A stretch of 64,000 bases of DNA, from assembly GCF_038051985.1 (NCBI RefSeq), contig NZ_CP150291.1:558001-622000 (forward strand), read 5' to 3'. The notes beneath the pieces were generated by a model that made no database searches, was not told the DNA's origin, and saw only the letters and a program-made list of their open reading frames with translations. This DNA is from Solibacillus sp. FSL H8-0523 (GTDB lineage: Bacteria > Bacillota > Bacilli > Bacillales_A > Planococcaceae). Below, one piece after another: positions 1-64,000 of this stretch. A program made the position numbers and the translations under genes. Position 1 is the stretch's first letter. Every line of letters begins with the position of its first letter.

Positions 1-3000
1 GTGAAAAAAAATATAAAAATCTGCTTAATGGCAGGTTTGCTAGTTACGCCGGCATTTGTTGCACAGGTATCTCCAACACAAGCAGAAGAAATTACACCCG
101 TAAGCGCAAACGTAGAGAAATTTACGCAAGCCATGGCTACATTTTCAGATTCAACCCCATCAAAAACACTTTCAACACTAAATACAGCAGTGACTAAGGT
201 GAAGACCGCTTATGGCAAGCTGACGGCTGAAGAAAAAAAGGCAATATCAGAAGAAGTGGCAAAAAATTATGCACAGATCCAAGCGACATATACCATTGCG
301 AAACGCATTGATGAACTTTCTAAAAAAACGGATGAAGCTATAAAGTTAGACAGTGCAATCAATGATACAATGACAGAATTTGATAACTTAGAAGCGTATC
401 AACGCTACGTTTTTAACTATTCAACGCTGACTAAATTATCAGATTCTGTTGCGGAAGTAATAATACTTGAGCAAGATATGATAGAAATGACACCAGCCAA
501 TACGCTGACAAAGGTTGCAGAAATCGTAGCAGCTTATAACGAACTGACGGCTACACAAAGAAAATATTTAACAGATGCCTCACAAGCGACGATTACTTCA
601 TGGAGACAAGCGCTTACAGCATCCACACAGCTTATTAAAGAAATCGATGCCATTACGACGACAAGCTTTGCAACATGGGGTTCTGCAACAGAATCGAGCA
701 AGGCTACTGCAGTTAAACAGTTTAATACGAAAGTCAATGCGGCTCTTACAAAGCTAGAAAAAATTACGCTAGCATCGGTTTCAGCAGAGGTTGATCCGCA
801 AGCGCTTGTTACGAATAAAGGCCGATTAGTAGCGCTAAAAGATTTCACAGCAATTTCCACACCGGTTTTAGAGCTTAATACAGACTTGTCGCGCGTAACA
901 GAAACAGTCAATGCAGCGAAGGCAACTTTAGAGACCTTTGATGGCAAAATGACGGAACATAGCGCAAATTTATCTGAAATCGACAAAAAAAATCTACCGG
1001 GGCTAAAAATATTTTTAGCTGAATACGTTGCCTATATAGAAGACGAGCAAGCAATCATTGTTGACGTAGAAAATATCATTAATGCCTTAAAGGATAAGGT
1101 AGATCTAGTAACATTAGCAAGCGCCCGTGAAAAATTTAATTCGCTATCTTCGGAAGGAAAAAAATTCGTTTCAAATATAAGCCAGTTAACAGCGTTAGAG
1201 GCCACTTATAAATCGGCATTAGCTGTTGTAAAGCAAATTGAGGCGATTGATCCGAGTGCGAAAGACTTTGTCAGTAAAACAACAGCAGCAAAAGCCGCAT
1301 ACGATAAACTGGCGACGGAAGCACTGAAAAGTACGGTTACCAACTACATGACAGTAGAAAACTATTTACCGATAGCATTAATAATGAAAGAAATTGATGC
1401 CATCCGTGTGAATAGTGCTGAATTTAGAAAAGATTATGAAGCAGCGCAAGGTACGTATAATGCGTTAACTGCAGGGGTAACTGGAAATCCTGAAAGTTCA
1501 CCAGCTCCAACAGATAAAGTGATTGTTGGCAAACAGCGTTTAGTAACGGAATATGGCCCAAAGCTTGATACATTTAAAGCAACGATTGCAACGATTGACA
1601 GCATTACAGCACGAATTGAAGGTCTATCCTCTAAAACAGGTCAAAGTTTTATGGAAGAGCTGAAAAGGCTTTCGGAAGAATATAAACGATTAGACAGCGC
1701 TACAAAGAGCAATATTTTAAATGCTCAAGACTTAACGACATTTGAAAAAGACTATAATGCGTCATTAAAAGTATTTAATGTAATTGAACAACTACCTGAA
1801 AATACAGATTTACAGTTTTCTAAAAAAGTAAATACAGCAGAAAAAGCTTTTCAAAAGTTAACAACAGTGCAAAAAGGCAATGTCTATAACTACGATAAGT
1901 TGAGTAGCCTGTTAAAGCCGGCAGCAATCATTGAGCGTATCAACAAACTAAAAACAACAAGTAAAACGTATGAAACAGACGTTCAAGATTTGCGTAAAGA
2001 GTTTGAAGAGCTTACGACAAATGAAAAGACAATTGTGCACAACATTGGAAAGCTTGTAGAAGCAGAAGAAAATATGAACCAAGCTGAAACAGTCATTGCG
2101 CTTATTAATGCAGCGATACCAACAGCGGAAGATTATTTAGTGAAATTACGTGAAGCGCGTGAAGCCTATGATAAATTAGACCGTACAAGGCAATCACTTA
2201 TTTTAAATTATAAAGAGTTAACTTCGCGTGAACGTGCAATGAGGCCAATTATTAAGTTAGATCAAGATATCCTAAATTTAGACCCATCGAATGCAAAAAC
2301 ATTTATTTCAAAATATAAATCTGCTCAAAAGGCCTATGAAAAGCTGTCGCTAGTTGACCGAAACTTATTGGAAAATGATGTACTGCTACTTGGCGATTTA
2401 AAGCAACTCTTTGATGTAATCGACGCAATTAGTACGATTAAAAGTTCAAGCAAGACGTATGTGAAGGATACAGAAAATGCACGTCATCTCTACAATAGTT
2501 TAAAGCCAGAGTTACAACAAAAGGTTTCAAATCTTAAAGTATTAATAGATCACGAACTAAATGTAGCAGGTGGTGCAAGTGTAGATGCTATGATTCGTAA
2601 TCTAAAAGCTGTAGAACCACTGCAATTCATTGAAGCGGTTAAGGAAGTGCGTAAAGCATATACTAGCCTGAATTCATCGAATAAAAAGGCTGTCTCATTA
2701 ATCGACGAATTAAAAACACAAGAAAAATATATTAAGCCAGTACAAAAGATAATCGATGAAATCGAGGGATTATTAAATCCACGAAATAATTTAGCGAGAC
2801 AATTTGAAAAGGTCAATAAATCCTTACAAAGACTAGATGATACACAATATACCTATATCACGAATATAGACAAATATTCGAATTTAGCAAATGTTATTCA
2901 TACCTATGATTTAATCGAAAAGTTAAAGCCAAACGATCGTTATTATCAAGGGAACTTAGAGGCTGCGAAAACTTCCTATGACCGTTTATCACAAGAAGAG

Positions 3001-3390
3001 AAGCAAAAAGTAACCAATTATTACAAGCTGCAAGAAGCACAATTAAATGTGGATGAAGCAAAAGTGGTGATTAGTTTAATTGGTTCATTAACAAGTACCG
3101 CCAGCACCTATGCCGCTGACGTAGCGACTGCCGCAGCGGCTTATAAAGAACTCCCATCAAATATACGTAAGCAAGTGACAAACTATGATGTCTTAAAGCA
3201 AGCAGAGAAGGATTTAAAGGTAGTTGCTAAAGTGGAAAAACAAATTGCGGCCATCGATATGACAGCAAGAAATGCTACATCAAAGGTGAAATCGGCAAAA
3301 AAAGCTTACGATAAGCTAACATTGGAGCAAAAGCCACTTGTGAGCAATTATCAGATACTACAAGCTGCTGTTTTTGAGATGGAGCTATAG
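1..3390 (+). CDS. Secreted surface protein made of ~55-residue helical repeats
   Basis: The first codon is GTG at the window edge and is followed by a clear signal peptide (MKKN, hydrophobic core, cleavage near AQA/EE at about residues 26-30), so the start is probably real although its RBS is outside the window. The remaining ~1100 residues are repeats with a measured period of 55 residues near the C-terminus. Each ends in a variant of 'AYDKLTxEQKxxVxNYxxLxxAE', rich in Ala, Lys, Glu and Leu, which suggests tandem helical bundles. No SLH domain, LPXTG motif or transmembrane anchor is visible, so attachment to the wall is unexplained. A terminator follows, giving a monocistronic end. I do not recognise a named family; a cell-surface spacer or adhesin is inference from the signal peptide, the repeats and the neighbouring SLH proteins. 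Confidence 0.75.
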   Translation: MKKNIKICLMAGLLVTPAFVAQVSPTQAEEITPVSANVEKFTQAMATFSDSTPSKTLSTLNTAVTKVKTAYGKLTAEEKKAISEEVAKNYAQIQATYTIAKRIDELSKKTDEAIKLDSAINDTMTEFDNLEAYQRYVFNYSTLTKLSDSVAEVIILEQDMIEMTPANTLTKVAEIVAAYNELTATQRKYLTDASQATITSWRQALTASTQLIKEIDAITTTSFATWGSATESSKATAVKQFNTKVNAALTKLEKITLASVSAEVDPQALVTNKGRLVALKDFTAISTPVLELNTDLSRVTETVNAAKATLETFDGKMTEHSANLSEIDKKNLPGLKIFLAEYVAYIEDEQAIIVDVENIINALKDKVDLVTLASAREKFNSLSSEGKKFVSNISQLTALEATYKSALAVVKQIEAIDPSAKDFVSKTTAAKAAYDKLATEALKSTVTNYMTVENYLPIALIMKEIDAIRVNSAEFRKDYEAAQGTYNALTAGVTGNPESSPAPTDKVIVGKQRLVTEYGPKLDTFKATIATIDSITARIEGLSSKTGQSFMEELKRLSEEYKRLDSATKSNILNAQDLTTFEKDYNASLKVFNVIEQLPENTDLQFSKKVNTAEKAFQKLTTVQKGNVYNYDKLSSLLKPAAIIERINKLKTTSKTYETDVQDLRKEFEELTTNEKTIVHNIGKLVEAEENMNQAETVIALINAAIPTAEDYLVKLREAREAYDKLDRTRQSLILNYKELTSRERAMRPIIKLDQDILNLDPSNAKTFISKYKSAQKAYEKLSLVDRNLLENDVLLLGDLKQLFDVIDAISTIKSSSKTYVKDTENARHLYNSLKPELQQKVSNLKVLIDHELNVAGGASVDAMIRNLKAVEPLQFIEAVKEVRKAYTSLNSSNKKAVSLIDELKTQEKYIKPVQKIIDEIEGLLNPRNNLARQFEKVNKSLQRLDDTQYTYITNIDKYSNLANVIHTYDLIEKLKPNDRYYQGNLEAAKTSYDRLSQEEKQKVTNYYKLQEAQLNVDEAKVVISLIGSLTSTASTYAADVATAAAAYKELPSNIRKQVTNYDVLKQAEKDLKVVAKVEKQIAAIDMTARNATSKVKSAKKAYDKLTLEQKPLVSNYQILQAAVFEMEL

Positions 3391-3436
3391 TATTAACGAA
3401 GCAATAGTTTACTTTATGTAAAAATTTGATATTATT

Positions 3437-3477
3437 GAAAGAGCGTTCTTCCATCAAGGGAAGATACGCTCTTTTGC
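3437..3477 (+). terminator. Rho-independent terminator after the repeat protein
   Basis: The arms AAAGAGCG (3438-3445) and CGCTCTTT (3468-3475) form a hairpin, extended inward by further pairing and followed by a short T run. It lies just 3' of the first gene. Confidence 0.7.
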
Positions 3478-3542
3478 ATGTTAAAATAGAAATCGATAAG
3501 ATATAAAAGAAAATACATAGTTTATAGAAGAGGGATGATTGG

Positions 3543-4598
3543 GTGAAAAAACGATTCTTAGCAAGTTCACTAGCAGCCTTATTATTTTTAAGTACACAAA
3601 CAACTAGTCTTGCAGCAACGACATTTAGTGATGTGTCGCAAAAGCATTGGGCAGCTAGTACAATTTACGATTTAGTTGCTAAAGGATATATGCAGGGCTA
3701 TCAAGACGGTACATTTAAGCCAAACCAAACGACGACTCGTGGAGAAGCGGCAGTCATTATTGCACGTACAATGGGCATTGATGTGAAAACAGATTTTCAG
3801 CCAAGTTTTCAGGATGTTCCAGAAACATATCCGTACTATAAACAAGTTAGTAAGCTAACAGAATTAGGTGTCTTACAAAATGGAAATTTCTTTTATCCCA
3901 ATGCGCAGTTAAAGCGTTCAGAAATTTCGAAAATGATTGCTCTTGCTTATGGCGTAGAGGTAGATAATCAAAATAAAGCATCATTTAACGACTTATCGAC
4001 AAATTTTTGGGCTAAGGATTACATTGAGTCTTTGGCAGATGCTGCGATTGTTCAAGGATTTACCGCAACAACATTTGAGCCTAATCAATATGTAACGCGC
4101 GCGCAAATCGCCTTGTTAGCGAAGCGCGGTATGGCATTTAAAGGACAACTTGCAAAAAAAGAAGTGGTATATGATTTTTTACAAAAGGATTATATTTCAA
4201 CAGTAAATCAATATAAAGCGTGGGAAACGAAGACGTTGAAGCTAGTTAATGAGATTCGTGTGAAAAATAATTTGGCTAAGCTTGCATTAGATCCGGATTT
4301 AACGCAGGTTGCGATTATTAAAGCAAAAGATATGGTCAAGCGTAATTACTTTGAACACTATTCGCCGTTCTATGGAAACCCGTGGGATTTAGCGACGTTA
4401 TTTGATTATGACTATGTAAGTTTTGGAGAAAACATTGCCCGCAATTTTTCAACGGCAGAAGCAACGGTGGATGCATGGATGGCTTCACCAAATCACCGTG
4501 CCAATATTTTGAAAAGTCATTATGAGTATATGGGGATTGGAATTGAAAAAACAAAAACTGGGAATTTTTATGTAGTTCAGCATTTTTCTTCAAAATAA
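3543..4598 (+). CDS. SLH-domain CAP (SCP/YkwD-like) surface protein
   Basis: A signal peptide (residues 1-24) is followed by three S-layer homology domains at about 27-70, 85-135 and 147-195. These carry the usual FxDVxxxxWA...I...GYxDGTFKPN...TRGE pattern. They should bind pyruvylated secondary wall polymer and hold the protein on the cell wall. Residues ~232-348 form a CAP domain of the YkwD type: LVNEIRxKNNLxxL, the HYSPF region, GENIA and SPNHRANIL are all present, with a C-terminal QHFSS. The biochemical role of bacterial CAP domains is not settled. The start is GTG at 3543, preceded by a GAGGG Shine-Dalgarno near 3530. It stands between two terminated or separately promoted units and is probably monocistronic. 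Confidence 0.9.
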   Translation: MKKRFLASSLAALLFLSTQTTSLAATTFSDVSQKHWAASTIYDLVAKGYMQGYQDGTFKPNQTTTRGEAAVIIARTMGIDVKTDFQPSFQDVPETYPYYKQVSKLTELGVLQNGNFFYPNAQLKRSEISKMIALAYGVEVDNQNKASFNDLSTNFWAKDYIESLADAAIVQGFTATTFEPNQYVTRAQIALLAKRGMAFKGQLAKKEVVYDFLQKDYISTVNQYKAWETKTLKLVNEIRVKNNLAKLALDPDLTQVAIIKAKDMVKRNYFEHYSPFYGNPWDLATLFDYDYVSFGENIARNFSTAEATVDAWMASPNHRANILKSHYEYMGIGIEKTKTGNFYVVQHFSSK

Positions 4599-4835
4599 TA
4601 TGGTAATTACTAGCTTGTTATATTACAAAACCATTACGAGAAATAGTTGGGAAATGAATATTTTGTAGCTTAAACGCTAATTTTCTATTCTATGATAGGA
4701 AATTTGTGTTTTTTGTTTTTAGGGCATTTCGTGTGAACTGTTACAGAAGTGAAAAGTAGTTACACAAAGTTATATGTTACCCTATATGTAGGTTAAATAA
4801 ACCTTATTAGTTTTTGAAAGGGAGTTACATTTAAC

Positions 4836-5771
4836 GTGAAGAAAAAAATTCTTTTGCCGATTTTTGCAGCATTTATGATTTTCGCTGGAACGGCTACTAC
4901 AACTAACAATACTGCTGAGGCAGCATCAATTTCAGAATTAACAGCAACAGCTTCTAAATATATCGGTGTCCCATATGTATATGGAGGAACAACAACTCGT
5001 GGACTTGATTGTTCAGGTTATACTCAATTAGTCTTCAAAAAATTAGGCTATTCATTAAACCGTACAGCGGCTATGCAATACAAGCAAGGGACAGCTGTTT
5101 CAAAAGCTAATTTACAATCAGGGGACTTAGTGTTCTTTAATACTTCAGGCGGCGTTTCGCACGTAGGGATTTCATTAGGTGGTAGTAAGTTTATCCATGC
5201 TGGTGTAAGTACGGGTGTAGCCGTAGCAAGCCTTAACAGCTCTTACTGGGCTAAGCGCTATGTTGGAGCAAAGCGTGTAGCTAGCTTTGAAGAAAAAACG
5301 GTTGTAGCGTCTGTAGAAAAGGCAGAAGTTAAAAACGCAGCAATCGATTTCACGATTTTTGCATCTCGTGGTGAAGTAGCACTACAATTAGCGGAATCAT
5401 TAGGTCTTGAAACAACAGATACAACATCAGTATTCCCAGATATTAAATCATCTTCTAAATATGCAGGTGCTGCAAAAGCATTATATGATTTAGGTATCTT
5501 TACAGGTGATGAAAACGGCAAGTTTAACCCAGGTTCACCATTTACACGTGCACAAATGGCAAAAGTACTGGTAGCTGCCTATAAATTAGAATTAGAAGAG
5601 CAACCACTAAGTTTTGCAGATGTAGCCTCGTCTCACTGGGCACATAATGATATCAAAATTTTAGCGTCAAATGGTGTGACAATCGGTTTAGGTGATGGTA
5701 CATATGGTATTAATCATTACGTAAAATTAAAAGATTTAGCGACATTTATTGATCGCGCTCAAAATAAATAA
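4836..5771 (+). CDS. NlpC/P60 endopeptidase with C-terminal SLH domains
   Basis: This is a secreted peptidoglycan endopeptidase. The signal peptide ends near residue 30. An NlpC/P60 domain (about 35-150) follows, with the catalytic triad visible as Cys59 in LDCSGY, His109 in VSHVG and His121 in FIHAG. The family cleaves D-gamma-glutamyl-diaminopimelate bonds in stem peptides. Residues ~200-305 hold two SLH-type units (the second reads FADVASSHWAHNDI), which should tether the enzyme to the secondary wall polymer. The start is GTG at 4836, with RBS GAAAGGGAG about 12 bases upstream. The upstream region has an imperfect WalR-like pair (TGTTAC-N5-TGAAAA at 4739-4755). A strong terminator follows, so it is a single-gene unit. 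It closely resembles the bare NlpC/P60 gene at 13410. Confidence 0.93.
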   Translation: MKKKILLPIFAAFMIFAGTATTTNNTAEAASISELTATASKYIGVPYVYGGTTTRGLDCSGYTQLVFKKLGYSLNRTAAMQYKQGTAVSKANLQSGDLVFFNTSGGVSHVGISLGGSKFIHAGVSTGVAVASLNSSYWAKRYVGAKRVASFEEKTVVASVEKAEVKNAAIDFTIFASRGEVALQLAESLGLETTDTTSVFPDIKSSSKYAGAAKALYDLGIFTGDENGKFNPGSPFTRAQMAKVLVAAYKLELEEQPLSFADVASSHWAHNDIKILASNGVTIGLGDGTYGINHYVKLKDLATFIDRAQNK

Positions 5772-5779
5772 TGATTTTT

Positions 5780-5818
5780 AAGACATGCTGGCTGAAATAG
5801 CCAGTATGTCTTTTTTTA
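5780..5818 (+). terminator. Rho-independent terminator of the NlpC/P60-SLH gene
   Basis: The arms AGACATGCTGGCT and AGCCAGTATGTCT form a near-perfect 13-bp stem, followed by a T7 run. Confidence 0.85.
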
Positions 5819-5891
5819 TTGTTAAGGAAATTATAGATGATCACATTGTGTCAGCAGTCTCCATACCTGTGCGCACAACCACACGTTACAT

Positions 5892-5933
5892 AAAAAAACC
5901 CGCCCAATTCGTATTAAACGACGGGGCGGGTTT
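5892..5933 (-). terminator. Rho-independent terminator of the SLH glucosaminidase gene
   Basis: AACCCGCCC and GGGCGGGTT form a GC-rich stem. The A7 tract at 5892-5898 reads as a T run on the minus strand, directly 3' of the gene that ends at 5943. Confidence 0.85.
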
Positions 5934-5942
5934 ATATTTGTA

Positions 5943-7943
5943 TTAGTTTGCTTGGAACTTTGTAACTAGGTCTGAGCGTACCCATACATAGCGGCTTGGT
6001 GGGTTATCATCTGATAATAGCTTGTACCAGACGTAGCCATCTGAGCCTGTTGTTTCCTCAACGATAACAGCAGGGTAGCCGAATGTTTTCGTTTCTCCGA
6101 TGTTTTTCGCTTTATACCAATATAATCGTTCTGAAAACTGTGTGGCTTCAGCGCGCGCACTGATTTGATCGCCGTTATAAATTACAAATGCTAGCTGTGA
6201 AGATAATGTATCTTTTTTACCAAAACGGTTGTCGATACGGAACATATGGCCAGCAATTTTACTACCCCAGAATGGATCTGAAGCGTAGCGAACATTCATA
6301 CCGGTTGTTTTGTTTCCTGGAACTGCTCCGTTTGCAAATTTTCCTGATTGTGGCACATAGTTTAAATTCGCGTATTGATTGATAAATGCGCGTACACTAT
6401 CATCTCGTGTTGCAAACGTTGTCCCAAGTGCTGTATTAGAATCATATACGGTGATCCCAAAAATATTGTTCTTTTTAAGTGAGTTTTCACTTATACCGTA
6501 GTCACTTTCATGAATCGCCGAAGCTAAAATGAATAATGCATTCACATTGTGCTCAGCTTCAACTTCTTTTAATAATTGTCCCATCCCTAAAAGGCGTGAA
6601 TCTGTTAATACATTCTCATAGCCTTTTTGACTTTGACGTTCTGTTAATAGAGTCAGAATAATGTTATCAAGCTCTTCTGCCGTATAGTTTGAGTGCTGAC
6701 GGATTGAAGCAAATTGGAAATATGAATAGTAGGTACCGACTTTTGAAGTTAGTAAAAAGTCGCTATAGAAATTGACCCCGTCTTGGCTGTAATAGCGCGC
6801 GCCCGTTTTCATGAAGCTTGGCGCAGGACCAATAACATAAGCACCATAGTATTTATTCGTAATATGGTTATATGTGTTGTGATGTAAATAGCCATCTAGT
6901 ACAAAGTAAAACGATTGCTCTTTTAGTAGGCTAGAAGGCGTTAATGTTACCTCATCCATTTTTACGTAACCCTTTGTATCAGCTAAACGGACGATTGCGT
7001 ATTTATCGGTGCTTGAATAATATTTAAATTCGCTGCCTTCAACCGCATACGTAAGGTCTTTTTTGAAATTTGAATCTGCATAAACAATGACCGTGTTGGC
7101 TTTTGTATCAGCTGCAGAAGCAATTCCAGCAGGCATACTAATAATTTTGTCGCCCTTAAATAATAGATTTAGCTTCGCTGCTTTTTGAGCCGCTACTGCT
7201 TGCTCATATGAAAAATAGATCGTTGGATTTTTTGTAACGACCCCATTGCTAATTTTACCGATGTAATAGCTTGATGGATCCGCAGGTTGTATCACATCAG
7301 GCGTGTCGTCTTCGCCATTATCCGTATATTGATCAATCGTTGTATTCATACGGTATAAAAATGCCGCTGCTTGTGCGATCGTTGCAGAGCCCTTTGGTTC
7401 AAAGTAAATCCCTTTTGCTGTTTGTGAGCCACGAATAATGTTGTAATACACATTGGCTGCAACGGCGGCCTTAAATTCATCACGAATTTTTTCGTTGTCC
7501 TTAAATGTAAGTGGGGCACCATTTACAGGGACTTTTTTATACGTTAGCGTGCGTAGTAAAAGCGCCGCCATTTGCTCGCGTGTAATTTTTTCGTTTGGAC
7601 GGAAAGTACCATCAGGGTAGCCACTTAAAATATTTGCCCCCGCCGCCGCTTGAATTTCGTTTGTTAATGTTTGACCAGGTGTTAAGTCTTTAAACGTATA
7701 AGAAGATGACTCTGGTAGATCAAGTGCTCGTGTAATATAAGACGCAAATTCACCTCGCGTTACTGCGCGGTTTGGATTGTAATTGCCCTTTGCATCCGCA
7801 CGAATGACGTCTAAGCTCGACCAATACGTTAATTCATGGACCATTAAGTGACCCTGTATATCGTTAGCATGAGATGTTGTTTGTGTAGTAAAGGTAAATG
7901 CAACGAGTAAAGCCATTGCAAGACCGATAATTTTTTTAAACAT
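5943..7943 (-). CDS. SLH-domain N-acetylglucosaminidase (autolysin)
   Basis: This is a predicted exported muramyl-chain hydrolase. A signal peptide (1-26) precedes three SLH domains (about 30-205, with GYPDGTFRPNEKITREQ clearly visible). A variable middle region with short repeats follows, then a glucosaminidase (GH73-type) domain around residues 440-590. That domain includes AIHESDYG, whose Glu is the expected acid, and NNIFGI and YASDPFWGSKIAG. The C-terminal ~60 residues look like an SH3-type wall-binding module. The family cleaves between N-acetylglucosamine and N-acetylmuramic acid. The ATG at 7943 has a GAAAGGAG-type RBS. It is divergent from the TetR gene at 8326. The shared 382-bp region carries a WalR-type direct repeat 80 bp from this start, and inverted TTTCTGT motifs. 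Confidence 0.9.
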   Translation of the reverse strand: MFKKIIGLAMALLVAFTFTTQTTSHANDIQGHLMVHELTYWSSLDVIRADAKGNYNPNRAVTRGEFASYITRALDLPESSSYTFKDLTPGQTLTNEIQAAAGANILSGYPDGTFRPNEKITREQMAALLLRTLTYKKVPVNGAPLTFKDNEKIRDEFKAAVAANVYYNIIRGSQTAKGIYFEPKGSATIAQAAAFLYRMNTTIDQYTDNGEDDTPDVIQPADPSSYYIGKISNGVVTKNPTIYFSYEQAVAAQKAAKLNLLFKGDKIISMPAGIASAADTKANTVIVYADSNFKKDLTYAVEGSEFKYYSSTDKYAIVRLADTKGYVKMDEVTLTPSSLLKEQSFYFVLDGYLHHNTYNHITNKYYGAYVIGPAPSFMKTGARYYSQDGVNFYSDFLLTSKVGTYYSYFQFASIRQHSNYTAEELDNIILTLLTERQSQKGYENVLTDSRLLGMGQLLKEVEAEHNVNALFILASAIHESDYGISENSLKKNNIFGITVYDSNTALGTTFATRDDSVRAFINQYANLNYVPQSGKFANGAVPGNKTTGMNVRYASDPFWGSKIAGHMFRIDNRFGKKDTLSSQLAFVIYNGDQISARAEATQFSERLYWYKAKNIGETKTFGYPAVIVEETTGSDGYVWYKLLSDDNPPSRYVWVRSDLVTKFQAN

Positions 7944-8325
7944 CGATTCACACTCCTTTCATTAAATCAGTTTATCAATTTATAGAGGAGAATAATAGAA
8001 AAACTACCATTATTAAATTGTTTGTAACAGATTTGTAATGTTAGAAGTGTAACAGAAAGTAAAAATATAAAAGGTTTCTGTTAGCAAAGTTATTTCTGTA
8101 TAGTTACGGAATGACAAGATAGTTAGCTAAATTTTAAAGAACGAACATCAATAAACAAAAAATATATTACTCTCTATTAATATAAATGAACTACTAAAAA
8201 TGAGATAAAATGTTATTTTTATGACAGAAACCTTTATTTTGAAAGATATTTAATATATAATGAATGTGAAATAATTGGTAATTATTAAGTACTAAACATC
8301 TAAAAAGAGATAAGGGTGGAGAAGT
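7944..8325. promoter_or_regulatory. Divergent promoter region between glucosaminidase and TetR genes
   Basis: This 382-bp AT-rich interval has no gene. It contains a WalR-type box (8023-8039), a 9-bp inverted repeat TAACAGAAA / TTTCTGTTA (8050-8058 and 8075-8083), and a further TTTCTGT copy near 8094. A copy in inverted orientation, TGACAGAAACCTTTAT, lies at 8222-8237. A TATAAT at 8256-8261 is a plausible -10 for the TetR gene, which places the last motif over its -35 region. Confidence 0.6.
8023..8039 (+). promoter_or_regulatory. WalR (YycF)-type binding box
   Basis: TGTAAC-N5-TGTAAT matches the WalR consensus TGTWAH-N5-TGTWAH exactly. A further isolated TGTAAC lies at 8048-8053. The box is 80 bp upstream of the glucosaminidase start but reads on the strand opposite to that gene, so the sign of regulation is open. 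Confidence 0.5.
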
Positions 8326-8922
8326 ATGGCTAGAGGACGACGCGTCAATTCAAGTGGAGAAAAAAGTAAAAAATTATTGCTGGAGAAAGCCATTGAGCTT
8401 TTCTCTACACATGGCTATCACCAAACAAAAATTAGTGACATTGTTAAGGCAGCAAGTCTTACACAGCCGACATTTTATTTGTATTTCCAAAGTAAAGAAA
8501 CATTATTTAATGACTTGAATGAAAAATTCCAAAGCGATTTAATCGAAATTTTCACAAACAAGGAAGAAACAGTGAGTGCTACTAAAAATGCCAACGAGTT
8601 AATCGAACAAAACTTAAAATGTATTTTTGATTACTTTATTGAAAATCCAAACTTAACAAAAATCGGTTTTTACGAGGCAGAGCAATCGTCTGGTTTGAAG
8701 CAGCTACTTGTTTCGAAAATTGAAAATGTCATCAATGAAAACTTGAAAGAGTGTCCCGTTGTAAAACGTGTGAATTCGAATGTGCTTGCAGAAAGCTTAG
8801 TTGGATCGATGGAGCGTTTAACGTTAACGAATCTATTAACGAATAAATCGAATCCGGAAAAGCTTGCACAAGAAATTAGTACGATTTATTTCTCAACTGA
8901 ACAACCATTAGTTTATCAATAA
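8326..8922 (+). CDS. TetR/AcrR-family transcriptional regulator
   Basis: A 198-residue one-component regulator. The N-terminal helix-turn-helix is at about residues 15-62: AIELFSTHGYHQTKISDIVKAASL followed by TFYLYFQSKETLF, the standard TetR signature. The C-terminal ligand-binding half is divergent, so no ligand can be named. The ATG has an upstream GGGTGGAG RBS. The gene is divergent from the SLH glucosaminidase and ends in a bidirectional terminator. Inverted TTTCTGT/ACAGAAA motifs in the upstream region, one overlapping the probable -35, are candidate operators. Autoregulation, and possibly control of the divergent autolysin gene, is inferred from this layout. Confidence 0.88.
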   Translation: MARGRRVNSSGEKSKKLLLEKAIELFSTHGYHQTKISDIVKAASLTQPTFYLYFQSKETLFNDLNEKFQSDLIEIFTNKEETVSATKNANELIEQNLKCIFDYFIENPNLTKIGFYEAEQSSGLKQLLVSKIENVINENLKECPVVKRVNSNVLAESLVGSMERLTLTNLLTNKSNPEKLAQEISTIYFSTEQPLVYQ

Positions 8923-8934
8923 TTAAGTAAACGT

Positions 8935-8975
8935 AAAAAGACGTTAGCCAGAATAGTGGGCTAACGTCTTTTTGT
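8935..8975. terminator. Bidirectional terminator between tetR and the S41 protease
   Basis: AAAAAGACGTTAGCC and GGCTAACGTCTTTTT form a 15-bp stem with A and T tracts on both flanks. It lies between two convergent genes and can serve both. Confidence 0.85.
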
Positions 8976-10345
8976 TATTTTGCTACAGTTACATGTAAAT
9001 AAACACCCTTTTTTAAGCTTTGGCCACTTGGTGTTTTTACTTTTGGATGAATCACGACCATATATTCTTTGCCTGCTGTTAACGGCTGGTTAGGTGTTAC
9101 AAGTAGTTTATCGCCAGAGACGTTGAATGTCGAGGCTACTTCGTTTCCGCCTAGTTCTACCAGTTGTACCGCAGTAGGGTCTAGCTTAGAAACGATAGCT
9201 TTAGAAAATGTCACTGTAAATGTTTTGTTTACCGACACTTTTTTTAATGAAGCAATTTCTTGATAGTTGATAAGATTGCTAGCAATTGTATCGAAATGAG
9301 CTTTGTAAATTGCATTACTAGACGTTATCACATGTGGGTTTACACCGACATGATTAATGGCTGTTCCATTAGGGCCCGAAAATTCAGCAATCGTTAGTTT
9401 TAAGAAGCTGCCGTCTTCAAGCTCGAAGAATCCTTGCATAGCCCCTTTTCCATATGATTTTTTACCATATAACGTCGCTGCATTTTGATCTAATAGGGCT
9501 GCTGCTGTCATTTCAGAGGCACTGGCACTAGATTCATTGATTAATACCTTTGTGTTTTCAGGAAATTGTGTCGCTTGCTTTAGTGCACGTACATTGGATG
9601 TCGTTTTGGTTTCTTTTAATTTGTAAGCATAGGCGGCATTCGGGAACATTCCGATTAGCTGCTCGGCCGCTGTTACATAGCCGCCACCGTTGTTTTGAAG
9701 ATCGAACACAAATGCTTTTGCGCCCTTGTTTTTTAAATCACGAATCGCTTTCGATACAAGGCTTGCTGTATCATTTGAAAACGAACTAAGAGAAATATAA
9801 CCAACATTGCCGTAAAGTAAGTCTGTTGTCACATTTGGTAATGAAAAGGCTTTTCGCACAAGTATTTTCTTCAGGATTGTGCCGTCTTCACGTAAGATTG
9901 TTAACGTAACGGATGTGCCTGCTTTTCCTTGAATGAGTGAAGAGGCTTGGTCAATGGAAAGTACAGTTGTCGAGGTACTTTCCACCGCAGTAATAATGTC
10001 GCCAACCTTTAAGCCAGCATTTTTGGCACTGCCTCCATCAAAGAGCTGTGTAATTTTAATACCAGAATCTACTTTTTCAATTGCCACGCCAATTCCAACA
10101 GATGTTAACTCAACCCCGTTGTTAAAGCGTTCGAATTCATCTGCTGTGAAATACGTTGAATATGGGTCTAGCATATTCATCAGTTCGGGAATGCTTTTTG
10201 CTCGGTCGAGATTGCCGTTGATGTCGCCAACGTAATTATCCTTCACTACATCGCGCACCTCATCGAGTGATGCACCTAGGGCTGTTAATGGCAGCGTGAA
10301 GCATAGTACGAAGAGGAGTAGTGCTGCCAGTTGTTTTTTTAGCAT
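8975..10345 (-). CDS. Secreted S41-family C-terminal processing peptidase with PDZ domain
   Basis: An exported serine protease of the CtpA/CtpB type. The signal peptide is MLKKQLAALLLFVLCF... A PYSTYF-containing linker and a PDZ domain (about 80-170, VGIGVAIEK...GLKVGDIITAVE) follow, then the S41 core. The core shows the Ser-Lys pair: Ser in NESSASASE and Lys in YGKKSYGKG. The last ~85 residues form an Ig-like domain (FTVTFSKAI...LTAGKEYMVVI), an addition to the usual CtpA layout that fits a wall-facing position. I chose the ATG at 10345 over the GTG at 10357 because AAGGTGG lies at the right distance before the ATG and nothing suitable precedes the GTG. It is convergent with the TetR gene. 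The substrate is unknown. Confidence 0.88.
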   Translation of the reverse strand: MLKKQLAALLLFVLCFTLPLTALGASLDEVRDVVKDNYVGDINGNLDRAKSIPELMNMLDPYSTYFTADEFERFNNGVELTSVGIGVAIEKVDSGIKITQLFDGGSAKNAGLKVGDIITAVESTSTTVLSIDQASSLIQGKAGTSVTLTILREDGTILKKILVRKAFSLPNVTTDLLYGNVGYISLSSFSNDTASLVSKAIRDLKNKGAKAFVFDLQNNGGGYVTAAEQLIGMFPNAAYAYKLKETKTTSNVRALKQATQFPENTKVLINESSASASEMTAAALLDQNAATLYGKKSYGKGAMQGFFELEDGSFLKLTIAEFSGPNGTAINHVGVNPHVITSSNAIYKAHFDTIASNLINYQEIASLKKVSVNKTFTVTFSKAIVSKLDPTAVQLVELGGNEVASTFNVSGDKLLVTPNQPLTAGKEYMVVIHPKVKTPSGQSLKKGVYLHVTVAK

Positions 10346-10481
10346 GATTTTGCCCACCTTATCTTATTATTTTAGTGAAATGATTTAATTCCAACTTCTA
10401 TTATATAGGATTTTTACATTCATCTTATAAACAATACCCAATAAAGTCCAATTTTAGTAATAAGATATGAGTATTAAAATG

Positions 10482-10516
10482 AAAAAAGCGTATAGTGAAC
10501 AATTCACTATACGCTC
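10482..10516 (-). terminator. Rho-independent terminator of brnQ
   Basis: AGCGTATAGTGAA and TTCACTATACGCT form a perfect 13-bp stem with a very short loop. The A6 tract at its left gives the T run on the minus strand. Confidence 0.85.
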
Positions 10517-10529
10517 TTATCAGCCAAAC

Positions 10530-11849
10530 TTATTTACGTTTTACTAGATGAATAATATAACCAATTACGCCACCTACAAGTGCAGGAACGACCCATGCAA
10601 TGCCTTGCTCATAGAGTGGGAAGATAGATAAGAAGTTATCATAGGCTTCAATTTCGAAACCAGCTTGCTTAATCCCATCATAAAGTGCTACAACACCAGT
10701 GAAAATTAACGCTACGCCGTACACGCTAGGTGCATGGTTGAAAAGGTTACCGAATAACGCGAATATCATTAATACAATCGCGATCGGATAAATGGCTACT
10801 AATACTGGTAATGAAAGTTTAATTAAATCTGCTAAACCAAAGTTTGAAATACCAAAAGAGAATACCGCAAAAATGACTAAGTATACTTGATACGAAATTT
10901 TCGGGAAAATCTTATGGAAGAACGTTGCGTTAGCAGATAGTAAGCCAACTGAAGTTGTTAAACAAGCTAAAATAATAACGGCTGATAAAATAATGCTGCC
11001 CGCTTGACCGTATAGCGCTTGTGCAGCAAGTGAAATAATCGTCCCACCATCTTCGTGGAAGCCGATTGCGGAAGTACTTGTTACACCGATATAGCCAAGT
11101 GATACATAAACAAATGCTAAACCTAATGCCGCAACAATGCCGGCGAAAATTGTAATTTTAATTTGTGCTGCTTTTTCCGTTATTCCTCGTGCTTTTAATG
11201 CTTGTACAATAACAATCCCGAAAACAAGTGATGCTAGTACGTCCATTGTTAAGTACCCTTGAATGAACGACTCACCAAATGCGTTGTCGATGTAAGTGCC
11301 TTGTGCTTGTCCAATATCACCTAGTGGCGTAATAACCGCTTTAATCGCAAGTAAGCAAATAACGATTAGTAATGCCGGTGTTAAAATCTTTCCAACACGG
11401 TCAACGATTTTCGTTGGGTTATACGCTAAGTACAGTGTAAAGCTAAAGAATAATAACGTTGTAATAAATAATGGAATCCAGCTTTCTTGCATCGTTTCAG
11501 ATAAAAACGGCGCAATCCCGATTGAATAAGATACTGCCCCTGTACGAGGGATGGCAAAGAAAGGTCCAATTGATAAATAAATAATAGAAGTAAAAATAAT
11601 TCCGAAGTATGGATTAATTCGACCTGCTAACACTTCTAAATCTCCGCCATTTTTTGCGACTGCGATAATACCTAAAAGAGGTAAGCCCACCCCAGTAATT
11701 AAAAATCCAATCATTGAAACTAAAATATTTTCCCCGGCCATCTGACCTAACTGTGGTGGAAATATGATGTTACCTGCGCCTAAGAAAAGTGCAAATAACA
11801 TGAAACCGACCGCGATATTCTCACGGAAAAAACCTGACTTGCTATTCAT
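10530..11849 (-). CDS. brnQ: Branched-chain amino acid transporter BrnQ
   Basis: A 439-residue polytopic membrane protein of the LIVCS family. It imports leucine, isoleucine and valine with a coupling cation. The N-terminal signature FALFLGAGNIIFPPQLGQ(M)AG is diagnostic, and about 12 hydrophobic segments are visible. The ATG at 11849 follows AAAGGAGTC. A sequence 33-47 bases upstream matches a CodY box in 12 of 15 positions, consistent with the known CodY control of branched-chain transport in Firmicutes. It is a single-gene unit with its own terminator, and nothing ties it to the wall genes around it. Confidence 0.95.
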   Translation of the reverse strand: MNSKSGFFRENIAVGFMLFALFLGAGNIIFPPQLGQMAGENILVSMIGFLITGVGLPLLGIIAVAKNGGDLEVLAGRINPYFGIIFTSIIYLSIGPFFAIPRTGAVSYSIGIAPFLSETMQESWIPLFITTLLFFSFTLYLAYNPTKIVDRVGKILTPALLIVICLLAIKAVITPLGDIGQAQGTYIDNAFGESFIQGYLTMDVLASLVFGIVIVQALKARGITEKAAQIKITIFAGIVAALGLAFVYVSLGYIGVTSTSAIGFHEDGGTIISLAAQALYGQAGSIILSAVIILACLTTSVGLLSANATFFHKIFPKISYQVYLVIFAVFSFGISNFGLADLIKLSLPVLVAIYPIAIVLMIFALFGNLFNHAPSVYGVALIFTGVVALYDGIKQAGFEIEAYDNFLSIFPLYEQGIAWVVPALVGGVIGYIIHLVKRK

Positions 11850-12160
11850 GTTGACTGACTCCTTTTAATTTGAATATACAAAACTTTCTAATAATTTAAA
11901 ACTAACAACAGTACGTAAGTTTAGCATAAAACTAATAAAATGCAAAACCTTAAATTAGCAAAAACGACGCAATCATCAGAATTTACGTAATTTCGCTAGA
12001 ATTCAGTGGATATAAAATAGAAAAAAGGTAGGAGAAAAATTTCTCTTTACTAGAGAGAATGGTATGAAGAATCTATCTATTGGCATGTTGTTTTGAGGAT
12101 ATAAAATTGAGTAAAATGGGAATAGAGTATAAGTTTCACAGAAAAGGAGGAGTTTTCGAT
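11850..12160. other. Divergent intergenic region, brnQ / LysM-NlpC/P60
   Basis: This 311-bp AT-rich region has no supported gene. Besides the candidate CodY box it has short hairpins near 12034-12059 (GAGAAA/TTTCTC and TTCTCT/AGAGAA). These lie in the leader of the LysM-NlpC/P60 gene, before its AAAAGGAGG RBS at 12142-12150. I see no known riboswitch. Confidence 0.4.
11882..11896 (-). promoter_or_regulatory. Candidate CodY box upstream of brnQ
   Basis: On the minus strand the site reads AATTATTAGAAAGTT against the consensus AATTTTCWGAAAATT, with three mismatches. Its place just upstream of brnQ makes repression by CodY under amino-acid excess plausible. The sequence is AT-rich, so chance matches are possible. 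Confidence 0.4.
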
Positions 12161-13087
12161 ATGAAGAAAGCTATAAAGGTTGCGTTAGCAGGTGCGGTAA
12201 TGAGCGGTGTCTTATTTGCAGCGCCAACAGCAGATGCAGCATCTTATAAAGTTCAAAAAGGGGACACGCTCTCTAAAATCGCGAAAGCTCACAACACGAC
12301 AATTCAGCAGCTGAAACAATGGAATCAATTAGCGGGAGATCAAATTTACATAGCTCAATCCCTTGTCGTCGCGTCAAAAGTAAGTAAAAACAAGGTGATT
12401 GCTATTTCAGTTGTAGAAGAAAAAGAGCAAAACCCTGTAAGTCATACGGTGGTAAAGGGGGATACGCTAACTAAAATCGCGAAAAAGTATAAGACAACGG
12501 TTGCTAATTTAATGCAATGGAATAATTTGAAATCCGATAGCATTAAAATCGACCAACAGCTTGCGATTCATGGAGCAGAAGTAATCACTGAAGCCCCGAC
12601 AGCAACAGCGGTAGAAGCGGTGATTAATTTTAAAGATACAGCCGACGCAGTCATTGAAAAGCAGTTAAACAATGAAAAAGCAGCCCCAACAACTGTATCA
12701 AAATCAAGTAAGGATATTTATGCGTTAGCGATCAACATTGCCGAACAAACAATGGGGATTCCATATAAATACGGTGGAAATACATTAGAAGGCTTTGATT
12801 GCAGTGGTTTTGTAAGCTACGTTTACAACAATGCTGGTATTAAGCTAGACCGTAAATCCAGCCTACAATATTTCGAGCAGGATACATTAAAGGTAGAAAA
12901 GCCAGTGCCAGGGGATATCGTATTCTTTAAAAACACATTCATCCCAACGATTTCACATATGGGCATCTATATAGGTGAGGATCAATTCATCCATGCCGGT
13001 TCAAAAGGCATTACCATTAGTAATGTGAACGAAAAATATTGGGCAGAGCGCTTCGTAGCCTATAAACGTTTTGCAGTTGTGAAATAA
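12161..13087 (+). CDS. LysM-NlpC/P60 peptidoglycan endopeptidase (LytE/CwlS-like)
   Basis: A 308-residue secreted cell-wall hydrolase. The signal peptide ends at ADA/A (residue 27). Two LysM modules (about 28-71 and 94-137, YKVQKGDTLSKIA and HTVVKGDTLTKIA) bind glycan chains. A linker and a C-terminal NlpC/P60 domain (about 185-308) follow, with Cys214 (FDCSGF), His266 (ISHMG) and His278 (FIHAG). The layout matches the LytE/CwlS D,L-endopeptidases that open peptidoglycan during growth and separation. I use the ATG at 12161, not the upstream in-frame start at 12080, because AAAAGGAGG sits at optimal distance and the signal peptide then begins at residue 1. No WalR box was seen upstream, unlike at 13410. 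Confidence 0.93.
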   Translation: MKKAIKVALAGAVMSGVLFAAPTADAASYKVQKGDTLSKIAKAHNTTIQQLKQWNQLAGDQIYIAQSLVVASKVSKNKVIAISVVEEKEQNPVSHTVVKGDTLTKIAKKYKTTVANLMQWNNLKSDSIKIDQQLAIHGAEVITEAPTATAVEAVINFKDTADAVIEKQLNNEKAAPTTVSKSSKDIYALAINIAEQTMGIPYKYGGNTLEGFDCSGFVSYVYNNAGIKLDRKSSLQYFEQDTLKVEKPVPGDIVFFKNTFIPTISHMGIYIGEDQFIHAGSKGITISNVNEKYWAERFVAYKRFAVVK

Positions 13088-13104
13088 TAAAATAACCTTT
13101 AAAC

Positions 13105-13147
13105 AAAACGATTATGTCTATTAAGTAAAAAGGCATAATCGTTTTTT
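13105..13147 (+). terminator. Rho-independent terminator of the LysM-NlpC/P60 gene
   Basis: AAAACGATTATG and CATAATCGTTTT form a 12-bp stem with a T6 tail. Confidence 0.8.
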
Positions 13148-13409
13148 GATTGGTACGACTTATTGCTTATGTTACAAATATTACAATAAATACGTTAAAG
13201 TCGGGTTTTATTCAAAAATATTACATTAATTTTAAAATAATAGAGCTTAGAAACGTTGATATAAAAGCGTTTTCGGAATATGTTTAAAAATTACAGTAAA
13301 GGGGTATTGTAACTATATTGTTACGTAAATGTAATGTTATAAACCTGATTCCCGTGTTAACCTAATAACAGTTAAGTTTTCAGAAAATTATTTTGGTTGG
13401 AGGAACAGG
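13148..13409 (+). promoter_or_regulatory. Upstream region of the bare NlpC/P60 gene
   Basis: This gene-free AT-rich stretch holds three WalR-type half-sites in tandem (13308-13335) about 75 bp before the start codon, and the RBS GGTTGGAGGA. Nothing else was recognised. Confidence 0.5.
13308..13335 (+). promoter_or_regulatory. Triple WalR (YycF)-type half-site array
   Basis: TGTAAC-N5-TGTTAC-N5-TGTAAT. Each adjacent pair fits TGTWAH-N5-TGTWAH exactly, with half-sites spaced 11 bp. It is in the same orientation as the downstream NlpC/P60 endopeptidase, as in WalR-activated autolysin genes of Bacillus subtilis. Confidence 0.65.
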
Positions 13410-13964
13410 ATGAATTACATTAAACTATTACGTATCACAGTACTAACAATGGCAGCGGCATTCGTCATTTTCTTTGCACCAGTGAATGAAAACGAAGCTT
13501 CTGCATCAACACCCTACTCTATAGAAGATCTAAATAAAATCTCTACAAAATACATTGGTGTTCGTTATTCTTATGGTGGAACAACTGCAAAAGGGTTTGA
13601 CTGCTCTGGTTATGTACGCCACGTATTTAAAGAATTAGGTATTACTTCATTAGACCGCACATCTGCAGGCATGTATGGCCAAGGGACAGCGGTTAAGAAA
13701 AGCGATTTGCAAGCAGGTGACTTAGTATTCTTCAACACTTCAGGTAAACGCGTATCACATGTAGGAATTTACATTGGTTCAGGTAAATTCATCCACGCTT
13801 CAACAAGCAAAGGTGTTATTAAAACAAGCATTAACGACAAGTACTACTGGGGTAACAAATTTGTTGGCGCTAAACGCGTAGCGAGCTTCCAAACAGCTAG
13901 TAAAATTGCAGCTTTAGAAGACGAAACAGACGTAGACAACACACCAGAAGTAGACGCTGAATAA
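13410..13964 (+). CDS. Secreted NlpC/P60 endopeptidase
   Basis: A compact 184-residue wall hydrolase. The signal peptide is residues 1-32 (cleavage near ASA/S), followed by one NlpC/P60 domain with Cys65 (FDCSGY), His117 (VSHVG) and His129 (FIHAS). A short acidic tail ends the protein. There is no LysM, SH3 or SLH module, so it may be free or held only by charge. It is closely similar to the catalytic part of the SLH-bearing paralogue at 4836 (YGGTTxxGxDCSGY, QGTAVxKxxLQxGDLVFFNTSG), which suggests duplication with gain or loss of the anchor. The RBS is TTGGAGGA. The triple WalR-type array upstream points to control by the essential WalRK wall-homeostasis system. Confidence 0.92.
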   Translation: MNYIKLLRITVLTMAAAFVIFFAPVNENEASASTPYSIEDLNKISTKYIGVRYSYGGTTAKGFDCSGYVRHVFKELGITSLDRTSAGMYGQGTAVKKSDLQAGDLVFFNTSGKRVSHVGIYIGSGKFIHASTSKGVIKTSINDKYYWGNKFVGAKRVASFQTASKIAALEDETDVDNTPEVDAE

Positions 13965-13997
13965 TACATAGCTTATACTTACTCAAACCTAAAATTT

Positions 13998-14041
13998 CAA
14001 ATCCCTCATCCCTTTATAAAAAGGGGATGGGGGATTTTTTC
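13998..14041 (+). terminator. Rho-independent terminator of the NlpC/P60 gene
   Basis: AAATCCCTCATCCCTTT pairs with AAGGGGATGGGGGATTT, with minor wobble, and is followed by a T6 run. Confidence 0.8.
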
Positions 14042-14080
14042 GTGTTTGGCGAATCTTAACTGGAGCGCTACGCCAGCCAA

Positions 14081-14112
14081 ATAAAAAAGCACCCCAAATG
14101 AATGGAGTGCTA
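14081..14112 (-). terminator. Probable terminator of secA2-slaP
   Basis: AGCACCCC and GGAGTGCT form a short imperfect stem. The A6 tract on the left gives a T run on the minus strand just 3' of slaP. It is weaker than the other terminators here. Confidence 0.5.
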
Positions 14113-14124
14113 CTAAAATGAAAA

Positions 14125-15030
14125 CTATTGAGGTACGCGGGCTGTCCAGCGAGATAGATCTGCGCCTTCTGCTGTTACAAGTTGTGCCGGGAAGATGAAC
14201 GTCCAAGGCTTTGTTGTATTAGGTTGAACTGTTAATACCGGATCTAATTTGAATGACCCTTTGGCAACAATTTCACCGCGCGCATCAACGATTTCAAGTG
14301 GTAGTTGCTCTAAGTTAATCGCTTTGTCGTGTCCATTGCGGATGAAGATTGACGCGTGTAAGCTGTTGTCGTCGTTTAACTTTGTTTGTAAGCCCGTGAA
14401 GTTAACCTCTGTTTTACCAAGCTTCGGTAATGTTTTCACGATTTCCGCTAGCTTTTCTTGCTGCTCTTTTGGTAATTGTTTTTTCCACGTATCATCAAGG
14501 TCTAATTGGTGACCACGTAATGATAATAGGTTGAATGAAATTTTCCAGCCTTCTGCAGGTACGTCTTCCGCTGTAATTGCTGACTTAGGGAAGTTGAAAA
14601 TCCATGGACGCGCGCTTTCAGCAGGAATCACACCTAACTCCTTGAAGTCAAAGTAGTGAGACGCTAAACGGTTGTCTTCCTTATCTAAAATAAGTAGCTC
14701 AATTTCACCAAGCTCAATTGCTTCTGCTAACGAAGAACGGAAGAATGCTTTAACATTCCAAGAACCGTTTGCTAATGCTGGTTCAATGTTGATTGCAGAA
14801 AGTGATAATTGGTTTGGCTTTAATGGTGCTAAATCGTTTGCTAGGAAGTTGAACACATATTTTTGCTCTTGTGGCACATCCCATTCAGGGTGGAACGATA
14901 ATTTCGTTACCACATCGCGGTTTGCATCCTTTTTAGAAGTTTTTGCACCTGATTTTACTACTGATGATGAATCAATTGCGCTATCTTTGCCGACTTTATC
15001 GCCTTTTTTAAATAAATCGAATAAACCCAT
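14125..15030 (-). CDS. slaP: Accessory Sec system S-layer assembly protein SlaP
   Basis: A 301-residue protein of the S-layer assembly family that sits beside secA2 in S-layer-bearing bacilli. In Bacillus anthracis, SlaP with SecA2 promotes secretion and assembly of S-layer proteins. The N-terminus (MGLFDLFKKGDK) has no signal peptide, which fits a cytoplasmic partner. Two copies of a duplicated domain are visible. The first spans ~40-150 (LSFHPEWDVPQEQKYVF...ARPWIFNFP); the second spans ~180-295 (WKKQLPKEQQEKL...TKPWTFIFP). The gene starts 4 bases after the secA2 stop, so the two are translationally coupled. The cluster of SLH proteins around it supplies likely cargo. Confidence 0.88.
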   Translation of the reverse strand: MGLFDLFKKGDKVGKDSAIDSSSVVKSGAKTSKKDANRDVVTKLSFHPEWDVPQEQKYVFNFLANDLAPLKPNQLSLSAINIEPALANGSWNVKAFFRSSLAEAIELGEIELLILDKEDNRLASHYFDFKELGVIPAESARPWIFNFPKSAITAEDVPAEGWKISFNLLSLRGHQLDLDDTWKKQLPKEQQEKLAEIVKTLPKLGKTEVNFTGLQTKLNDDNSLHASIFIRNGHDKAINLEQLPLEIVDARGEIVAKGSFKLDPVLTVQPNTTKPWTFIFPAQLVTAEGADLSRWTARVPQ

Positions 15031-15034
15031 TGTG

Positions 15035-17395
15035 TTATTCCTCCACGTTCATCGTAATGTTTTTCATGAATGTTACAAGCTCTTCTACAATTTTGCGACG
15101 AAGCTCTTGATAGTTTTTACCGAATAATTCTAAACCTTCACGTTGGTAAATACGCATTGGATCTTCTTGTTGGTAGTGACGTAAGCCGATACCCTCTTTT
15201 AAATGCGCCATTTGCTCAAGGTGACGAATCCACATTTGGTCGATAAAGCTTAGCATCACTTTTGGAATGATGGCCATAATTTGCTCGTTCGTTTCGAAGC
15301 TTTCGATAACTTCCTTCAGCTCTTTTACAGAAGGGTCCATCGCGTTAAGTAGTCGCTTCACTTTTGTTTCGTCACGGTTTACAGTAACTGGTGTTAAGAA
15401 TAGTGAGTTGACCGTGCGCTCCATTTTATCGAAGTCCCACTCTAGCACATCTTTGTCCTCTGGAGCGTTTTCACGTACCGCAAAGTCGATGGTTTCGTCC
15501 ATCATTTTTACTAAATGTTCTAGAATGTTTTCGTTACGTAACACTTTATCGCGTAGGTCATAAATAACGCGACGCTGATCGTTAATGACGTCATCTAGCT
15601 TTAAGTTATATTCACGCATTGAGAAGTGTGCGCCTTCCACGATACGTTGTGTACGGTCGATGAGCTCATTTACTTCTTTGTTTTGAATGCGACCAATTTC
15701 GTTTGCTGTTAACTTTTTGCGGAATTTCTCTACATCGTCTTTCGCAAAACGCTTGAACATATCGTCTTCGATTGACAGGATGAATTGGCTTTCACCTGGG
15801 TCACCTTGACGACCTGAACGACCGCGTAATTGGTTATCAACGCGACGAGATTCGTGCTTTTCTGTACCCATTACAAAAAGGCCGCCAAGCGCTTCAACGC
15901 CTTCACCTAATACGATATCCGTACCACGACCCGCCATGTTTGTTGCGACGGTAATACGGTTCTTTTGACCAGCACTTGAAATTAATTCAACCTCTTGCTC
16001 AACGGTTTTAGCGTTTAATAATTGGAAGTCTAAGCCGTATTTCTTTAAATAGCTTGCTACTTTTTCAGATTGCAAAATCGAAGTTGTCCCGATTAATACC
16101 GGCTGACCTGTTTCATGACGGCGTAGTGCTTCTTGCGCTACATATTCGTATTTTTGTTCGATTTTTTCGAATACGATGTCCGTTTGGTCCATACGCTGGC
16201 GCTTGCGATTCGTTGGAATTTGAAGCACGCGCATGCCGTAAACTTCGAGGATCTCCTTTTCTTGCGTTTTCGCAGTACCAGTCATCCCTGATAATTTCGG
16301 GTACATACGGAAGTAGTTCTGAATTGTTACTTGTGCTTGTGCTTTGTTTTCTTCAGTGATTGTCACGCCTTCTTTCGCTTCAATCGCTTGGTGTAATCCA
16401 TCTGAAAGGGAACGACCTTCCATGATACGGCCAGTAAACATATCTACAAGCTCGATTTTATCGTCACGTACGATGTAATCCACATCACGCTCGAACATGA
16501 CGTGTGCACGAACGGCTTGGATAACATAGTGATACAGTGTTTGGTGCTCAAGGTCATATAAGTTGTCTACGCCAAATGCCGCTTCAACCTTTTCAATCCC
16601 TTGATCTGTTAATGAAGTGGCCTTTGTTTCGTCGTCGAAATCATAGTCCTCATCCATTACGAAACGTTTTGCTAACATCGCAGCGATGCGATGTAACTCT
16701 TCGTTTGCTCCCATTTTACCTGCAATAATTAACGGTGTTTTCGCTTCGTCGATTAATACCGAGTCCACCTCATCGATAATTGCGAAGTGGTAAGGGCGCT
16801 GTACTTTGTCGCCAATTGTATGCGCCATATTATCACGTAAGTAGTCGAAACCAAATTCTGTACCAACGCCATATGTAATATCTGCATTGTAGGCGATTTT
16901 TTTATCAGCAGGTTCCATCATTGGTACGTTCAGACCAACTGTTAACCCTAAGAATCGGTGGATTTGACCGATTAATTCGAAGTCACGCTTTGCTAAGTAA
17001 TCGTTTACTGTGATCACGTGAACCCCTTTGCCCTCTAATGCACGTACGTAAGAAGGAAGTGAGGCAACTAATGTTTTACCTTCACCTGTAGGCATTTCGG
17101 CGATATTACCCTCTGTTAATACAAGACCGCCAATTAGCTGTACATCGAAATGGCGCATGTTTAAAACACGTTTAGATGCTTCACGCACAACAGCAAAGGC
17201 ATCAGGGATGATGTTAACTAGCTCTTCGCCGTTCTCTAAACGTTCTTTGAATGTAAATGTCATATTACGGAGCTCGTCGTCCGTCATCGGACTGTACGTT
17301 GCTTCAAGTTTGTTAATTTGCTCTACTGTTTTGTAGTAGCGTTTTAACTCTTTAACGCTTGTTTGCTCCTTGTTGCGTTTAAAAATTGAGAACAT
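15035..17395 (-). CDS. secA2: Accessory preprotein translocase ATPase SecA2
   Basis: A 786-residue SecA-type motor. Walker A is MPTGEGKT (residues 101-108), the DEVD box is in AIIDEVDSVLID, and the helicase motifs VATNMAGRGTDI and QLRGRSGRQGD are present. It is shorter than housekeeping SecA (about 835-840 residues in bacilli). It ends in MKNITMNVEE without the C-terminal Cys-rich zinc tail, so I call it SecA2 and not SecA. It presumably drives export of SLH/S-layer-class proteins through SecYEG. It is co-transcribed with slaP 4 bases downstream. The start at ATG 17395 has AAAGGAG upstream. Confidence 0.93.
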   Translation of the reverse strand: MFSIFKRNKEQTSVKELKRYYKTVEQINKLEATYSPMTDDELRNMTFTFKERLENGEELVNIIPDAFAVVREASKRVLNMRHFDVQLIGGLVLTEGNIAEMPTGEGKTLVASLPSYVRALEGKGVHVITVNDYLAKRDFELIGQIHRFLGLTVGLNVPMMEPADKKIAYNADITYGVGTEFGFDYLRDNMAHTIGDKVQRPYHFAIIDEVDSVLIDEAKTPLIIAGKMGANEELHRIAAMLAKRFVMDEDYDFDDETKATSLTDQGIEKVEAAFGVDNLYDLEHQTLYHYVIQAVRAHVMFERDVDYIVRDDKIELVDMFTGRIMEGRSLSDGLHQAIEAKEGVTITEENKAQAQVTIQNYFRMYPKLSGMTGTAKTQEKEILEVYGMRVLQIPTNRKRQRMDQTDIVFEKIEQKYEYVAQEALRRHETGQPVLIGTTSILQSEKVASYLKKYGLDFQLLNAKTVEQEVELISSAGQKNRITVATNMAGRGTDIVLGEGVEALGGLFVMGTEKHESRRVDNQLRGRSGRQGDPGESQFILSIEDDMFKRFAKDDVEKFRKKLTANEIGRIQNKEVNELIDRTQRIVEGAHFSMREYNLKLDDVINDQRRVIYDLRDKVLRNENILEHLVKMMDETIDFAVRENAPEDKDVLEWDFDKMERTVNSLFLTPVTVNRDETKVKRLLNAMDPSVKELKEVIESFETNEQIMAIIPKVMLSFIDQMWIRHLEQMAHLKEGIGLRHYQQEDPMRIYQREGLELFGKNYQELRRKIVEELVTFMKNITMNVEE

Positions 17396-17852
17396 ATTTT
17401 TACTCTCCTTTAAAATGGACTACTTGAAATGTAGACACTCAATTATTTTATCAAATTTTACGTGTAATGACTACTGGACAATAGGGAAATCATAGGAATT
17501 ATAGAAATAAAATGGATTTTTTAGAGCCGAAACATAGTGATTTTTTGACTGATTAGCGTCTAGTAGGTGTTGAAAAAATGAAAAATTGAGAAATAAATAG
17601 AAAGAAAAAGTAGACTTGAGACATTTGAATAAAGCAAATAGCACTATGTTTTATAAAGGGTTCATGCTATAATGACACTGAATAATAATGTATATTTTTT
17701 TAGTGGATACGAAAATATAATGCTTTTTGGAAATCCACAGGAGAAAAGACAGACATTCTCACAATTTGGTGCGAAATTTGTTTTTAAATGAAACTTCAAC
17801 TCGTCAATAAACGTTGTACCAGTTGAGACTACAAATATTAAGGAGGAGAGAC
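17396..17852. promoter_or_regulatory. Divergent promoter region secA2 / tagO
   Basis: This 457-bp AT-rich region has no supported gene. An extended -10, TGCTATAAT (17665-17673), faces tagO, giving a leader of about 180 nt. The leader contains a GTGGAT/ATCCAC inverted repeat (about 17703-17738) and the strong RBS AAGGAGG at 17840-17846. The long leader might be regulatory, but I recognise no riboswitch class. Confidence 0.45.
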
Positions 17853-18908
17853 ATGACTTACGTGTCTTTAATCGTGGCCTTTGTTGCTGCCATTTTACTT
17901 ACTCCGCTTGTGAAGCGATTTGCGTTTCGCATTGGCGCTGTAGATGCCCCAAACTATCGAAAAGTACATGCGCGCATTATGCCACGTCTTGGTGGATTAG
18001 CGATTTACCTTGCTTTTATGATAGGGATTTTACTTTTAAAATTTGTCACAAACTTCCAAAGTGATTACTTATATGCGATTTTAATCGCTGCTACAATTAT
18101 CGTGATTACAGGTGTAATCGATGACATGCGCGAAATTTCAGCGAAAGCGAAATTGGTCGGGCAAATTGCTGCTGCGTGTATCGTTGTGTTTGTTGGCGGT
18201 ATTCAAATTGAAAATATTAACTTACCATTCGGTGGTGAGCTTGAATTTGGTTGGTTAGGAATTCCATTTACGATTGTATGGATTGTCGGCATTACAAATG
18301 CCATTAACTTAATCGATGGTCTAGATGGCTTAGCTGCCGGTGTTTCAACTATCGCTTTAATCACATTAGCTGTGATGGCGATGATTATGGGCAACGGGAT
18401 TGTTATTGCCATGGGTGCCATTTTAGCTGCTGCGACAATTGGTTTCTTATTCTTTAACTTCCACCCTGCGAAAATATTCATGGGGGATACGGGTGCATTA
18501 TTTTTAGGATTTATGATTTCGGTACTTGCACTTCTCGGATTTAAAAATGTAACAGTGATCTCATTCGTTATTCCGGTCATTATGCTAGGTGTACCGATTT
18601 CGGATACATTCTTTGCTATTGTGCGCCGTAGACGTAGCGGGAAAAAATGGTCGGATCCAGATAAATCCCACTTACATCACCGCTTACTTGATTTAGGTTT
18701 CTCACATCGTCAAACGGTGTTAATCATTTACGCGATGGCTGCGATGTTCGGCTTAGCGGCGGTCATCTTCTCGATGGCAAAAGTTTGGGGTGCGATTTTA
18801 TTAATCGCGGTCATTTTAGTAGCAATCGAGTTATTAGTAGAAATTATCGGCCTCGCCGGTAAAAACTACAAACCGCTCATCAATTTTGTGAAAATGTTCA
18901 ATAAATGA
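17853..18908 (+). CDS. tagO: UDP-GlcNAc:undecaprenyl-phosphate GlcNAc-1-phosphate transferase TagO
   Basis: A polytopic enzyme of the MraY/WecA family that makes undecaprenyl-PP-GlcNAc, the first lipid intermediate of wall teichoic acid or secondary wall polymer. Family motifs seen are DAPNxRKVH near the N-terminus, VIDDMREIS, NAINLIDGLDGLAAG, FMGDTGALFLG and the cytoplasmic HLHHRLLDLG. About ten hydrophobic segments are present. The ATG at 17853 was chosen because AAGGAGG lies 6-7 bases before it; an in-frame earlier start at 17814 lacks an RBS. In this SLH-rich genome the product probably feeds the polymer that SLH domains bind, which is inference. A terminator follows. Confidence 0.93.
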   Translation: MTYVSLIVAFVAAILLTPLVKRFAFRIGAVDAPNYRKVHARIMPRLGGLAIYLAFMIGILLLKFVTNFQSDYLYAILIAATIIVITGVIDDMREISAKAKLVGQIAAACIVVFVGGIQIENINLPFGGELEFGWLGIPFTIVWIVGITNAINLIDGLDGLAAGVSTIALITLAVMAMIMGNGIVIAMGAILAAATIGFLFFNFHPAKIFMGDTGALFLGFMISVLALLGFKNVTVISFVIPVIMLGVPISDTFFAIVRRRRSGKKWSDPDKSHLHHRLLDLGFSHRQTVLIIYAMAAMFGLAAVIFSMAKVWGAILLIAVILVAIELLVEIIGLAGKNYKPLINFVKMFNK

Positions 18909-18916
18909 AAAGATCG

Positions 18917-18955
18917 AAACAAGTAACTGGCATTGGCTGGTTGCTTGTTTTTTTA
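18917..18955 (+). terminator. Rho-independent terminator of tagO
   Basis: AAACAAGTAAC and GTTGCTTGTTT form an 11-bp stem (one wobble) with an extended T tail. Confidence 0.8.
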
Positions 18956-18977
18956 TTGGGTTTTTTAGGTTTTTGGG

Positions 18978-19117
18978 ATGAGCGGAAGTGTGGTGGAACT
19001 TGGATATGAGCGATATTGGGGTGCTTATGAGCGGAATTCCACGAGTTATGAGCGGTTTAGAGGTTTTTATGAGCGAAAGCGACTAACATACGAGCGAAAT
19101 TCCACTTTTTACGAGCG
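18978..19117 (+). repeat. ATGAGCG heptamer array A (7 copies, 21-bp period)
   Basis: Copies start at 18978, 19006, 19027, 19048, 19069, 19090 and 19111. The first spacing is 28 bp and all later ones are exactly 21 bp. The first five copies are ATGAGCG and the last two are ACGAGCG. The 14-bp intervals vary, with a tendency to RAATTC after the heptamer and T runs before the next. The array starts just after the tagO terminator and its last copy overlaps the 3' end of the convergent NERD gene. It reads as a short ORF with a YER heptapeptide repeat, but no RBS precedes it, so I treat it as DNA repeat. Confidence 0.85.
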
Positions 19118-20014
19118 AAATTCCAAATTTATCCACAAAATCTCATCTGGAATGACGTACATCAGCGTTCTTTTGTAACCAGTAGTGTGTAAATTAAGCT
19201 GTGCGAGTATACGTTTCGCTGCGAATCGACATTCAATACCGGTGAATTGCCGAAACGCCTTATTTGAAATACGGTTGCTAATTAACGTGCGATAATCATG
19301 AAGCGCATCCAGAAACACATTTTTCGATTTTGCCTTACAGCTAAAACAATGCCAGTAGCCTGAGTAAAAAAGCATCGGCGCCTTGGTATCACAGCTCGTA
19401 CAAAACACGCCGGATTTTAATCGGCTCGGTTCGATTTGACGGCGAGCTGGCAGGATTTGTTTCATTTTCAGAAAAATCGATTGTATTTCTGAGACCTGGT
19501 AAGCTGTGGGTGGAAATTGGGTAGATAAGTTTTCAAGAAATGTAGGGAGGCCGCTTAAATGTAGAATAGGCATTGTTTCCAGTGAAACATCGAGCTTGGC
19601 GCGGTAGTTCGCGATGACGACTAAATGTACGACGGGGATATGAATATGATGCTGGTGCAAAACCTGTTCGATAAATAACTGATGCCGGTATGCTTGGTCG
19701 AACGGATTTGGTAAATTTTCTTCTATGTTGTTTTCCATTCGCCGCGAAAATTCATGCACAGCTGGCTTATAGAAAAGCTGGCCCGAAATGATTTGATGTG
19801 AAAAACCGCGCGTATTCATACATTCAAAATTATACAAAATGAAATAATCACTTTTGAAATGATAATCTGCGAGCCTGTTTTTAAGTTTTAATTCCCCAGA
19901 AAGCCCCGCCTGCATCCGGTAAAATTCCTCTTGAAATAGTGTCGCCTCAAGATCAGTAGTGTGAATTCTACGGACAAGCGCCTCTATGAACAAATAATGC
20001 TGCGATTTTTGCAT
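19109..20014 (-). CDS. NERD-domain (nuclease-related) protein with C-terminal zinc finger
   Basis: About 301 residues. The N-terminal half carries a NERD-like pattern: a G/E-x-K-x-x-R start, the core DYFILYNFECMNTRGFSHQI and the following strand ISGQLFYKP, related to restriction-nuclease folds. A C-terminal zinc ribbon, CTSC...CFSC (CxxC-x17-CxxC around residue 225), would bind metal or nucleic acid. No substrate is known. I use the ATG at 20014, five codons inside the longest frame, because GGAGGTG lies just ahead of it. The last codons (LEFRS) and the stop lie inside the final ATGAGCG-type repeat of array A, so the C-terminus seems to have been altered by the array. Confidence 0.75.
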   Translation of the reverse strand: MQKSQHYLFIEALVRRIHTTDLEATLFQEEFYRMQAGLSGELKLKNRLADYHFKSDYFILYNFECMNTRGFSHQIISGQLFYKPAVHEFSRRMENNIEENLPNPFDQAYRHQLFIEQVLHQHHIHIPVVHLVVIANYRAKLDVSLETMPILHLSGLPTFLENLSTQFPPTAYQVSEIQSIFLKMKQILPARRQIEPSRLKSGVFCTSCDTKAPMLFYSGYWHCFSCKAKSKNVFLDALHDYRTLISNRISNKAFRQFTGIECRFAAKRILAQLNLHTTGYKRTLMYVIPDEILWINLEFRS

Positions 20015-20122
20015 TAAATTCACCTCCATCTGCTAAACGTACTTGATAACGCCGAAAAATGAAATGCTTTACGTGAAACTGTCGATTTCATGGCAGGGTG
20101 GATGTGCTTGAAACGGGAATAC

Positions 20123-20161
20123 AAAAAACCCCCGAATCTCGCATGAACGGAGATTCGGGGA
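20123..20161 (-). terminator. Rho-independent terminator of the LCP gene
   Basis: CCCCGAATCTC and GAGATTCGGGG form a perfect 11-bp stem. The A6 tract at left is the T run on the minus strand. Confidence 0.85.
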
Positions 20162-20167
20162 CGGATT

Positions 20168-21220
20168 TTATTGGGTCATGGAATCGTCATCTGCTTCTTT
20201 GTAAGCAGAGTCTGATTCTGTACCAGTACTAGAGTAGTTTGTCGATTCAGGAGTTAAACCTAAATGACTTTGTAAAATATGGCTGATTTCGTCTACGTTT
20301 TCTTGATCTAATTTGTAATAGTAAGTACCTTTTGACGTATCATCATAGCCTGTTAATGTTAAGGCGTCGATGCGCGGCATACCATTTGTTAAATAGCTAA
20401 AGAATGAACGCATTTCTTTAAAGGACATATCAGTTTTCATGTTTGAGCCGACAGCAGAAAGAATGTCGTCGTATTTCGTAAGAGACGTAAATGATGCTGC
20501 TTTCATAGCGACTGCTTTAATAATGTCTTGCTGGCGTTTACCACGCTCGATATCGCTATCTTGCTTACGTGTACGGGCTAATGCTAAGGCTTCGCGTCCG
20601 TCAAGTGTTTGTAAACCAGCTTTTAAATCAACCGTTCTTTTATCGTTTTCATCCAGTTCAAGTAGGTCGTATGGTACTTCTGCTTCGATCCCACCTAAAG
20701 CGTCAACAATATCGATAAATGCATGGAAGTTCATGCGTACATAGTAATCAATCGGAATATCAAATAATTCTTCTACGGTTTCGATGGAAGCGAGTGTGCC
20801 ACCGAATGCATGGGCGTGATTGATTTTGTCACGATAGCCAACATGCGGGATATATACATAAGAATCACGAGGGATACTTAATAATTTCACTGTTTTTGTT
20901 TTGTTGTTTAATGTTGCAAGTAATAAGGCATCTGTACGTGAATGTTCGGCACCTTGACCACGTTTTTCACTGTCATCAACACCTAAAATTAAAATAGATA
21001 CATTGTCATCTGCAGGCTCAACTTTTGCTTCGCGGTTGTTAGGGATGTTGCGTTCATCAAGTTCTTCATAGGCCTGATCGACTGCGTGTTTGGCTTGCTT
21101 TGTTAAATAAACGCCATATGCAGTTGCGCAAATTGCTAATGACAGTGTCACAAGCATCGTAACCTTTAAAAAAAGCTTGAATTTTGAAGCGCCCTTCTTT
21201 TGCGTTGGTTTATTTGTCAT
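20168..21220 (-). CDS. LytR-CpsA-Psr family cell-wall polymer ligase
   Basis: A 350-residue membrane protein that should transfer undecaprenyl-linked wall polymer to peptidoglycan at the outer face of the membrane. A short Lys-rich cytoplasmic N-terminus is followed by one transmembrane helix (about 17-37). The LCP catalytic domain (about 72-270) shows ILILGVDDSEKRGQ, SRTDALLLATLN, LSIPRDSYVYIP, RDKINHAHAFGG and the Arg motifs LARTRKQDSDIERGKRQQ. The C-terminal tail is acidic and Ser/Thr-rich. TagO nearby makes the first lipid intermediate of the polymer class that LCP enzymes attach, so the two may act in one pathway. The start ATG has AGGAGA upstream, and the gene has its own terminator. 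Confidence 0.92.
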   Translation of the reverse strand: MTNKPTQKKGASKFKLFLKVTMLVTLSLAICATAYGVYLTKQAKHAVDQAYEELDERNIPNNREAKVEPADDNVSILILGVDDSEKRGQGAEHSRTDALLLATLNNKTKTVKLLSIPRDSYVYIPHVGYRDKINHAHAFGGTLASIETVEELFDIPIDYYVRMNFHAFIDIVDALGGIEAEVPYDLLELDENDKRTVDLKAGLQTLDGREALALARTRKQDSDIERGKRQQDIIKAVAMKAASFTSLTKYDDILSAVGSNMKTDMSFKEMRSFFSYLTNGMPRIDALTLTGYDDTSKGTYYYKLDQENVDEISHILQSHLGLTPESTNYSSTGTESDSAYKEADDDSMTQ

Positions 21221-21374
21221 AAAAATTCTCCTCTAGGTTAGGAATAGATTACTGTATAGAAAAGTGTTTTTTTTGCAATGAAATCTAGGACACTATAAGG
21301 AATAGTTTCCAATCTTATTTATTATACTACTATCCATTTACGCCGTAAAGATATCGATGCAAGGGGCTTTTCAT

Positions 21375-22010
21375 TTATTCCTTTAAAAATTCAATAAAAA
21401 GCGCATCCTCATTCGATACAATTGCTTGGCCGTTCGTTAATTCAGTCATCCATTCAGTGAAGGCGGCTTCGTCCTCTTTTAACACGGACACAAAAATTTC
21501 AACACTTTCTGCATAGCCAATATCGCGTAATGTGTAGTCAGAATTACGAATTTCGTTTTCTAATTTACCGAGCCACACATAATCAACCGCGACTTTCATT
21601 ACGTAGTGTAATTTTCGTTCGACAACGCCAGCAGCCGCGATGCCTTCTGTTGTTGCATTGCCGTAAGCACGGATCAGTCCGCCACCGCCGAGTTTAATAC
21701 CACCGAAGTAACGGGTAACAACGACTACTGTGTCTTTTAACCCTTGTTTCTTTAAAACCTCTAACATTGGGACGCCGGCTGTGCCACTTGGTTCCCCGTC
21801 GTCATTCGCTTTTTGGATATGGTCATGCTCGCCAATCATATAGCATGAGCAATTATGCGTAGCGCTTGCGTGCATTTTTTTAATTTTATCGATAAATAGT
21901 AGTGCTTCTTGTTCGGTTTCGACACGCTCAACATACGTTAGAAATCGAGATTTTGAAATGATAATTTCGGATTCGCCGTAGCCCTTCACAGTAAAATAGT
22001 TATTTCTCAT
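21375..22010 (-). CDS. yvyE: YigZ/IMPACT family protein YvyE
   Basis: A 211-residue cytosolic protein of the YigZ/IMPACT family, the usual size. The conserved core is present: SRFLTYVERV at the N-terminus, SATHNCSCYMIG, ANDDGEPSGTAGVPML and VVTRYFGGIKLGGGGLIRAY. The C-terminal ~70 residues are the EF-G-V-like domain. The biochemical function is unclear; translation-related roles are proposed for relatives. In Bacillus subtilis yvyE also lies next to degS, divergently transcribed as here, which supports the assignment. The RBS AAGGAGA precedes the ATG. Confidence 0.92.
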   Translation of the reverse strand: MRNNYFTVKGYGESEIIISKSRFLTYVERVETEQEALLFIDKIKKMHASATHNCSCYMIGEHDHIQKANDDGEPSGTAGVPMLEVLKKQGLKDTVVVVTRYFGGIKLGGGGLIRAYGNATTEGIAAAGVVERKLHYVMKVAVDYVWLGKLENEIRNSDYTLRDIGYAESVEIFVSVLKEDEAAFTEWMTELTNGQAIVSNEDALFIEFLKE

Positions 22011-22172
22011 TATTATTTCTCCTTAAATTAACAATTAATGTCTTTTTTTGTAGTTACAATATATCTTAAAAAATGTTTTAATAATGCTATAATAGGTATG
22101 TACTATAATAGTAATAAACCGAAAAAAAAGATACAACGAGATAACACTTTGGCTTAGTAAGGTGGGGATAGT

Positions 22173-23336
22173 ATGCTTCAAAACGACCGTATAGATGTAG
22201 CCTCGCTTGATGTGATTTTTAATCGAATGCTGGAAACAATTACAAATTCTAAAGACGATATATTTATTATAAGCGAACAGAGCCGAAGAAGCTTTGAGCA
22301 AATGCAACAAGAGCTCGAAATTGTCCGCCACGAAATGAAAATTACGATTGACGAAACCGATAATTTAGAAAAACTGTTGCAGTTATCGAAGCATCGTTTA
22401 GTCATTGTGAGTAAAAGTTTCAATGATCACTCAGAGGAACAAATTCGTGCAGCCTATGAAAATACAAATAATTTACAATTAAAGGTGTCCTTATGCAAGG
22501 AACGTGAAAAACAATTACGTGACAAACGAGATGATTTAGAAAGACGATTGCGTGCACTTTATGATACGATTGAAAGAGCAGATCACATCGTTAATCAGGT
22601 AAATGTCGTGATTAGCTATTTTACGACCGATTTAAAAGATGTCAGCGTGGCTCTCGAGCAAGCGAAAATAAAACAGGAATTTGGTATCCGCATTATTAAA
22701 GCGCAAGAGGAAGAACGCAAGCGATTGTCGCGTGAAATTCACGATGGACCAGCCCAAATGATGGCCAATGTGCTCATGCGCTCCAATTTAATCGATCGCA
22801 TTTATCGTGAAAAAGGTGCTGAAAAAGCGCTACAAGAAATTCAAGATTTAAAGGTGAATGTGCGCAACGCCTTATCGGAAGTGCGTCGGATTATTTATGA
22901 TTTACGCCCAATGGCACTCGATGATTTAGGAATCACGCCAACATTAAAAAAATATTTATCAACGGTTATGGAATATAATCCAGGCGCCGATATACAATTT
23001 ATATCCTATAATAATGAACGTCGGATTTCATCAGATTATGAGGTTGCCATATTCCGTTTAGTACAAGAAAGTGTCAATAATGCATTAAAACACGGTAAAT
23101 CTTCACTGATCCATGTGAAAATTGAGTGGCTTCGTGACGAAATAAATGTTGTCGTGAAAGATAATGGTAAAGGTTTCGACACTGATAATGTGCGAGAAGG
23201 TTCATTTGGCATTATTGGCATGAAGGAAAGAATCGATTTATTAAAGGGTACAATAAATATTAGCAGCGCTGTAGGTAAAGGCACGACTGTTCTCATGAAA
23301 ATTCCTTTACCGATAGAAGACGAGGAAATAATCTAA
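22173..23336 (+). CDS. degS: Sensor histidine kinase DegS
   Basis: A soluble, cytoplasmic two-component kinase of the HisKA_3/NarL class, 387 residues. The N-terminal ~180 residues are a coiled-coil sensor without transmembrane segments. The phosphoacceptor is His190 in RKRLSREIHDGPAQ. The HATPase domain (about 290-380) shows QESVNNALKHG, VKDNGKGFD and GIIGMKERIDLLKG. It phosphorylates DegU to control exoenzymes, motility and competence. The ATG at 22173 follows AAGGTGGGG. A TATAAT-like -10 lies upstream near 22085-22110. degU follows after 21 bases, so the two form an operon. Confidence 0.95.
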   Translation: MLQNDRIDVASLDVIFNRMLETITNSKDDIFIISEQSRRSFEQMQQELEIVRHEMKITIDETDNLEKLLQLSKHRLVIVSKSFNDHSEEQIRAAYENTNNLQLKVSLCKEREKQLRDKRDDLERRLRALYDTIERADHIVNQVNVVISYFTTDLKDVSVALEQAKIKQEFGIRIIKAQEEERKRLSREIHDGPAQMMANVLMRSNLIDRIYREKGAEKALQEIQDLKVNVRNALSEVRRIIYDLRPMALDDLGITPTLKKYLSTVMEYNPGADIQFISYNNERRISSDYEVAIFRLVQESVNNALKHGKSSLIHVKIEWLRDEINVVVKDNGKGFDTDNVREGSFGIIGMKERIDLLKGTINISSAVGKGTTVLMKIPLPIEDEEII

Positions 23337-23357
23337 CAGATACTAGGGGGTACTACC

Positions 23358-24032
23358 ATGACAAAAATTATTATTATCGATGACCACCAACTATTCCGTG
23401 AAGGGGTTAAACGCATTTTAGATTTTGAAGATTCGTTTGAAGTTGTAGCAGAAGGCGATGACGGAATCGATGTATTAGGTTTATATGAAAGAAATGAACC
23501 AGATGTTGTATTAATGGACATTAACATGCCAGAAAAAAATGGTGTCGAAGCTACGGCTGAATTAATCGAAAAATACCCAGATGCAAAAGTAATGGTGTTA
23601 TCGATTCACGATGACGAATCATACGTAACACACGCACTAAAATCGGGTGCACTTGGTTATATGTTAAAAGAAATGGATGCAGACGAAATCGTGGAAGCGA
23701 TTAAAGTAGTATCAAACGGTGGCTCATACTTACATCCAAAAGTTACGAAAAACTTAGTAGCAGAATTCCGTCGCCTTTCAGAGCATGAAAACAAAGGCAA
23801 TTTCCACCAAACTGAAATTCGCCGTCCATTCCACTTACTAACAAAGCGTGAATGTGAAGTGCTACAATTACTGACAGATGGCCAATCAAACCGTACAATC
23901 GGTGAAACATTATTCATCTCAGAAAAAACGGTTAAAAACCATGTTTCAAGTATTTTACAAAAAATGAACGTAAACGACCGTACACAAGCGGTTGTAACAG
24001 CCATCAAAAACGGCTGGGTAGAAGTTCGTTAA
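23358..24032 (+). CDS. degU: Response regulator DegU
   Basis: A 224-residue NarL/FixJ-type regulator. The receiver domain (1-120) has the acidic pocket (Asp8/Asp9), the phosphorylation site Asp54 in [10 protein letters not shown] and the conserved Lys in [10 protein letters not shown]. The C-terminal LuxR-type HTH (about 155-220) shows [42 protein letters not shown]. In bacilli, DegU and DegU~P act on exoproteases, motility genes and comK. Its co-location with comF and late flagellar genes follows the Bacillus order. A ComK-like gene is also in this window, at 54055. An AGGGGG RBS precedes the ATG, and a terminator follows. Confidence 0.96.
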
Positions 24033-24049
24033 TTAGCAAACTATTAAAG

Positions 24050-24086
24050 CAGGAGTGCAGCGTGATGGCACTTCTGTTTTTGTTTT
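24050..24086 (+). terminator. Rho-independent terminator of degS-degU
   Basis: CAGGAGTGC and GCACTTCTG form a 9-bp stem with one wobble, followed by a T-rich tail. Confidence 0.7.
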
Positions 24087-24212
24087 GTGCATCTATGAAA
24101 CATCTGTGAACAGATGGCGTCTTATTAGTTGGTAACTATGATTTTGACCATTCGAGACATCGAATTTTTGATACGACTATGCTAGAATATTTTGCGGGAG
24201 GTTTGGAAATAT

Positions 24213-24728
24213 ATGAAAAACTGGTTAGTAGCGGTCATGGCAATGTTTTTGCTGACAGCTTGTGGGGATGAGAAAGACGCATCGCCTGAACAATTACAAA
24301 AAACAATCGATGAAGGAACAGCTGGCTTTGAAATGTTGGGTGGAAAGATTCAAGAAGCAACAGGCGTTCCAGAAGATGAAAAACAACAAATTATTGATGC
24401 GTTTAACGAATACATTGCAGCCTTTAATGATAAAGATTTACAACGTTATAAAACTATTATTTCACAAAATGCAAAAGGCTTTGATTACGAGGAAGATGTG
24501 AAGGCGGCCACAGAAGTATTTAAGCAATATGACATTAACCGTAGCGCTGAAGATATTACGATTGTGAACTATAAAGCAGATGAGGCGCAAGTATTTTCAA
24601 ATCTAACAACCAATACAAAAGAGCTTGAAACCGGGGCTGAAATGTCAGGGACAGGTCGTCAAGTAACAGTATTTGTAAAAGAGGATCTTTGGAAAGTTTC
24701 AAGTATCTACTATATCGGTAATGAATAA
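24213..24728 (+). CDS. Predicted lipoprotein of unknown function
   Basis: A 171-residue product with a lipoprotein signal peptide. The lipobox LTAC puts the lipidated Cys at residue 17, so it should be anchored on the outer face of the membrane. The mature part has an acidic helical segment, then a region (about 70-170, FNEYIAAFNDKDLQRYKTI ... VTVFVKEDLWKVSSI) whose pattern suggests an NTF2/SnoaL-like fold. That is inference from pattern only. I start it at the ATG at 24213, where GGGAGG lies upstream and the signal peptide begins; the longer frame from 24192 includes the RBS. It is monocistronic between the degU and own terminators. No function can be assigned. Confidence 0.75.
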   Translation: MKNWLVAVMAMFLLTACGDEKDASPEQLQKTIDEGTAGFEMLGGKIQEATGVPEDEKQQIIDAFNEYIAAFNDKDLQRYKTIISQNAKGFDYEEDVKAATEVFKQYDINRSAEDITIVNYKADEAQVFSNLTTNTKELETGAEMSGTGRQVTVFVKEDLWKVSSIYYIGNE

Positions 24729-24736
24729 TAAACGAG

Positions 24737-24775
24737 AGCATCTTGTCCCTTTTTGTGGACGGGATGCTTTTTTGA
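24737..24775 (+). terminator. Rho-independent terminator of the lipoprotein gene
   Basis: AGCATCTTGTCC and GGACGGGATGCT form a 12-bp stem with wobble, followed by T6. Confidence 0.85.
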
Positions 24776-24885
24776 ATAACAATATTTCGCATCTGTGGAG
24801 GCTATGTGCTACAAGAGGTATTTTTTTCGTTCACAATTACATAGAGTTCATGTAAACTAAGATGCATAGGAGAGTGGGGTATTTC

Positions 24886-25731
24886 ATGAAAACAGTAGTT
24901 GTTACAGATAGTACAGCCTATTTGACGCTTGAAGAACGTCAGCGTCTAAACGTTCATATGATTCCTTTAAGCGTGAATATTGAAGGAACAATTTATGATG
25001 AAGAGATTGATATTACTGCCTCTGAATTTTACGATCGTGTGCGCGGTGCCAAGGAATTTCCGAAAACAACGCAGCCACCAATTGGTAAATTCGTAGAGCT
25101 TTTTGAAACGTTAGCAAAAGATTATGATGATATTGTAACAATCCATTTATCAAGCGGCATTAGCGGCACATTCCAAGGCGCGGTGCAAGCAGGGGATATG
25201 GTAGACGGTGTAAATCTCTATGCCTTTGACTCAGAGGTAGCGGCTTATTTACAAGGCTTATATGTAAAGGAAGCGGCAATAAAGGCAGCAGAGGGCGCGT
25301 CCGGTGCAGAAGTTATGGCGCACTTAGAAACGTTGCGTCCAACACGCGAGGAATACATTATTGTAGATGACCTACAGCATTTACAGCGTGGCGGTCGTCT
25401 ATCGGCAGCAGCGGCGTTAATCGGCGGCTTACTTCAAGTGAAACCGGTATTAACGTTCCAAAACAAAGTCATTGTCCCGTTCGAAAAAATTCGTACGCGT
25501 AAAAAAGCATTACGTCGTGTAGAAGATCAGCTAGACGTTGCAGTCGAAAAGCACGGTGCCTTACGCGCGACGGTGATTCATGGGAACTGCGAGGCAGAAG
25601 CAACGGAATGGATGAACAGCTTAGCTGAAAAGCATCCGACCGTTGATTTCACACTAAGCTACTTTGGCCCAGTAATCGGCACACACTTAGGTGAAGGCTC
25701 GATTGCCCTCGGTTGGATTAAAAAAGTATAA
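24886..25731 (+). CDS. DegV family fatty-acid-binding protein
   Basis: A 281-residue cytosolic DegV/FakB-type protein. Members bind a fatty acid and, with FakA, allow its phosphorylation for phospholipid synthesis. Signature segments are VVTDSTAYLT at the N-terminus, TTQPPIGKFVELFE, TIHLSSGISGTFQ and VDDLQHLQRGGRLS. The C-terminal GPVIGTHLGEGSIALGW is the family hallmark. The ATG at 24886 was chosen because AGGAGAGTGGGG lies just before it; the earlier in-frame ATG at 24862 has no RBS. It occupies the yviA/degV position between degU and comF, as in Bacillus subtilis. It is monocistronic with its own terminator. Confidence 0.93.
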   Translation: MKTVVVTDSTAYLTLEERQRLNVHMIPLSVNIEGTIYDEEIDITASEFYDRVRGAKEFPKTTQPPIGKFVELFETLAKDYDDIVTIHLSSGISGTFQGAVQAGDMVDGVNLYAFDSEVAAYLQGLYVKEAAIKAAEGASGAEVMAHLETLRPTREEYIIVDDLQHLQRGGRLSAAAALIGGLLQVKPVLTFQNKVIVPFEKIRTRKKALRRVEDQLDVAVEKHGALRATVIHGNCEAEATEWMNSLAEKHPTVDFTLSYFGPVIGTHLGEGSIALGWIKKV

Positions 25732-25741
25732 CACTCACACA

Positions 25742-25781
25742 GCAGTCACTACAGAAGGTATTTGTAGTGGCTGTTTTTGTT
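25742..25781 (+). terminator. Rho-independent terminator of degV
   Basis: CAGTCACTACA and TGTAGTGGCTG form an 11-bp stem (one wobble) followed by T5. Confidence 0.8.
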
Positions 25782-25876
25782 TACTTATAGTAGCTTGACC
25801 GGTTATCCGCTAAAATCGTGCAGTAATTAGAAAACCTTAGTTTCCCCCTAAAAACTAACTAAAGGAGCAACCCTCA

Positions 25877-27301
25877 ATGATCCAAACATCCATCCACACA
25901 AAAACCTTCAAAGTCTCTACACACAGGCAAAACACTTCCTACAAAGGCATCCTCGTTGAACCGACAATCGAAAACTTTTTCACAGGTCGCATATGGTCGC
26001 GGTACAATACGCCGTTTCCCCAGCAAAAAATCAACACCTACATCAAGCATCATTACTTCACAACCCTCCCAGCAGTTTCAACTAAGCCGAAACTAACATG
26101 CAATCGCTGCCTAAACAAAATCCCGCACAAATTCATCACCTTCCACTGCGCAAAATGCCAGCAACTTTGTCATTATTGTCGCCACTGCATAACGATGGGG
26201 CGCATGTGTAGCTGTGAGGAGCTCATAAAATGGTGTGGGCCGAATTACGCCATAAAAAAGATAAAACCATACTTCACATGGACCGGCACATTAACGCTGC
26301 ATCAGCAAAAAGCCGCAGATGAGCTCACGATTAGCCTGCAGAAAAATCGCAATCATCTGGTGAGTGCGGTTTGCGGAGCGGGAAAAACAGAGATTTTATT
26401 TGCCGCTATTTACGAGGCACTGAAACAAAATAAGCGCGTTTGTGTAGCAACCCCGAGGACAGATGTGGTGCTCGAGCTGTATCCGCGTTTTTTACAAGTG
26501 TTTCAAAACATCACGATTCATGCGCTGTACGGAGGGGCAGAGCCGAATGCACAATTTGCGCAGCTGGTTCTTTCAACAACGCAACAGCTCTATCGTTTTG
26601 ATCAGGCGTTTGATGTGATGATTGTCGATGAAGCGGATGCGTTTCCGTATACCTACGACGAAGCCTTGCAACAAGCGGTGTTAAAAGCGAAAAAACCCAC
26701 GGCGCCAATTGCCTTTGTGACTGCGACGCCTTCCCCGAAATTACTAGCACAAAAAACCGCCGAACATTGGGGCTATTCCTTTATTGCGCGGCGCTTTCAT
26801 GGCTTTTTGTTACCTGTCCCGAAATTTCAATCGCTGTGGCGCTACGACAAAGCATTCAATAAAAACCGCATCCCGCAAAAATTGCGCGCGTGGCTAGAAA
26901 AGCGACTTGAAAATAACGAACCCTTCCTCATTTTTTTCCCAACCATTGACCTGATGGAACGCGCGGTACCCCTATTTCAACAAATGGAACCGACAATTGA
27001 ACGCGTGCATTCAGAAGATCCATTGCGAAAGGAAAAGGTACTCGAGCTTCGGAATGAACAGCGCAAAGGCTTACTGACAACGACCATTCTAGAGCGTGGT
27101 ATTACGATAAAAAATGTACAGGTGGCCGTCATTGGTAGCGAAAGTCCAATTTTCACCGCGAGTGCGCTCATTCAAATTAGTGGCCGTGTTGGGCGCAATC
27201 CGCAATTTCCAGATGGCGAAATCGTCTTTTTTCATCACGGTATTACGATAGAAATGGACAAGGCCCGCAAAAAAATTCAGGAGATGAACCGCCATGAATA
27301 A
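25877..27301 (+). CDS. comFA: Competence DNA-uptake ATPase/helicase ComFA
   Basis: A 474-residue DEAD-type ATPase, cytosolic and membrane-associated, that helps pull transforming single-stranded DNA through ComEC. The N-terminal Cys-rich zinc module spans about 74-118 (CNRC, CAKC, CHYCRHC, CSC). Walker A is VCGAGKT (about 163-169), Walker B is VDEADAF, motif III is VTATPS, and the C-terminal helicase lobe ends with QISGRVGRNPQ. The length fits the family. The RBS AAAGGAG precedes the ATG at 25877. The stop overlaps comFC by 8 bases, so the two are co-translated. comFB, which lies between them in Bacillus subtilis, is absent. Confidence 0.95.
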   Translation: MIQTSIHTKTFKVSTHRQNTSYKGILVEPTIENFFTGRIWSRYNTPFPQQKINTYIKHHYFTTLPAVSTKPKLTCNRCLNKIPHKFITFHCAKCQQLCHYCRHCITMGRMCSCEELIKWCGPNYAIKKIKPYFTWTGTLTLHQQKAADELTISLQKNRNHLVSAVCGAGKTEILFAAIYEALKQNKRVCVATPRTDVVLELYPRFLQVFQNITIHALYGGAEPNAQFAQLVLSTTQQLYRFDQAFDVMIVDEADAFPYTYDEALQQAVLKAKKPTAPIAFVTATPSPKLLAQKTAEHWGYSFIARRFHGFLLPVPKFQSLWRYDKAFNKNRIPQKLRAWLEKRLENNEPFLIFFPTIDLMERAVPLFQQMEPTIERVHSEDPLRKEKVLELRNEQRKGLLTTTILERGITIKNVQVAVIGSESPIFTASALIQISGRVGRNPQFPDGEIVFFHHGITIEMDKARKKIQEMNRHE

Positions 27302-27899
27302 ACCAATCATGAATTGTCTGTTATGTGAACGCGAATTGCAGGGCGGTATGGGGTGGAAAGAACTACTTACAGCCGTTTTACCGAAAACCATTTGTCAACG
27401 CTGCGAACAACGCTTTGAAAAAGTGACGCAACAGCTAGATGCAGATGTTGTCACATTATTTCATTATAATGATGCGATGAAGGATTTCTTGCACCGCTAT
27501 AAATTCATGCATGACGTTGTGCTAGCGCATGTATTTAATCGAGAAATAGCCGCCCATTTAAAGCACGATCCCCGCCTGATTATTCCGATTCCTATGCATC
27601 CAGAAAGCTTAAAGCAGCGCACGTTTTCCCATGTGGATGAATATTTAAAGGCGGCCAACATTCCATTTGTGCAGCACCTCGCTAAGCTATCGAGTGAACA
27701 GCAATCAAAAAAAACGCGACAGGAACGACTTGCCACTGCACAGCTATTTGAAGTGACTAATCCCGCCGCAATTAAGCACAAAAACATAGTGTTAGTTGAT
27801 GATATTTACACGACGGGTACAACATTTCGGCACGCAAAAAAAGCATTACTCGAAGCTGGGGCAAATACAGTAGATGGATTTATATTAATACACAGTTGA
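27294..27899 (+). CDS. comFC: Competence phosphoribosyltransferase-like protein ComFC
   Basis: A 201-residue protein of the ComFC/GntX family. It has an N-terminal zinc module CLLC...CQRC (residues 6-40) and a C-terminal PRTase fold with IPIPMHPESLKQRTF and the PRPP loop VLVDDIYTTGTT (about 163-174). It partners ComFA during DNA uptake in naturally transformable Firmicutes. The ATG overlaps the comFA 3' end by 8 bases, and the RBS (AGGAGATG) lies inside comFA. No clear comK box pair was found upstream of comFA. Confidence 0.93.
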   Translation: MNKPIMNCLLCERELQGGMGWKELLTAVLPKTICQRCEQRFEKVTQQLDADVVTLFHYNDAMKDFLHRYKFMHDVVLAHVFNREIAAHLKHDPRLIIPIPMHPESLKQRTFSHVDEYLKAANIPFVQHLAKLSSEQQSKKTRQERLATAQLFEVTNPAAIKHKNIVLVDDIYTTGTTFRHAKKALLEAGANTVDGFILIHS

Positions 27900-28018
27900 G
27901 GTTTAGGTGAAAATACTCATATCTAATAAATTTGGAAAGTTGTCAATGAAAAATAAGTAACGTTATGTATAATTATAATTAATGAAGTTCGTCTCATACT
28001 GACTAGGAGGTGTAGGAA

Positions 28019-28429
28019 ATGGCAGAGTTAAGAAATTGTCCGATGTGCCAAGAATTTTTCAACTATACAGGTTTACGTGAAGTATGTCATAACTGTGCGC
28101 AAAAGGAAGAAGATATGTATCAAGTGGTTTACCGATTTTTACGTAAGCGCGAAAATCGTGCAGCGAATGTTGATCGAATCGAAGAAGCAACAGGTGTTAA
28201 TCGTGATTTATTATACAAATGGGTGCGTAAAGGACGCTTGCATCCAGCGGTATTCCCGAGCCTAGGCTATCCTTGCGATAACTGCGGGCATTTAACAAAT
28301 AAAGGGAAGCTATGTGAGAAGTGCCAAAACAACTTGAAGTCGGATTTACGCACATTTGATGCGGCAAAGGAATTCCGAAATGATATCGCGCGTCGTGATC
28401 GCGTTACATACCATACGGATAAACGCTAA
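28019..28429 (+). CDS. yvyF: YvyF family flagellar-region protein
   Basis: A 136-residue protein matching the flagellar-operon YvyF family. It begins with a zinc-ribbon-like NCPMCQEFF...CHNC, followed by a helix-turn-helix-like centre (VDRIEEATGVNRDLLYKWVRKGRL). A second zinc ribbon, CDNC...CEKC (about 91-107), ends in a basic tail. It may act as a regulator, but its function is not established. A TAGGAGGTG RBS precedes the ATG. As in Bacillus subtilis it lies between comF and flgM. Its own terminator separates it from flgM. Confidence 0.9.
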   Translation: MAELRNCPMCQEFFNYTGLREVCHNCAQKEEDMYQVVYRFLRKRENRAANVDRIEEATGVNRDLLYKWVRKGRLHPAVFPSLGYPCDNCGHLTNKGKLCEKCQNNLKSDLRTFDAAKEFRNDIARRDRVTYHTDKR

Positions 28430-28437
28430 AAACTAGA

Positions 28438-28476
28438 GAAACGGAGTCTTATTAATAGGACTTCGTTTTTTATTTT
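28438..28476 (+). terminator. Rho-independent terminator of yvyF
   Basis: AAACGGAGTC and GACTTCGTTT form a 10-bp stem (one wobble) with a T6 tail. Confidence 0.75.
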
Positions 28477-28558
28477 AGTAAAATGTACATAGAACAACTA
28501 AAAATACAATACATTCAAAACTTTTGGCACATAAAAGTTGGAATTTTTTTAGAAAGCA

Positions 28559-28585
28559 TAAACAATTTTCTGACGTAGTCGAAAT
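28559..28585 (+). promoter_or_regulatory. Sigma-D promoter of flgM
   Basis: TAAA (28559-28562), exactly 15 bp, then GTCGAAAT (28578-28585), against the consensus TAAA-N15-GCCGATAT. It lies about 40 bp before the flgM start. Confidence 0.7.
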
Positions 28586-28626
28586 ATATAGTATAAAGAT
28601 GATTTAAATGAGGGGAGGCCATACCA

Positions 28627-28887
28627 ATGAAAATCAATCCAATTGGTTTACAGGCGATTAATTCATACAAAAAACAAGCACGCACAGATAAAGCTACAAA
28701 TGTCCAAAAATCATTTGCAGATCATATCGAAATTTCGTCAAAAGCAAAGGAAATGCAGGCAACAAACACCTATGCGGCTGAACGCGCGGACCGCATTAAA
28801 CAGCTAAAGGCAGATATCGATTCGGGCACATATAAAGTCGATGCCAAGCAAGTTGCACAGGATATGCTGAAATACTATCGTCGCTAA
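28627..28887 (+). CDS. flgM: Anti-sigma-D factor FlgM
   Basis: An 86-residue negative regulator of flagellin synthesis. It binds sigma-D until hook-basal-body completion. The N-terminus MKINPIGLQAINSYKKQ and the C-terminal sigma-binding helices (RADRIKQLKADIDSGTYKVDAKQVAQDMLKYY) are typical. A sigma-D promoter precedes it, giving the usual autoregulatory loop. The RBS is GAGGGGAGG. flgN follows after 33 bases in the same operon. Confidence 0.95.
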   Translation: MKINPIGLQAINSYKKQARTDKATNVQKSFADHIEISSKAKEMQATNTYAAERADRIKQLKADIDSGTYKVDAKQVAQDMLKYYRR

Positions 28888-28920
28888 TTTAAATTTTTTA
28901 CGTAAGGGAGCATAAATTAC

Positions 28921-29427
28921 ATGTCGATTGCCAACATTGTTGCAACGTTAGAGAAGCTAGAAAAAATGCATAAAAGTCTACTTGAGCTAGCAGTTACCAA
29001 AACGGAATACATTAAGCAAGGTGATATGGAAAAGCTTGATCAGCTCATTAAAAATGAACAGGCACATGTAGCGGCGATTGATACGTTCGAACAACAGCGT
29101 CAGAAAATGGTAACGGATTACCTTCGAGCAAAAGGATTTGCTCTTTCTGATACACCCTCTGTTGCCGATGTTATTGAGGCTGCTCAGCAATCAGAACCGA
29201 CCGAAGCGTTAGTCGCAGTACGCGAGCGCATGGTCGAGCTTTTAGGGAAATTAAAAGCGCAAAATGATTTAAATCAAAAAATGGTGTTCAACTCTTTGCA
29301 GTTTGTCAATATTACACTCGATGCGATGCGTCCACAGAAACGTACGGAGCAGTTTAACTATTCCGGTGCAGAAGTACGCGGCCAAACGGAAATAGCGCGT
29401 CGCTCATTTAACGAATTCAAAGCTTAA
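28921..29427 (+). CDS. flgN: Flagellar export chaperone FlgN
   Basis: A 168-residue, largely helical cytosolic chaperone for the hook-filament junction proteins FlgK and FlgL. The FlgN pattern is a long N-terminal helix (LEKLEKMHKSLLELAVTKTEYIKQGDMEKLDQLIKNEQ) and a C-terminal segment that should hold the substrate-binding region. Its position between flgM and flgK matches Bacillus subtilis yvyG. RBS AAGGGAGC. A strong terminator and a repeat array separate it from flgK, which has its own promoter-like sequence. Confidence 0.9.
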   Translation: MSIANIVATLEKLEKMHKSLLELAVTKTEYIKQGDMEKLDQLIKNEQAHVAAIDTFEQQRQKMVTDYLRAKGFALSDTPSVADVIEAAQQSEPTEALVAVRERMVELLGKLKAQNDLNQKMVFNSLQFVNITLDAMRPQKRTEQFNYSGAEVRGQTEIARRSFNEFKA

Positions 29428-29477
29428 TCGCATGTTCTTTGTCTGCGCATGCAGCGATGGACATGCGATTTTTTTGC
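29426..29477 (+). terminator. Rho-independent terminator after flgN
   Basis: AATCGCATGT (29426-29435) and ACATGCGATT (29461-29470) form a perfect stem followed by T7. The loop can form a second short hairpin, TGCGCATGCA. Confidence 0.85.
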
Positions 29478-29569
29478 TTTTATTGCATTTGCTGGTGGGA
29501 TTACAGGCAGTCTTGATTTTATAGATTGTTTTAGTATTTCTGTGATTTTATAGTGGGAATTTTGGGTTT

Positions 29570-29681
29570 ATGAGCGAAATTCGTTTGCTTATGAGCGTTT
29601 TTTTCGGGGGAATGAGCGAATTTAGCTCTTTTATGAGCGATCTAACGAAACTTATGAGCGAATTCAGCACTTTTACGAGCG
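29570..29681 (+). repeat. ATGAGCG heptamer array B (6 copies, exact 21-bp period)
   Basis: Copies start at 29570, 29591, 29612, 29633, 29654 and 29675, all exactly 21 bp apart. The last copy is ACGAGCG, as at the end of array A. The intervening 14 bp differ from copy to copy but favour AATTC/AATTT after the heptamer and T runs before the next one. It lies in the 443-bp gene-free gap between the flgN terminator and flgK, in the same orientation as the genes. No RBS precedes the first ATG. Confidence 0.85.
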
Positions 29682-29803
29682 GATTACCTAATAATGGAAA
29701 CTGAACCCAGCATATTCTCACCTTCACAGTGGTCGCGCACCCTAAACGAGGTAGGATTTTGTCCTATTTTTGCGCCAATTCAAATTAATTCACAAAATTT
29801 TGT

Positions 29804-29830
29804 TCAAAGCATTACATAACATGTCGAAAT
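29804..29830 (+). promoter_or_regulatory. Sigma-D-like promoter of flgK
   Basis: TCAA (29804-29807), 15 bp, then GTCGAAAT (29823-29830). The -10 element is identical to that of flgM. The site is 40 bp before the flgK start codon and would restore transcription after the flgN terminator. Confidence 0.6.
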
Positions 29831-29870
29831 AAAGACTAATGAGAAACGAAAGACAAGAGGAGGCACAACC

Positions 29871-31445
29871 ATGCGCTCAACATTCATGGGACTTGAAGCA
29901 AGTAAACGCGGGCTTTTTACACAGCAATCAGCCCTTTATACAACAGGCCATAACATTTCAAACGCCAACACAGAAGGCTACACACGCCAACGCGTTAATA
30001 TGGAAACAACGCCAGGATTCCCGGGTACAGGCTTAAACTCGCCAACAACAGCAGGCCATATCGGAACAGGGGTACAGGCGCATTCTGTACAACGTATGCG
30101 CGACGAGTTCGTAGACCGCCAATTCCGCCAAGAAACGAATAAACTTGGTTACTGGCAATCCACGACAAAATCGATTTCACAGATGGAAGATGTGATGTCA
30201 GAGCCATCAGAGTTCGGGATTAACCAAGCGTTCACGGAATTCTGGAAGTCAATGGAAGATGTCGTAACGAATCCAAAAGACACAGCAGCGCGCCAAGTAA
30301 TGATTTCAAAAGGCCAATCATTAGCCGAATCATTTAACTATATGGATACGCAGTTAAAGTTAATTCAAGGAAATATCGGAAACGAGATTAATGTCATAAC
30401 AGGCGAAGCAAACAGCCTTTTAAAACAAATTGCGAATTTAAACAAACAAATCCAAGCTGTTGAACCAAATGGCTATATGCCAAACGATCTTTATGATACG
30501 CGTGACGTGTTATTAGATAAATTAAACGAGATTATGCCGGTTTCCGTTTCATATGAAAAATCAGGCGGGAATTCTTTAGCAATTGCTGAAGGTAGTATGA
30601 CAGTTACGTTTAAAAAAGCAGGCTCAACAGATGAAATTACTTTAGTGCAAGGGAAAGATTATGCTGCACTATCTACGGATAATACGAGTGGAGGCCCGAT
30701 TACAGGTGATGTCGACGGGACAACCGGTAAATTTTTAGAGTTCTCTAAAATTAATATCTCTGGATTATCGAGTGACCATGAAAAAAATCCACCAGCAGCA
30801 CCAGGTACACCTGTAGCATATAGTGATTTGGAGTCTTCAAAAGGGAAATTGGTCGCTTTAATTGATGCATTTGGACATAGCGGTGGTAAAGGGCTATATC
30901 CGGAAATGCTTTCACAGTTAGATCTTTTGGCAAGTGAAATTGTTCGAGTATTCAACGCAGCTCATCAACAAGGTTTTGATTTGAAGGGAACTGCAGGCAA
31001 ACCGTTCTTTGATGAAGCGGGTACTACAGCCGCCGATATTAAAGTGCAAATTACAAAGCCTGAAGAAATTGCTGCTTCTGACGCTCCTAATGAAGAAGGT
31101 AACAATAAAAATATCTTAGCCATTGCAGCGTTACAAACAGAAGTTGTTAAAGATGCAGGAAATACGGCAACTCTACAAGGTGGTACATTCCAATCATTCT
31201 ATAAATCATTAATCGGTGACTTAGGTGTAAAAGGTAAACAAGCGGTAATGGAAGAGTACAACTCAGGTACATTAAATTTACAAATTGAAAAAAATCGTGC
31301 GTCATTTAACTCGGTATCACTAGACGAAGAAATGACAAACATGATTACATTCCAGCAAGCATACAACGCCAACGCACGTATGATTACTGTAATCGACGAA
31401 ACATTAGACAAAATCATCAACGGCATGGGCCGTGTCGGATTATAA
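29871..31445 (+). CDS. flgK: Flagellar hook-associated protein 1 FlgK
   Basis: A 524-residue hook-filament junction protein, exported by the flagellar type III system. The N-terminal D0 region reads MRSTFMGLEASKRGLFTQQSALYTTGHNISNANTEGYTRQRV, the FlgK hallmark. The C-terminal D0 reads EEMTNMITFQQAYNANARMITVIDETLDKIINGMG. The middle (about 230-420) is the variable domain. RBS AGAGGAGG. flgL follows after 49 bases. Confidence 0.96.
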   Translation: MRSTFMGLEASKRGLFTQQSALYTTGHNISNANTEGYTRQRVNMETTPGFPGTGLNSPTTAGHIGTGVQAHSVQRMRDEFVDRQFRQETNKLGYWQSTTKSISQMEDVMSEPSEFGINQAFTEFWKSMEDVVTNPKDTAARQVMISKGQSLAESFNYMDTQLKLIQGNIGNEINVITGEANSLLKQIANLNKQIQAVEPNGYMPNDLYDTRDVLLDKLNEIMPVSVSYEKSGGNSLAIAEGSMTVTFKKAGSTDEITLVQGKDYAALSTDNTSGGPITGDVDGTTGKFLEFSKINISGLSSDHEKNPPAAPGTPVAYSDLESSKGKLVALIDAFGHSGGKGLYPEMLSQLDLLASEIVRVFNAAHQQGFDLKGTAGKPFFDEAGTTAADIKVQITKPEEIAASDAPNEEGNNKNILAIAALQTEVVKDAGNTATLQGGTFQSFYKSLIGDLGVKGKQAVMEEYNSGTLNLQIEKNRASFNSVSLDEEMTNMITFQQAYNANARMITVIDETLDKIINGMGRVGL

Positions 31446-31494
31446 TACACAACTACAACTTAGACTAAGCAACTAGAAAGAAGGCAAAACCGTA

Positions 31495-32424
31495 ATGCGC
31501 GTTACACAATCCATGCTATCTAACAATATGCTTCGTAATCTGAATACAAGCTACAACAAGATGAGCAAACTTCAAGATCAAATGAATTCAGGATCACTAA
31601 TTAACCGTCCTTCCGATGACCCGGTAATCGCCGTAAAAGGAATGGGCTACCGCGTAGACTTAGATAAAAACGCGCAATACCAACGTAATATTAATGAGGC
31701 GCATACTTGGGTGGATTCTACAGATGAAGCATTAGACCAAGTTGGTACTTCGTTAATTCGTGTGAAAGAGTTAATTGTACAAGCAGCGAATGATACAAAT
31801 ACACCTGATGAACGTAAAAAAATTGGTGAAGAAATTAGCCAAATTCGTGAGCAATTCCGCGATTTAGCCAATTCGAAAATTGGTGATAATTATATATTCT
31901 CAGGAACTTATACAAATCGCCCATTATTTAGTGATGGGGCGATTAATCCCGAAATCGCTGGTCAAGACGGCTTAACAAAATCTATTGACATGAACGTCTT
32001 TGATGGCATTTCAATGAAAGTAAATACGACAGGCGTAGATTACTTCCAAAAAGTCGATGAATTTATGGGGCAGCTTGAAGGGATTTTGAACAATAAAGAC
32101 ATTACAAGTGAAGAAATCGGTGCGGCATTAGGCGCAGAATTTGAAAATGCTGGAGGCACAGCCAAAATTCCAGCATTAGACGGCTTGCATAGCACGGTCT
32201 TGACAATGCGTGCAGAAATCGGCGCAAAACAAAACCGCCTAGAATTAATGCAAAACCGTTTAGAAATTCAAGAACTGAACGTGACGAAGCAGCTATCTGA
32301 AAATGAAGACACAGACTACGCAAAAGCCATTACAGACATGACAACAGCCGAGTCAATTCACCAAGCGTCTTTATCTGTAGGTGCAAAGATTATTCAGCAA
32401 ACTTTAGTTGACTTTATCCGTTAG
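31495..32424 (+). CDS. flgL: Flagellar hook-associated protein 3 FlgL, copy 1
   Basis: A 309-residue HAP3, which together with FlgK joins hook and filament. The N-terminus (MRVTQSMLSNNMLRNLNTSYNKMSKLQDQMNSG, RPSDDPV) and the C-terminus (DYAKAITDMTTAESIHQASLSVGAKIIQQTLVDFIR) are flagellin-like and characteristic. The RBS is the weak GAAGG 13 bases upstream. A second copy follows at 32643; the two share near-identical terminal domains and differ in the middle. The 3' flank carries one copy of the 81-bp unit that is expanded behind copy 2. Confidence 0.94.
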   Translation: MRVTQSMLSNNMLRNLNTSYNKMSKLQDQMNSGSLINRPSDDPVIAVKGMGYRVDLDKNAQYQRNINEAHTWVDSTDEALDQVGTSLIRVKELIVQAANDTNTPDERKKIGEEISQIREQFRDLANSKIGDNYIFSGTYTNRPLFSDGAINPEIAGQDGLTKSIDMNVFDGISMKVNTTGVDYFQKVDEFMGQLEGILNNKDITSEEIGAALGAEFENAGGTAKIPALDGLHSTVLTMRAEIGAKQNRLELMQNRLEIQELNVTKQLSENEDTDYAKAITDMTTAESIHQASLSVGAKIIQQTLVDFIR

Positions 32425-32505
32425 ATGAAGACAACTAAAGTTCTGCGAAAGCAAAGCGACAGTTGCAAACGGTTTTAAAAAATAAATGACTTCATCCGTT
32501 AATAA
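32412..32505 (+). repeat. Single diverged copy of the flgL 3' repeat unit
   Basis: Starting with the last flgL codons (TTTATCCGTTAGATGAAG), this stretch has the same order of blocks as the 81-bp units behind the second flgL: CAACTAAAGTTCTG, GCGACAGT, CAAACGGTTT. It ends in TTCATCCGTTAATAAC. It shows that gene and 3' flank were duplicated together. Confidence 0.75.
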
Positions 32506-32642
32506 CAATCTAAATTTCGCAATAAAGATTCAATTTCTACATTACATGAAGTGGCAAAACACAACTTACCATTTTATTCAGTCAGCTTAGAAATTACCGT
32601 GTTTCGACCATTTCAAATTCTTTTTTGAAAAGGGGAATGGCA

Positions 32643-33617
32643 ATGCGTGTTACACAATCGATGTTATCAAGCAATATGCTACGAAATTTAAATAATAGTT
32701 ATAATAAAATGTCTAAATATCAAGACCAGTTGAACTCTGGAAAGATTATTAACCGTCCATCTGATGACCCGGTAGTAGCCGTAAAAGGGATGAGCTACCG
32801 CGTGGATTTAGACAGAAACGTACAATATCAACGTAATATGCGTGAAGCTCATACGTGGTTGGATTCGACGGACGAGTCTTTAGATCAAGTCGGGACTTCT
32901 TTAATTCGTGTGAAAGAGCTAATTGTACAAGCAGCGAACGATACGAATACAAAGGAAGAGCGCAATAAAATCAGCGAAGAAATCAAACAAATTCGTGCGC
33001 ATATTCAGGATTTAGGTAATACAAAAATTGGAGAAAATTATGTTTTCTCAGGTACGAAAACAGGGACACCATTATTTGTTAATGAACCAACTCTAAATGT
33101 AACGGTATTAAATGAAGCAGCTTTAGGAACAAAAACAGATAGTAATGCTCCAGGAAATAAAACTGTAGAGATTGATGTATTCGACGGCATCAAAATGCAA
33201 GTCAATACAGCGGGGATGGAATTATTTGGCGCTGTTGATGATTACTTAGCAGAGGTAGAAGGCTTATTTGGTCGTCACAAAGATCCTACTCAAACACCTG
33301 CTACAGGCGAGGAAATCGGTGACTTATTAGGTCTTTCAGGCACAGGTGCAACAACCACTAATCCTAGACTAGATAAAATCACTGAAAAAGTACTCGAAGT
33401 CCGAGCTACAGTGGGAGCGCGTCAAAATCGTCTTGAATTAATGACGAACCGCTTAGAAATCCAAGAAGTTAGCGTGACAAAACAAATGTCACTTAACGAA
33501 GATACAGACTATGCCAAAACCATTACCGAAATGGTAACAGCCGAATCTATCCACCAAGCATCCTTGTCTGTAGGGGCAAAGATTATTCAGCAAACTTTAG
33601 TTGACTTCATCCGTTAG
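32643..33617 (+). CDS. Flagellar hook-associated protein 3 FlgL, copy 2
   Basis: A 324-residue paralogue of the preceding FlgL with the same D0/D1 termini: MRVTQSMLSSNMLRNLNNSYNKMSKYQDQLNSG at the start, SIHQASLSVGAKIIQQTLVDFIR at the end. The central domain is longer and different (about residues 145-240). I start it at the ATG at 32643, preceded by GAAAAGGGG; a GTG/ATG-like frame six codons earlier lies upstream of the RBS. Two flgL genes in tandem are unusual. They could give alternative junction proteins, perhaps matching different filaments (hag and the vWA-flagellin of this window); this is inference. The stop codon is the start of an 81-bp tandem array. Confidence 0.9.
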   Translation: MRVTQSMLSSNMLRNLNNSYNKMSKYQDQLNSGKIINRPSDDPVVAVKGMSYRVDLDRNVQYQRNMREAHTWLDSTDESLDQVGTSLIRVKELIVQAANDTNTKEERNKISEEIKQIRAHIQDLGNTKIGENYVFSGTKTGTPLFVNEPTLNVTVLNEAALGTKTDSNAPGNKTVEIDVFDGIKMQVNTAGMELFGAVDDYLAEVEGLFGRHKDPTQTPATGEEIGDLLGLSGTGATTTNPRLDKITEKVLEVRATVGARQNRLELMTNRLEIQEVSVTKQMSLNEDTDYAKTITEMVTAESIHQASLSVGAKIIQQTLVDFIR

Positions 33618-34092
33618 ATGAAGGCAACTAAAGTTCTGTGACGAAAGCGAAGCGACAGTCACAAACGGTTTAAATAAAACGAAGACTTCATCCGTTAGAT
33701 GAAGGCAACTAAAGTTCTGTGACGAAAGCGAAGCGACAGTCACAAACGGTTTAAATAAAATGAAGACTTCATCTGTTAGATGAAGGCAACTAAAGTTCTG
33801 TGACGAAAGCGAAGCGACAGTCACAAACGGTTTAAATAAAATGAAGACTTCATCCGTTAGATGAAGGCAACTAAAGTTCTGTGACGAAAGCGAAGCGACA
33901 GTCACAAACGGTCTAAATAAAATGAAGACTTCATCCGTTAGATGAAGACAACTAAAGTTCTGTGACGAAAGCGAAGCGACAGTCACAAACGGTTTAAATA
34001 AAATGAAGACTTCATCCGTTAGATGAAGGCTACTAATGTCTTGTGACAAAAGCGAAGAGACAGTCATAGACGGTTTAATACCATCCGTTAAC
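33605..34092 (+). repeat. 81-bp tandem repeat array (6 units) from the flgL 3' end
   Basis: Units start at 33605, 33686, 33767, 33848, 33929 and 34010, each exactly 81 bp apart. A partial unit (CCATCCGTTAAC) lies at 34081. The first four units are almost identical; the sixth is diverged. Each unit contains a hairpin CTTCATC-CGTTA-GATGAAG (7-bp stem) and a second TGTGAC...GTCACA hairpin. The first unit includes the last codons and stop of flgL copy 2. Because 81 is a multiple of three, a 195-codon frame stays open on the minus strand; I regard it as a by-product. Confidence 0.9.
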
Positions 34093-34111
34093 AACATAAA
34101 TTTCAACAACT

Positions 34112-34144
34112 GAGCGTTTGGAGCTTTTCCAAACGCTTTTCTTA
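34112..34144 (+). terminator. Rho-independent terminator before yviE
   Basis: AGCGTTTGGA and TCCAAACGCT form a 10-bp stem followed by TTTTCTT. The same AGCGTTTGG stem is used behind hag. Confidence 0.75.
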
Positions 34145-34163
34145 AAAAGGGGGGCCTATAAGT

Positions 34164-34730
34164 ATGAACATCCCACAAATTCAAATTTCAACAACTGACA
34201 TCAAAATGGATTACAACATTACAAAGCCGTTTCAACGCATTCAGCAACCGAAAGCAACATTGAATATTTCACAGCCGGCTGCAACACTTGAAATCAATAC
34301 AACGAATGCTAGGCTCGACATTAATATGGATCAAATGTGGCGTGATTTAGGGCTTAAGCCAACTGGTGAAATGATTAAAGAATATGCACAAATGGGCCGA
34401 CAAGAATCACTAAGTGGTATTTCGCGTCGCGTTAGTGAAGGTAATCAAATGATGCGCAACGCCGGAAAAGACATGGGGCGTTCAACAATCCAAAATATCG
34501 CCAAGCAAAACCATGGACCAAAGCGCGCGGGTCCCTATAATATTAAGTTCATCCCATCAATTGGCTCGGTGGATGTAAACATTACACCAGGGACAACAGA
34601 TGTGAACATTACACGAAATGCGCCAAAAATTGACGTTCAAGTGAACAAGCCGCAAATGGACTTCACTTACGGTAAGGTAAGTGGCAAAATGGTGGTAAGG
34701 CCAGATGTACAGATTGATGTAAGAGGCTAA
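34164..34730 (+). CDS. yviE: YviE-like protein (DUF6470 family)
   Basis: A 188-residue protein of the family found between flgL and fliW in bacilli. It is rich in short beta-like repeats: IQISTTDIKMDYNI, ATLNISQPAATLEINT, ARLDINM at the N-terminus and VDVNITPGTTDVNIT, KIDVQVNKPQMDF near the C-terminus. The centre is helical (LGLKPTGEMIKEYAQMGRQ). No signal peptide. The function is unknown; the gene position alone suggests a flagellar role. The RBS is AAAAAGGGGGG. fliW follows after 14 bases, so yviE, fliW and csrA are co-transcribed. Confidence 0.85.
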   Translation: MNIPQIQISTTDIKMDYNITKPFQRIQQPKATLNISQPAATLEINTTNARLDINMDQMWRDLGLKPTGEMIKEYAQMGRQESLSGISRRVSEGNQMMRNAGKDMGRSTIQNIAKQNHGPKRAGPYNIKFIPSIGSVDVNITPGTTDVNITRNAPKIDVQVNKPQMDFTYGKVSGKMVVRPDVQIDVRG

Positions 34731-34744
34731 AAGGAGCGAATTAC

Positions 34745-35188
34745 ATGAACATTGAAACAAAATTTTTAGGTGAAGTAGAAATTCAAGAAGAGAACATTAT
34801 TACCTTTGAAAACGGATTACCTGGTTTCCCAGAAAATAAATCGTTTATCCTTTTAGGCTTAGATGCCGATTTACCGATTGCGTTATTACAATCGACAGAA
34901 GAAGCGCAGCTAGGCTTTGTGGTTGCCTACCCATTTGCGTTTAAAAAAGATTATGCATTTGACTTAAGTGAAGAAGACAAAACCGAGTTAAAGCTAAGCG
35001 ATGAAAAAGATGTCGCGGTGTATACGATACTCACATTAAAAGAAAATTTCCCGGATTCAACGATGAACTTATTAGCACCCATCATCATTAATACAAAAGA
35101 ACAGCTAGGCAAACAGATTGTCTTACATGATAGCGGACAATATTCACTACGCTACCCAGTAGGGATTGCTGAAGGAAGTGTGAAATAA
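34745..35188 (+). CDS. fliW: Flagellar assembly factor FliW
   Basis: A 147-residue cytosolic protein that binds flagellin and CsrA in turn. When free flagellin falls after hook completion, FliW sequesters CsrA and lets hag be translated. The family pattern is clear: FLGEVEIQEENIITFENGLPGFPENKSFILL, LQSTEEAQLGFVVAYPF, NLLAPIIINTKEQLGKQIVLHDSGYSLRYPV-like. RBS AAAAGGAG. csrA starts on the base after the stop codon, so the two are tightly coupled. Confidence 0.95.
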   Translation: MNIETKFLGEVEIQEENIITFENGLPGFPENKSFILLGLDADLPIALLQSTEEAQLGFVVAYPFAFKKDYAFDLSEEDKTELKLSDEKDVAVYTILTLKENFPDSTMNLLAPIIINTKEQLGKQIVLHDSGQYSLRYPVGIAEGSVK

Positions 35189-35410
35189 ATGCTCGTACTG
35201 TCTCGAAAAAAAGGCGAGTCGATTATGATTGGCGACCACATCGAGTTGAAGGTGATTGCCGTAGAAGGCGATCAAGTCAAGCTCGGTATCGTGGCACCAA
35301 AATCGGTCAAGGTTCACCGTCATGAAGTATTTGAATCCATTATGCAACAAAATAAAGAGGCATTAGATGCTGTCCCAGATTTTGTGAAAAATTTAAAGTT
35401 AAAAAAATAG
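35189..35410 (+). CDS. csrA: Translational regulator CsrA
   Basis: A 73-residue RNA-binding protein: MLVLSRKKGESIMIGDHIELKVIAVEGDQVKLGIVAPKSVKVHRHEVFESI, the complete CsrA domain. It represses hag translation by binding GGA motifs in the leader. Such motifs are visible 1.2 kb downstream at 36639-36680. FliW, the antagonist, is encoded immediately upstream with no gap. A terminator follows. Confidence 0.96.
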   Translation: MLVLSRKKGESIMIGDHIELKVIAVEGDQVKLGIVAPKSVKVHRHEVFESIMQQNKEALDAVPDFVKNLKLKK

Positions 35411-35413
35411 CAG

Positions 35414-35456
35414 AAAAAGCACTAGTCAAAGTGAAAATGGACTGGTGCTTTTGTTT
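35414..35456 (+). terminator. Rho-independent terminator of yviE-fliW-csrA
   Basis: AAAGCACTAGTC and GACTGGTGCTTT form a 12-bp stem (one wobble) with a T-rich tail. Confidence 0.8.
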
Positions 35457-35573
35457 GGTTAATGGTAGTTTTAAATACATATATTAACGGGAAATTTTAT
35501 GGTTAAAAATAACTTTTAAGAAAAATGCCGATAAGGTAAGAAAGCTTAAAAATAAATTGAACATAAAGGTATG

Positions 35574-36129
35574 ATGCAAATGGTCGGTTTTTTAAAAAAA
35601 TTATTTTCTTCGAAACCCATTCCCCCTGAGCAGCAATACGACGAGCGCGGCTTCAATCTATACGGGGAATCATAAAAACGGCACCAAATATGATGATTAC
35701 GGTTATGATGTCCGCGGATTTGGTGAAAATGGCAAAATGCGCAATCGTAACTTTTATGATGCAAATGGCTTTGACGCAAAGGGCATCCATTTGACCGGGA
35801 AAAAGTATATCGGCGGCTACGATTGCTTCGGCTATGATGCAATCGGCTATAATCGTGACGGCTGGAACCGAGAGGGCTACTACAAGGACGGTTATAACAA
35901 AGCAGGCTATGATGTAGACGGCTTCAATTTTAGTGGCCTTGACCAAGAAGGCTATGACCAAGACGGTTTCGATAAAAAGGGCTGGGACCGAGAAGGCTTT
36001 AATAAAGAAGACTTCGATAAAAACGGCTACAACCGAGACGGGAAAACGCACGATGGCTACAACGAAAAAGGTTATAATGCGGAAGGCTACGACCGAGAAG
36101 GTTACAACAGAAAAGGCTATAAATGTTGA
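35574..36129 (+). pseudogene. Frameshifted gene of G-[YFW]-[DN]-x-x pentapeptide repeats
   Basis: The frame opens with MQMVGFLKKLFSSKPIPPEQQYDERGFNLYG (an AAAGG RBS is just upstream) and stops at 35675. The same protein continues in the next frame as NGTKYDDYGYDVRGFGENGK. Removing one G from the GGGG run at 35664-35667 joins them. The continuation contains 21 successive five-residue units (GYDCF, GYDAI, GYNRD, GWNRE ...) and ends GYKC at 36129. There is no signal peptide. This is not the A(D/N)Lxx pentapeptide family, and I do not know a function. At the 3' end it runs directly into a flagellin C-terminal fragment in another frame. Confidence 0.7.
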
Positions 36130-36544
36130 CACAACGGAAGCACCGATGCCTGACAATATTACCTTCCATATTGGTGCAAACAGTGGCCAAAATATTCAAG
36201 TAGAGTTACCTAAAATTTCAACTAAAAATCTAGGCTTAACAGGCATCAGCATTGCTACTCAAGAAACGGCGGATAAGGCAATCGAAAAATTCGATAAAGC
36301 AATCGCCCTGATTTCAGACGATCGCTCACGCCTGGGTGCAGTACAAAACCGCCTCGAGCACACAATTAACAACCTAGGCGCAACATCAGAAAACCTAACA
36401 GCCGCAGAATCACGCATTCGCGATACAGATATGGCCGCTGAAATGATGAACTTCACAAAGCAAAACATCTTAATGCAAGCAGCGCAATCAATGCTTGCAC
36501 AGGCAAATCAGCAGCCACAAGGTGTATTACAGCTACTAGGCTAA
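36122..36544 (+). pseudogene. Flagellin C-terminal fragment (hag remnant)
   Basis: About 140 codons encode [19 protein letters not shown] followed by a complete flagellin C-terminal D1/D0, ending [12 protein letters not shown] and almost identical in protein to the end of hag. Codon choice differs clearly from hag (for example CTCGAG versus TTAGAA at the same residues), so it is not a recent copy. There is no N-terminal half, start codon or RBS. The 5' side is fused out of frame to the pentapeptide-repeat relic. It is either a deletion relic of a second flagellin that had repeats in its variable region, or a fusion by recombination. Confidence 0.8.
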
Positions 36545-36574
36545 AAAATATTTAAAAATATTTTTAAAAACTAT

Positions 36575-36600
36575 TAAACATTTAAAACCTGTAACGATAT
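36575..36600 (+). promoter_or_regulatory. Sigma-D promoter of hag
   Basis: TAAA (36575-36578), 14 bp, then AACGATAT (36593-36600), against GCCGATAT: six of eight -10 positions match. It gives a leader of about 75-80 nt. Confidence 0.65.
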
Positions 36601-36617
36601 ATAGAGTGTAAGGCAGA

Positions 36618-36680
36618 GGGAAACCAAAGCTGAGCTTTCCCACAAGGATGTGGGTCACAAAAACAATTCAAGGAGGAATT
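36618..36680 (+). promoter_or_regulatory. CsrA-binding hag leader
   Basis: CCCAC-AAGGAT-GTGGG (36639-36654) presents ACAAGGATGT in a hairpin, an almost ideal CsrA site. The second site is the Shine-Dalgarno region CAAGGAGGAAT (36669-36679). GGGAAA (36618-36623) can pair with TTTCCC (36636-36641), in competition with the CsrA hairpin. The two-site layout is that of Bacillus subtilis hag. Confidence 0.75.
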
Positions 36681-36684
36681 CCAC

Positions 36685-37962
36685 ATGAGAATTCAACATA
36701 ACATTTCGGCTTTAAACACACACCGTAACCTTGGTTTCAACAACGCGCAAGCGTCTAAAAACCTAGAAAAATTATCTTCAGGTTACAAAATCAACCGTGC
36801 TGGCGATGACGCTGCAGGTTTAGCAATCTCTGAAAAAATGCGTGGACAAATCCGTGGTTTAGACATGGCTACGAAAAACGCTAACGACTCAATCTCTCTT
36901 ATCCAAACAGCTGAGGGTGCATTAAACGAGTCTCACTCAATCTTACAACGTATGCGTGAGTTAGCAGTACAATCTGCAAACGACACAAACGTTGCAGAAG
37001 ACCGTAACGCGTTAAACAAAGAAATCACACAATTAAAAGAAGAATTAACTCGTATCTCTACAGACACTGAGTTCAATACTCAAAAATTATTAAACGGTGA
37101 TTTCCAAGATCGCGTATTCCACATCGGTGCAAACGAGAAACAAAACATCGAGTTATCAATCAGCAACGTATCTGCTAAAGCTCTTGATATTCAAGGGGAT
37201 AAAGAAGGTACAGTTAAAAATACTGATGTTTATGATACTCTTAAAGTAAGTGTAAAAGCAGAGTCAGTTGGAGCGGCAGTTGTTGAATTAGAAGCTAAAT
37301 GGCAAGCATCTGCAGGTACAAAAGTAGCTGGTTATTATGTTGCTAACGCTACAGTAGCGGTATTAGCATCTGCTAAACCTTTAACTGTTGGTGCAACACC
37401 TGGTACAATGACTATTACTACTGTTACTACACGTATTGCTGCAGGTACAGTTGCGGGTCTTTACTCAACAGCTGGCGATGTCGATAAAGAAGGCGTACTA
37501 TCAGAAATGACTGTTGATGGTGCTGTAGCAACTTTCAAAGAAGCAGTTAAAGATGCAGATGGTAAAACTACACAAGCTGCGGGTTATTACAAAGCTGATG
37601 GTACTTCAGCGTTTGCTGCTGATGAAGCATTTGAAAACGGTGCTAAAGTTGATGTTGAAGGAATTAGCCTATTAACTCAAAAAGGTGCTGACTCAGCAAT
37701 CGTTGATATCGATGCAGCAATCAAAAAAGTATCTGATACACGTTCTAACTTAGGTGCAGTTCAAAACCGTTTAGAACACACAATTAACAACTTAGGTGCA
37801 ACTTCTGAAAACTTAACAGCTGCTGAATCACGTATCCGTGATACAGATATGGCTGCTGAAATGATGTCATTCACGAAGAACAACATCTTAATGCAAGCTG
37901 CACAATCAATGTTAGCGCAAGCTAACCAACAACCACAAGGCGTATTACAATTATTAGGTTAA
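36685..37962 (+). CDS. hag: Flagellin
   Basis: A 425-residue filament protein. N-terminal D0/D1 (1-~170): [60 protein letters not shown]-terminal D1/D0 (~330-425), ending [20 protein letters not shown]. The centre (about 175-330) is a variable Ala/Thr/Val-rich domain, longer than Bacillus subtilis Hag (304 residues), with many Ser/Thr that could be glycosylation sites. The gene uses a narrow set of codons, as expected for a highly expressed gene. Expression is set by a sigma-D promoter and a CsrA-bound leader. The Maf/pseudaminic acid genes follow directly. Confidence 0.97.
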
Positions 37963-37979
37963 TTTGTAAGAAGCTTTTA

Positions 37980-38022
37980 AAAAAAGCGTTTGGGAATTTA
38001 TTTTCCCAAACGCTTTTCTTTA
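37980..38022 (+). terminator. Rho-independent terminator of hag
   Basis: AAAAAGCGTTTGGGAA and TTCCCAAACGCTTTT form a long stem followed by CTTT. It may be partly read through into the glycosylation genes. Confidence 0.85.
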
Positions 38023-38087
38023 GTTTTGAAATAAATTGTCGATATAGATGTTAGTTAATGAAATTTGAAGTAAGGGACAGATGAAAT

Positions 38088-40867
<2,780 letters not shown>

Positions 40868-40906
40868 CTAAGCTACATTTCTTTTTATCATGTGGAGGTA
40901 GTAATA

Positions 40907-41641
40907 ATGAAGATTATTGCAATTATTCAGGCGAGAATGGGATCAACAAGATTACCAGGGAAAATTTTAAAAAAAGTTAATGGCAAACCGTTGTTACAAT
41001 ATCAAATTGAAAGATTAAGAGACTGTGAAGAGTTAGATGAAGTTATAATAGCTACCACCGAGTTATCAAAAGATAATTTAGTAGCTGATTTTTGTAAAGA
41101 AAACAATATAATTTGTTTTAGAGGTTCAGAACAAGATGTTTTGTCTAGATATTTTTTAGCAGCTAAACAATATAAAGCAGATGTTGTTGTAAGAATAACA
41201 TCAGATTGCCCACTAATTGATCCAGAAATCGTAGACAAAGTAATAAAATATTATAAGGATAATAATTTTGATTATGTCTCGAATGTTTTAGAAAGAACAT
41301 TCCCTCGAGGACTAGATACAGAGGTTTTTTCATTTACAAGTTTAGAGAAAGTATACATTGAAGCAAAAACTGCAGATGAAAGAGAACATGTAACTTTATA
41401 TTATTATAATAAAGAAAACGAGTTTACCAAAGGTAATGTGAAAAACGATAGAGATTTACATAATTACAGATTGACTGTAGATACGGAGGAGGATTTCACA
41501 TTGATAGAAAAAATTTTAAGTACGTTATTTGTAGGAAACCCTAAATTTAGATTAATGGACATTATAACTTTAATGGAAAAAAATCCTTCTTGGTATGGTA
41601 TTAATGCTCACATCGAACAAAAAAAGGTTTTAGGCGAATAA
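40907..41641 (+). CDS. SpsF/PseF-type cytidylyltransferase
   Basis: A 244-residue nucleotidyltransferase. MKIIAIIQARMGSTRLPGKILKKVNGKPLL is the SpsF-type signature loop that binds CTP, and VRITSDCPLIDPE carries the metal-binding Asp. In this cluster it most likely activates pseudaminic acid to CMP-Pse, the PseF step. It begins at the ATG at 40907, preceded by TGGAGGT; an upstream frame start at 40892 overlaps the RBS. pseG starts on the base after its stop. The sequence is AT-rich. Confidence 0.85.
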   Translation: MKIIAIIQARMGSTRLPGKILKKVNGKPLLQYQIERLRDCEELDEVIIATTELSKDNLVADFCKENNIICFRGSEQDVLSRYFLAAKQYKADVVVRITSDCPLIDPEIVDKVIKYYKDNNFDYVSNVLERTFPRGLDTEVFSFTSLEKVYIEAKTADEREHVTLYYYNKENEFTKGNVKNDRDLHNYRLTVDTEEDFTLIEKILSTLFVGNPKFRLMDIITLMEKNPSWYGINAHIEQKKVLGE

Positions 41642-42691
41642 ATGAAAGTTATTATAAGAGTAGATGCTTCAACTGAAATTGGTATTGGCCATGTCTCAAG
41701 ATGTTTAACGTTAGCCAAAAAATATCAAGAACTGGGTAACGAGGTTATGTTCATTTGCAGAGAACTTGTTGGGGATTGTAGAGAATTAATTAAAAGTCAT
41801 AAGTTTAAGGTGCTCAGTTTGCCTTTAATTGAAGAAGATATTTGGAGTTATACAACTGAAAATTGGGAGTTGGATGCTCTCCAAACTATAGAAATGATAC
41901 CTAGTCAAAAAGCTGATTTGTTAATAGTAGATCATTACTCTCTCGATGAAAAATGGCAAAAAAAATTAGCTTCGTTTGTAGATGAAATATTGGTAATTGA
42001 TGATTTGGCAGATAGACCGCATTATTGTGATTATTTAGTAGATCATAATGATTATTTAAACTTAAATGAACGATATAATAAATTAATTCCTGATTTTTGC
42101 TTGCCGTTATTAGGGCCTACTTATGCTATGTTAAGACAAGAATTTATTGTTGAAAAAGGTCGCATTAAAGAAAAAAAAGGCCCTGTTAAAAATATCTTAG
42201 TTTCATTTGGAGGAAGCGATCCAACAAATGAAACCTTAAAAGTACTTAAGGCATTAATTAGATTTAAAGGTTTAACTGTCCATGTTGTAGTTGGAAGTAG
42301 TAATCAGTATGCCAATATTATAAAAGAATGTTGTGAAAAAAATGACAATTACCATTATTACTATCAAATAAATAATATGGCTAGTTTGATAAATCAATGT
42401 GATATAGGAATTGGAGCTGGTGGTGTATCTACATGGGAAAGATGCTCCCTAGGTTTACCAAGTATAGTTGTAGCTACAGCAGAAAACCAATTAGAACTTT
42501 CCGAAAATGCAAACCAAAAGGGGATTATAAAATATTTAGGTTTAGCAGAATCTCAAACTACGAAAAGTTGGGAAGAGGAGACTGAAAAATTTATAAAAAA
42601 TGAGATTCAGCGTATTAAGATACATAAAAAAGCTCTAGAAGTGATTGATTGCTTAGGAGTAGAGCGGATTGTAGAAAAAACGTTAGTATAG
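41642..42691 (+). CDS. pseG: UDP-2,4-diacetamido-2,4,6-trideoxy-altrose hydrolase PseG
   Basis: A 349-residue GT-B-fold hydrolase that removes UDP to give the free sugar for PseI. The N-terminus IIRVDASTEIGIGHVSRCLTLA carries the catalytic His. The C-terminal nucleotide-binding segment reads ILVSFGGSDPTNETLKVL, with NMASLINQCDIGIGAGGVSTWERCSLGLPSIV. It is directly adjacent to the cytidylyltransferase (0 bases) and 13 bases from pseI, so it belongs to one operon. Confidence 0.93.
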   Translation: MKVIIRVDASTEIGIGHVSRCLTLAKKYQELGNEVMFICRELVGDCRELIKSHKFKVLSLPLIEEDIWSYTTENWELDALQTIEMIPSQKADLLIVDHYSLDEKWQKKLASFVDEILVIDDLADRPHYCDYLVDHNDYLNLNERYNKLIPDFCLPLLGPTYAMLRQEFIVEKGRIKEKKGPVKNILVSFGGSDPTNETLKVLKALIRFKGLTVHVVVGSSNQYANIIKECCEKNDNYHYYYQINNMASLINQCDIGIGAGGVSTWERCSLGLPSIVVATAENQLELSENANQKGIIKYLGLAESQTTKSWEEETEKFIKNEIQRIKIHKKALEVIDCLGVERIVEKTLV

Positions 42692-42704
42692 GGGAGATTA
42701 TTAC

Positions 42705-43763
42705 ATGGTTAAAATAGGGAATAGGGAAATTGATATTAATAATGAACCTTACATTGTGGCAGAGGTAGGTATTAATCATAACGGAGACTTAAATAAAGCA
42801 TTTGAGATGATTAAAGTTGCTAAAAAATCAGGTGTTGATGCAGTTAAATTTCAAACATTCAAAGCTGAAGAATTTGTTAACGATAGTACACAAATGTTTT
42901 CATATAAATCACAAGGTCAAGAAATTACTGAACCTATGTTAGATATGTTTAAACGATATGAATTTACAAAAGAAGAGTGGCAATCGATAAAAAGTAAGTG
43001 TGATGAATTAGGCATCACATTTTTATCAACTCCACAAAATGAATCAGATTTAGAACTATTGATGCAAATCGGGATAGATGCAATAAAAGTTGGTTCGGAT
43101 GATTTTACGAATTTACCTTTGTTGAAGAGTTACGCAAAAATAGGTTTACCATTAATTATTTCATGCGGAATGGCCGATATGGCAGAAGTATATGAGACGC
43201 TTAATACATTAGATGCGTTTAATGGGGAGTCTGTAATTTTACTATTGTGTACGTCTCAATATCCAACCCCAGTAGAGGATGTAAATTTAAACAAATTAAA
43301 AACTTTAGCATCTAGTTTTCCTAATATTACATTAGGCTTTTCTGACCATACACAAGGTTTTTTAGCTTCATCTTTAGCGATAACATACGGAGCTAGATTT
43401 TTTGAAAAACATTTCACATTAGATAATGATTTACCAGGCCCGGATCATTGGTTTTCTGAAAATCCGGCTAGTTTAGAAGAGTGGGTTAATGCGATTAGGA
43501 TGTCTTATAAAATGTTAGGAGATTCAATTATTAGACCTACAAAAGCAGAAGAACAAATGAAAATAATTGCAAGGAGACATATAGTAGCCTTAAATGATAT
43601 TAATGAAGGAGAAGAATTGAATTCTAGTAATTTAGTTTTGAGAAGAACTGGAGAACCAGGGTTAGTACCCAAGTTTTATGAAGAGATACAGGGTTCTAAG
43701 GCATTGAAAAATATAAGTAAAGGTGAAATGATTAGACTGGGGGATTTTTATGTTGGAAAGTAA
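42705..43763 (+). CDS. pseI: Pseudaminic acid synthase PseI
   Basis: A 352-residue NeuB-family aldolase-type synthase condensing 2,4-diacetamido-altrose with phosphoenolpyruvate. The TIM-barrel part has PYIVAEVGINHNGDLNKA, VDAVKFQTF, TPQNESDLELL, KVGSDDFTNLPLL and FSDHTQG. The C-terminal antifreeze-like (SAF) domain begins near residue 295 (RRHIVALNDINEGE). Its last 14 bases overlap the next gene, showing translational coupling. Confidence 0.94.
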   Translation: MVKIGNREIDINNEPYIVAEVGINHNGDLNKAFEMIKVAKKSGVDAVKFQTFKAEEFVNDSTQMFSYKSQGQEITEPMLDMFKRYEFTKEEWQSIKSKCDELGITFLSTPQNESDLELLMQIGIDAIKVGSDDFTNLPLLKSYAKIGLPLIISCGMADMAEVYETLNTLDAFNGESVILLLCTSQYPTPVEDVNLNKLKTLASSFPNITLGFSDHTQGFLASSLAITYGARFFEKHFTLDNDLPGPDHWFSENPASLEEWVNAIRMSYKMLGDSIIRPTKAEEQMKIIARRHIVALNDINEGEELNSSNLVLRRTGEPGLVPKFYEEIQGSKALKNISKGEMIRLGDFYVGK

Positions 43764-44184
43764 TGAATTCAGAAAAATGCTAAGCAAATCAATTAATTTT
43801 AAAGAAAATGATTTTCATCCGCTAGTATGGATTAATGGAGAGCCTGAAATCGGGGATAATGTATTTATAGGTTTTTTTTCTGAAATTAATGCAAAAGGTG
43901 CAAAGGTGATTATTGGTGATAATTGTGATATTGCCTCATTTGTTGCTATAAATTGTGCAGATTCACATAAAAAATGCATTGAAGTTTCAGATGAAATAGA
44001 TAGAAAGAATATAATTTTGGAAAATAATGTGTTTGTAGGTTCCCATTCTGTAATTAAAGGTGGAGCTAACATCGGACATCATTCAGTAATCGCGGCTGGG
44101 ACAATAGTTGAAGGTGTGGAGATTCCTCCATATTCTTTAATAATAGGGAATCCAATGGTTGTTAAAGAAGGTTACTACAAATAG
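43750..44184 (+). CDS. Left-handed beta-helix (hexapeptide) acyltransferase
   Basis: A 144-residue protein with hexapeptide repeats: INGEPEIGDNVFIGFFSEINAK, VIIGDNCDIASFVAINC, NIILENNVFVGSHSVIKGGANIGHHSVIAAGTIV. The C-terminal cap SLIIGNPMVV is typical of sugar O-/N-acetyltransferases of the WbbJ/PglD class. No GNAT-type PseH is seen in the cluster, so this may supply the N-4 acetylation of the altrosamine, or an O-acetyl decoration; both are inference. It starts within the pseI 3' end (14-base overlap), with TGGGGGA as RBS. Confidence 0.82.
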   Translation: MLESNEFRKMLSKSINFKENDFHPLVWINGEPEIGDNVFIGFFSEINAKGAKVIIGDNCDIASFVAINCADSHKKCIEVSDEIDRKNIILENNVFVGSHSVIKGGANIGHHSVIAAGTIVEGVEIPPYSLIIGNPMVVKEGYYK

Positions 44185-44229
44185 TATTCAAGAATATAAA
44201 ATGAGATTTAATTGAAAGAAGTGATTGGC

Positions 44230-44952
44230 ATGATAGTCACAGCACATCAACCTGCTTATTTACCTTGGTTAGGGCTATTTCATAAAATTGCAATAAGTGA
44301 TTACTACGTGTATTTAGACACAGTTCAATTTGAAAAAAATAGCTTTATAAATCGTAATAAATTGGTTAGCGATCAAGAAGCTATTTGGTTGACAGTCCCA
44401 GTTCATCATAAGGGACATTTTGAGACGTCAATTAGTGATATTCAGATTAATAATAATTTAAAATGGAAAAAGAAACATTGGCTATCGATTTATTATAATT
44501 ATAAATCAAGTCGATACTTTGATAAGTACAGTCCATTTATAGAGGAAGTCTATTCAAGGGAATGGGATAGCTTAGCTGACTTAAATTATGAAATGATGAA
44601 ATGGTATTTAAATGTTTTGCGTATCAATGTTCCAATTATTAGAGCTAGTGAACAATCTTTTATAGGACAAAAAAATGAACTATTGATTAATATTACAAAA
44701 CAGTTAAATAGCGATATTTTTATTTTTGGAAGTTTAGGTGAAAATTACGCAGATAGAGAATTGTTCTATCAATCCGGTATATATCCATATTTTCAAAAAT
44801 ATAATCATCCAATTTATACGCAACAAAATCAGAATTTTTTACCCTATATGAGTGTTTTAGATTTATTATTTAATGAGGGACCAGATGCATTAAATATAAT
44901 TCTAAAAGGCAATATTAGTAAAAATGAGTTATTGAAAAAAAGGAGTGATTGA
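44230..44952 (+). CDS. WbqC-like family protein
   Basis: A 240-residue protein with the WbqC family start MIVTAHQPAYLPWLGLFHKIAISDYYVYLDTVQFEKNSFINRNKL, and WLTVPVHHKG and SLADLNYEMMKWYLNVL downstream. WbqC proteins occur in O-antigen and flagellin-glycan clusters. They are suspected to act in making or attaching modified amino sugars, but the reaction is unknown. I start at the ATG at 44230, where the family homology begins, with AAGAAGTGA as a modest RBS. It shares overlapping ends with the next gene. Confidence 0.8.
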   Translation: MIVTAHQPAYLPWLGLFHKIAISDYYVYLDTVQFEKNSFINRNKLVSDQEAIWLTVPVHHKGHFETSISDIQINNNLKWKKKHWLSIYYNYKSSRYFDKYSPFIEEVYSREWDSLADLNYEMMKWYLNVLRINVPIIRASEQSFIGQKNELLINITKQLNSDIFIFGSLGENYADRELFYQSGIYPYFQKYNHPIYTQQNQNFLPYMSVLDLLFNEGPDALNIILKGNISKNELLKKRSD

Positions 44953-44954
44953 AA

Positions 44955-45650
44955 ATGGCATTTTCAAAAGAGTGGGAAGAAGTATATCAAAATCAAAATC
45001 ATTTAAGTATTTGGCCTTGGTCGGATGTAGTAAGTTATGTAAAGCGACATACTAACGCATCTGGAAGTGATTTTAAAGTATTGGAATTAGGTTGTGGAGC
45101 AGGTGCAAATATACCTTTTTTTAAGAGCTTAAATGTTGAATATCATGCGATTGATGGAAGTCCTTCAATAGTAGAAAAGTTACATACACAATTTCCAGAG
45201 TATAAAAATAATATTCAAATAGGAGATTTTACGAAACTTGATTTTGGAAAAAATAAGTATGATTTAATATTAGATAGAGCTTCAATTACACATAATACTA
45301 CCCGCGCGATTAATGAATGTTTAGCGAACGTATATAAGGCTTTGAAAAATAAGGGTACTTATATAGGAATAGATTGGTTTTCGTCAGCACATTCGGATTT
45401 CAATAAAGGTTCGCTATTAGAAAATGATTTATATACAAAAACAGGATTTACAGAAGGACAGTTTTCTGGTTTAGGAAATGTACATTTCTCTGATAAAGAT
45501 CACTTAATGAAACTATTTTCAGCTTTTGAAATAAAAGTATTGGAGCATAAAGTAAGTAATTTTGAATTACCTAAACAGCATCAGTTTGCGTCGTGGAACA
45601 TAGTTGCAACTAAAGTAGAGAATAGTCTATTAGGAGAGATTTTAGTATGA
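44955..45650 (+). CDS. Class I SAM-dependent methyltransferase, copy 1
   Basis: About 231 residues. The SAM-binding motif VLELGCGAGANIPFF (~40-54) is followed by the acidic AIDGSPSIVEKL loop, DLILDRASIT and YIGIDWFSS. It probably methylates a nucleotide- or lipid-linked sugar made by this cluster; the target is unknown. The ATG at 44955 is preceded by AAGGAGTG, while a TTG six bases earlier overlaps the preceding stop. It is about 65-70% identical by eye to the next gene, hence a tandem duplicate. Confidence 0.85.
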   Translation: MAFSKEWEEVYQNQNHLSIWPWSDVVSYVKRHTNASGSDFKVLELGCGAGANIPFFKSLNVEYHAIDGSPSIVEKLHTQFPEYKNNIQIGDFTKLDFGKNKYDLILDRASITHNTTRAINECLANVYKALKNKGTYIGIDWFSSAHSDFNKGSLLENDLYTKTGFTEGQFSGLGNVHFSDKDHLMKLFSAFEIKVLEHKVSNFELPKQHQFASWNIVATKVENSLLGEILV

Positions 45651-46309
45651 CATTTTCAAAAGAATGGGAAGAAATTTATAAAAGTCAATCACATTTAAGT
45701 GTCTGGCCTTGGTCTGACGTAGTAAGTTATGTAAAACGATATACAAATGCCAAAGGTAGTAACTTTAAAGTATTGGAATTAGGTTGTGGAGCAGGAGCGA
45801 ATATACCGTTCTTTGAGAGTTTAGGTGTAGAGTATCATGCGATTGAAGGAAGTCCTTCAATTGTAGAAAGGTTACATAAACAATTTCCTAAATATACTCA
45901 AAATATTCAGGTAGGGGACTTCACAAAATTAAATCTTGGAGAAAATTATTATGATTTGATTCTAGATAGAGCCTCATTGACGTGTAATGACTCGGAAGCA
46001 ATTAATGCAACTTTAAAAAATATATATCGTGCATTAAAACAAGATGGAGTACTGATAGGGATAGACTGGTTTTCTACTTTACACTCGTCATATGCGGAAG
46101 GTGAATTTCAAAAAGATGATATATATACAAAGTTTAATATATCAACAGGACATTTGTCAGGTTTAGGAATTATTCATTTTACGGATAAAAATCATTTAAT
46201 GGATTTATTAGAATATTTTAAAATAGAAGTATTAGAACATAAAATCAATGAAATGAATATACCTACTACTGAAAAAATAGCAATGTGGAATTTTGTAGCT
46301 AAAAAATAA
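45647..46309 (+). CDS. Class I SAM-dependent methyltransferase, copy 2
   Basis: A 220-residue paralogue overlapping copy 1 by 4 bases (ATGA). It has the same blocks: FSKEWEEIYKSQSHLSVWPWSDVVSYVKR, VLELGCGAGANIPFFESLGVEYHAIEGSPSIVERL, GDFTKL, LILDRASLT and IGIDWFS. Differences are concentrated in the C-terminal half, which usually sets substrate choice, so the pair may methylate different positions. GGAGAG lies 10 bases before the ATG. Confidence 0.85.
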   Translation: MTFSKEWEEIYKSQSHLSVWPWSDVVSYVKRYTNAKGSNFKVLELGCGAGANIPFFESLGVEYHAIEGSPSIVERLHKQFPKYTQNIQVGDFTKLNLGENYYDLILDRASLTCNDSEAINATLKNIYRALKQDGVLIGIDWFSTLHSSYAEGEFQKDDIYTKFNISTGHLSGLGIIHFTDKNHLMDLLEYFKIEVLEHKINEMNIPTTEKIAMWNFVAKK

Positions 46310-46330
46310 AGGTTGCGGGAGTTGGTTAAG

Positions 46331-47680
46331 TTGAGAGACGCAGTTATAGTAGGTGGAGGGATTGTAGGAATCCTTGCAGCAATTCAGCTTAGACTAAAAG
46401 GGGTAAAAGTCACACTTATAGAAAAAGATTCAGAATGTGGAGGGCTCTTAAAGTCAGTACAAAATAATTCTGGAATTTACTTTGATTATGGGACACACAT
46501 TCCAAGTGAAACCTCCAATGATGAATTAGATTCAATTTTATTTTCAGAGATGAATAATGATAAATGGAATTCTTTTTCAACAATCAAAGCAGGGAATTAT
46601 TTCAATAAAAATTTATACGATAAAAGTCAATTCATATATCTACCCTCTTTAAAATCGAGTTCGTATGAAAATGGATTATTTCAACTACTAAATTCTAAGT
46701 TCAGTAGAAGAGATTTAGTTGAAAGTGATAATTTATTGGAATATTACAATAAATTATATGGTAGTATTTTTACTGAAGATATTTTTAGACCAATATTAAA
46801 GAAGTTTTTAGGTACAGACATGGAGTACTTACATTCATCTGCAGCCTCAGTTTTTAGCTTAACAAGGTTAATTCCAGGGAATGAATTTTTAACTAATAAT
46901 CTGAAAAAAATTCCTTTATATGACGAAAAGCTGGCTTTTGTAAATTATCATGAGGGCGTTTCGAATCAAAAAAAATTCTATCCTATTAATGGATATGGAG
47001 TTCAACAATGGGTAATGGATATATTGCTAAAGGCTGAAACTCTAGGAGTTAAAATTTTAACAGAAACATTTATTACTTCAATTGATATAAAGGATAAGAG
47101 GATAGAAAGTTTGAAATTAAATACAGGTGAAATAATTAAGACTAATATCTTAGTTTGGACAGCAAATACATATTTGTTATCAAATTTAATAGGTTTAACA
47201 AATAACATGCAAAAACCAAAAATGAGAACAATGGTCTTATTTAATTTTGTATTTGACAAACATTTTTTAGTAGAGAATCATTACATAAATTGCTATGATT
47301 CTGATTTCAAAACATTCCGAGTCACATTATATCCTAATTTAAAATCGGGCCATTCCGAGAACACACCAATTAATTGTACAGTAGAAGTATTGATGAATAA
47401 AGGAGATTATTCAGATATAGAAAATGAAATATTCAACGAACTTGTAATTATGGGGATTATTAGTGACGATACTGAAGTCATTGATGTAGACAAAATAGAA
47501 ATAAATGATGCGTTTCCAATAATTACACCTGAATACCATTATGGAATTAAGCTTAATAATGAAAATATAAGAGATTCAGTTAGGAATTTAGTAATGGCGG
47601 GAAAAGCAACTGGGGAATCTTTCTTTTTATCAGATTCATTAATTGATGTTTTTAATAAAATAAGAAAACTTAATTTTTAG
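46331..47680 (+). CDS. FAD-dependent oxidoreductase (amine oxidase/UDP-galactopyranose-mutase-like)
   Basis: About 449 residues. The N-terminal Rossmann dinucleotide-binding motif is VIVGGGIVGILAAIQLRLKGVKVTLIEKD, with GGLLKSV and YFDYGTHIPSE following. ILVWTANTY mid-protein and a C-terminal VMAGKATGESFFLSDSL complete an FAD-binding fold of the protoporphyrinogen oxidase / UDP-galactopyranose mutase superfamily. The sugar substrate is unknown. Start choice is uncertain: I prefer the TTG at 46331, nine bases after GGGAG; TTG codons at 46313 and 46322 are alternatives. It is AT-rich and part of the glycan island. Confidence 0.75.
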   Translation: MRDAVIVGGGIVGILAAIQLRLKGVKVTLIEKDSECGGLLKSVQNNSGIYFDYGTHIPSETSNDELDSILFSEMNNDKWNSFSTIKAGNYFNKNLYDKSQFIYLPSLKSSSYENGLFQLLNSKFSRRDLVESDNLLEYYNKLYGSIFTEDIFRPILKKFLGTDMEYLHSSAASVFSLTRLIPGNEFLTNNLKKIPLYDEKLAFVNYHEGVSNQKKFYPINGYGVQQWVMDILLKAETLGVKILTETFITSIDIKDKRIESLKLNTGEIIKTNILVWTANTYLLSNLIGLTNNMQKPKMRTMVLFNFVFDKHFLVENHYINCYDSDFKTFRVTLYPNLKSGHSENTPINCTVEVLMNKGDYSDIENEIFNELVIMGIISDDTEVIDVDKIEINDAFPIITPEYHYGIKLNNENIRDSVRNLVMAGKATGESFFLSDSLIDVFNKIRKLNF

Positions 47681-47720
47681 GTGTTTCCATGTGCGGAAAA
47701 TATGAAAAGGACTTAATAAT

Positions 47721-48413
47721 ATGAAAAAAATTTTAGTAATTGCAGCCCATCCAGATGATGAAATTTTAGGTTGCGGCGGAGTAATGGCGAAGCATGCTAA
47801 GGCAGGAGATTCTGTTTATTCAGCTATTTTAGCTGAAGGAATAACTAGCAGGGATTTAGAAAGAGATAAAACTATACACGAAGAAGACTTTAAGCTTTTA
47901 TATAAAGCTGCTGAAAAAGCCAATCAGATTGTTGGTGTAAAAGAATTAAGATTGTTAGGCTTCCCTGATAATCGTATGGATTCTATTACGTTGCTAGATA
48001 TTGTAAAACAAGTAGAAATATTAATTGAGGAAATTAAGCCTGATATAATTTATACACATCATATTGGAGATGTAAATATAGATCATCAAATGATTCATCG
48101 TGCTGTGGTTACAGCTACTAGACCTATACCAGGAAATCATTTTGTTGAGGAAGTTCTCTTTTTTGAAACTGCTTCTAGTACGGAATGGATGACGCCAGGA
48201 AGTGCTGCCCCATTTGTGCCGAATTATTATGTGAATATTGAAAATACATTAGAATTAAAATTAAAGGCATTGGAAGCATATGAATACGAAATGAGAGAAT
48301 GGCCTCATGCGCGTTCAATTAAAGCATTAGATTATTTAGCGAAATGGCGTGGAGCTAATGTTGGCTTTGAAGCTGCAGAGGCGTTTATTTTAGGGCGAAA
48401 AATAGTAAAGTAA
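47721..48413 (+). CDS. PIG-L (LmbE) family deacetylase
   Basis: A 230-residue zinc-dependent N-deacetylase-like protein. The metal motif is AAHPDDEILGCGG (~7-19, His and Asp-Asp), and the distal His pair is in THHIGDVNIDHQMIHRAV. PIG-L enzymes remove N-acetyl groups from GlcNAc-type sugars. Here it may deacetylate a pseudaminic acid intermediate or the finished sugar so that another acyl group can be added; this is inference from context. AAAAGGA lies upstream. pseC starts 10 bases after its stop. Confidence 0.87.
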   Translation: MKKILVIAAHPDDEILGCGGVMAKHAKAGDSVYSAILAEGITSRDLERDKTIHEEDFKLLYKAAEKANQIVGVKELRLLGFPDNRMDSITLLDIVKQVEILIEEIKPDIIYTHHIGDVNIDHQMIHRAVVTATRPIPGNHFVEEVLFFETASSTEWMTPGSAAPFVPNYYVNIENTLELKLKALEAYEYEMREWPHARSIKALDYLAKWRGANVGFEAAEAFILGRKIVK

Positions 48414-48423
48414 GGTGAATTAC

Positions 48424-49551
48424 ATGGTAGAGTTTATTTCATATGGTCGTCAATCAATAGACGGCGAAGACATCCAAGCAGTAGTGGACACATTACGTTC
48501 GCCTTATTTAACACAAGGACCAAAAGTTGCCGAGTTTGAACAAGCTGTAGCAGATTATGTAGGGGTAAAATACGCCGTTTCATTTTGTAATGGAACTGCT
48601 GCCTTACATGGTGCTTGCTCTGCTGCTGGGATTGGTGAAGGAGACGAGGTCATTACTTCACCAATTACATTCGCAGCAAGTGCAAACTGTGTGCGATATG
48701 TAGGCGGTACAGTAGTATTTGCTGATATTGATGCAACTACGTATAATATTGATCCGACAGAAATTCGTAAAAACATTACAGCAAAAACAAAAGCAATCAT
48801 TCCTGTAGATTTCACAGGCCAGCCTGTTGATATAGATGAAATTATGACGATTGCAAAAGAGCATAATTTAGTTGTTATTGAAGACGGTGCACACTCTTTA
48901 GGTGCTACATACAAAGGCCGTAAAGTTGGGACAACGGCTGATATGACAATGTTTAGCTTTCATCCAGTAAAGCCTGTGACAACAGCAGAAGGTGGCATTA
49001 TTGTAACAGATAATGAGGAATATTATAAAAAGATGCTACAGTTCCGCAGTCATGGCATTGAGCAGGTACCATACTCACCTGAAAAGGGTGGCTGGTATTA
49101 TGAAATGACCGACCTTGGCTACAATTATCGAATGACTGATCTACAAGCTGCTTTAGGTGTTTCACAATTGAAGAAATTAGATACATTTATTGCAAAGCGT
49201 CAGGAACTTGCTGAACACTATAACCAAGCTCTAGTGAATGTTGAAGGAATTAAAATTCCACAGCAATTAGCTAATACTAAGTCTGGTTGGCATTTATATA
49301 TGATTCAGCTTGAACATGCGAATCGAAAAGAAGTATTTAATGCAATGCGTGCAGCTAATATTGGAGTACATGTGCATTACATTCCGGTTTATTGGCATCC
49401 GTATTATCGTGATTTAGGCTACGAGCGCGGATTATGTCCTGTAGCAGAGGCATGGTATGAAAAAGCGTTGACATTGCCGTTACATCCAGGGATAACACAA
49501 GAAAATATGAACTTCATTATTGAAAAATTAGAAACTACAATTCATGATTGA
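48424..49551 (+). CDS. pseC: UDP-4-keto-6-deoxy-HexNAc aminotransferase PseC
   Basis: A 375-residue PLP enzyme of the DegT/DnrJ/EryC1 family, making the 4-amino sugar, step 2 of pseudaminic acid synthesis. SYGRQSIDGEDIQAVVDTLRSPYLTQGP and VSFCNGTAALHGACSAAGIG are PseC-like. The PLP Lys is in MFSFHPVKPVTTAEGG, and ...EDGAHSLGATYKG holds the PLP-contacting Asp. The ATG at 48424 has AAGGTG ahead; the in-frame GTG at 48415 is embedded in the RBS. pseC is separated from pseB by eight genes, an unusual split. Its composition is close to pseB and unlike the genes between. Confidence 0.93.
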   Translation: MVEFISYGRQSIDGEDIQAVVDTLRSPYLTQGPKVAEFEQAVADYVGVKYAVSFCNGTAALHGACSAAGIGEGDEVITSPITFAASANCVRYVGGTVVFADIDATTYNIDPTEIRKNITAKTKAIIPVDFTGQPVDIDEIMTIAKEHNLVVIEDGAHSLGATYKGRKVGTTADMTMFSFHPVKPVTTAEGGIIVTDNEEYYKKMLQFRSHGIEQVPYSPEKGGWYYEMTDLGYNYRMTDLQAALGVSQLKKLDTFIAKRQELAEHYNQALVNVEGIKIPQQLANTKSGWHLYMIQLEHANRKEVFNAMRAANIGVHVHYIPVYWHPYYRDLGYERGLCPVAEAWYEKALTLPLHPGITQENMNFIIEKLETTIHD

Positions 49552-49577
49552 AAGTTTTTAGGGAGTAGGTTAATTTA

Positions 49578-49943
49578 ATGACACAAAACACAAACCAGTT
49601 AATTCAAGAAGCAATGGAATCATATTATGAATATGTTGCAAAAATTGAAGGCGGATGCAATTCAATTGTTGAATTGTTAAAAGCAGATGAGGTAGAAAAA
49701 GCGATGCATGGCATTAGAGATTTGAGTGATGGCTTAGTTTGGTTACTCGAAGTAGAACGCCATTTAGAAGGGCACTCTTATAAAATTGATAGCCCAATTT
49801 CACAAATCACGCCATTATTTCAAAAAATCAATGAAGCAATTGAAACAAATAATTTAGAAGCCGTTATTAATCTATTTGAAGCGGAATTTAATCCGTTGTT
49901 TTTAAATGCTAAACAATGGCAGTTTGAAGAAGTTATTAGTTAA
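49578..49943 (+). CDS. Small acidic helical protein of unknown function
   Basis: A 121-residue soluble, acidic protein without signal peptide. It is predicted mostly helical (MTQNTNQLIQEAMESYYEYVAKIEGG, LKADEVEKAMHGIRDLSDGLVWLLEVERHL). I do not recognise the family. It closes the hag/glycosylation transcription unit (26 bases after pseC) and is followed by a strong terminator, so a link to flagellin modification or chaperoning is possible from position only. RBS GGGAG. Confidence 0.7.
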   Translation: MTQNTNQLIQEAMESYYEYVAKIEGGCNSIVELLKADEVEKAMHGIRDLSDGLVWLLEVERHLEGHSYKIDSPISQITPLFQKINEAIETNNLEAVINLFEAEFNPLFLNAKQWQFEEVIS

Positions 49944-49967
49944 TTGATTTTAAATGAATATATTGAG

Positions 49968-50010
49968 GTACCCATGTCTATTGAGCAAAATAGACATGGG
50001 TATTTTTTAT
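49968..50010. terminator. Terminator of the glycosylation operon
   Basis: TACCCATGTCTATT and AATAGACATGGGTA form a perfect 14-bp stem followed by T6. It also lies at the 3' end of the convergent vWA-flagellin gene. Confidence 0.9.
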
Positions 50011-51521
50011 CCTAATAACTGCAAAATCCCTTGGCCCATCTGATTGATCTGCGCCATCATCGATTGGGAGGCTTGTAGTAAGACTTGATCTTTTTGGAGC
50101 TTGATTGTTTCCTTTGCGATATCCGTATCGCGTAGTTGGGATTCAGCCTTTGTTAAGTTTTCGTTAGCGCTTAGCACGTTGTTATACGCGTGCCCTAAGC
50201 GATTTGAAATAGCCCCGTATTCTGCACGGCGGTCACTAATTTTGGCAATGACGGCATCCACACGAGCTAACGCTTCCATTGCGGATTCGTATGGTGTGAG
50301 TGCCATGTCCTTTAAAAACAGGCGGAAATCGCGGTGGTCGTATAAGGGAATTTCAATATTTTGTCCTGAGTTGGCACCTGAGTGGATCACTAAAGGCTTC
50401 ATCGATTCTTCTGTAAATGATCCACCTGATTCATTGGTGATTTTTTCGGCTAATGTCAGTAGCTGCTCACCAAACATGCCGTTGATGTCTAGGTATAAAC
50501 CATCTGTCTCCGTATGAAGAGGGGAGAGCTGCGTATTCGATTCGCTATTTGTAATAACGGTTAATTTAGCTGAGCCATCTAGTTCTGCAATTACATCATC
50601 AATTGTATATTTCGAATAGATTTGGCTGGCTAGTATTTCATTATCATCAAAATTTCCATTACTATTTGAGTCTTCGTATGGTAATCTCTCATGAACGGTT
50701 GCATCTGTCACAAGGATATAGTTTTTCGTAGCGTCAGGACGGAATTTATCAATAGAATGTGCTTTTAAAATTCCTTCTAATCCGGATTCATCCCAGTCAG
50801 CCCCATTAGTTAGTTGAATACCATTGACACTATTTTTAAATTGGTCTACATCTAGTGGGAATCCTACAATTTCAGAAAGTACTGAATCACCGCCTAGGTT
50901 AACAGGAGGTGTCATTTTAGATTCATCGCCATATGTAACAAGGCCTAGATTAACATCGATGCCATGCGCTTTTAGTGCGGAAACGAAGTTACCAATGTTA
51001 TTTTTTACATTTTGAATCAGCTGTCTCATACTCCCCGTATTATCAATCACAAACACAATATCCGCCTTCCCAGAGCCACCTGTAATGCCAGGTATAATTT
51101 CACTTGGTGGAATGAACGGTTTGATGGTATTGAATTCCGTATTATGCACGATATCGTCGATGCCCTCGATAATTTCGTTGATCTCTTTTTGAATCAGTTC
51201 GCGGTCTGGGTCGGTATTCGTATCGTTTGCCCCTTGAATAATGAGCTCACGTAACCGATTGAGCATCGGGCTTTGCATCGTGCCGAGTGCAGCGTCCATG
51301 ACGTTGATGACGGAAATGCCGTCTTGAATGTTTTCGGAGGCTTGCTCTAAGCCGCGGATTTGCGCGCGCATTTTTTCGCTGATGGCTAATCCAGCTGCGT
51401 CATCGCCGGCTTTGTTAATTTGGTAGCCTGATGAGAGCTTATTTAACGTTTTATTTAGCTCGGTATTTGTCTAGTTATAGCGATTTTGAACGAATAAGCC
51501 TTGATTTTGTTGGATACGCAT
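50007..51521 (-). pseudogene. Flagellin with inserted von Willebrand A domain; nonsense codon 17
   Basis: From the ATG at 51521 the frame reads MRIQQNQGLFVQNRYN, then TAG at 51473-51471, then [41 protein letters not shown] without any frameshift: a normal flagellin N-terminus broken by one stop. After D1 a vWA domain (about 50400-51070) follows. It has a MIDAS-like DNTGS (full-length residues 160-164), NGADWDESGLEGI, YILVTDA, and an EF-hand-type loop DSNSNGNFDDNE (284-295). Then come [12 protein letters not shown] and an intact flagellin C-terminus ending GQGILQLLG. The total is 504 codons plus stop. The longest uninterrupted frame starts at 51371 and lacks D0. If the stop is real and not suppressed, no filament subunit is made. 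Confidence 0.85.
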
Positions 51522-51816
51522 GGAAGTCAGTCCCTACTGTAATTTTGTATATTTAGTTTATAAAAAATAGTTTAATTTTCCAATAAGTAAGTCAAATTAA
51601 CTAAATTATTCGTAGGTATAAATTATTGAATGTGCGCTACTATTTGTCAAGTGTTTCAAAAGTGTTTGGAAAATACGGTAAAACGTACAAGAAAACTGAA
51701 TAAAAGACAAAAAACAGAATAATTGTAGAAAAAACAAGAAAAAAGATTGCAATATAGTTCTAAACAACCTATATTAGTATTTAATACAAATATTTGGAAG
51801 TGTGGTGTAGTTTCCG
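51522..51816. other. Intergenic region, vWA-flagellin / DndB-like genes
   Basis: This 295-bp, very AT-rich divergent spacer has no gene. Only a weak AGGG-type RBS is seen for the flagellin relic, and no convincing sigma-D promoter. A TGTGGTG segment before 51817 may act as RBS for the DndB-like gene. Confidence 0.4.
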
Positions 51817-52899
51817 ATGGCTAAAATTTATTTAGATGGAATTGCCTATAATCAGTTTGGGCATGATATTTTTTTTACACAACTAAATTTGAAAACCTTG
51901 CTTGCCTTATTTGAAGTAGATAGCAATGTACAAAGGGAATTAGATCCTCAAAGAAGGTTTGATATTCGTTCGTTTATTTTGGACAACCTAGAGCACGAAC
52001 GGCCGTTTCATTTTACTTCATTTGTATTTAGTGCACGCGGGGAAATCCAGCAAGATGCGCAGGGCTATTACTTAACGTCCGGGAGTAAATTATACATAAA
52101 CGATGGGCAACATCGTTCGAAAAGTATGGAGTCGGCATTGATGATGCTCAAGAGTTCTCTGGATGCGGCAGAATACGTAAAAAATACAGAAAAAGTAATC
52201 AAGCTAAAAGAACAAATTAAATACCTAGAGGATTTTCCGATTACGATGCAAATCTTCTTGAATTTAACTGTCAAGCAGGAGCGCCAGTTGTTTAGTGATC
52301 TGAATACGGAGCGAAAAGATGTTCACTCCGGTCAGCTTTTACAATATGATCACCGAGACGCCTATAGCATCCTGACACGCCAATTGGCCAAGCGCCTTCA
52401 ACATCACATGGAAATCGAGCTTAACGCAGCGCGTGTGTTGAGCAGCTCCTCTGCCATCACGACACTGGTTGTCATGAAGCGCTGTATTTCGGCATTATTC
52501 GATGGCCTCTATACGGCAAAGGTCAACAAAATCACATTTTCTTATCCTCAGCAAGAAGTCGAACAAATTGCAGAAGCATTCTTTTTGAAATGGTTACAAA
52601 TCTTCCCGAAGCAAGCACATAAACGCTCGCAGTATGTAACAGGTTTAACTGGAATCCAAGTCGCACTCGCCCTTACCGTTCATCACCTCACGAAAACACA
52701 AAAATTATCCTATCAAGAAGCCATCGAGCAACTAACGATTTTAAAAGATTTTAGTTGGACGCATACAGATCCGATTTTTCAATTTTTATACGTCAAAGAA
52801 AAAAATAGCATTGTCGGTCATTCCAATACTTATGCGATTCGCCGTATAAAAGAAAGCTTTATAAAAATGATTCAGCAGGAAATGGCGGTGAAATCATGA
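51817..52899 (+). CDS. DndB-like DGQHR-domain protein 1
   Basis: A 360-residue cytosolic protein. SKLYINDGQHRSKSMESAL (about residues 89-107) contains the DGQHR motif that names the DndB-related family. IFLNLTVKQERQLFSDLNTERKDVHSGQLLQYDHRD is the second conserved block. DndB represses and tunes the phosphorothioate DNA-modification operon; orphan relatives without dndCDE are of unknown role. No dnd gene is in this window. The next gene, a distant paralogue, overlaps by 4 bases (ATGA), so the two are likely to work together. Start ATG 51817; the RBS is weak. Confidence 0.75.
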   Translation: MAKIYLDGIAYNQFGHDIFFTQLNLKTLLALFEVDSNVQRELDPQRRFDIRSFILDNLEHERPFHFTSFVFSARGEIQQDAQGYYLTSGSKLYINDGQHRSKSMESALMMLKSSLDAAEYVKNTEKVIKLKEQIKYLEDFPITMQIFLNLTVKQERQLFSDLNTERKDVHSGQLLQYDHRDAYSILTRQLAKRLQHHMEIELNAARVLSSSSAITTLVVMKRCISALFDGLYTAKVNKITFSYPQQEVEQIAEAFFLKWLQIFPKQAHKRSQYVTGLTGIQVALALTVHHLTKTQKLSYQEAIEQLTILKDFSWTHTDPIFQFLYVKEKNSIVGHSNTYAIRRIKESFIKMIQQEMAVKS

Positions 52900-53912
52900 C
52901 ACAATATGTAACGCTTTTTACGGTACAAGAAATTGCAGAAAAGGTGCAGCAGCAAACCATGGTTTTACGAAAAACCGAGGCGCGCCATACACGAAAAATC
53001 CGGCAATATGTGATGGAACAATTTATGACAGGGGATGTCTACATTCCGCCGATTGTTGCTTCTGAAAACGACGGAAATCTCTACATTATCGATGGCAGCA
53101 CACGGTTGCAGGGCATTCTTGACATTTTACCGCTTGTGAATCGTTTAATGCTAAGTGACGATTTAGAGGAGCAAACAAAGGCCATTCAGCTAAGCGCGAG
53201 TATTGGCGATGTGCCACTAGCTTTTCAAGTGTTTAAAAATTTCACGAAAAAGCAGCAGGAGCAATTGTATTTAGACGCCAATACTAAAGGCAAAAAAGTA
53301 GCGCTCTCGAAGCGAATCGCCTTTGATTCACGTAATACGATTAATACGGTAACCAATGAATTGTTGCAGCAGCATGAAGCTCTACGCTTTGCAGGGATTG
53401 AGCAGGAGAAGGTAAGCATCAATCGACCAGCGAATAAGAACTTTTTATCGCTAAGTCAACTGAGGGCAATCGTGGCACTGTTTGTTGTTGGAAAGGAAAC
53501 AGAGTCGGGCTTACACACGCAGCATGTAGATAATGAGTTAATCGAAAAACGATTACCCCTGATCAATGCCTGGTTGGATGAGCTCTTTATCTTGGAGGGA
53601 CCTGAAAAGATTGGGGATTACCAGATTTCGATCTTGGCGAGCTTTTTAGTTGTGCGGGCATTGGCCTATTATGCGCTACGCGGCGAGGAGTTTGTGACAA
53701 CGAATAATAAGGAAACGTTTATCCGCAATCGCATGAAAGCGCTTAATCATATTAGTTGGGAGTCCTGTCAGCCGCTTTGGCAGCAGTTCAATGGGAATTA
53801 CCGGGCTGGGGGACAGCTCTATTTTTTACAAAACAGCAAAAAAACATTGAACAGTATTATTGATTGGCTATGTCTTCAAGGGGGTGATGTGGTATTGGAA
53901 AACTCTTATTAA
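52896..53912 (+). CDS. DndB-like protein 2 (DGSTR variant)
   Basis: A 338-residue protein with the same layout as its upstream neighbour. The region YIIDGSTRLQGILDILPL (about 64-81) replaces DGQHR by DGSTR. AFQVFKNFTKKQQEQLYLDANTKGKKVALSKRIAFDSRN corresponds to the second block. The N-terminal RKTEARHTRKIRQYVMEQFMTGDVYIPPIV resembles the ParB/DndB-type N-terminal pattern. Translation is coupled to gene 1 by a 4-base overlap. Divergence between the copies suggests a heteromeric pair and not a recent duplicate; the function is unknown. Confidence 0.7.
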   Translation: MTQYVTLFTVQEIAEKVQQQTMVLRKTEARHTRKIRQYVMEQFMTGDVYIPPIVASENDGNLYIIDGSTRLQGILDILPLVNRLMLSDDLEEQTKAIQLSASIGDVPLAFQVFKNFTKKQQEQLYLDANTKGKKVALSKRIAFDSRNTINTVTNELLQQHEALRFAGIEQEKVSINRPANKNFLSLSQLRAIVALFVVGKETESGLHTQHVDNELIEKRLPLINAWLDELFILEGPEKIGDYQISILASFLVVRALAYYALRGEEFVTTNNKETFIRNRMKALNHISWESCQPLWQQFNGNYRAGGQLYFLQNSKKTLNSIIDWLCLQGGDVVLENSY

Positions 53913-53923
53913 CATAGAAAAAA

Positions 53924-53965
53924 CCTCTGTATACGCGTCCTGGACAGACTAATCGTATACAAAGG
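53924..53965. repeat. Inverted repeat CCTCTGTATACG / CGTATACAAAGG
   Basis: A 12-bp inverted repeat with one mismatch, loop of 18 bp, just 3' of the second DndB-like gene. It has no T run, so it is unlikely to be a simple terminator; protein binding or an RNA end structure are alternatives. Confidence 0.5.
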
Positions 53966-53975
53966 CTTCAGCATC

Positions 53976-54014
53976 AGGAGTATCCTGAATAAATTTAGTA
54001 TACTCCTTTTTTTA
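53976..54014 (+). terminator. Rho-independent terminator of the DndB-like operon
   Basis: AGGAGTAT and ATACTCCT form an 8-bp stem followed by T7. Confidence 0.75.
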
Positions 54015-54054
54015 CAGTTTGGAAATGTTTTGAAACTAAAAAGGAGGAATAACA

Positions 54055-54612
54055 ATGATAAAAAACGCACGACACACACTTACGTATGACTCACAAGTAA
54101 TCTTCGAAACGGTAGTAGATGGCCAGCAAGGGATCGCAATCATTGAAAAGGGGCACTATTACTTTACAGAAGGTAGACTAAGGCAGCTAATCACGCATAA
54201 CGAAACGTACTATGCGACGAACTTAGCGGTAGCAAAACGTTTAGCACATGATATTTTAGGCTCGGCACATGCGGCGCCTTACTTCTTTTCAGATTTGGTG
54301 TGGGTACCGTTAGAGGTGCATAATCGCTCAGTGATGATTTATGTGGCACTGCATCAAATCGGACGTATTCGAAGCATTACCAAGGATACAACGATGCTGG
54401 AACTACACCACGGTATTAAAGTCTTGCTGAATATGAGTGTGCATTCGGTCTATAAACGATTATTAGTGAGCTGCGTTTTGAAAACACTATTAGACGTACG
54501 CAAAAAATTTTTATATGAGGCCGTCAGTCATGGGAAACCAGGCTTTGAAATTATTAAAGAGCAGGGCAATGTTTTTTATACGAAGAAGCGTGACGAGAAA
54601 GCAGACGACTAA
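54055..54612 (+). CDS. ComK-like competence transcription factor (tentative)
   Basis: A 185-residue protein, near ComK size (192 in Bacillus subtilis), without signal peptide or membrane segment. The middle HAAPYFFSDLVWVPLEVHNRSVMIYVALHQIGRI aligns by eye with the ComK segment KPPIM...FLFPTLS...CGWISHVHV. ITKDTTMLELHHGIKVLLNMSVHSVYKRLLVSCVL follows the ComK T-x-x-x-F-x-x-G-x-x-x-x-x-x-S-x-x-x-x pattern. If correct, it would activate late competence genes such as comFA-comFC in this window. The RBS AAAGGAGG and its isolated position fit a regulator. Similarity is weak, so the assignment is tentative. Confidence 0.5.
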   Translation: MIKNARHTLTYDSQVIFETVVDGQQGIAIIEKGHYYFTEGRLRQLITHNETYYATNLAVAKRLAHDILGSAHAAPYFFSDLVWVPLEVHNRSVMIYVALHQIGRIRSITKDTTMLELHHGIKVLLNMSVHSVYKRLLVSCVLKTLLDVRKKFLYEAVSHGKPGFEIIKEQGNVFYTKKRDEKADD

Positions 54613-54655
54613 ACAAATCATGTATAGTAAGCATAGCGATTAACTAAAATACGAA

Positions 54656-54702
54656 AAGCGCCTTTGAGCGGTTAAATTAACGTTTTCAAAGGCGTTTTTT
54701 CA
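54656..54702 (+). terminator. Terminator of the ComK-like gene
   Basis: AAAGCGCCTTTGA and TCAAAGGCGTTTT, with minor mismatches, form a stem followed by T6. Confidence 0.65.
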
Positions 54703-54756
54703 ATAGAGAGCTCAAACAATAAGTAGCTATTGTTTGAAAATGAAAGGAAAGAACTA

Positions 54757-54783
54757 TAAAAAAAAAATTTACAAATCCGATAT
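54757..54783 (+). promoter_or_regulatory. Sigma-D promoter of flaG
   Basis: TAAA (54757-54760), exactly 15 bp, then TCCGATAT (54776-54783): seven of eight -10 positions match GCCGATAT. This is the best sigma-D match in the window. Confidence 0.8.
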
Positions 54784-54833
54784 TAAACACAGTACAAGTA
54801 ACGCTTGGATTAATTCAAGGAGGATGAAAAAAC

Positions 54834-55232
54834 ATGCGTATAACAGGAAATCAAAATTTAGATATGGCATCAGTAAGTAAAGCTGTGACACCGCCAATAT
54901 CAACACAATCTACTGTAAAGGCTGTTCAGCAGGGAAGCGAAACACCTAAATCAGCAGTAAAAGTATCAAATGGACCGACTGTTAGTTCATTAGACAATAA
55001 TGAAGAAACTAAAGCAAAGCTTCAAGAGGCTGTTTCTATGATGAATGAGATACTTGAAACTAATGATAATACTTCAAGATTTCAATATCACGAAGGGTTA
55101 GACCGTTATTATGTAACGGTTGTTGACAAAAATACAGATGAAGTGGTAAAAGAAATTCCACCTAAAAAATTATTAGATGCATTTTATGAAATGCAAAAGA
55201 TGATTGGTATGATTGTGGATGAGAAAATTTAA
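54834..55232 (+). CDS. flaG: FlaG family flagellar protein
   Basis: A 132-residue protein with the FlaG (YvyC) C-terminal domain, about 60-132: LQEAVSMMNEIL, RFQYHEGLDRYYVTVVDKNTDEVVKEIPPKKLLDAFYEM. The N-terminal ~55 residues are low-complexity Ser/Thr/Val. FlaG influences filament length in other bacteria. In Bacillus subtilis it precedes fliD-fliS-fliT; here a terminator and a giant convergent gene follow instead, so the cap genes must lie elsewhere. Strong sigma-D promoter and CAAGGAGG RBS. Confidence 0.9.
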   Translation: MRITGNQNLDMASVSKAVTPPISTQSTVKAVQQGSETPKSAVKVSNGPTVSSLDNNEETKAKLQEAVSMMNEILETNDNTSRFQYHEGLDRYYVTVVDKNTDEVVKEIPPKKLLDAFYEMQKMIGMIVDEKI

Positions 55233-55242
55233 TTAATTTTAG

Positions 55243-55276
55243 TAAAAGGTCTCTCAGTTCGAGAGGCCTTTTATTT
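55243..55276 (+). terminator. Terminator of flaG
   Basis: AAAAGGTCTCTC and GAGAGGCCTTTT form a 12-bp stem with one wobble, followed by a short T-rich tail. Confidence 0.8.
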
Positions 55277-55292
55277 ATGCTTTTTTACATAA

Positions 55293-55338
55293 GAAAACAC
55301 CCACGGCCTCGTGTAAGAACGAGGTGTGGGTGTTTTGA
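55293..55338 (-). terminator. Terminator of the giant repeat gene
   Basis: AAAACACCCACGGCCTCGT pairs with ACGAGGTGTGGGTGTTTT in a long stem, with flanking A/T tracts on both sides. It sits between flaG and the convergent giant gene. Confidence 0.75.
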
Positions 55339-55344
55339 CTATGA

Positions 55345-58300
55345 CTAATTTGTTTGCTTTTTAAATACAATGGTCGGACTTGCTGTTGTAAATGAAGCGA
55401 GCCATTCATCATTGCTAGTGCTGCGTGTAGAATTTAATGTAATCGTTGTTTTACCAGCCTTTAATTCCTCTAAATTTAATTCGAAGGTAGCTGTGTAATG
55501 CAGTACAACGCCTGTAGCGATAGACAGCTCTTGATCGCTTACACTTACATTGTTGTCAGTAGCAGTAGTGCCAGACTTCACTAAAAGAGGTGCCGGTTGA
55601 TTGACCGCCTCTGTAAAGGTGATTGTTAAGCCTGAAACAAGGACACTTCCCTCCATATTGAATGAAGTATCAATTTGGTAGTCCATTTCTAAATCATTCA
55701 ATGGTGTAATGGCGATTGTATAATCATCCTTCACTTGAATTTGAACTTGCTGACGTAAGCCATTTTTCGTAGTAAGTGTCACAATTTCAGTGCCGATTGC
55801 TAATGCATATACATTAGCACCCTCAATTCGAATGATTGAAGAAGTGTCTGTGCTATAAGCAAACGAGGCGTAAGAATTGATTGCTAAATTAGCAAATAAA
55901 TCCTGTTGAACAATGTTAAATGCTGCGTTAACCGCTGTTAATGTGCCAGCATACAGAACCGTTTTGCCGTCTTTCGTAGCACGTACGATTGCTGTTTCGT
56001 TTGTATCTGTATTTGTAAATCCGAATACAGTATTGCCATCAACAAATACTTGGTCACCTTTTAATACCTCAAGGCTTGTCGCATCTGCTAATGTGACAGT
56101 AGGTACAGCAACCTCGGGCTTGATTTCGTATTTATCGTCTGAGCTATTGTACTCGACTTCAATTTGAACGTAGCTGCCGTCCACCATGTAAATCCCAGTA
56201 CCTACAGCTATTGCGTGCCATTTACCATTTGCATAGGATACGACATCTTTTTGTGCCTTATGCTCGACAGTTGTGTAAGCTGTCTGTGCATCTTCCGCTA
56301 ATTCCGTCGCTGTTAATTTATAGTTTGTATCAATCGATACATTGTAGATTTTTCTATCTGTTGTAAACGAACCACTTGTGCTTGTATTCGTAGCAGTTAG
56401 TGGCGTTGGATAAATGACCGTATAGTCCACACCATCTACTGTATGTGTCACTACACGTAAATTACCTTTTACATCAGTTACAGCTGTGCTATAGACAAGT
56501 GCTTCTTGAATTTGAGATGCCGTGAAGTCCACCTTAAATTCATTTGTAGTCGTATCTACTACAGCCTGTGAGTAGACTGTTTTAAATTTATTTGTTTCGT
56601 TTTTGATAACAAATACTGTCGGTGTTTCATCGATATATGTGATACGTAGCCCTGTGCCCTCTGAAACGGCTGTTGCTGTACCTGATTGCGTAATAGCAAT
56701 TGGTGCAAAGCCAAATTCATTGTAGGCCACAAATGATGTAAATGGTTCAAATGTGAAGCTACCACCAGCTGTTACAGTTAATACATACAGTGCCTGCTTG
56801 CCTTCGTTCCCTTTCACGATGACATGTGCTGTACCAGGTTCACCTGGGTACACGGTTACAATTCCATTGCTTACTTGAATGACACCTTGCTTCGATTCTA
56901 AGGCTGTCCCATTTGCATGGGTTACGCCCGTCGCATAGAAGTTAAAGTGCGAGAAGTTGTAAGAGCCACTTACCGGTGTTGATGCAACGACAAGGTTATT
57001 GGCATCACCCGTTACAGTAACGGAAAGTTGAATAGATTGTGTGCCGTCTGCGTCTGTTACGGTTACATATTCGTGACCTGTAGCGTTTGGTGTTAATTCG
57101 ACAATCTTTTTGCCATTAATCGTGTCAACTGTTGCTGTTACGATTGTATTTGTTGAAACGATCGTAGTAGCGTTCGGTAAAATATCGTGAATATCCGCTT
57201 GCTTTTGTGTGATTTTTTGAGCGCTCATGACACCGCCTTTTGTAATGACAATGCGGTAAATATCATTTCCGATTGTAACATCTCTAAATGACTGTTCACC
57301 ATTTGTATCAAGGGTAAAGTCAACGGCACTTGCAAGGAAGTTTGCATCTACTGACATAAACGCTGATACATCCTCAATTGGAGCGCCTACTAATTGAACA
57401 GTAATTGGTGCAGCGTTAACCGCTAGTTTCCCGTTCACTTTTTGAGCAACGACATTATAAAGCTTTCCGTCTACTGTTGCGATGAGGCTGCCTTCTGTTA
57501 ATGCATAAATCGTATCTCCTACAAAGCGAACAATGTTATTATTTGTAGTTTTTGCTGTAATAGATGTTGCACCTGAAATTTCATGGCGAGCGAAAATTGG
57601 ACTTGCAATGACTAATTTTGAGTCTTGTTCTGTTACGGCAAAGTAAACAGTTGTTTCGCCATTATTAATCGTTAGTTTTGCCTCACCTGTATTTTTAGCA
57701 AGAATCACTAATGTTTTCGTAGCCCCTGTACCGATTGTTTTCGCTGAGATTACGCCAGAGCCAATGATAGGCGAAATATTGTGTGCAGTAATTTCAGATA
57801 TTCCTAAATCCGCAGCAGTGAATGTAAGCTGAACAGCTGGCTGGCTAACCTCTAGCTTGTATTGACTATCTACAAGCGTTACAGAAATTGTTTTAATTTC
57901 TGTGCCGTCTTGAATTTGAACAATACCTTCTTTTTGTGCATAGACAGTATTTCCTACAATCTTAATAACATCCGAAGTGCTATCAACTAATGTTGGTGCG
58001 TTTGCAAATGTGGCTTTAACGACATTAGGTTTAATATCGAATTTCAAATCAGATTGACGATCGATTGATACGTTCATTAATACTTTTACGGTATTTAATG
58101 TACCCTCTAGCACCGTTTTCCCTGATTTAAGTGCGTAGATTTTGTTGTCACGCACTTGCGCGAATTCATTTGACGTCCAATCTGTAATAGCTTGCTCATC
58201 AACTGTTAAGATTGGATTTGGAGTAACTGTTAAATCCTTCGCTGCAATTGTTGGTAACAGCTCTGTGCCGTTATGAGTAACAATTACGGCGACATTTGTA

Positions 58301-61300
58301 CCATCTGAAACTCTGATTTCAGCTGTACCATTGCTTTGACCGATTAGATACAGTTTCTGTGCATCTGCACTTAGCTGTTTTGTTACAGTAGAGCCTGTAA
58401 TGTCAACGCCTTGGAATGTTGCAAGACCTAAATCCGTAGCTAAAATTGTTGCTAGGTTATGCTCACTTTCTTGAATACTATAGAGTTCGGATTGCGCGTT
58501 TTTGCTAACTGTCACAGTCGTAGCTTTTTTGCCATCCGCGCTCGTTTTGAATAATGCATTGCCAGCAGCAGTAGGGTAGTAAGTGCTCGAATCTTGACGG
58601 AATGTCAATCCAGCTGTAGCTGTCAGTTCTGTTGCATTTTCCAGCTCAATGCTTACTGGTATTGCTGTTGCTTTAAGGTTGCCATCCGTGCTTTCTACAA
58701 TGACATTGACAAGCCCAACAACATTGCCACCTTGTTTTAGGACGATTGACGTTGTGCCTGCACCCTTAGATGTAATATTTAATCCATCCGTAGTAGTAGT
58801 AACAGCGATTAAGTTGCTATTATAAGCCTCTGCTGTAATGTTATTAGCTGCATTGGATAAGCCCATATCTACAAATTTTAGGGCATTTACACTTGCTTGC
58901 TCGGTTACAAGGAATGCACCGTCTTTGTTGTTCGTTACATTAAATGTTAAAGTCGTTGTTTTTCCATTAACCGTATCTTGTACCTTTAATGTTGCCTTCT
59001 CAAATACGGTACCTGCATAAATAATAAGATTATCTCCATCGATTTCAGCGAACGCAACATCAGCTGGTGTGTTTTCGGCAGTGACTGTTGTCGCTGTTAA
59101 GCCATAATCAGCTAATTTAAATGCTTTCATTTGGCGTTCATCAACATTCAGCTTGTAAAGGCCATCTTCAAATGTTGTGCTAGCTATGATGCGGTAATTC
59201 GTTGTAAACACCTTTTCTTCGGCTGCTACGTCAGCAATGGCATAAAGTGTTGTACCATCTAGCTTTAAGTTTGGAGACGTAAATGATGCCGCCTCTTTAA
59301 GCTCATATTTCACAAATTCAGCAGTTGCAGTTAGCTCACCATTTGTACGTGTAACCGTTACGTTAATTAAACGATTATCAGCTAGTTTTAATACAGCGTT
59401 ACCTTCAGTAAGTAGGTATAGCTTGTTAGTTGTAGAGTCAACTCGTACGTTTGTGCCTTTATATAGTTCCGCGCCGACCATGTTTGTATCTAAATCTAAT
59501 TCCGCTGCCTTCAGTGCTGATGGTACACCATTTGTGACCGTTGTATGGTAAAGCATGTTAACGCCACCACTTGTAATCATAATGTCTGAAACGCCTGTGT
59601 TTTCAGTAGCATAGATGACTAATTCGTTTGATGTTTCGCTAATTGCTGTTTCGACACCGTTTAATACCGTGCCTACAGTAGCGATTGTGCCAGCAATATT
59701 TGCAAGGTCAAATGTAACAAATTTCATTGCTGCTGATTTTGTCAGGCTATAGTGCCCATTTTGCTGTGTGACTGCAATTGAATAAACGTCAGCGCCGATA
59801 TTGACTAATGCTGTGCCAGTTTCTTTTGCATAAAGCGTCATGCCAATTTCCGTTAAGATTACCCCGTTTGTAATGGTATCGACAGCAGTAGTCATTTCCG
59901 TGCTTACAAACGTTGGTGCTGTAGCCTGTAACAGATTTGTTTGTGAAGCGTTGACTGTTGTGTTGACGAACGCATTCGCAAATTTGAACGCTGTATTTCC
60001 AGCTTCTAGTGCGTAAATTGTCAGGCTATTATCCTTCCAAACAGCACGTGCTTGGTCGTTTTCAAGAACTTCATTAATTCCAGTAGGGAAGCCTAATGAA
60101 CTTACATCAAGTGCAGTAGCCGCCTCTTTTGCCTCTGAAATTGAGCCATCCTCTGCGATTTTAATATTAATCACTGCATGATATTTTGTTGTATCCGAAC
60201 CAATTGTTCCTTCTACTAATAACGAAACGGTTTGAGCTGTTGATGCCCCGTTGCTATATAGGACTACGTTATCTGTACCACGGACAAATTGGATAGCATT
60301 TGCATTGCCTTTTAGGACTGTCGCAGAAGTTAATGCCGTTAAGCCAAGCTGCTGAGCAGATACGACAGAGCTTGTAATCGCTGTTTTTGTCATAGACACT
60401 TGCTTGTTCGCAGCTTCTACTACATGTACCTCATAGACGTTTCCATCAATTTGCACTTTCGTTGAACCAATACCTGTTGCATAAATGATACCTGTTGCTG
60501 TGTCTAGGCGAACAACATTTGGATCCGTTGCATTACCTGGTAAAGCTGCGATAGTTTTGCCGCTTTCATCGAGTGTAAGTGGTGTAACAGCGACTTGATA
60601 TTCACCTGTCGTTGCACTCTTTGTTACGTGAATGGCTTGTAGGTCTGTACCAACTGTTGCATACGTATGACCCTCTGCAAATGGATATAATTTATTATTT
60701 ACAGCATCAAAGCGAACAAGCGCTGGATTTTGGAATGCTGGTGCTTGTGCAAATGCCGTATAGTCCTGTTCAGCGATTGTAGATGTTAGCTGAATCGCGC
60801 TAGCTGCATCCAATTTACGAGCTACTTGTACAAGTGTTCGTAGGTTTGCGTCAGCTGTAGATTTGACAATAATTTCACCTGTGCCCGTTGTATTGCCTGT
60901 TAATTTGCTATAGGCAACTAGCTTTTCAACGATTGTTCCATTTTCCTCTACTTCCACAATGGCTGCATACGTTGAGCTGCTATTGCTGTTTGATTCAATT
61001 GTTAAGCCGGATGTAGACGAGAAGCCTAAATCACTAGCTGTGTAAATTGCTAAACCTAATGATACAGGTTCTGACATTGTGTAATGACCATCTACTACTG
61101 AAATCGTAATTTGCTTGATTTCGTTGCCAACTAATAGCTCGACTTTTCCTGCTGCAAGACCATATACTTTTGTTCCTTCAATACGTACTAATGCAGCATC
61201 TGAAGGGTCGATTAAAATTGGGACTGCTGCTAATGTTTTAGCAACAACTTCTTTTTCTACTTTGAATGAATTATCTGCTTCTTTCGTAACAGTAAAGTTC

Positions 61301-64000
61301 ACGATGGTAGATTTTGAATTAGCACCGCTAATCGTAAGGGATGTTTTTCCCTCTGCGACACCGTATACGCTAATATTATTGCCGTACTCCGTTTTCGTTA
61401 GGATAGCTGCGTTATGACCTGTTGCAGTAAGGTTGCCAGTTAAGTCAAGCTCTGTACCAGTCACTGTAAGGCTGTTTGTCATCACAGTATGATCCATTTC
61501 ATAGTGCGTATCACTATTGGCTGAAATCGTAAATTGTACGATTCGGCCGTCTGATAAGAGCACCTTAGCGGTCGAATTATTTTTCACTGCATAAACTATA
61601 TCGTTATAAATGCGAACGGCGTCGCCCTCGATTATTGTACCTGTAATATCAGCGCCTAAATCTGCTAAGTTATAAGATACTACATTACCTGTAATTGTAC
61701 GCTTGCTCTTTGGATTCGCCGCATCATCTAATGCAGTTGTTACGTTTATAAGCAAAGTTTGGTTGTTTGAATCCGTTGCTGTATAAGTTGTTTTACCAGC
61801 CTTTAATGCATAGAGTTCAACTGTTTTACTTGAAACATTCGCACGTAGCATATCTGTTAAGTAGCTAGAAGTGGTAACGCCATTTAGGCCATATGCTGAA
61901 ACATCAATTGAATCAGATTTTTCAACCTCTGCTACTAAGCCTGTATCATCCCGCTTAATGTACATGTAAGAGGTAGCTGTGCTTTCGTTACCAATGACTT
62001 GAATGCGTGTTTCCTCAGAGCTTGATGAAGAAATATCGAGTTTATCGCCATTGATGGTTGCCGTTGTTGTGCTACCAGTTGGAACGATGACCTCATTTAA
62101 TGAGGTTAAGCCTAATTCATCCATAGAAATGGATTTTTTAAACGTAATGACACCTGTGTCTTCGAAAGCGTATTCTTTAGTCGCTTCGTTGTATGAAACC
62201 TTAATCGTATAGAAGCCTGATAAATTCGTATCTGTTTTGTGCTGAATAGGCACTTCGATTGTTGCGCTATTATTTGTTAGGCCGTTACCAGTTGCATATA
62301 AAATGCCATCTTTTACATGAGCAGCGGTCGAGCTAAATGTTGCATTTGAAAGTTCGAAGTCGTTTAGTTTTGCTGATAAATCATGTTTTACTGGTGCTGT
62401 CGTAATTTCGTAGTTGCCAGCAGTATTGGATACGGTCGTATTGACAACCGTAGTATTTGAGCCGTCTGTTACTTTAAATGTACGTTCGCCGTCCTGGAAT
62501 CCGTAAATATAAAGTTTATCGGCAATTGTAATCGCACGCGCAGTAGTTGTTAACTCGTTTGAGACAGAAGTAAGAGCATTTAAGCCTAAATCTGTCGCTG
62601 TAATTTCAGCGCGGTCGATTTCGACTGAATATTCATTGCTTGCATTTTTAGTTACGTGAATAATCGTTTGCTGTGGTACGGCAGCACTTGATTTTAAAAT
62701 AATTGTTGATGTACCTACTTCAGACATGCTTACAAGCAATTGAGAGTTACTTGAAATTTTATAAAGCTGTGTCGTTTGATTGGCAGTTGTTGCGCTATCA
62801 AAATCGCTCATGTGTAACTCAGCTGCTGTAATCAGCTTGTTTGTAATCGCTACAGGCTTTTCAATTAAATATTGGTTGTTTTCAAGCTTTACTTCAATTG
62901 AATATTGCTTGCCGTTAGAAAGCGTTACATATGTTGTACCTGCTGATACGGCATATAATGTAAGGCCAGATTTACGTAAGCTTGAACCCTGTAAATCCTG
63001 TATTGTAGCACCTGTATTATCGTCCGTTGTATTAGTTGAAGTAATAACATTTGTTAAATCTAAATCGACAACCTTGAATGTTGGTACGGCAATCTTTCCG
63101 CTTGTGTTCGTTGCTTGGAAATTTAAGATTGCTGATTTATCCTGAATATCCTTTACAATAATTGAGCCGCTCGCTGCAGCGTTCGCAAATAATTGTAGCG
63201 CTGAGCCACTCTCATAGACATGGACGTTTGTTGTATTTGGATAAATATCGATTGACTTAATAGCTTCTAGCTTTAAAGTATTTGCAATTGAAACGGCTGT
63301 TGATTTTGCAATTTCAGGCACGTTAACGGTAGCTGTTATATCCGTAAATGACGTATTTACGGTTAAGGCTGTTGAATTTGTACCATCTGATACTTTAATG
63401 TTTTCTCCACCAGCAATACGAGGATATAAGGCAACACTGTCTGTAAGTGTTAAGCCGCCTACTTTAGAAGCAGTTAATGACGTAACCCCATTAGGTAGGC
63501 CTAAATCAGTATAAGATACAATTTGTGGTGTAATTGCTAATGCGTCCGTGATTGTATAAGCGCCATTTGCATTAGATACATAGACTCCTGTTAAATTGCC
63601 TAGTAAATCAGTGTCTGTCTTATTTGTTTGAATAATCGCTAATGCGTTTTGTAATTTTGTAGCAACAATTTTTACTTCGCCATTGACTTCTACATAGCGG
63701 AAATCATCATTACCTTCGATTAATACTCCGTTTGGTGCTGTTGTAGCTAATACTTCTTGTTTAGTAATATTCTTATTGGCATCGACTGTGACTGAAACTA
63801 ATGTTGCATTTCCTGCCGCATCTACTACACGTACCGTCGTTGAGCCTTCTTTTAATGCAGTAAAGACAAGTTTACCGTTTGCCACTGTATTTGAAATGAC
63901 ACCTGCTGTTGAGTACTCAAATTGTTCTAATGGTGCAGATGCTAAGAGTAGGTCTTTTTCTGACATTAATTCAGACGTATTGTACTCAGGAGTTAAATCC
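55345..64000 (-). CDS. Giant surface protein of Ig-like repeats (5' end outside window)
   Basis: The frame is open from 55345 to the window edge. It continues past the ATG at 63966 (the upstream codons DLTPEYNTSEL are also open), so at least 2880 residues are present and the true start lies beyond 64000. The protein is a string of ~80-95-residue units with two alternating flavours: 'DLGL...LYIYGxxxGxxxxxVxDGxxxxxINVTV' and 'VRxxGNxVYAxxxGxxxVxVGxxIxxITVxxxxGxYxL'. Both suggest beta-sandwich Ig/BIG-like folds, rich in Thr, Ala and Val. The C-terminus (ASFTTASPTIVFKKQTN) has no sorting signal, so any SLH or signal sequence should be N-terminal, outside this window. Adhesin or S-layer-associated fibre is inference. 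Confidence 0.85.
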   Translation of the reverse strand, partial: DLTPEYNTSELMSEKDLLLASAPLEQFEYSTAGVISNTVANGKLVFTALKEGSTTVRVVDAAGNATLVSVTVDANKNITKQEVLATTAPNGVLIEGNDDFRYVEVNGEVKIVATKLQNALAIIQTNKTDTDLLGNLTGVYVSNANGAYTITDALAITPQIVSYTDLGLPNGVTSLTASKVGGLTLTDSVALYPRIAGGENIKVSDGTNSTALTVNTSFTDITATVNVPEIAKSTAVSIANTLKLEAIKSIDIYPNTTNVHVYESGSALQLFANAAASGSIIVKDIQDKSAILNFQATNTSGKIAVPTFKVVDLDLTNVITSTNTTDDNTGATIQDLQGSSLRKSGLTLYAVSAGTTYVTLSNGKQYSIEVKLENNQYLIEKPVAITNKLITAAELHMSDFDSATTANQTTQLYKISSNSQLLVSMSEVGTSTIILKSSAAVPQQTIIHVTKNASNEYSVEIDRAEITATDLGLNALTSVSNELTTTARAITIADKLYIYGFQDGERTFKVTDGSNTTVVNTTVSNTAGNYEITTAPVKHDLSAKLNDFELSNATFSSTAAHVKDGILYATGNGLTNNSATIEVPIQHKTDTNLSGFYTIKVSYNEATKEYAFEDTGVITFKKSISMDELGLTSLNEVIVPTGSTTTATINGDKLDISSSSSEETRIQVIGNESTATSYMYIKRDDTGLVAEVEKSDSIDVSAYGLNGVTTSSYLTDMLRANVSSKTVELYALKAGKTTYTATDSNNQTLLINVTTALDDAANPKSKRTITGNVVSYNLADLGADITGTIIEGDAVRIYNDIVYAVKNNSTAKVLLSDGRIVQFTISANSDTHYEMDHTVMTNSLTVTGTELDLTGNLTATGHNAAILTKTEYGNNISVYGVAEGKTSLTISGANSKSTIVNFTVTKEADNSFKVEKEVVAKTLAAVPILIDPSDAALVRIEGTKVYGLAAGKVELLVGNEIKQITISVVDGHYTMSEPVSLGLAIYTASDLGFSSTSGLTIESNSNSSSTYAAIVEVEENGTIVEKLVAYSKLTGNTTGTGEIIVKSTADANLRTLVQVARKLDAASAIQLTSTIAEQDYTAFAQAPAFQNPALVRFDAVNNKLYPFAEGHTYATVGTDLQAIHVTKSATTGEYQVAVTPLTLDESGKTIAALPGNATDPNVVRLDTATGIIYATGIGSTKVQIDGNVYEVHVVEAANKQVSMTKTAITSSVVSAQQLGLTALTSATVLKGNANAIQFVRGTDNVVLYSNGASTAQTVSLLVEGTIGSDTTKYHAVINIKIAEDGSISEAKEAATALDVSSLGFPTGINEVLENDQARAVWKDNSLTIYALEAGNTAFKFANAFVNTTVNASQTNLLQATAPTFVSTEMTTAVDTITNGVILTEIGMTLYAKETGTALVNIGADVYSIAVTQQNGHYSLTKSAAMKFVTFDLANIAGTIATVGTVLNGVETAISETSNELVIYATENTGVSDIMITSGGVNMLYHTTVTNGVPSALKAAELDLDTNMVGAELYKGTNVRVDSTTNKLYLLTEGNAVLKLADNRLINVTVTRTNGELTATAEFVKYELKEAASFTSPNLKLDGTTLYAIADVAAEEKVFTTNYRIIASTTFEDGLYKLNVDERQMKAFKLADYGLTATTVTAENTPADVAFAEIDGDNLIIYAGTVFEKATLKVQDTVNGKTTTLTFNVTNNKDGAFLVTEQASVNALKFVDMGLSNAANNITAEAYNSNLIAVTTTTDGLNITSKGAGTTSIVLKQGGNVVGLVNVIVESTDGNLKATAIPVSIELENATELTATAGLTFRQDSSTYYPTAAGNALFKTSADGKKATTVTVSKNAQSELYSIQESEHNLATILATDLGLATFQGVDITGSTVTKQLSADAQKLYLIGQSNGTAEIRVSDGTNVAVIVTHNGTELLPTIAAKDLTVTPNPILTVDEQAITDWTSNEFAQVRDNKIYALKSGKTVLEGTLNTVKVLMNVSIDRQSDLKFDIKPNVVKATFANAPTLVDSTSDVIKIVGNTVYAQKEGIVQIQDGTEIKTISVTLVDSQYKLEVSQPAVQLTFTAADLGISEITAHNISPIIGSGVISAKTIGTGATKTLVILAKNTGEAKLTINNGETTVYFAVTEQDSKLVIASPIFARHEISGATSITAKTTNNNIVRFVGDTIYALTEGSLIATVDGKLYNVVAQKVNGKLAVNAAPITVQLVGAPIEDVSAFMSVDANFLASAVDFTLDTNGEQSFRDVTIGNDIYRIVITKGGVMSAQKITQKQADIHDILPNATTIVSTNTIVTATVDTINGKKIVELTPNATGHEYVTVTDADGTQSIQLSVTVTGDANNLVVASTPVSGSYNFSHFNFYATGVTHANGTALESKQGVIQVSNGIVTVYPGEPGTAHVIVKGNEGKQALYVLTVTAGGSFTFEPFTSFVAYNEFGFAPIAITQSGTATAVSEGTGLRITYIDETPTVFVIKNETNKFKTVYSQAVVDTTTNEFKVDFTASQIQEALVYSTAVTDVKGNLRVVTHTVDGVDYTVIYPTPLTATNTSTSGSFTTDRKIYNVSIDTNYKLTATELAEDAQTAYTTVEHKAQKDVVSYANGKWHAIAVGTGIYMVDGSYVQIEVEYNSSDDKYEIKPEVAVPTVTLADATSLEVLKGDQVFVDGNTVFGFTNTDTNETAIVRATKDGKTVLYAGTLTAVNAAFNIVQQDLFANLAINSYASFAYSTDTSSIIRIEGANVYALAIGTEIVTLTTKNGLRQQVQIQVKDDYTIAITPLNDLEMDYQIDTSFNMEGSVLVSGLTITFTEAVNQPAPLLVKSGTTATDNNVSVSDQELSIATGVVLHYTATFELNLEELKAGKTTITLNSTRSTSNDEWLASFTTASPTIVFKKQTN

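Follow-up and report, generated by a model that had tools for sequence, protein, structure and literature searches.

The presence of von Willebrand A-type (VWA, or vWFA) domains in flagellins has been recorded before. In a survey that gathered 26,587 flagellins, vWFA is given in Table 1 as the eighth most frequent domain of the variable region, with a frequency of 21 (Eckhard et al., 2017; PMC5595980), lying, as in the gene analyzed here, between the flagellin N- and C-terminal ends. In the main text of that survey vWFA amounts to one table line and a word used once; 'Willebrand' and 'VWA' do not occur there, and neither the MIDAS nor the types or the function of the domain are treated (PMC5595980). 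The sequence-only reading of our locus had stated that no characterised vWA-flagellin is known; this statement is weakened insofar as the architecture had already been counted in 21 sequences (PMC5595980, Table 1), and a description of VWA flagellin function was not found in the open-licence literature, judged by titles and abstracts. Flagellinolysin (NF033876) shares with the gene described here the insertion of a foreign, metal-dependent domain into the variable region of flagellin, a patchy distribution and lateral transfer, but it is a gluzincin protease with the HExxH motif, whereas our gene encodes a VWA domain and HExxH is absent from its translation; the NF033876 model gave it 45.5 bits, below the cut-off of 205 (NCBIfam). 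A further related case is CmoA of Paenibacillus sp. NAIST15-1, a secreted VWA protein needed for movement on hard agar, the level of which drops in a hag mutant (PMC5072692). As described in that source, CmoA is likewise extracellular with one vWFA domain, and its gene is located downstream of a flagellar cluster near yvyC, fliD and fliS, but it possesses a signal sequence and eight IPT/TIG domains and is not a flagellin (PMC5072692). The MIDAS adhesin reported from Bdellovibrio (Tyson et al., 2024) bears on the plausibility of bacterial MIDAS adhesins in general.

The window, i.e., the whole analyzed stretch of 64,000 nucleotides, contains on its minus strand (50007..51521) the gene of a VWA-domain accessory flagellin interrupted by one in-frame stop, as was determined by frame reading, Pfam and whole-genome searches. 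Both the position and the strand of the gene had been correctly assigned from the letters, hag (36685-37962, plus strand) being on the other strand. The frame, read from 51521 to 50007, encodes a flagellin N-terminal helical region, a short linker, the VWA domain and a flagellin C-terminal helical region. The first of these (51120..51521, Pfam and structure model) consists of a part around the stop followed by residues 1-84 of the downstream frame, and the last one (50010..50267, same sources) corresponds to residues 369-454. Codon 17 of the reading frame is TAG (51471..51473, minus strand, by translation), and downstream of it the frame is open for 454 amino acids from an internal ATG at 51371, so that an uninterrupted frame with the N-terminal helix is absent here. 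The reading made from the letters had hinted at strains with an intact allele and had not named the stop. In the 454-aa ORF all the three expected domains scored above their Pfam cut-offs: Flagellin_N (PF00669) with 60 bits at profile positions 50-132, Flagellin_C (PF00700) with 70 bits, and VWA (PF00092) with 37.6 bits against a cut-off of 23.8 (VWA_4, 29.7 against 27), which bears out the proposed arrangement of flagellin ends around a vWA domain in one chain. In the whole-genome search, Flagellin_N positions 10-132 were matched across the stop with 115.2 bits.

The whole-genome searches likewise found a single TAG in the gene. Since only one stop is present and the rest of the frame is open, the interruption is perhaps recent. 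The genome (4.14 Mb, one contig) yielded five Flagellin_N matches, namely hag, a distant second flagellin, two FlgL-like genes in the window and the VWA flagellin, the latter being the only one with a stop. The 454-aa frame coincides with protein cluster P0001, comprising 2 members on 2 contigs, the longest of 20,097 bases and hence not from this assembly; thus the shortened frame also exists outside this assembly, which counts against a reading error as the source of the TAG, though it is not a proof. These facts could also be taken as a sign that the copy is still used, either because translation restarts at the internal ATG (51371) or because the TAG is read through, as the frame after the stop has stayed open and its protein recurs on two contigs. 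The N-terminal helix of flagellins is needed for export and polymerisation, and a restart at the internal ATG would remove the first 50 residues together with this helix; moreover, the ATG is situated within SEKMRAQIRG, a motif common to many flagellins in the alignments. Upstream of the gene no SigD-type promoter above background was found (8 of 12 positions agree, and 285 of 300 shuffles do at least as well), whereas the upstream region of hag scored 10 (reached by 9 of 300). Among the seven stop-free relatives, Halobacillus faecis scored 11 (1 of 300 shuffles) and Bacillus marasmi 10, the other five giving 8 or 9, that is the background level, all shuffles having been made from the upstream region of the window gene only. 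Continued use of the copy is therefore regarded as very improbable, and we infer that the copy in the window is inactive.

The VWA domain (50421..51068, minus strand; approximately residues 102-317 of the 454-aa frame; Pfam, model and PDB matches) adopts in the structure model a Rossmann-like alpha/beta VWA fold (pLDDT 89.6) with matches among PDB structures, the best of which is the integrin beta I-like domain; the structure prediction that had been suggested as a check thus recovered the fold. The D-N-T-G-S stretch, taken from the letters to be MIDAS-like, occupies residues 110-114 (51030..51044, minus strand), and the alignment revealed the remaining metal-site residues as well, in a second loop N-G-A-D-W-D-E-S-G-L-E (residues 189-199; 50775..50807, minus strand) and a third motif T-D-A-T-V-H (residues 222-227; 50691..50708, minus strand). 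D192 and E195 of the second loop align with D217 and E220 of integrin beta-3, and T-D-A-T-V-H aligns with its T-D-A-K-T-H (D251). A complete MIDAS set, i.e., D-x-S/T-x-S, an acidic residue or T in loop 2 and D in loop 3, is therefore present as D110, T112, S114, E195 and D223, and in the alignments of VWA flagellins the metal-site residues rank among the most conserved positions of the domain. As judged from these residues, the domain is probably metal-binding. Its likeness to the integrin beta I-like domain (PF00362) lies in the D-x-T-x-S, D-x-x-E and T-D-A-x-x-H motifs, which line up with beta-3, whereas it differs in being bacterial, carried on a filament subunit and devoid of a partner alpha chain, in an identity of only about 15% in structural alignments, and in an extra EF-type loop found in the nearest clade of the window gene. 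The PF00362 profile (cut-off 24.8 bits) gave 23.3 bits with the 454-aa frame and 25.1 bits with the cut-out VWA domain, no single stretch passing alone, and matched 11 of the 15 A3 members at E <= 0.001. As a single sequence the VWA region had one sole PDB sequence match, at E 0.63; this search being too weak, a 15-row profile was needed, with which collagen VI chains came first and integrin beta-3 third among the PDB sequences.

The extra loop had been described from the letters as fitting all EF-hand positions, and this part of the claim stands, as DSNSNGNFDDNE (residues 234-245; 50637..50672, minus strand; alignment and pattern search) fits the 12-residue loop D-x-N-x-N-G-x-[hydrophobic]-x-x-x-E, a strict pattern which arose by chance in 0.265% of 20,000 shuffles of the VWA region of the window gene. 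The stretch is inserted after the third metal motif. The EF-hand-type assignment itself fares less well: the structure model shows coil and no helix ahead of the loop, a helix running only from residue 243 on, and no EF-hand Pfam family matched the 454-aa ORF at E <= 1. Considering the coil in front and a helix that begins only in its last residues, the stretch is, in the model, a calcium-loop-like element rather than an EF-hand. It is also limited to one clade: a similar loop occurs in nine nearest-clade proteins including that of the window (P0001, P0002, P0004-P0009, P0012), P0003 has a degenerate one, and the strict pattern was found in none of the 91 other VWA-flagellin rows, among which the loose pattern also matched P0103. 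The loop as a general part of the VWA domain was considered and rejected, because the insertion is missing from nearly all other rows.

Among the best 120 matches listed (including the window's own protein), 100 bear a precomputed VWA-type label, all of these containing Flagellin_C and all except P0012 containing Flagellin_N; the named sources include Ureibacillus xyleni, Sporosarcina, Bacillus marasmi, Planomicrobium and Halobacillus, as well as the clostridia Clostridium kluyveri, C. beijerinckii and C. arbusti. Scanning of the named genome contigs gave 60 loci, 15 of which (L026-L040) match nearly the whole query and have the MIDAS motif in the flagellin frame; L051, left outside these 15, matches the whole length too, and the rest mostly match VWA alone. 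The family of the window's organism contains at least 13 VWA flagellin genes in at least 11 of 261 genomes, and matches at E <= 1e-80 were found in at least 3 of 398 genomes drawn evenly from the phylum and at least 4 of 398 from the class (own genome included in both draws), all of these being minimum counts, since scoring was limited to 6 or 3 candidates in each genome. In 15 genomes of the same genus, where every candidate was scored, no full-length VWA flagellin was found. Ten of the 13 family genes are free of stops, so intact homologues do exist elsewhere; together with the VWA fold of the model, this means that neither of the two conditions named as refuting the sequence-only reading has refuted it. 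Each of the ten other family genomes with a VWA flagellin has at least one further Flagellin_C gene, which characterizes the VWA flagellin as an accessory one. Taken together, the feature noticed from the letters is real and was well described, and its interpretation is supported in part: the window contains an interrupted representative of a patchily distributed, little studied set of flagellins whose VWA domain is integrin-beta-like.

Apart from the window gene, stops were found in two of the 13 family genes, in the N-terminal part in G019 (L091) and inside VWA in G179 (L093), and outside the family the gene of G770 (L129) has a frame change in its N-terminal part. The gene has thus been lost or inactivated more than once, and the additional broken copies suggest that its benefit may be weak or intermittent. 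A clustering of breaks in the N-terminal part (three of four broken genes) was also considered and discarded, since four cases from different searches prove nothing. At the protein level P0002, P0003 and P0005 also start inside the N-terminal region, where a contig end and a stop are indistinguishable, and some flagellins without VWA in the family genomes likewise have stops.

Flagella are known to stick, and to our knowledge few of these cases have been traced to a filament domain dedicated to binding. Were a flagellin to carry an integrin-beta-like metal-dependent site, the filament would become an adhesive surface with many copies of this site and a scaffold for the display of binding domains; for this strain alone it is a small matter, as its copy is interrupted. 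We give slightly better than even chances to the reading that the window gene is an interrupted accessory flagellin whose intact counterparts provide filaments with many metal-dependent MIDAS ligand sites. In these intact members, export and assembly of which we infer, the helices of both ends would join ordinary flagellin in the filament, the integrin-beta-I-like VWA domain would take an outer position, and the filament surface would thus carry many MIDAS copies, each using a divalent metal to bind an acidic group of its ligand, which could be a surface polymer, a matrix or a cell. Intact relatives could in this way turn filaments into adhesive surfaces; the metal binding and adhesion of VWA flagellins are presumed, and an adhesive role is our best guess. 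Several observations count against this reading: the window copy is interrupted and its promoter score, like those of five of the seven stop-free relatives, is at the background level; the 15 genomes of the same genus lack a full-length VWA flagellin; further copies are broken; at five of eight relative loci no flagellar neighbour was recognised by eye; the single-sequence PDB match is weak; and a MIDAS site can engage components of the filament itself as well.

Three VWA signature groups were distinguished, A being integrin-beta-like with E-S-G-L-E and T-D-A-x-V-H; the 120 rows comprise 72 of group A, 19 of B, 23-24 of C and 5 in no group, the groups being defined by our own regular expressions, so that some rows may be mislabelled. 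In a quick tree built from the flagellin ends without the VWA region (157 rows, SH-aLRT only; P0138, though Pfam-labelled VWA, counted there as non-VWA) the groups were clustered but mixed, group A needing 17 changes, at least 10 of them forced by starred branches. P0021 (C. kluyveri, type A) and P0100 (type C) share 93.5% identity at the N end and 96.8% at the C end but only 27.5% in the VWA region, the similarity breaking off sharply after RPPISET and resuming just as sharply before MPVLNLQVGANSG; P0018 and P0084 form a less clean pair (N end 91.3%, VWA 24.5%, C end 84.2%, with more C-end changes). Among 84 pairs with scaffold ends averaging at least 80%, eight, sharing members and representing about four scaffold groups, have a VWA identity below 45%; in the 63 pairs of one and the same type it averages 71.7% and never falls below 48.4%. 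Both partners of the exchange pairs retain the MIDAS motif. As the sharp borders make rapid divergence less likely, we read these sequences as an exchange of whole VWA cassettes on one flagellin scaffold, in clostridial members and not in the window gene. This also makes the adhesion idea testable, the same filament being expected to carry a different ligand specificity. The broader notion that VWA flagellins are exchangeable binding cassettes, in which recombination in the flagellin ends would swap MIDAS domains and let populations change the filament ligand, broken copies being switched-off or reserve versions, is offered as a rather unlikely speculation.

The same data bear on two other explanations of the domain. 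The VWA domains of neighbouring subunits might bind each other, possibly with the MIDAS metal and an acidic residue as the contact, and so build ridges or a sheath; a filament stiffened in this way would be suited to swimming or swarming where the surroundings are viscous or dry. Outer-domain dimers and tetramers of other flagellins are indeed described as forming sheath or screw-like surfaces and altering motility (Kreutzberger et al., 2022; PMC8931119), and the need for CmoA on hard agar (PMC5072692) would agree with such a role by analogy of domain and gene position only; but a conserved self-contact explains such different VWA types on near-identical scaffolds less readily than a change of outside ligands does, and we consider self-association doubtful. 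Alternatively, VWA could mainly alter what antibodies, phages or predators see, MIDAS being kept as a stabiliser of the fold. The patchy distribution in the family and the exchange of VWA types at scaffold borders, resembling surface-antigen switching, speak for such a variable surface, but the conservation of the metal-site residues goes beyond the needs of a mere filler, and this explanation appears improbable.

The gene lies beside flagellar genes and, as already noticed from the letters, genes of glycosylation type: on one side it adjoins a small gene without a Pfam match and beyond it a DegT-family aminotransferase gene (48415-49551), which closes a run of flagellar and sugar genes. This run on the plus strand upstream includes two FlgL-like genes, FliW, hag and an MptE-like gene, which we take to be of the Maf type, followed by nucleotide-sugar, cytidylyltransferase and NeuB genes. 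On the other side there are two DndB-family genes, a ComK-like gene and FlaG. In U. xyleni the arrangement is much like that of the window: the gene is flanked by FlaG, FliD and FliS and, in the opposite direction, by a DegT aminotransferase, with a single intervening gene each way. Of the eight relative loci inspected, three looked flagellar; Pfam scans of the neighbours at these three and in the window revealed no conserved partner gene, and at the other five no flagellar neighbours were recognised by eye.

Several further features of the window were observed. The two neighbouring FlgL-like genes (31495-33617, plus strand; 309 and 330 aa) have flagellin N and C domains. The two adjoining DndB-family genes (51817-53912, plus strand; PF14072, 87 and 46 bits) stand amid flagellar genes, and beside FlaG there is a repetitive-looking frame of 2,884 aa (55345-63999, minus strand), open at the window end. 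Just upstream of hag (35515-36544, plus strand), a frame rich in D-x-x-G-Y/F repeats is followed by a flagellin C-terminal part in another frame, no N-terminal part being seen, and this region looks like a second broken flagellin.
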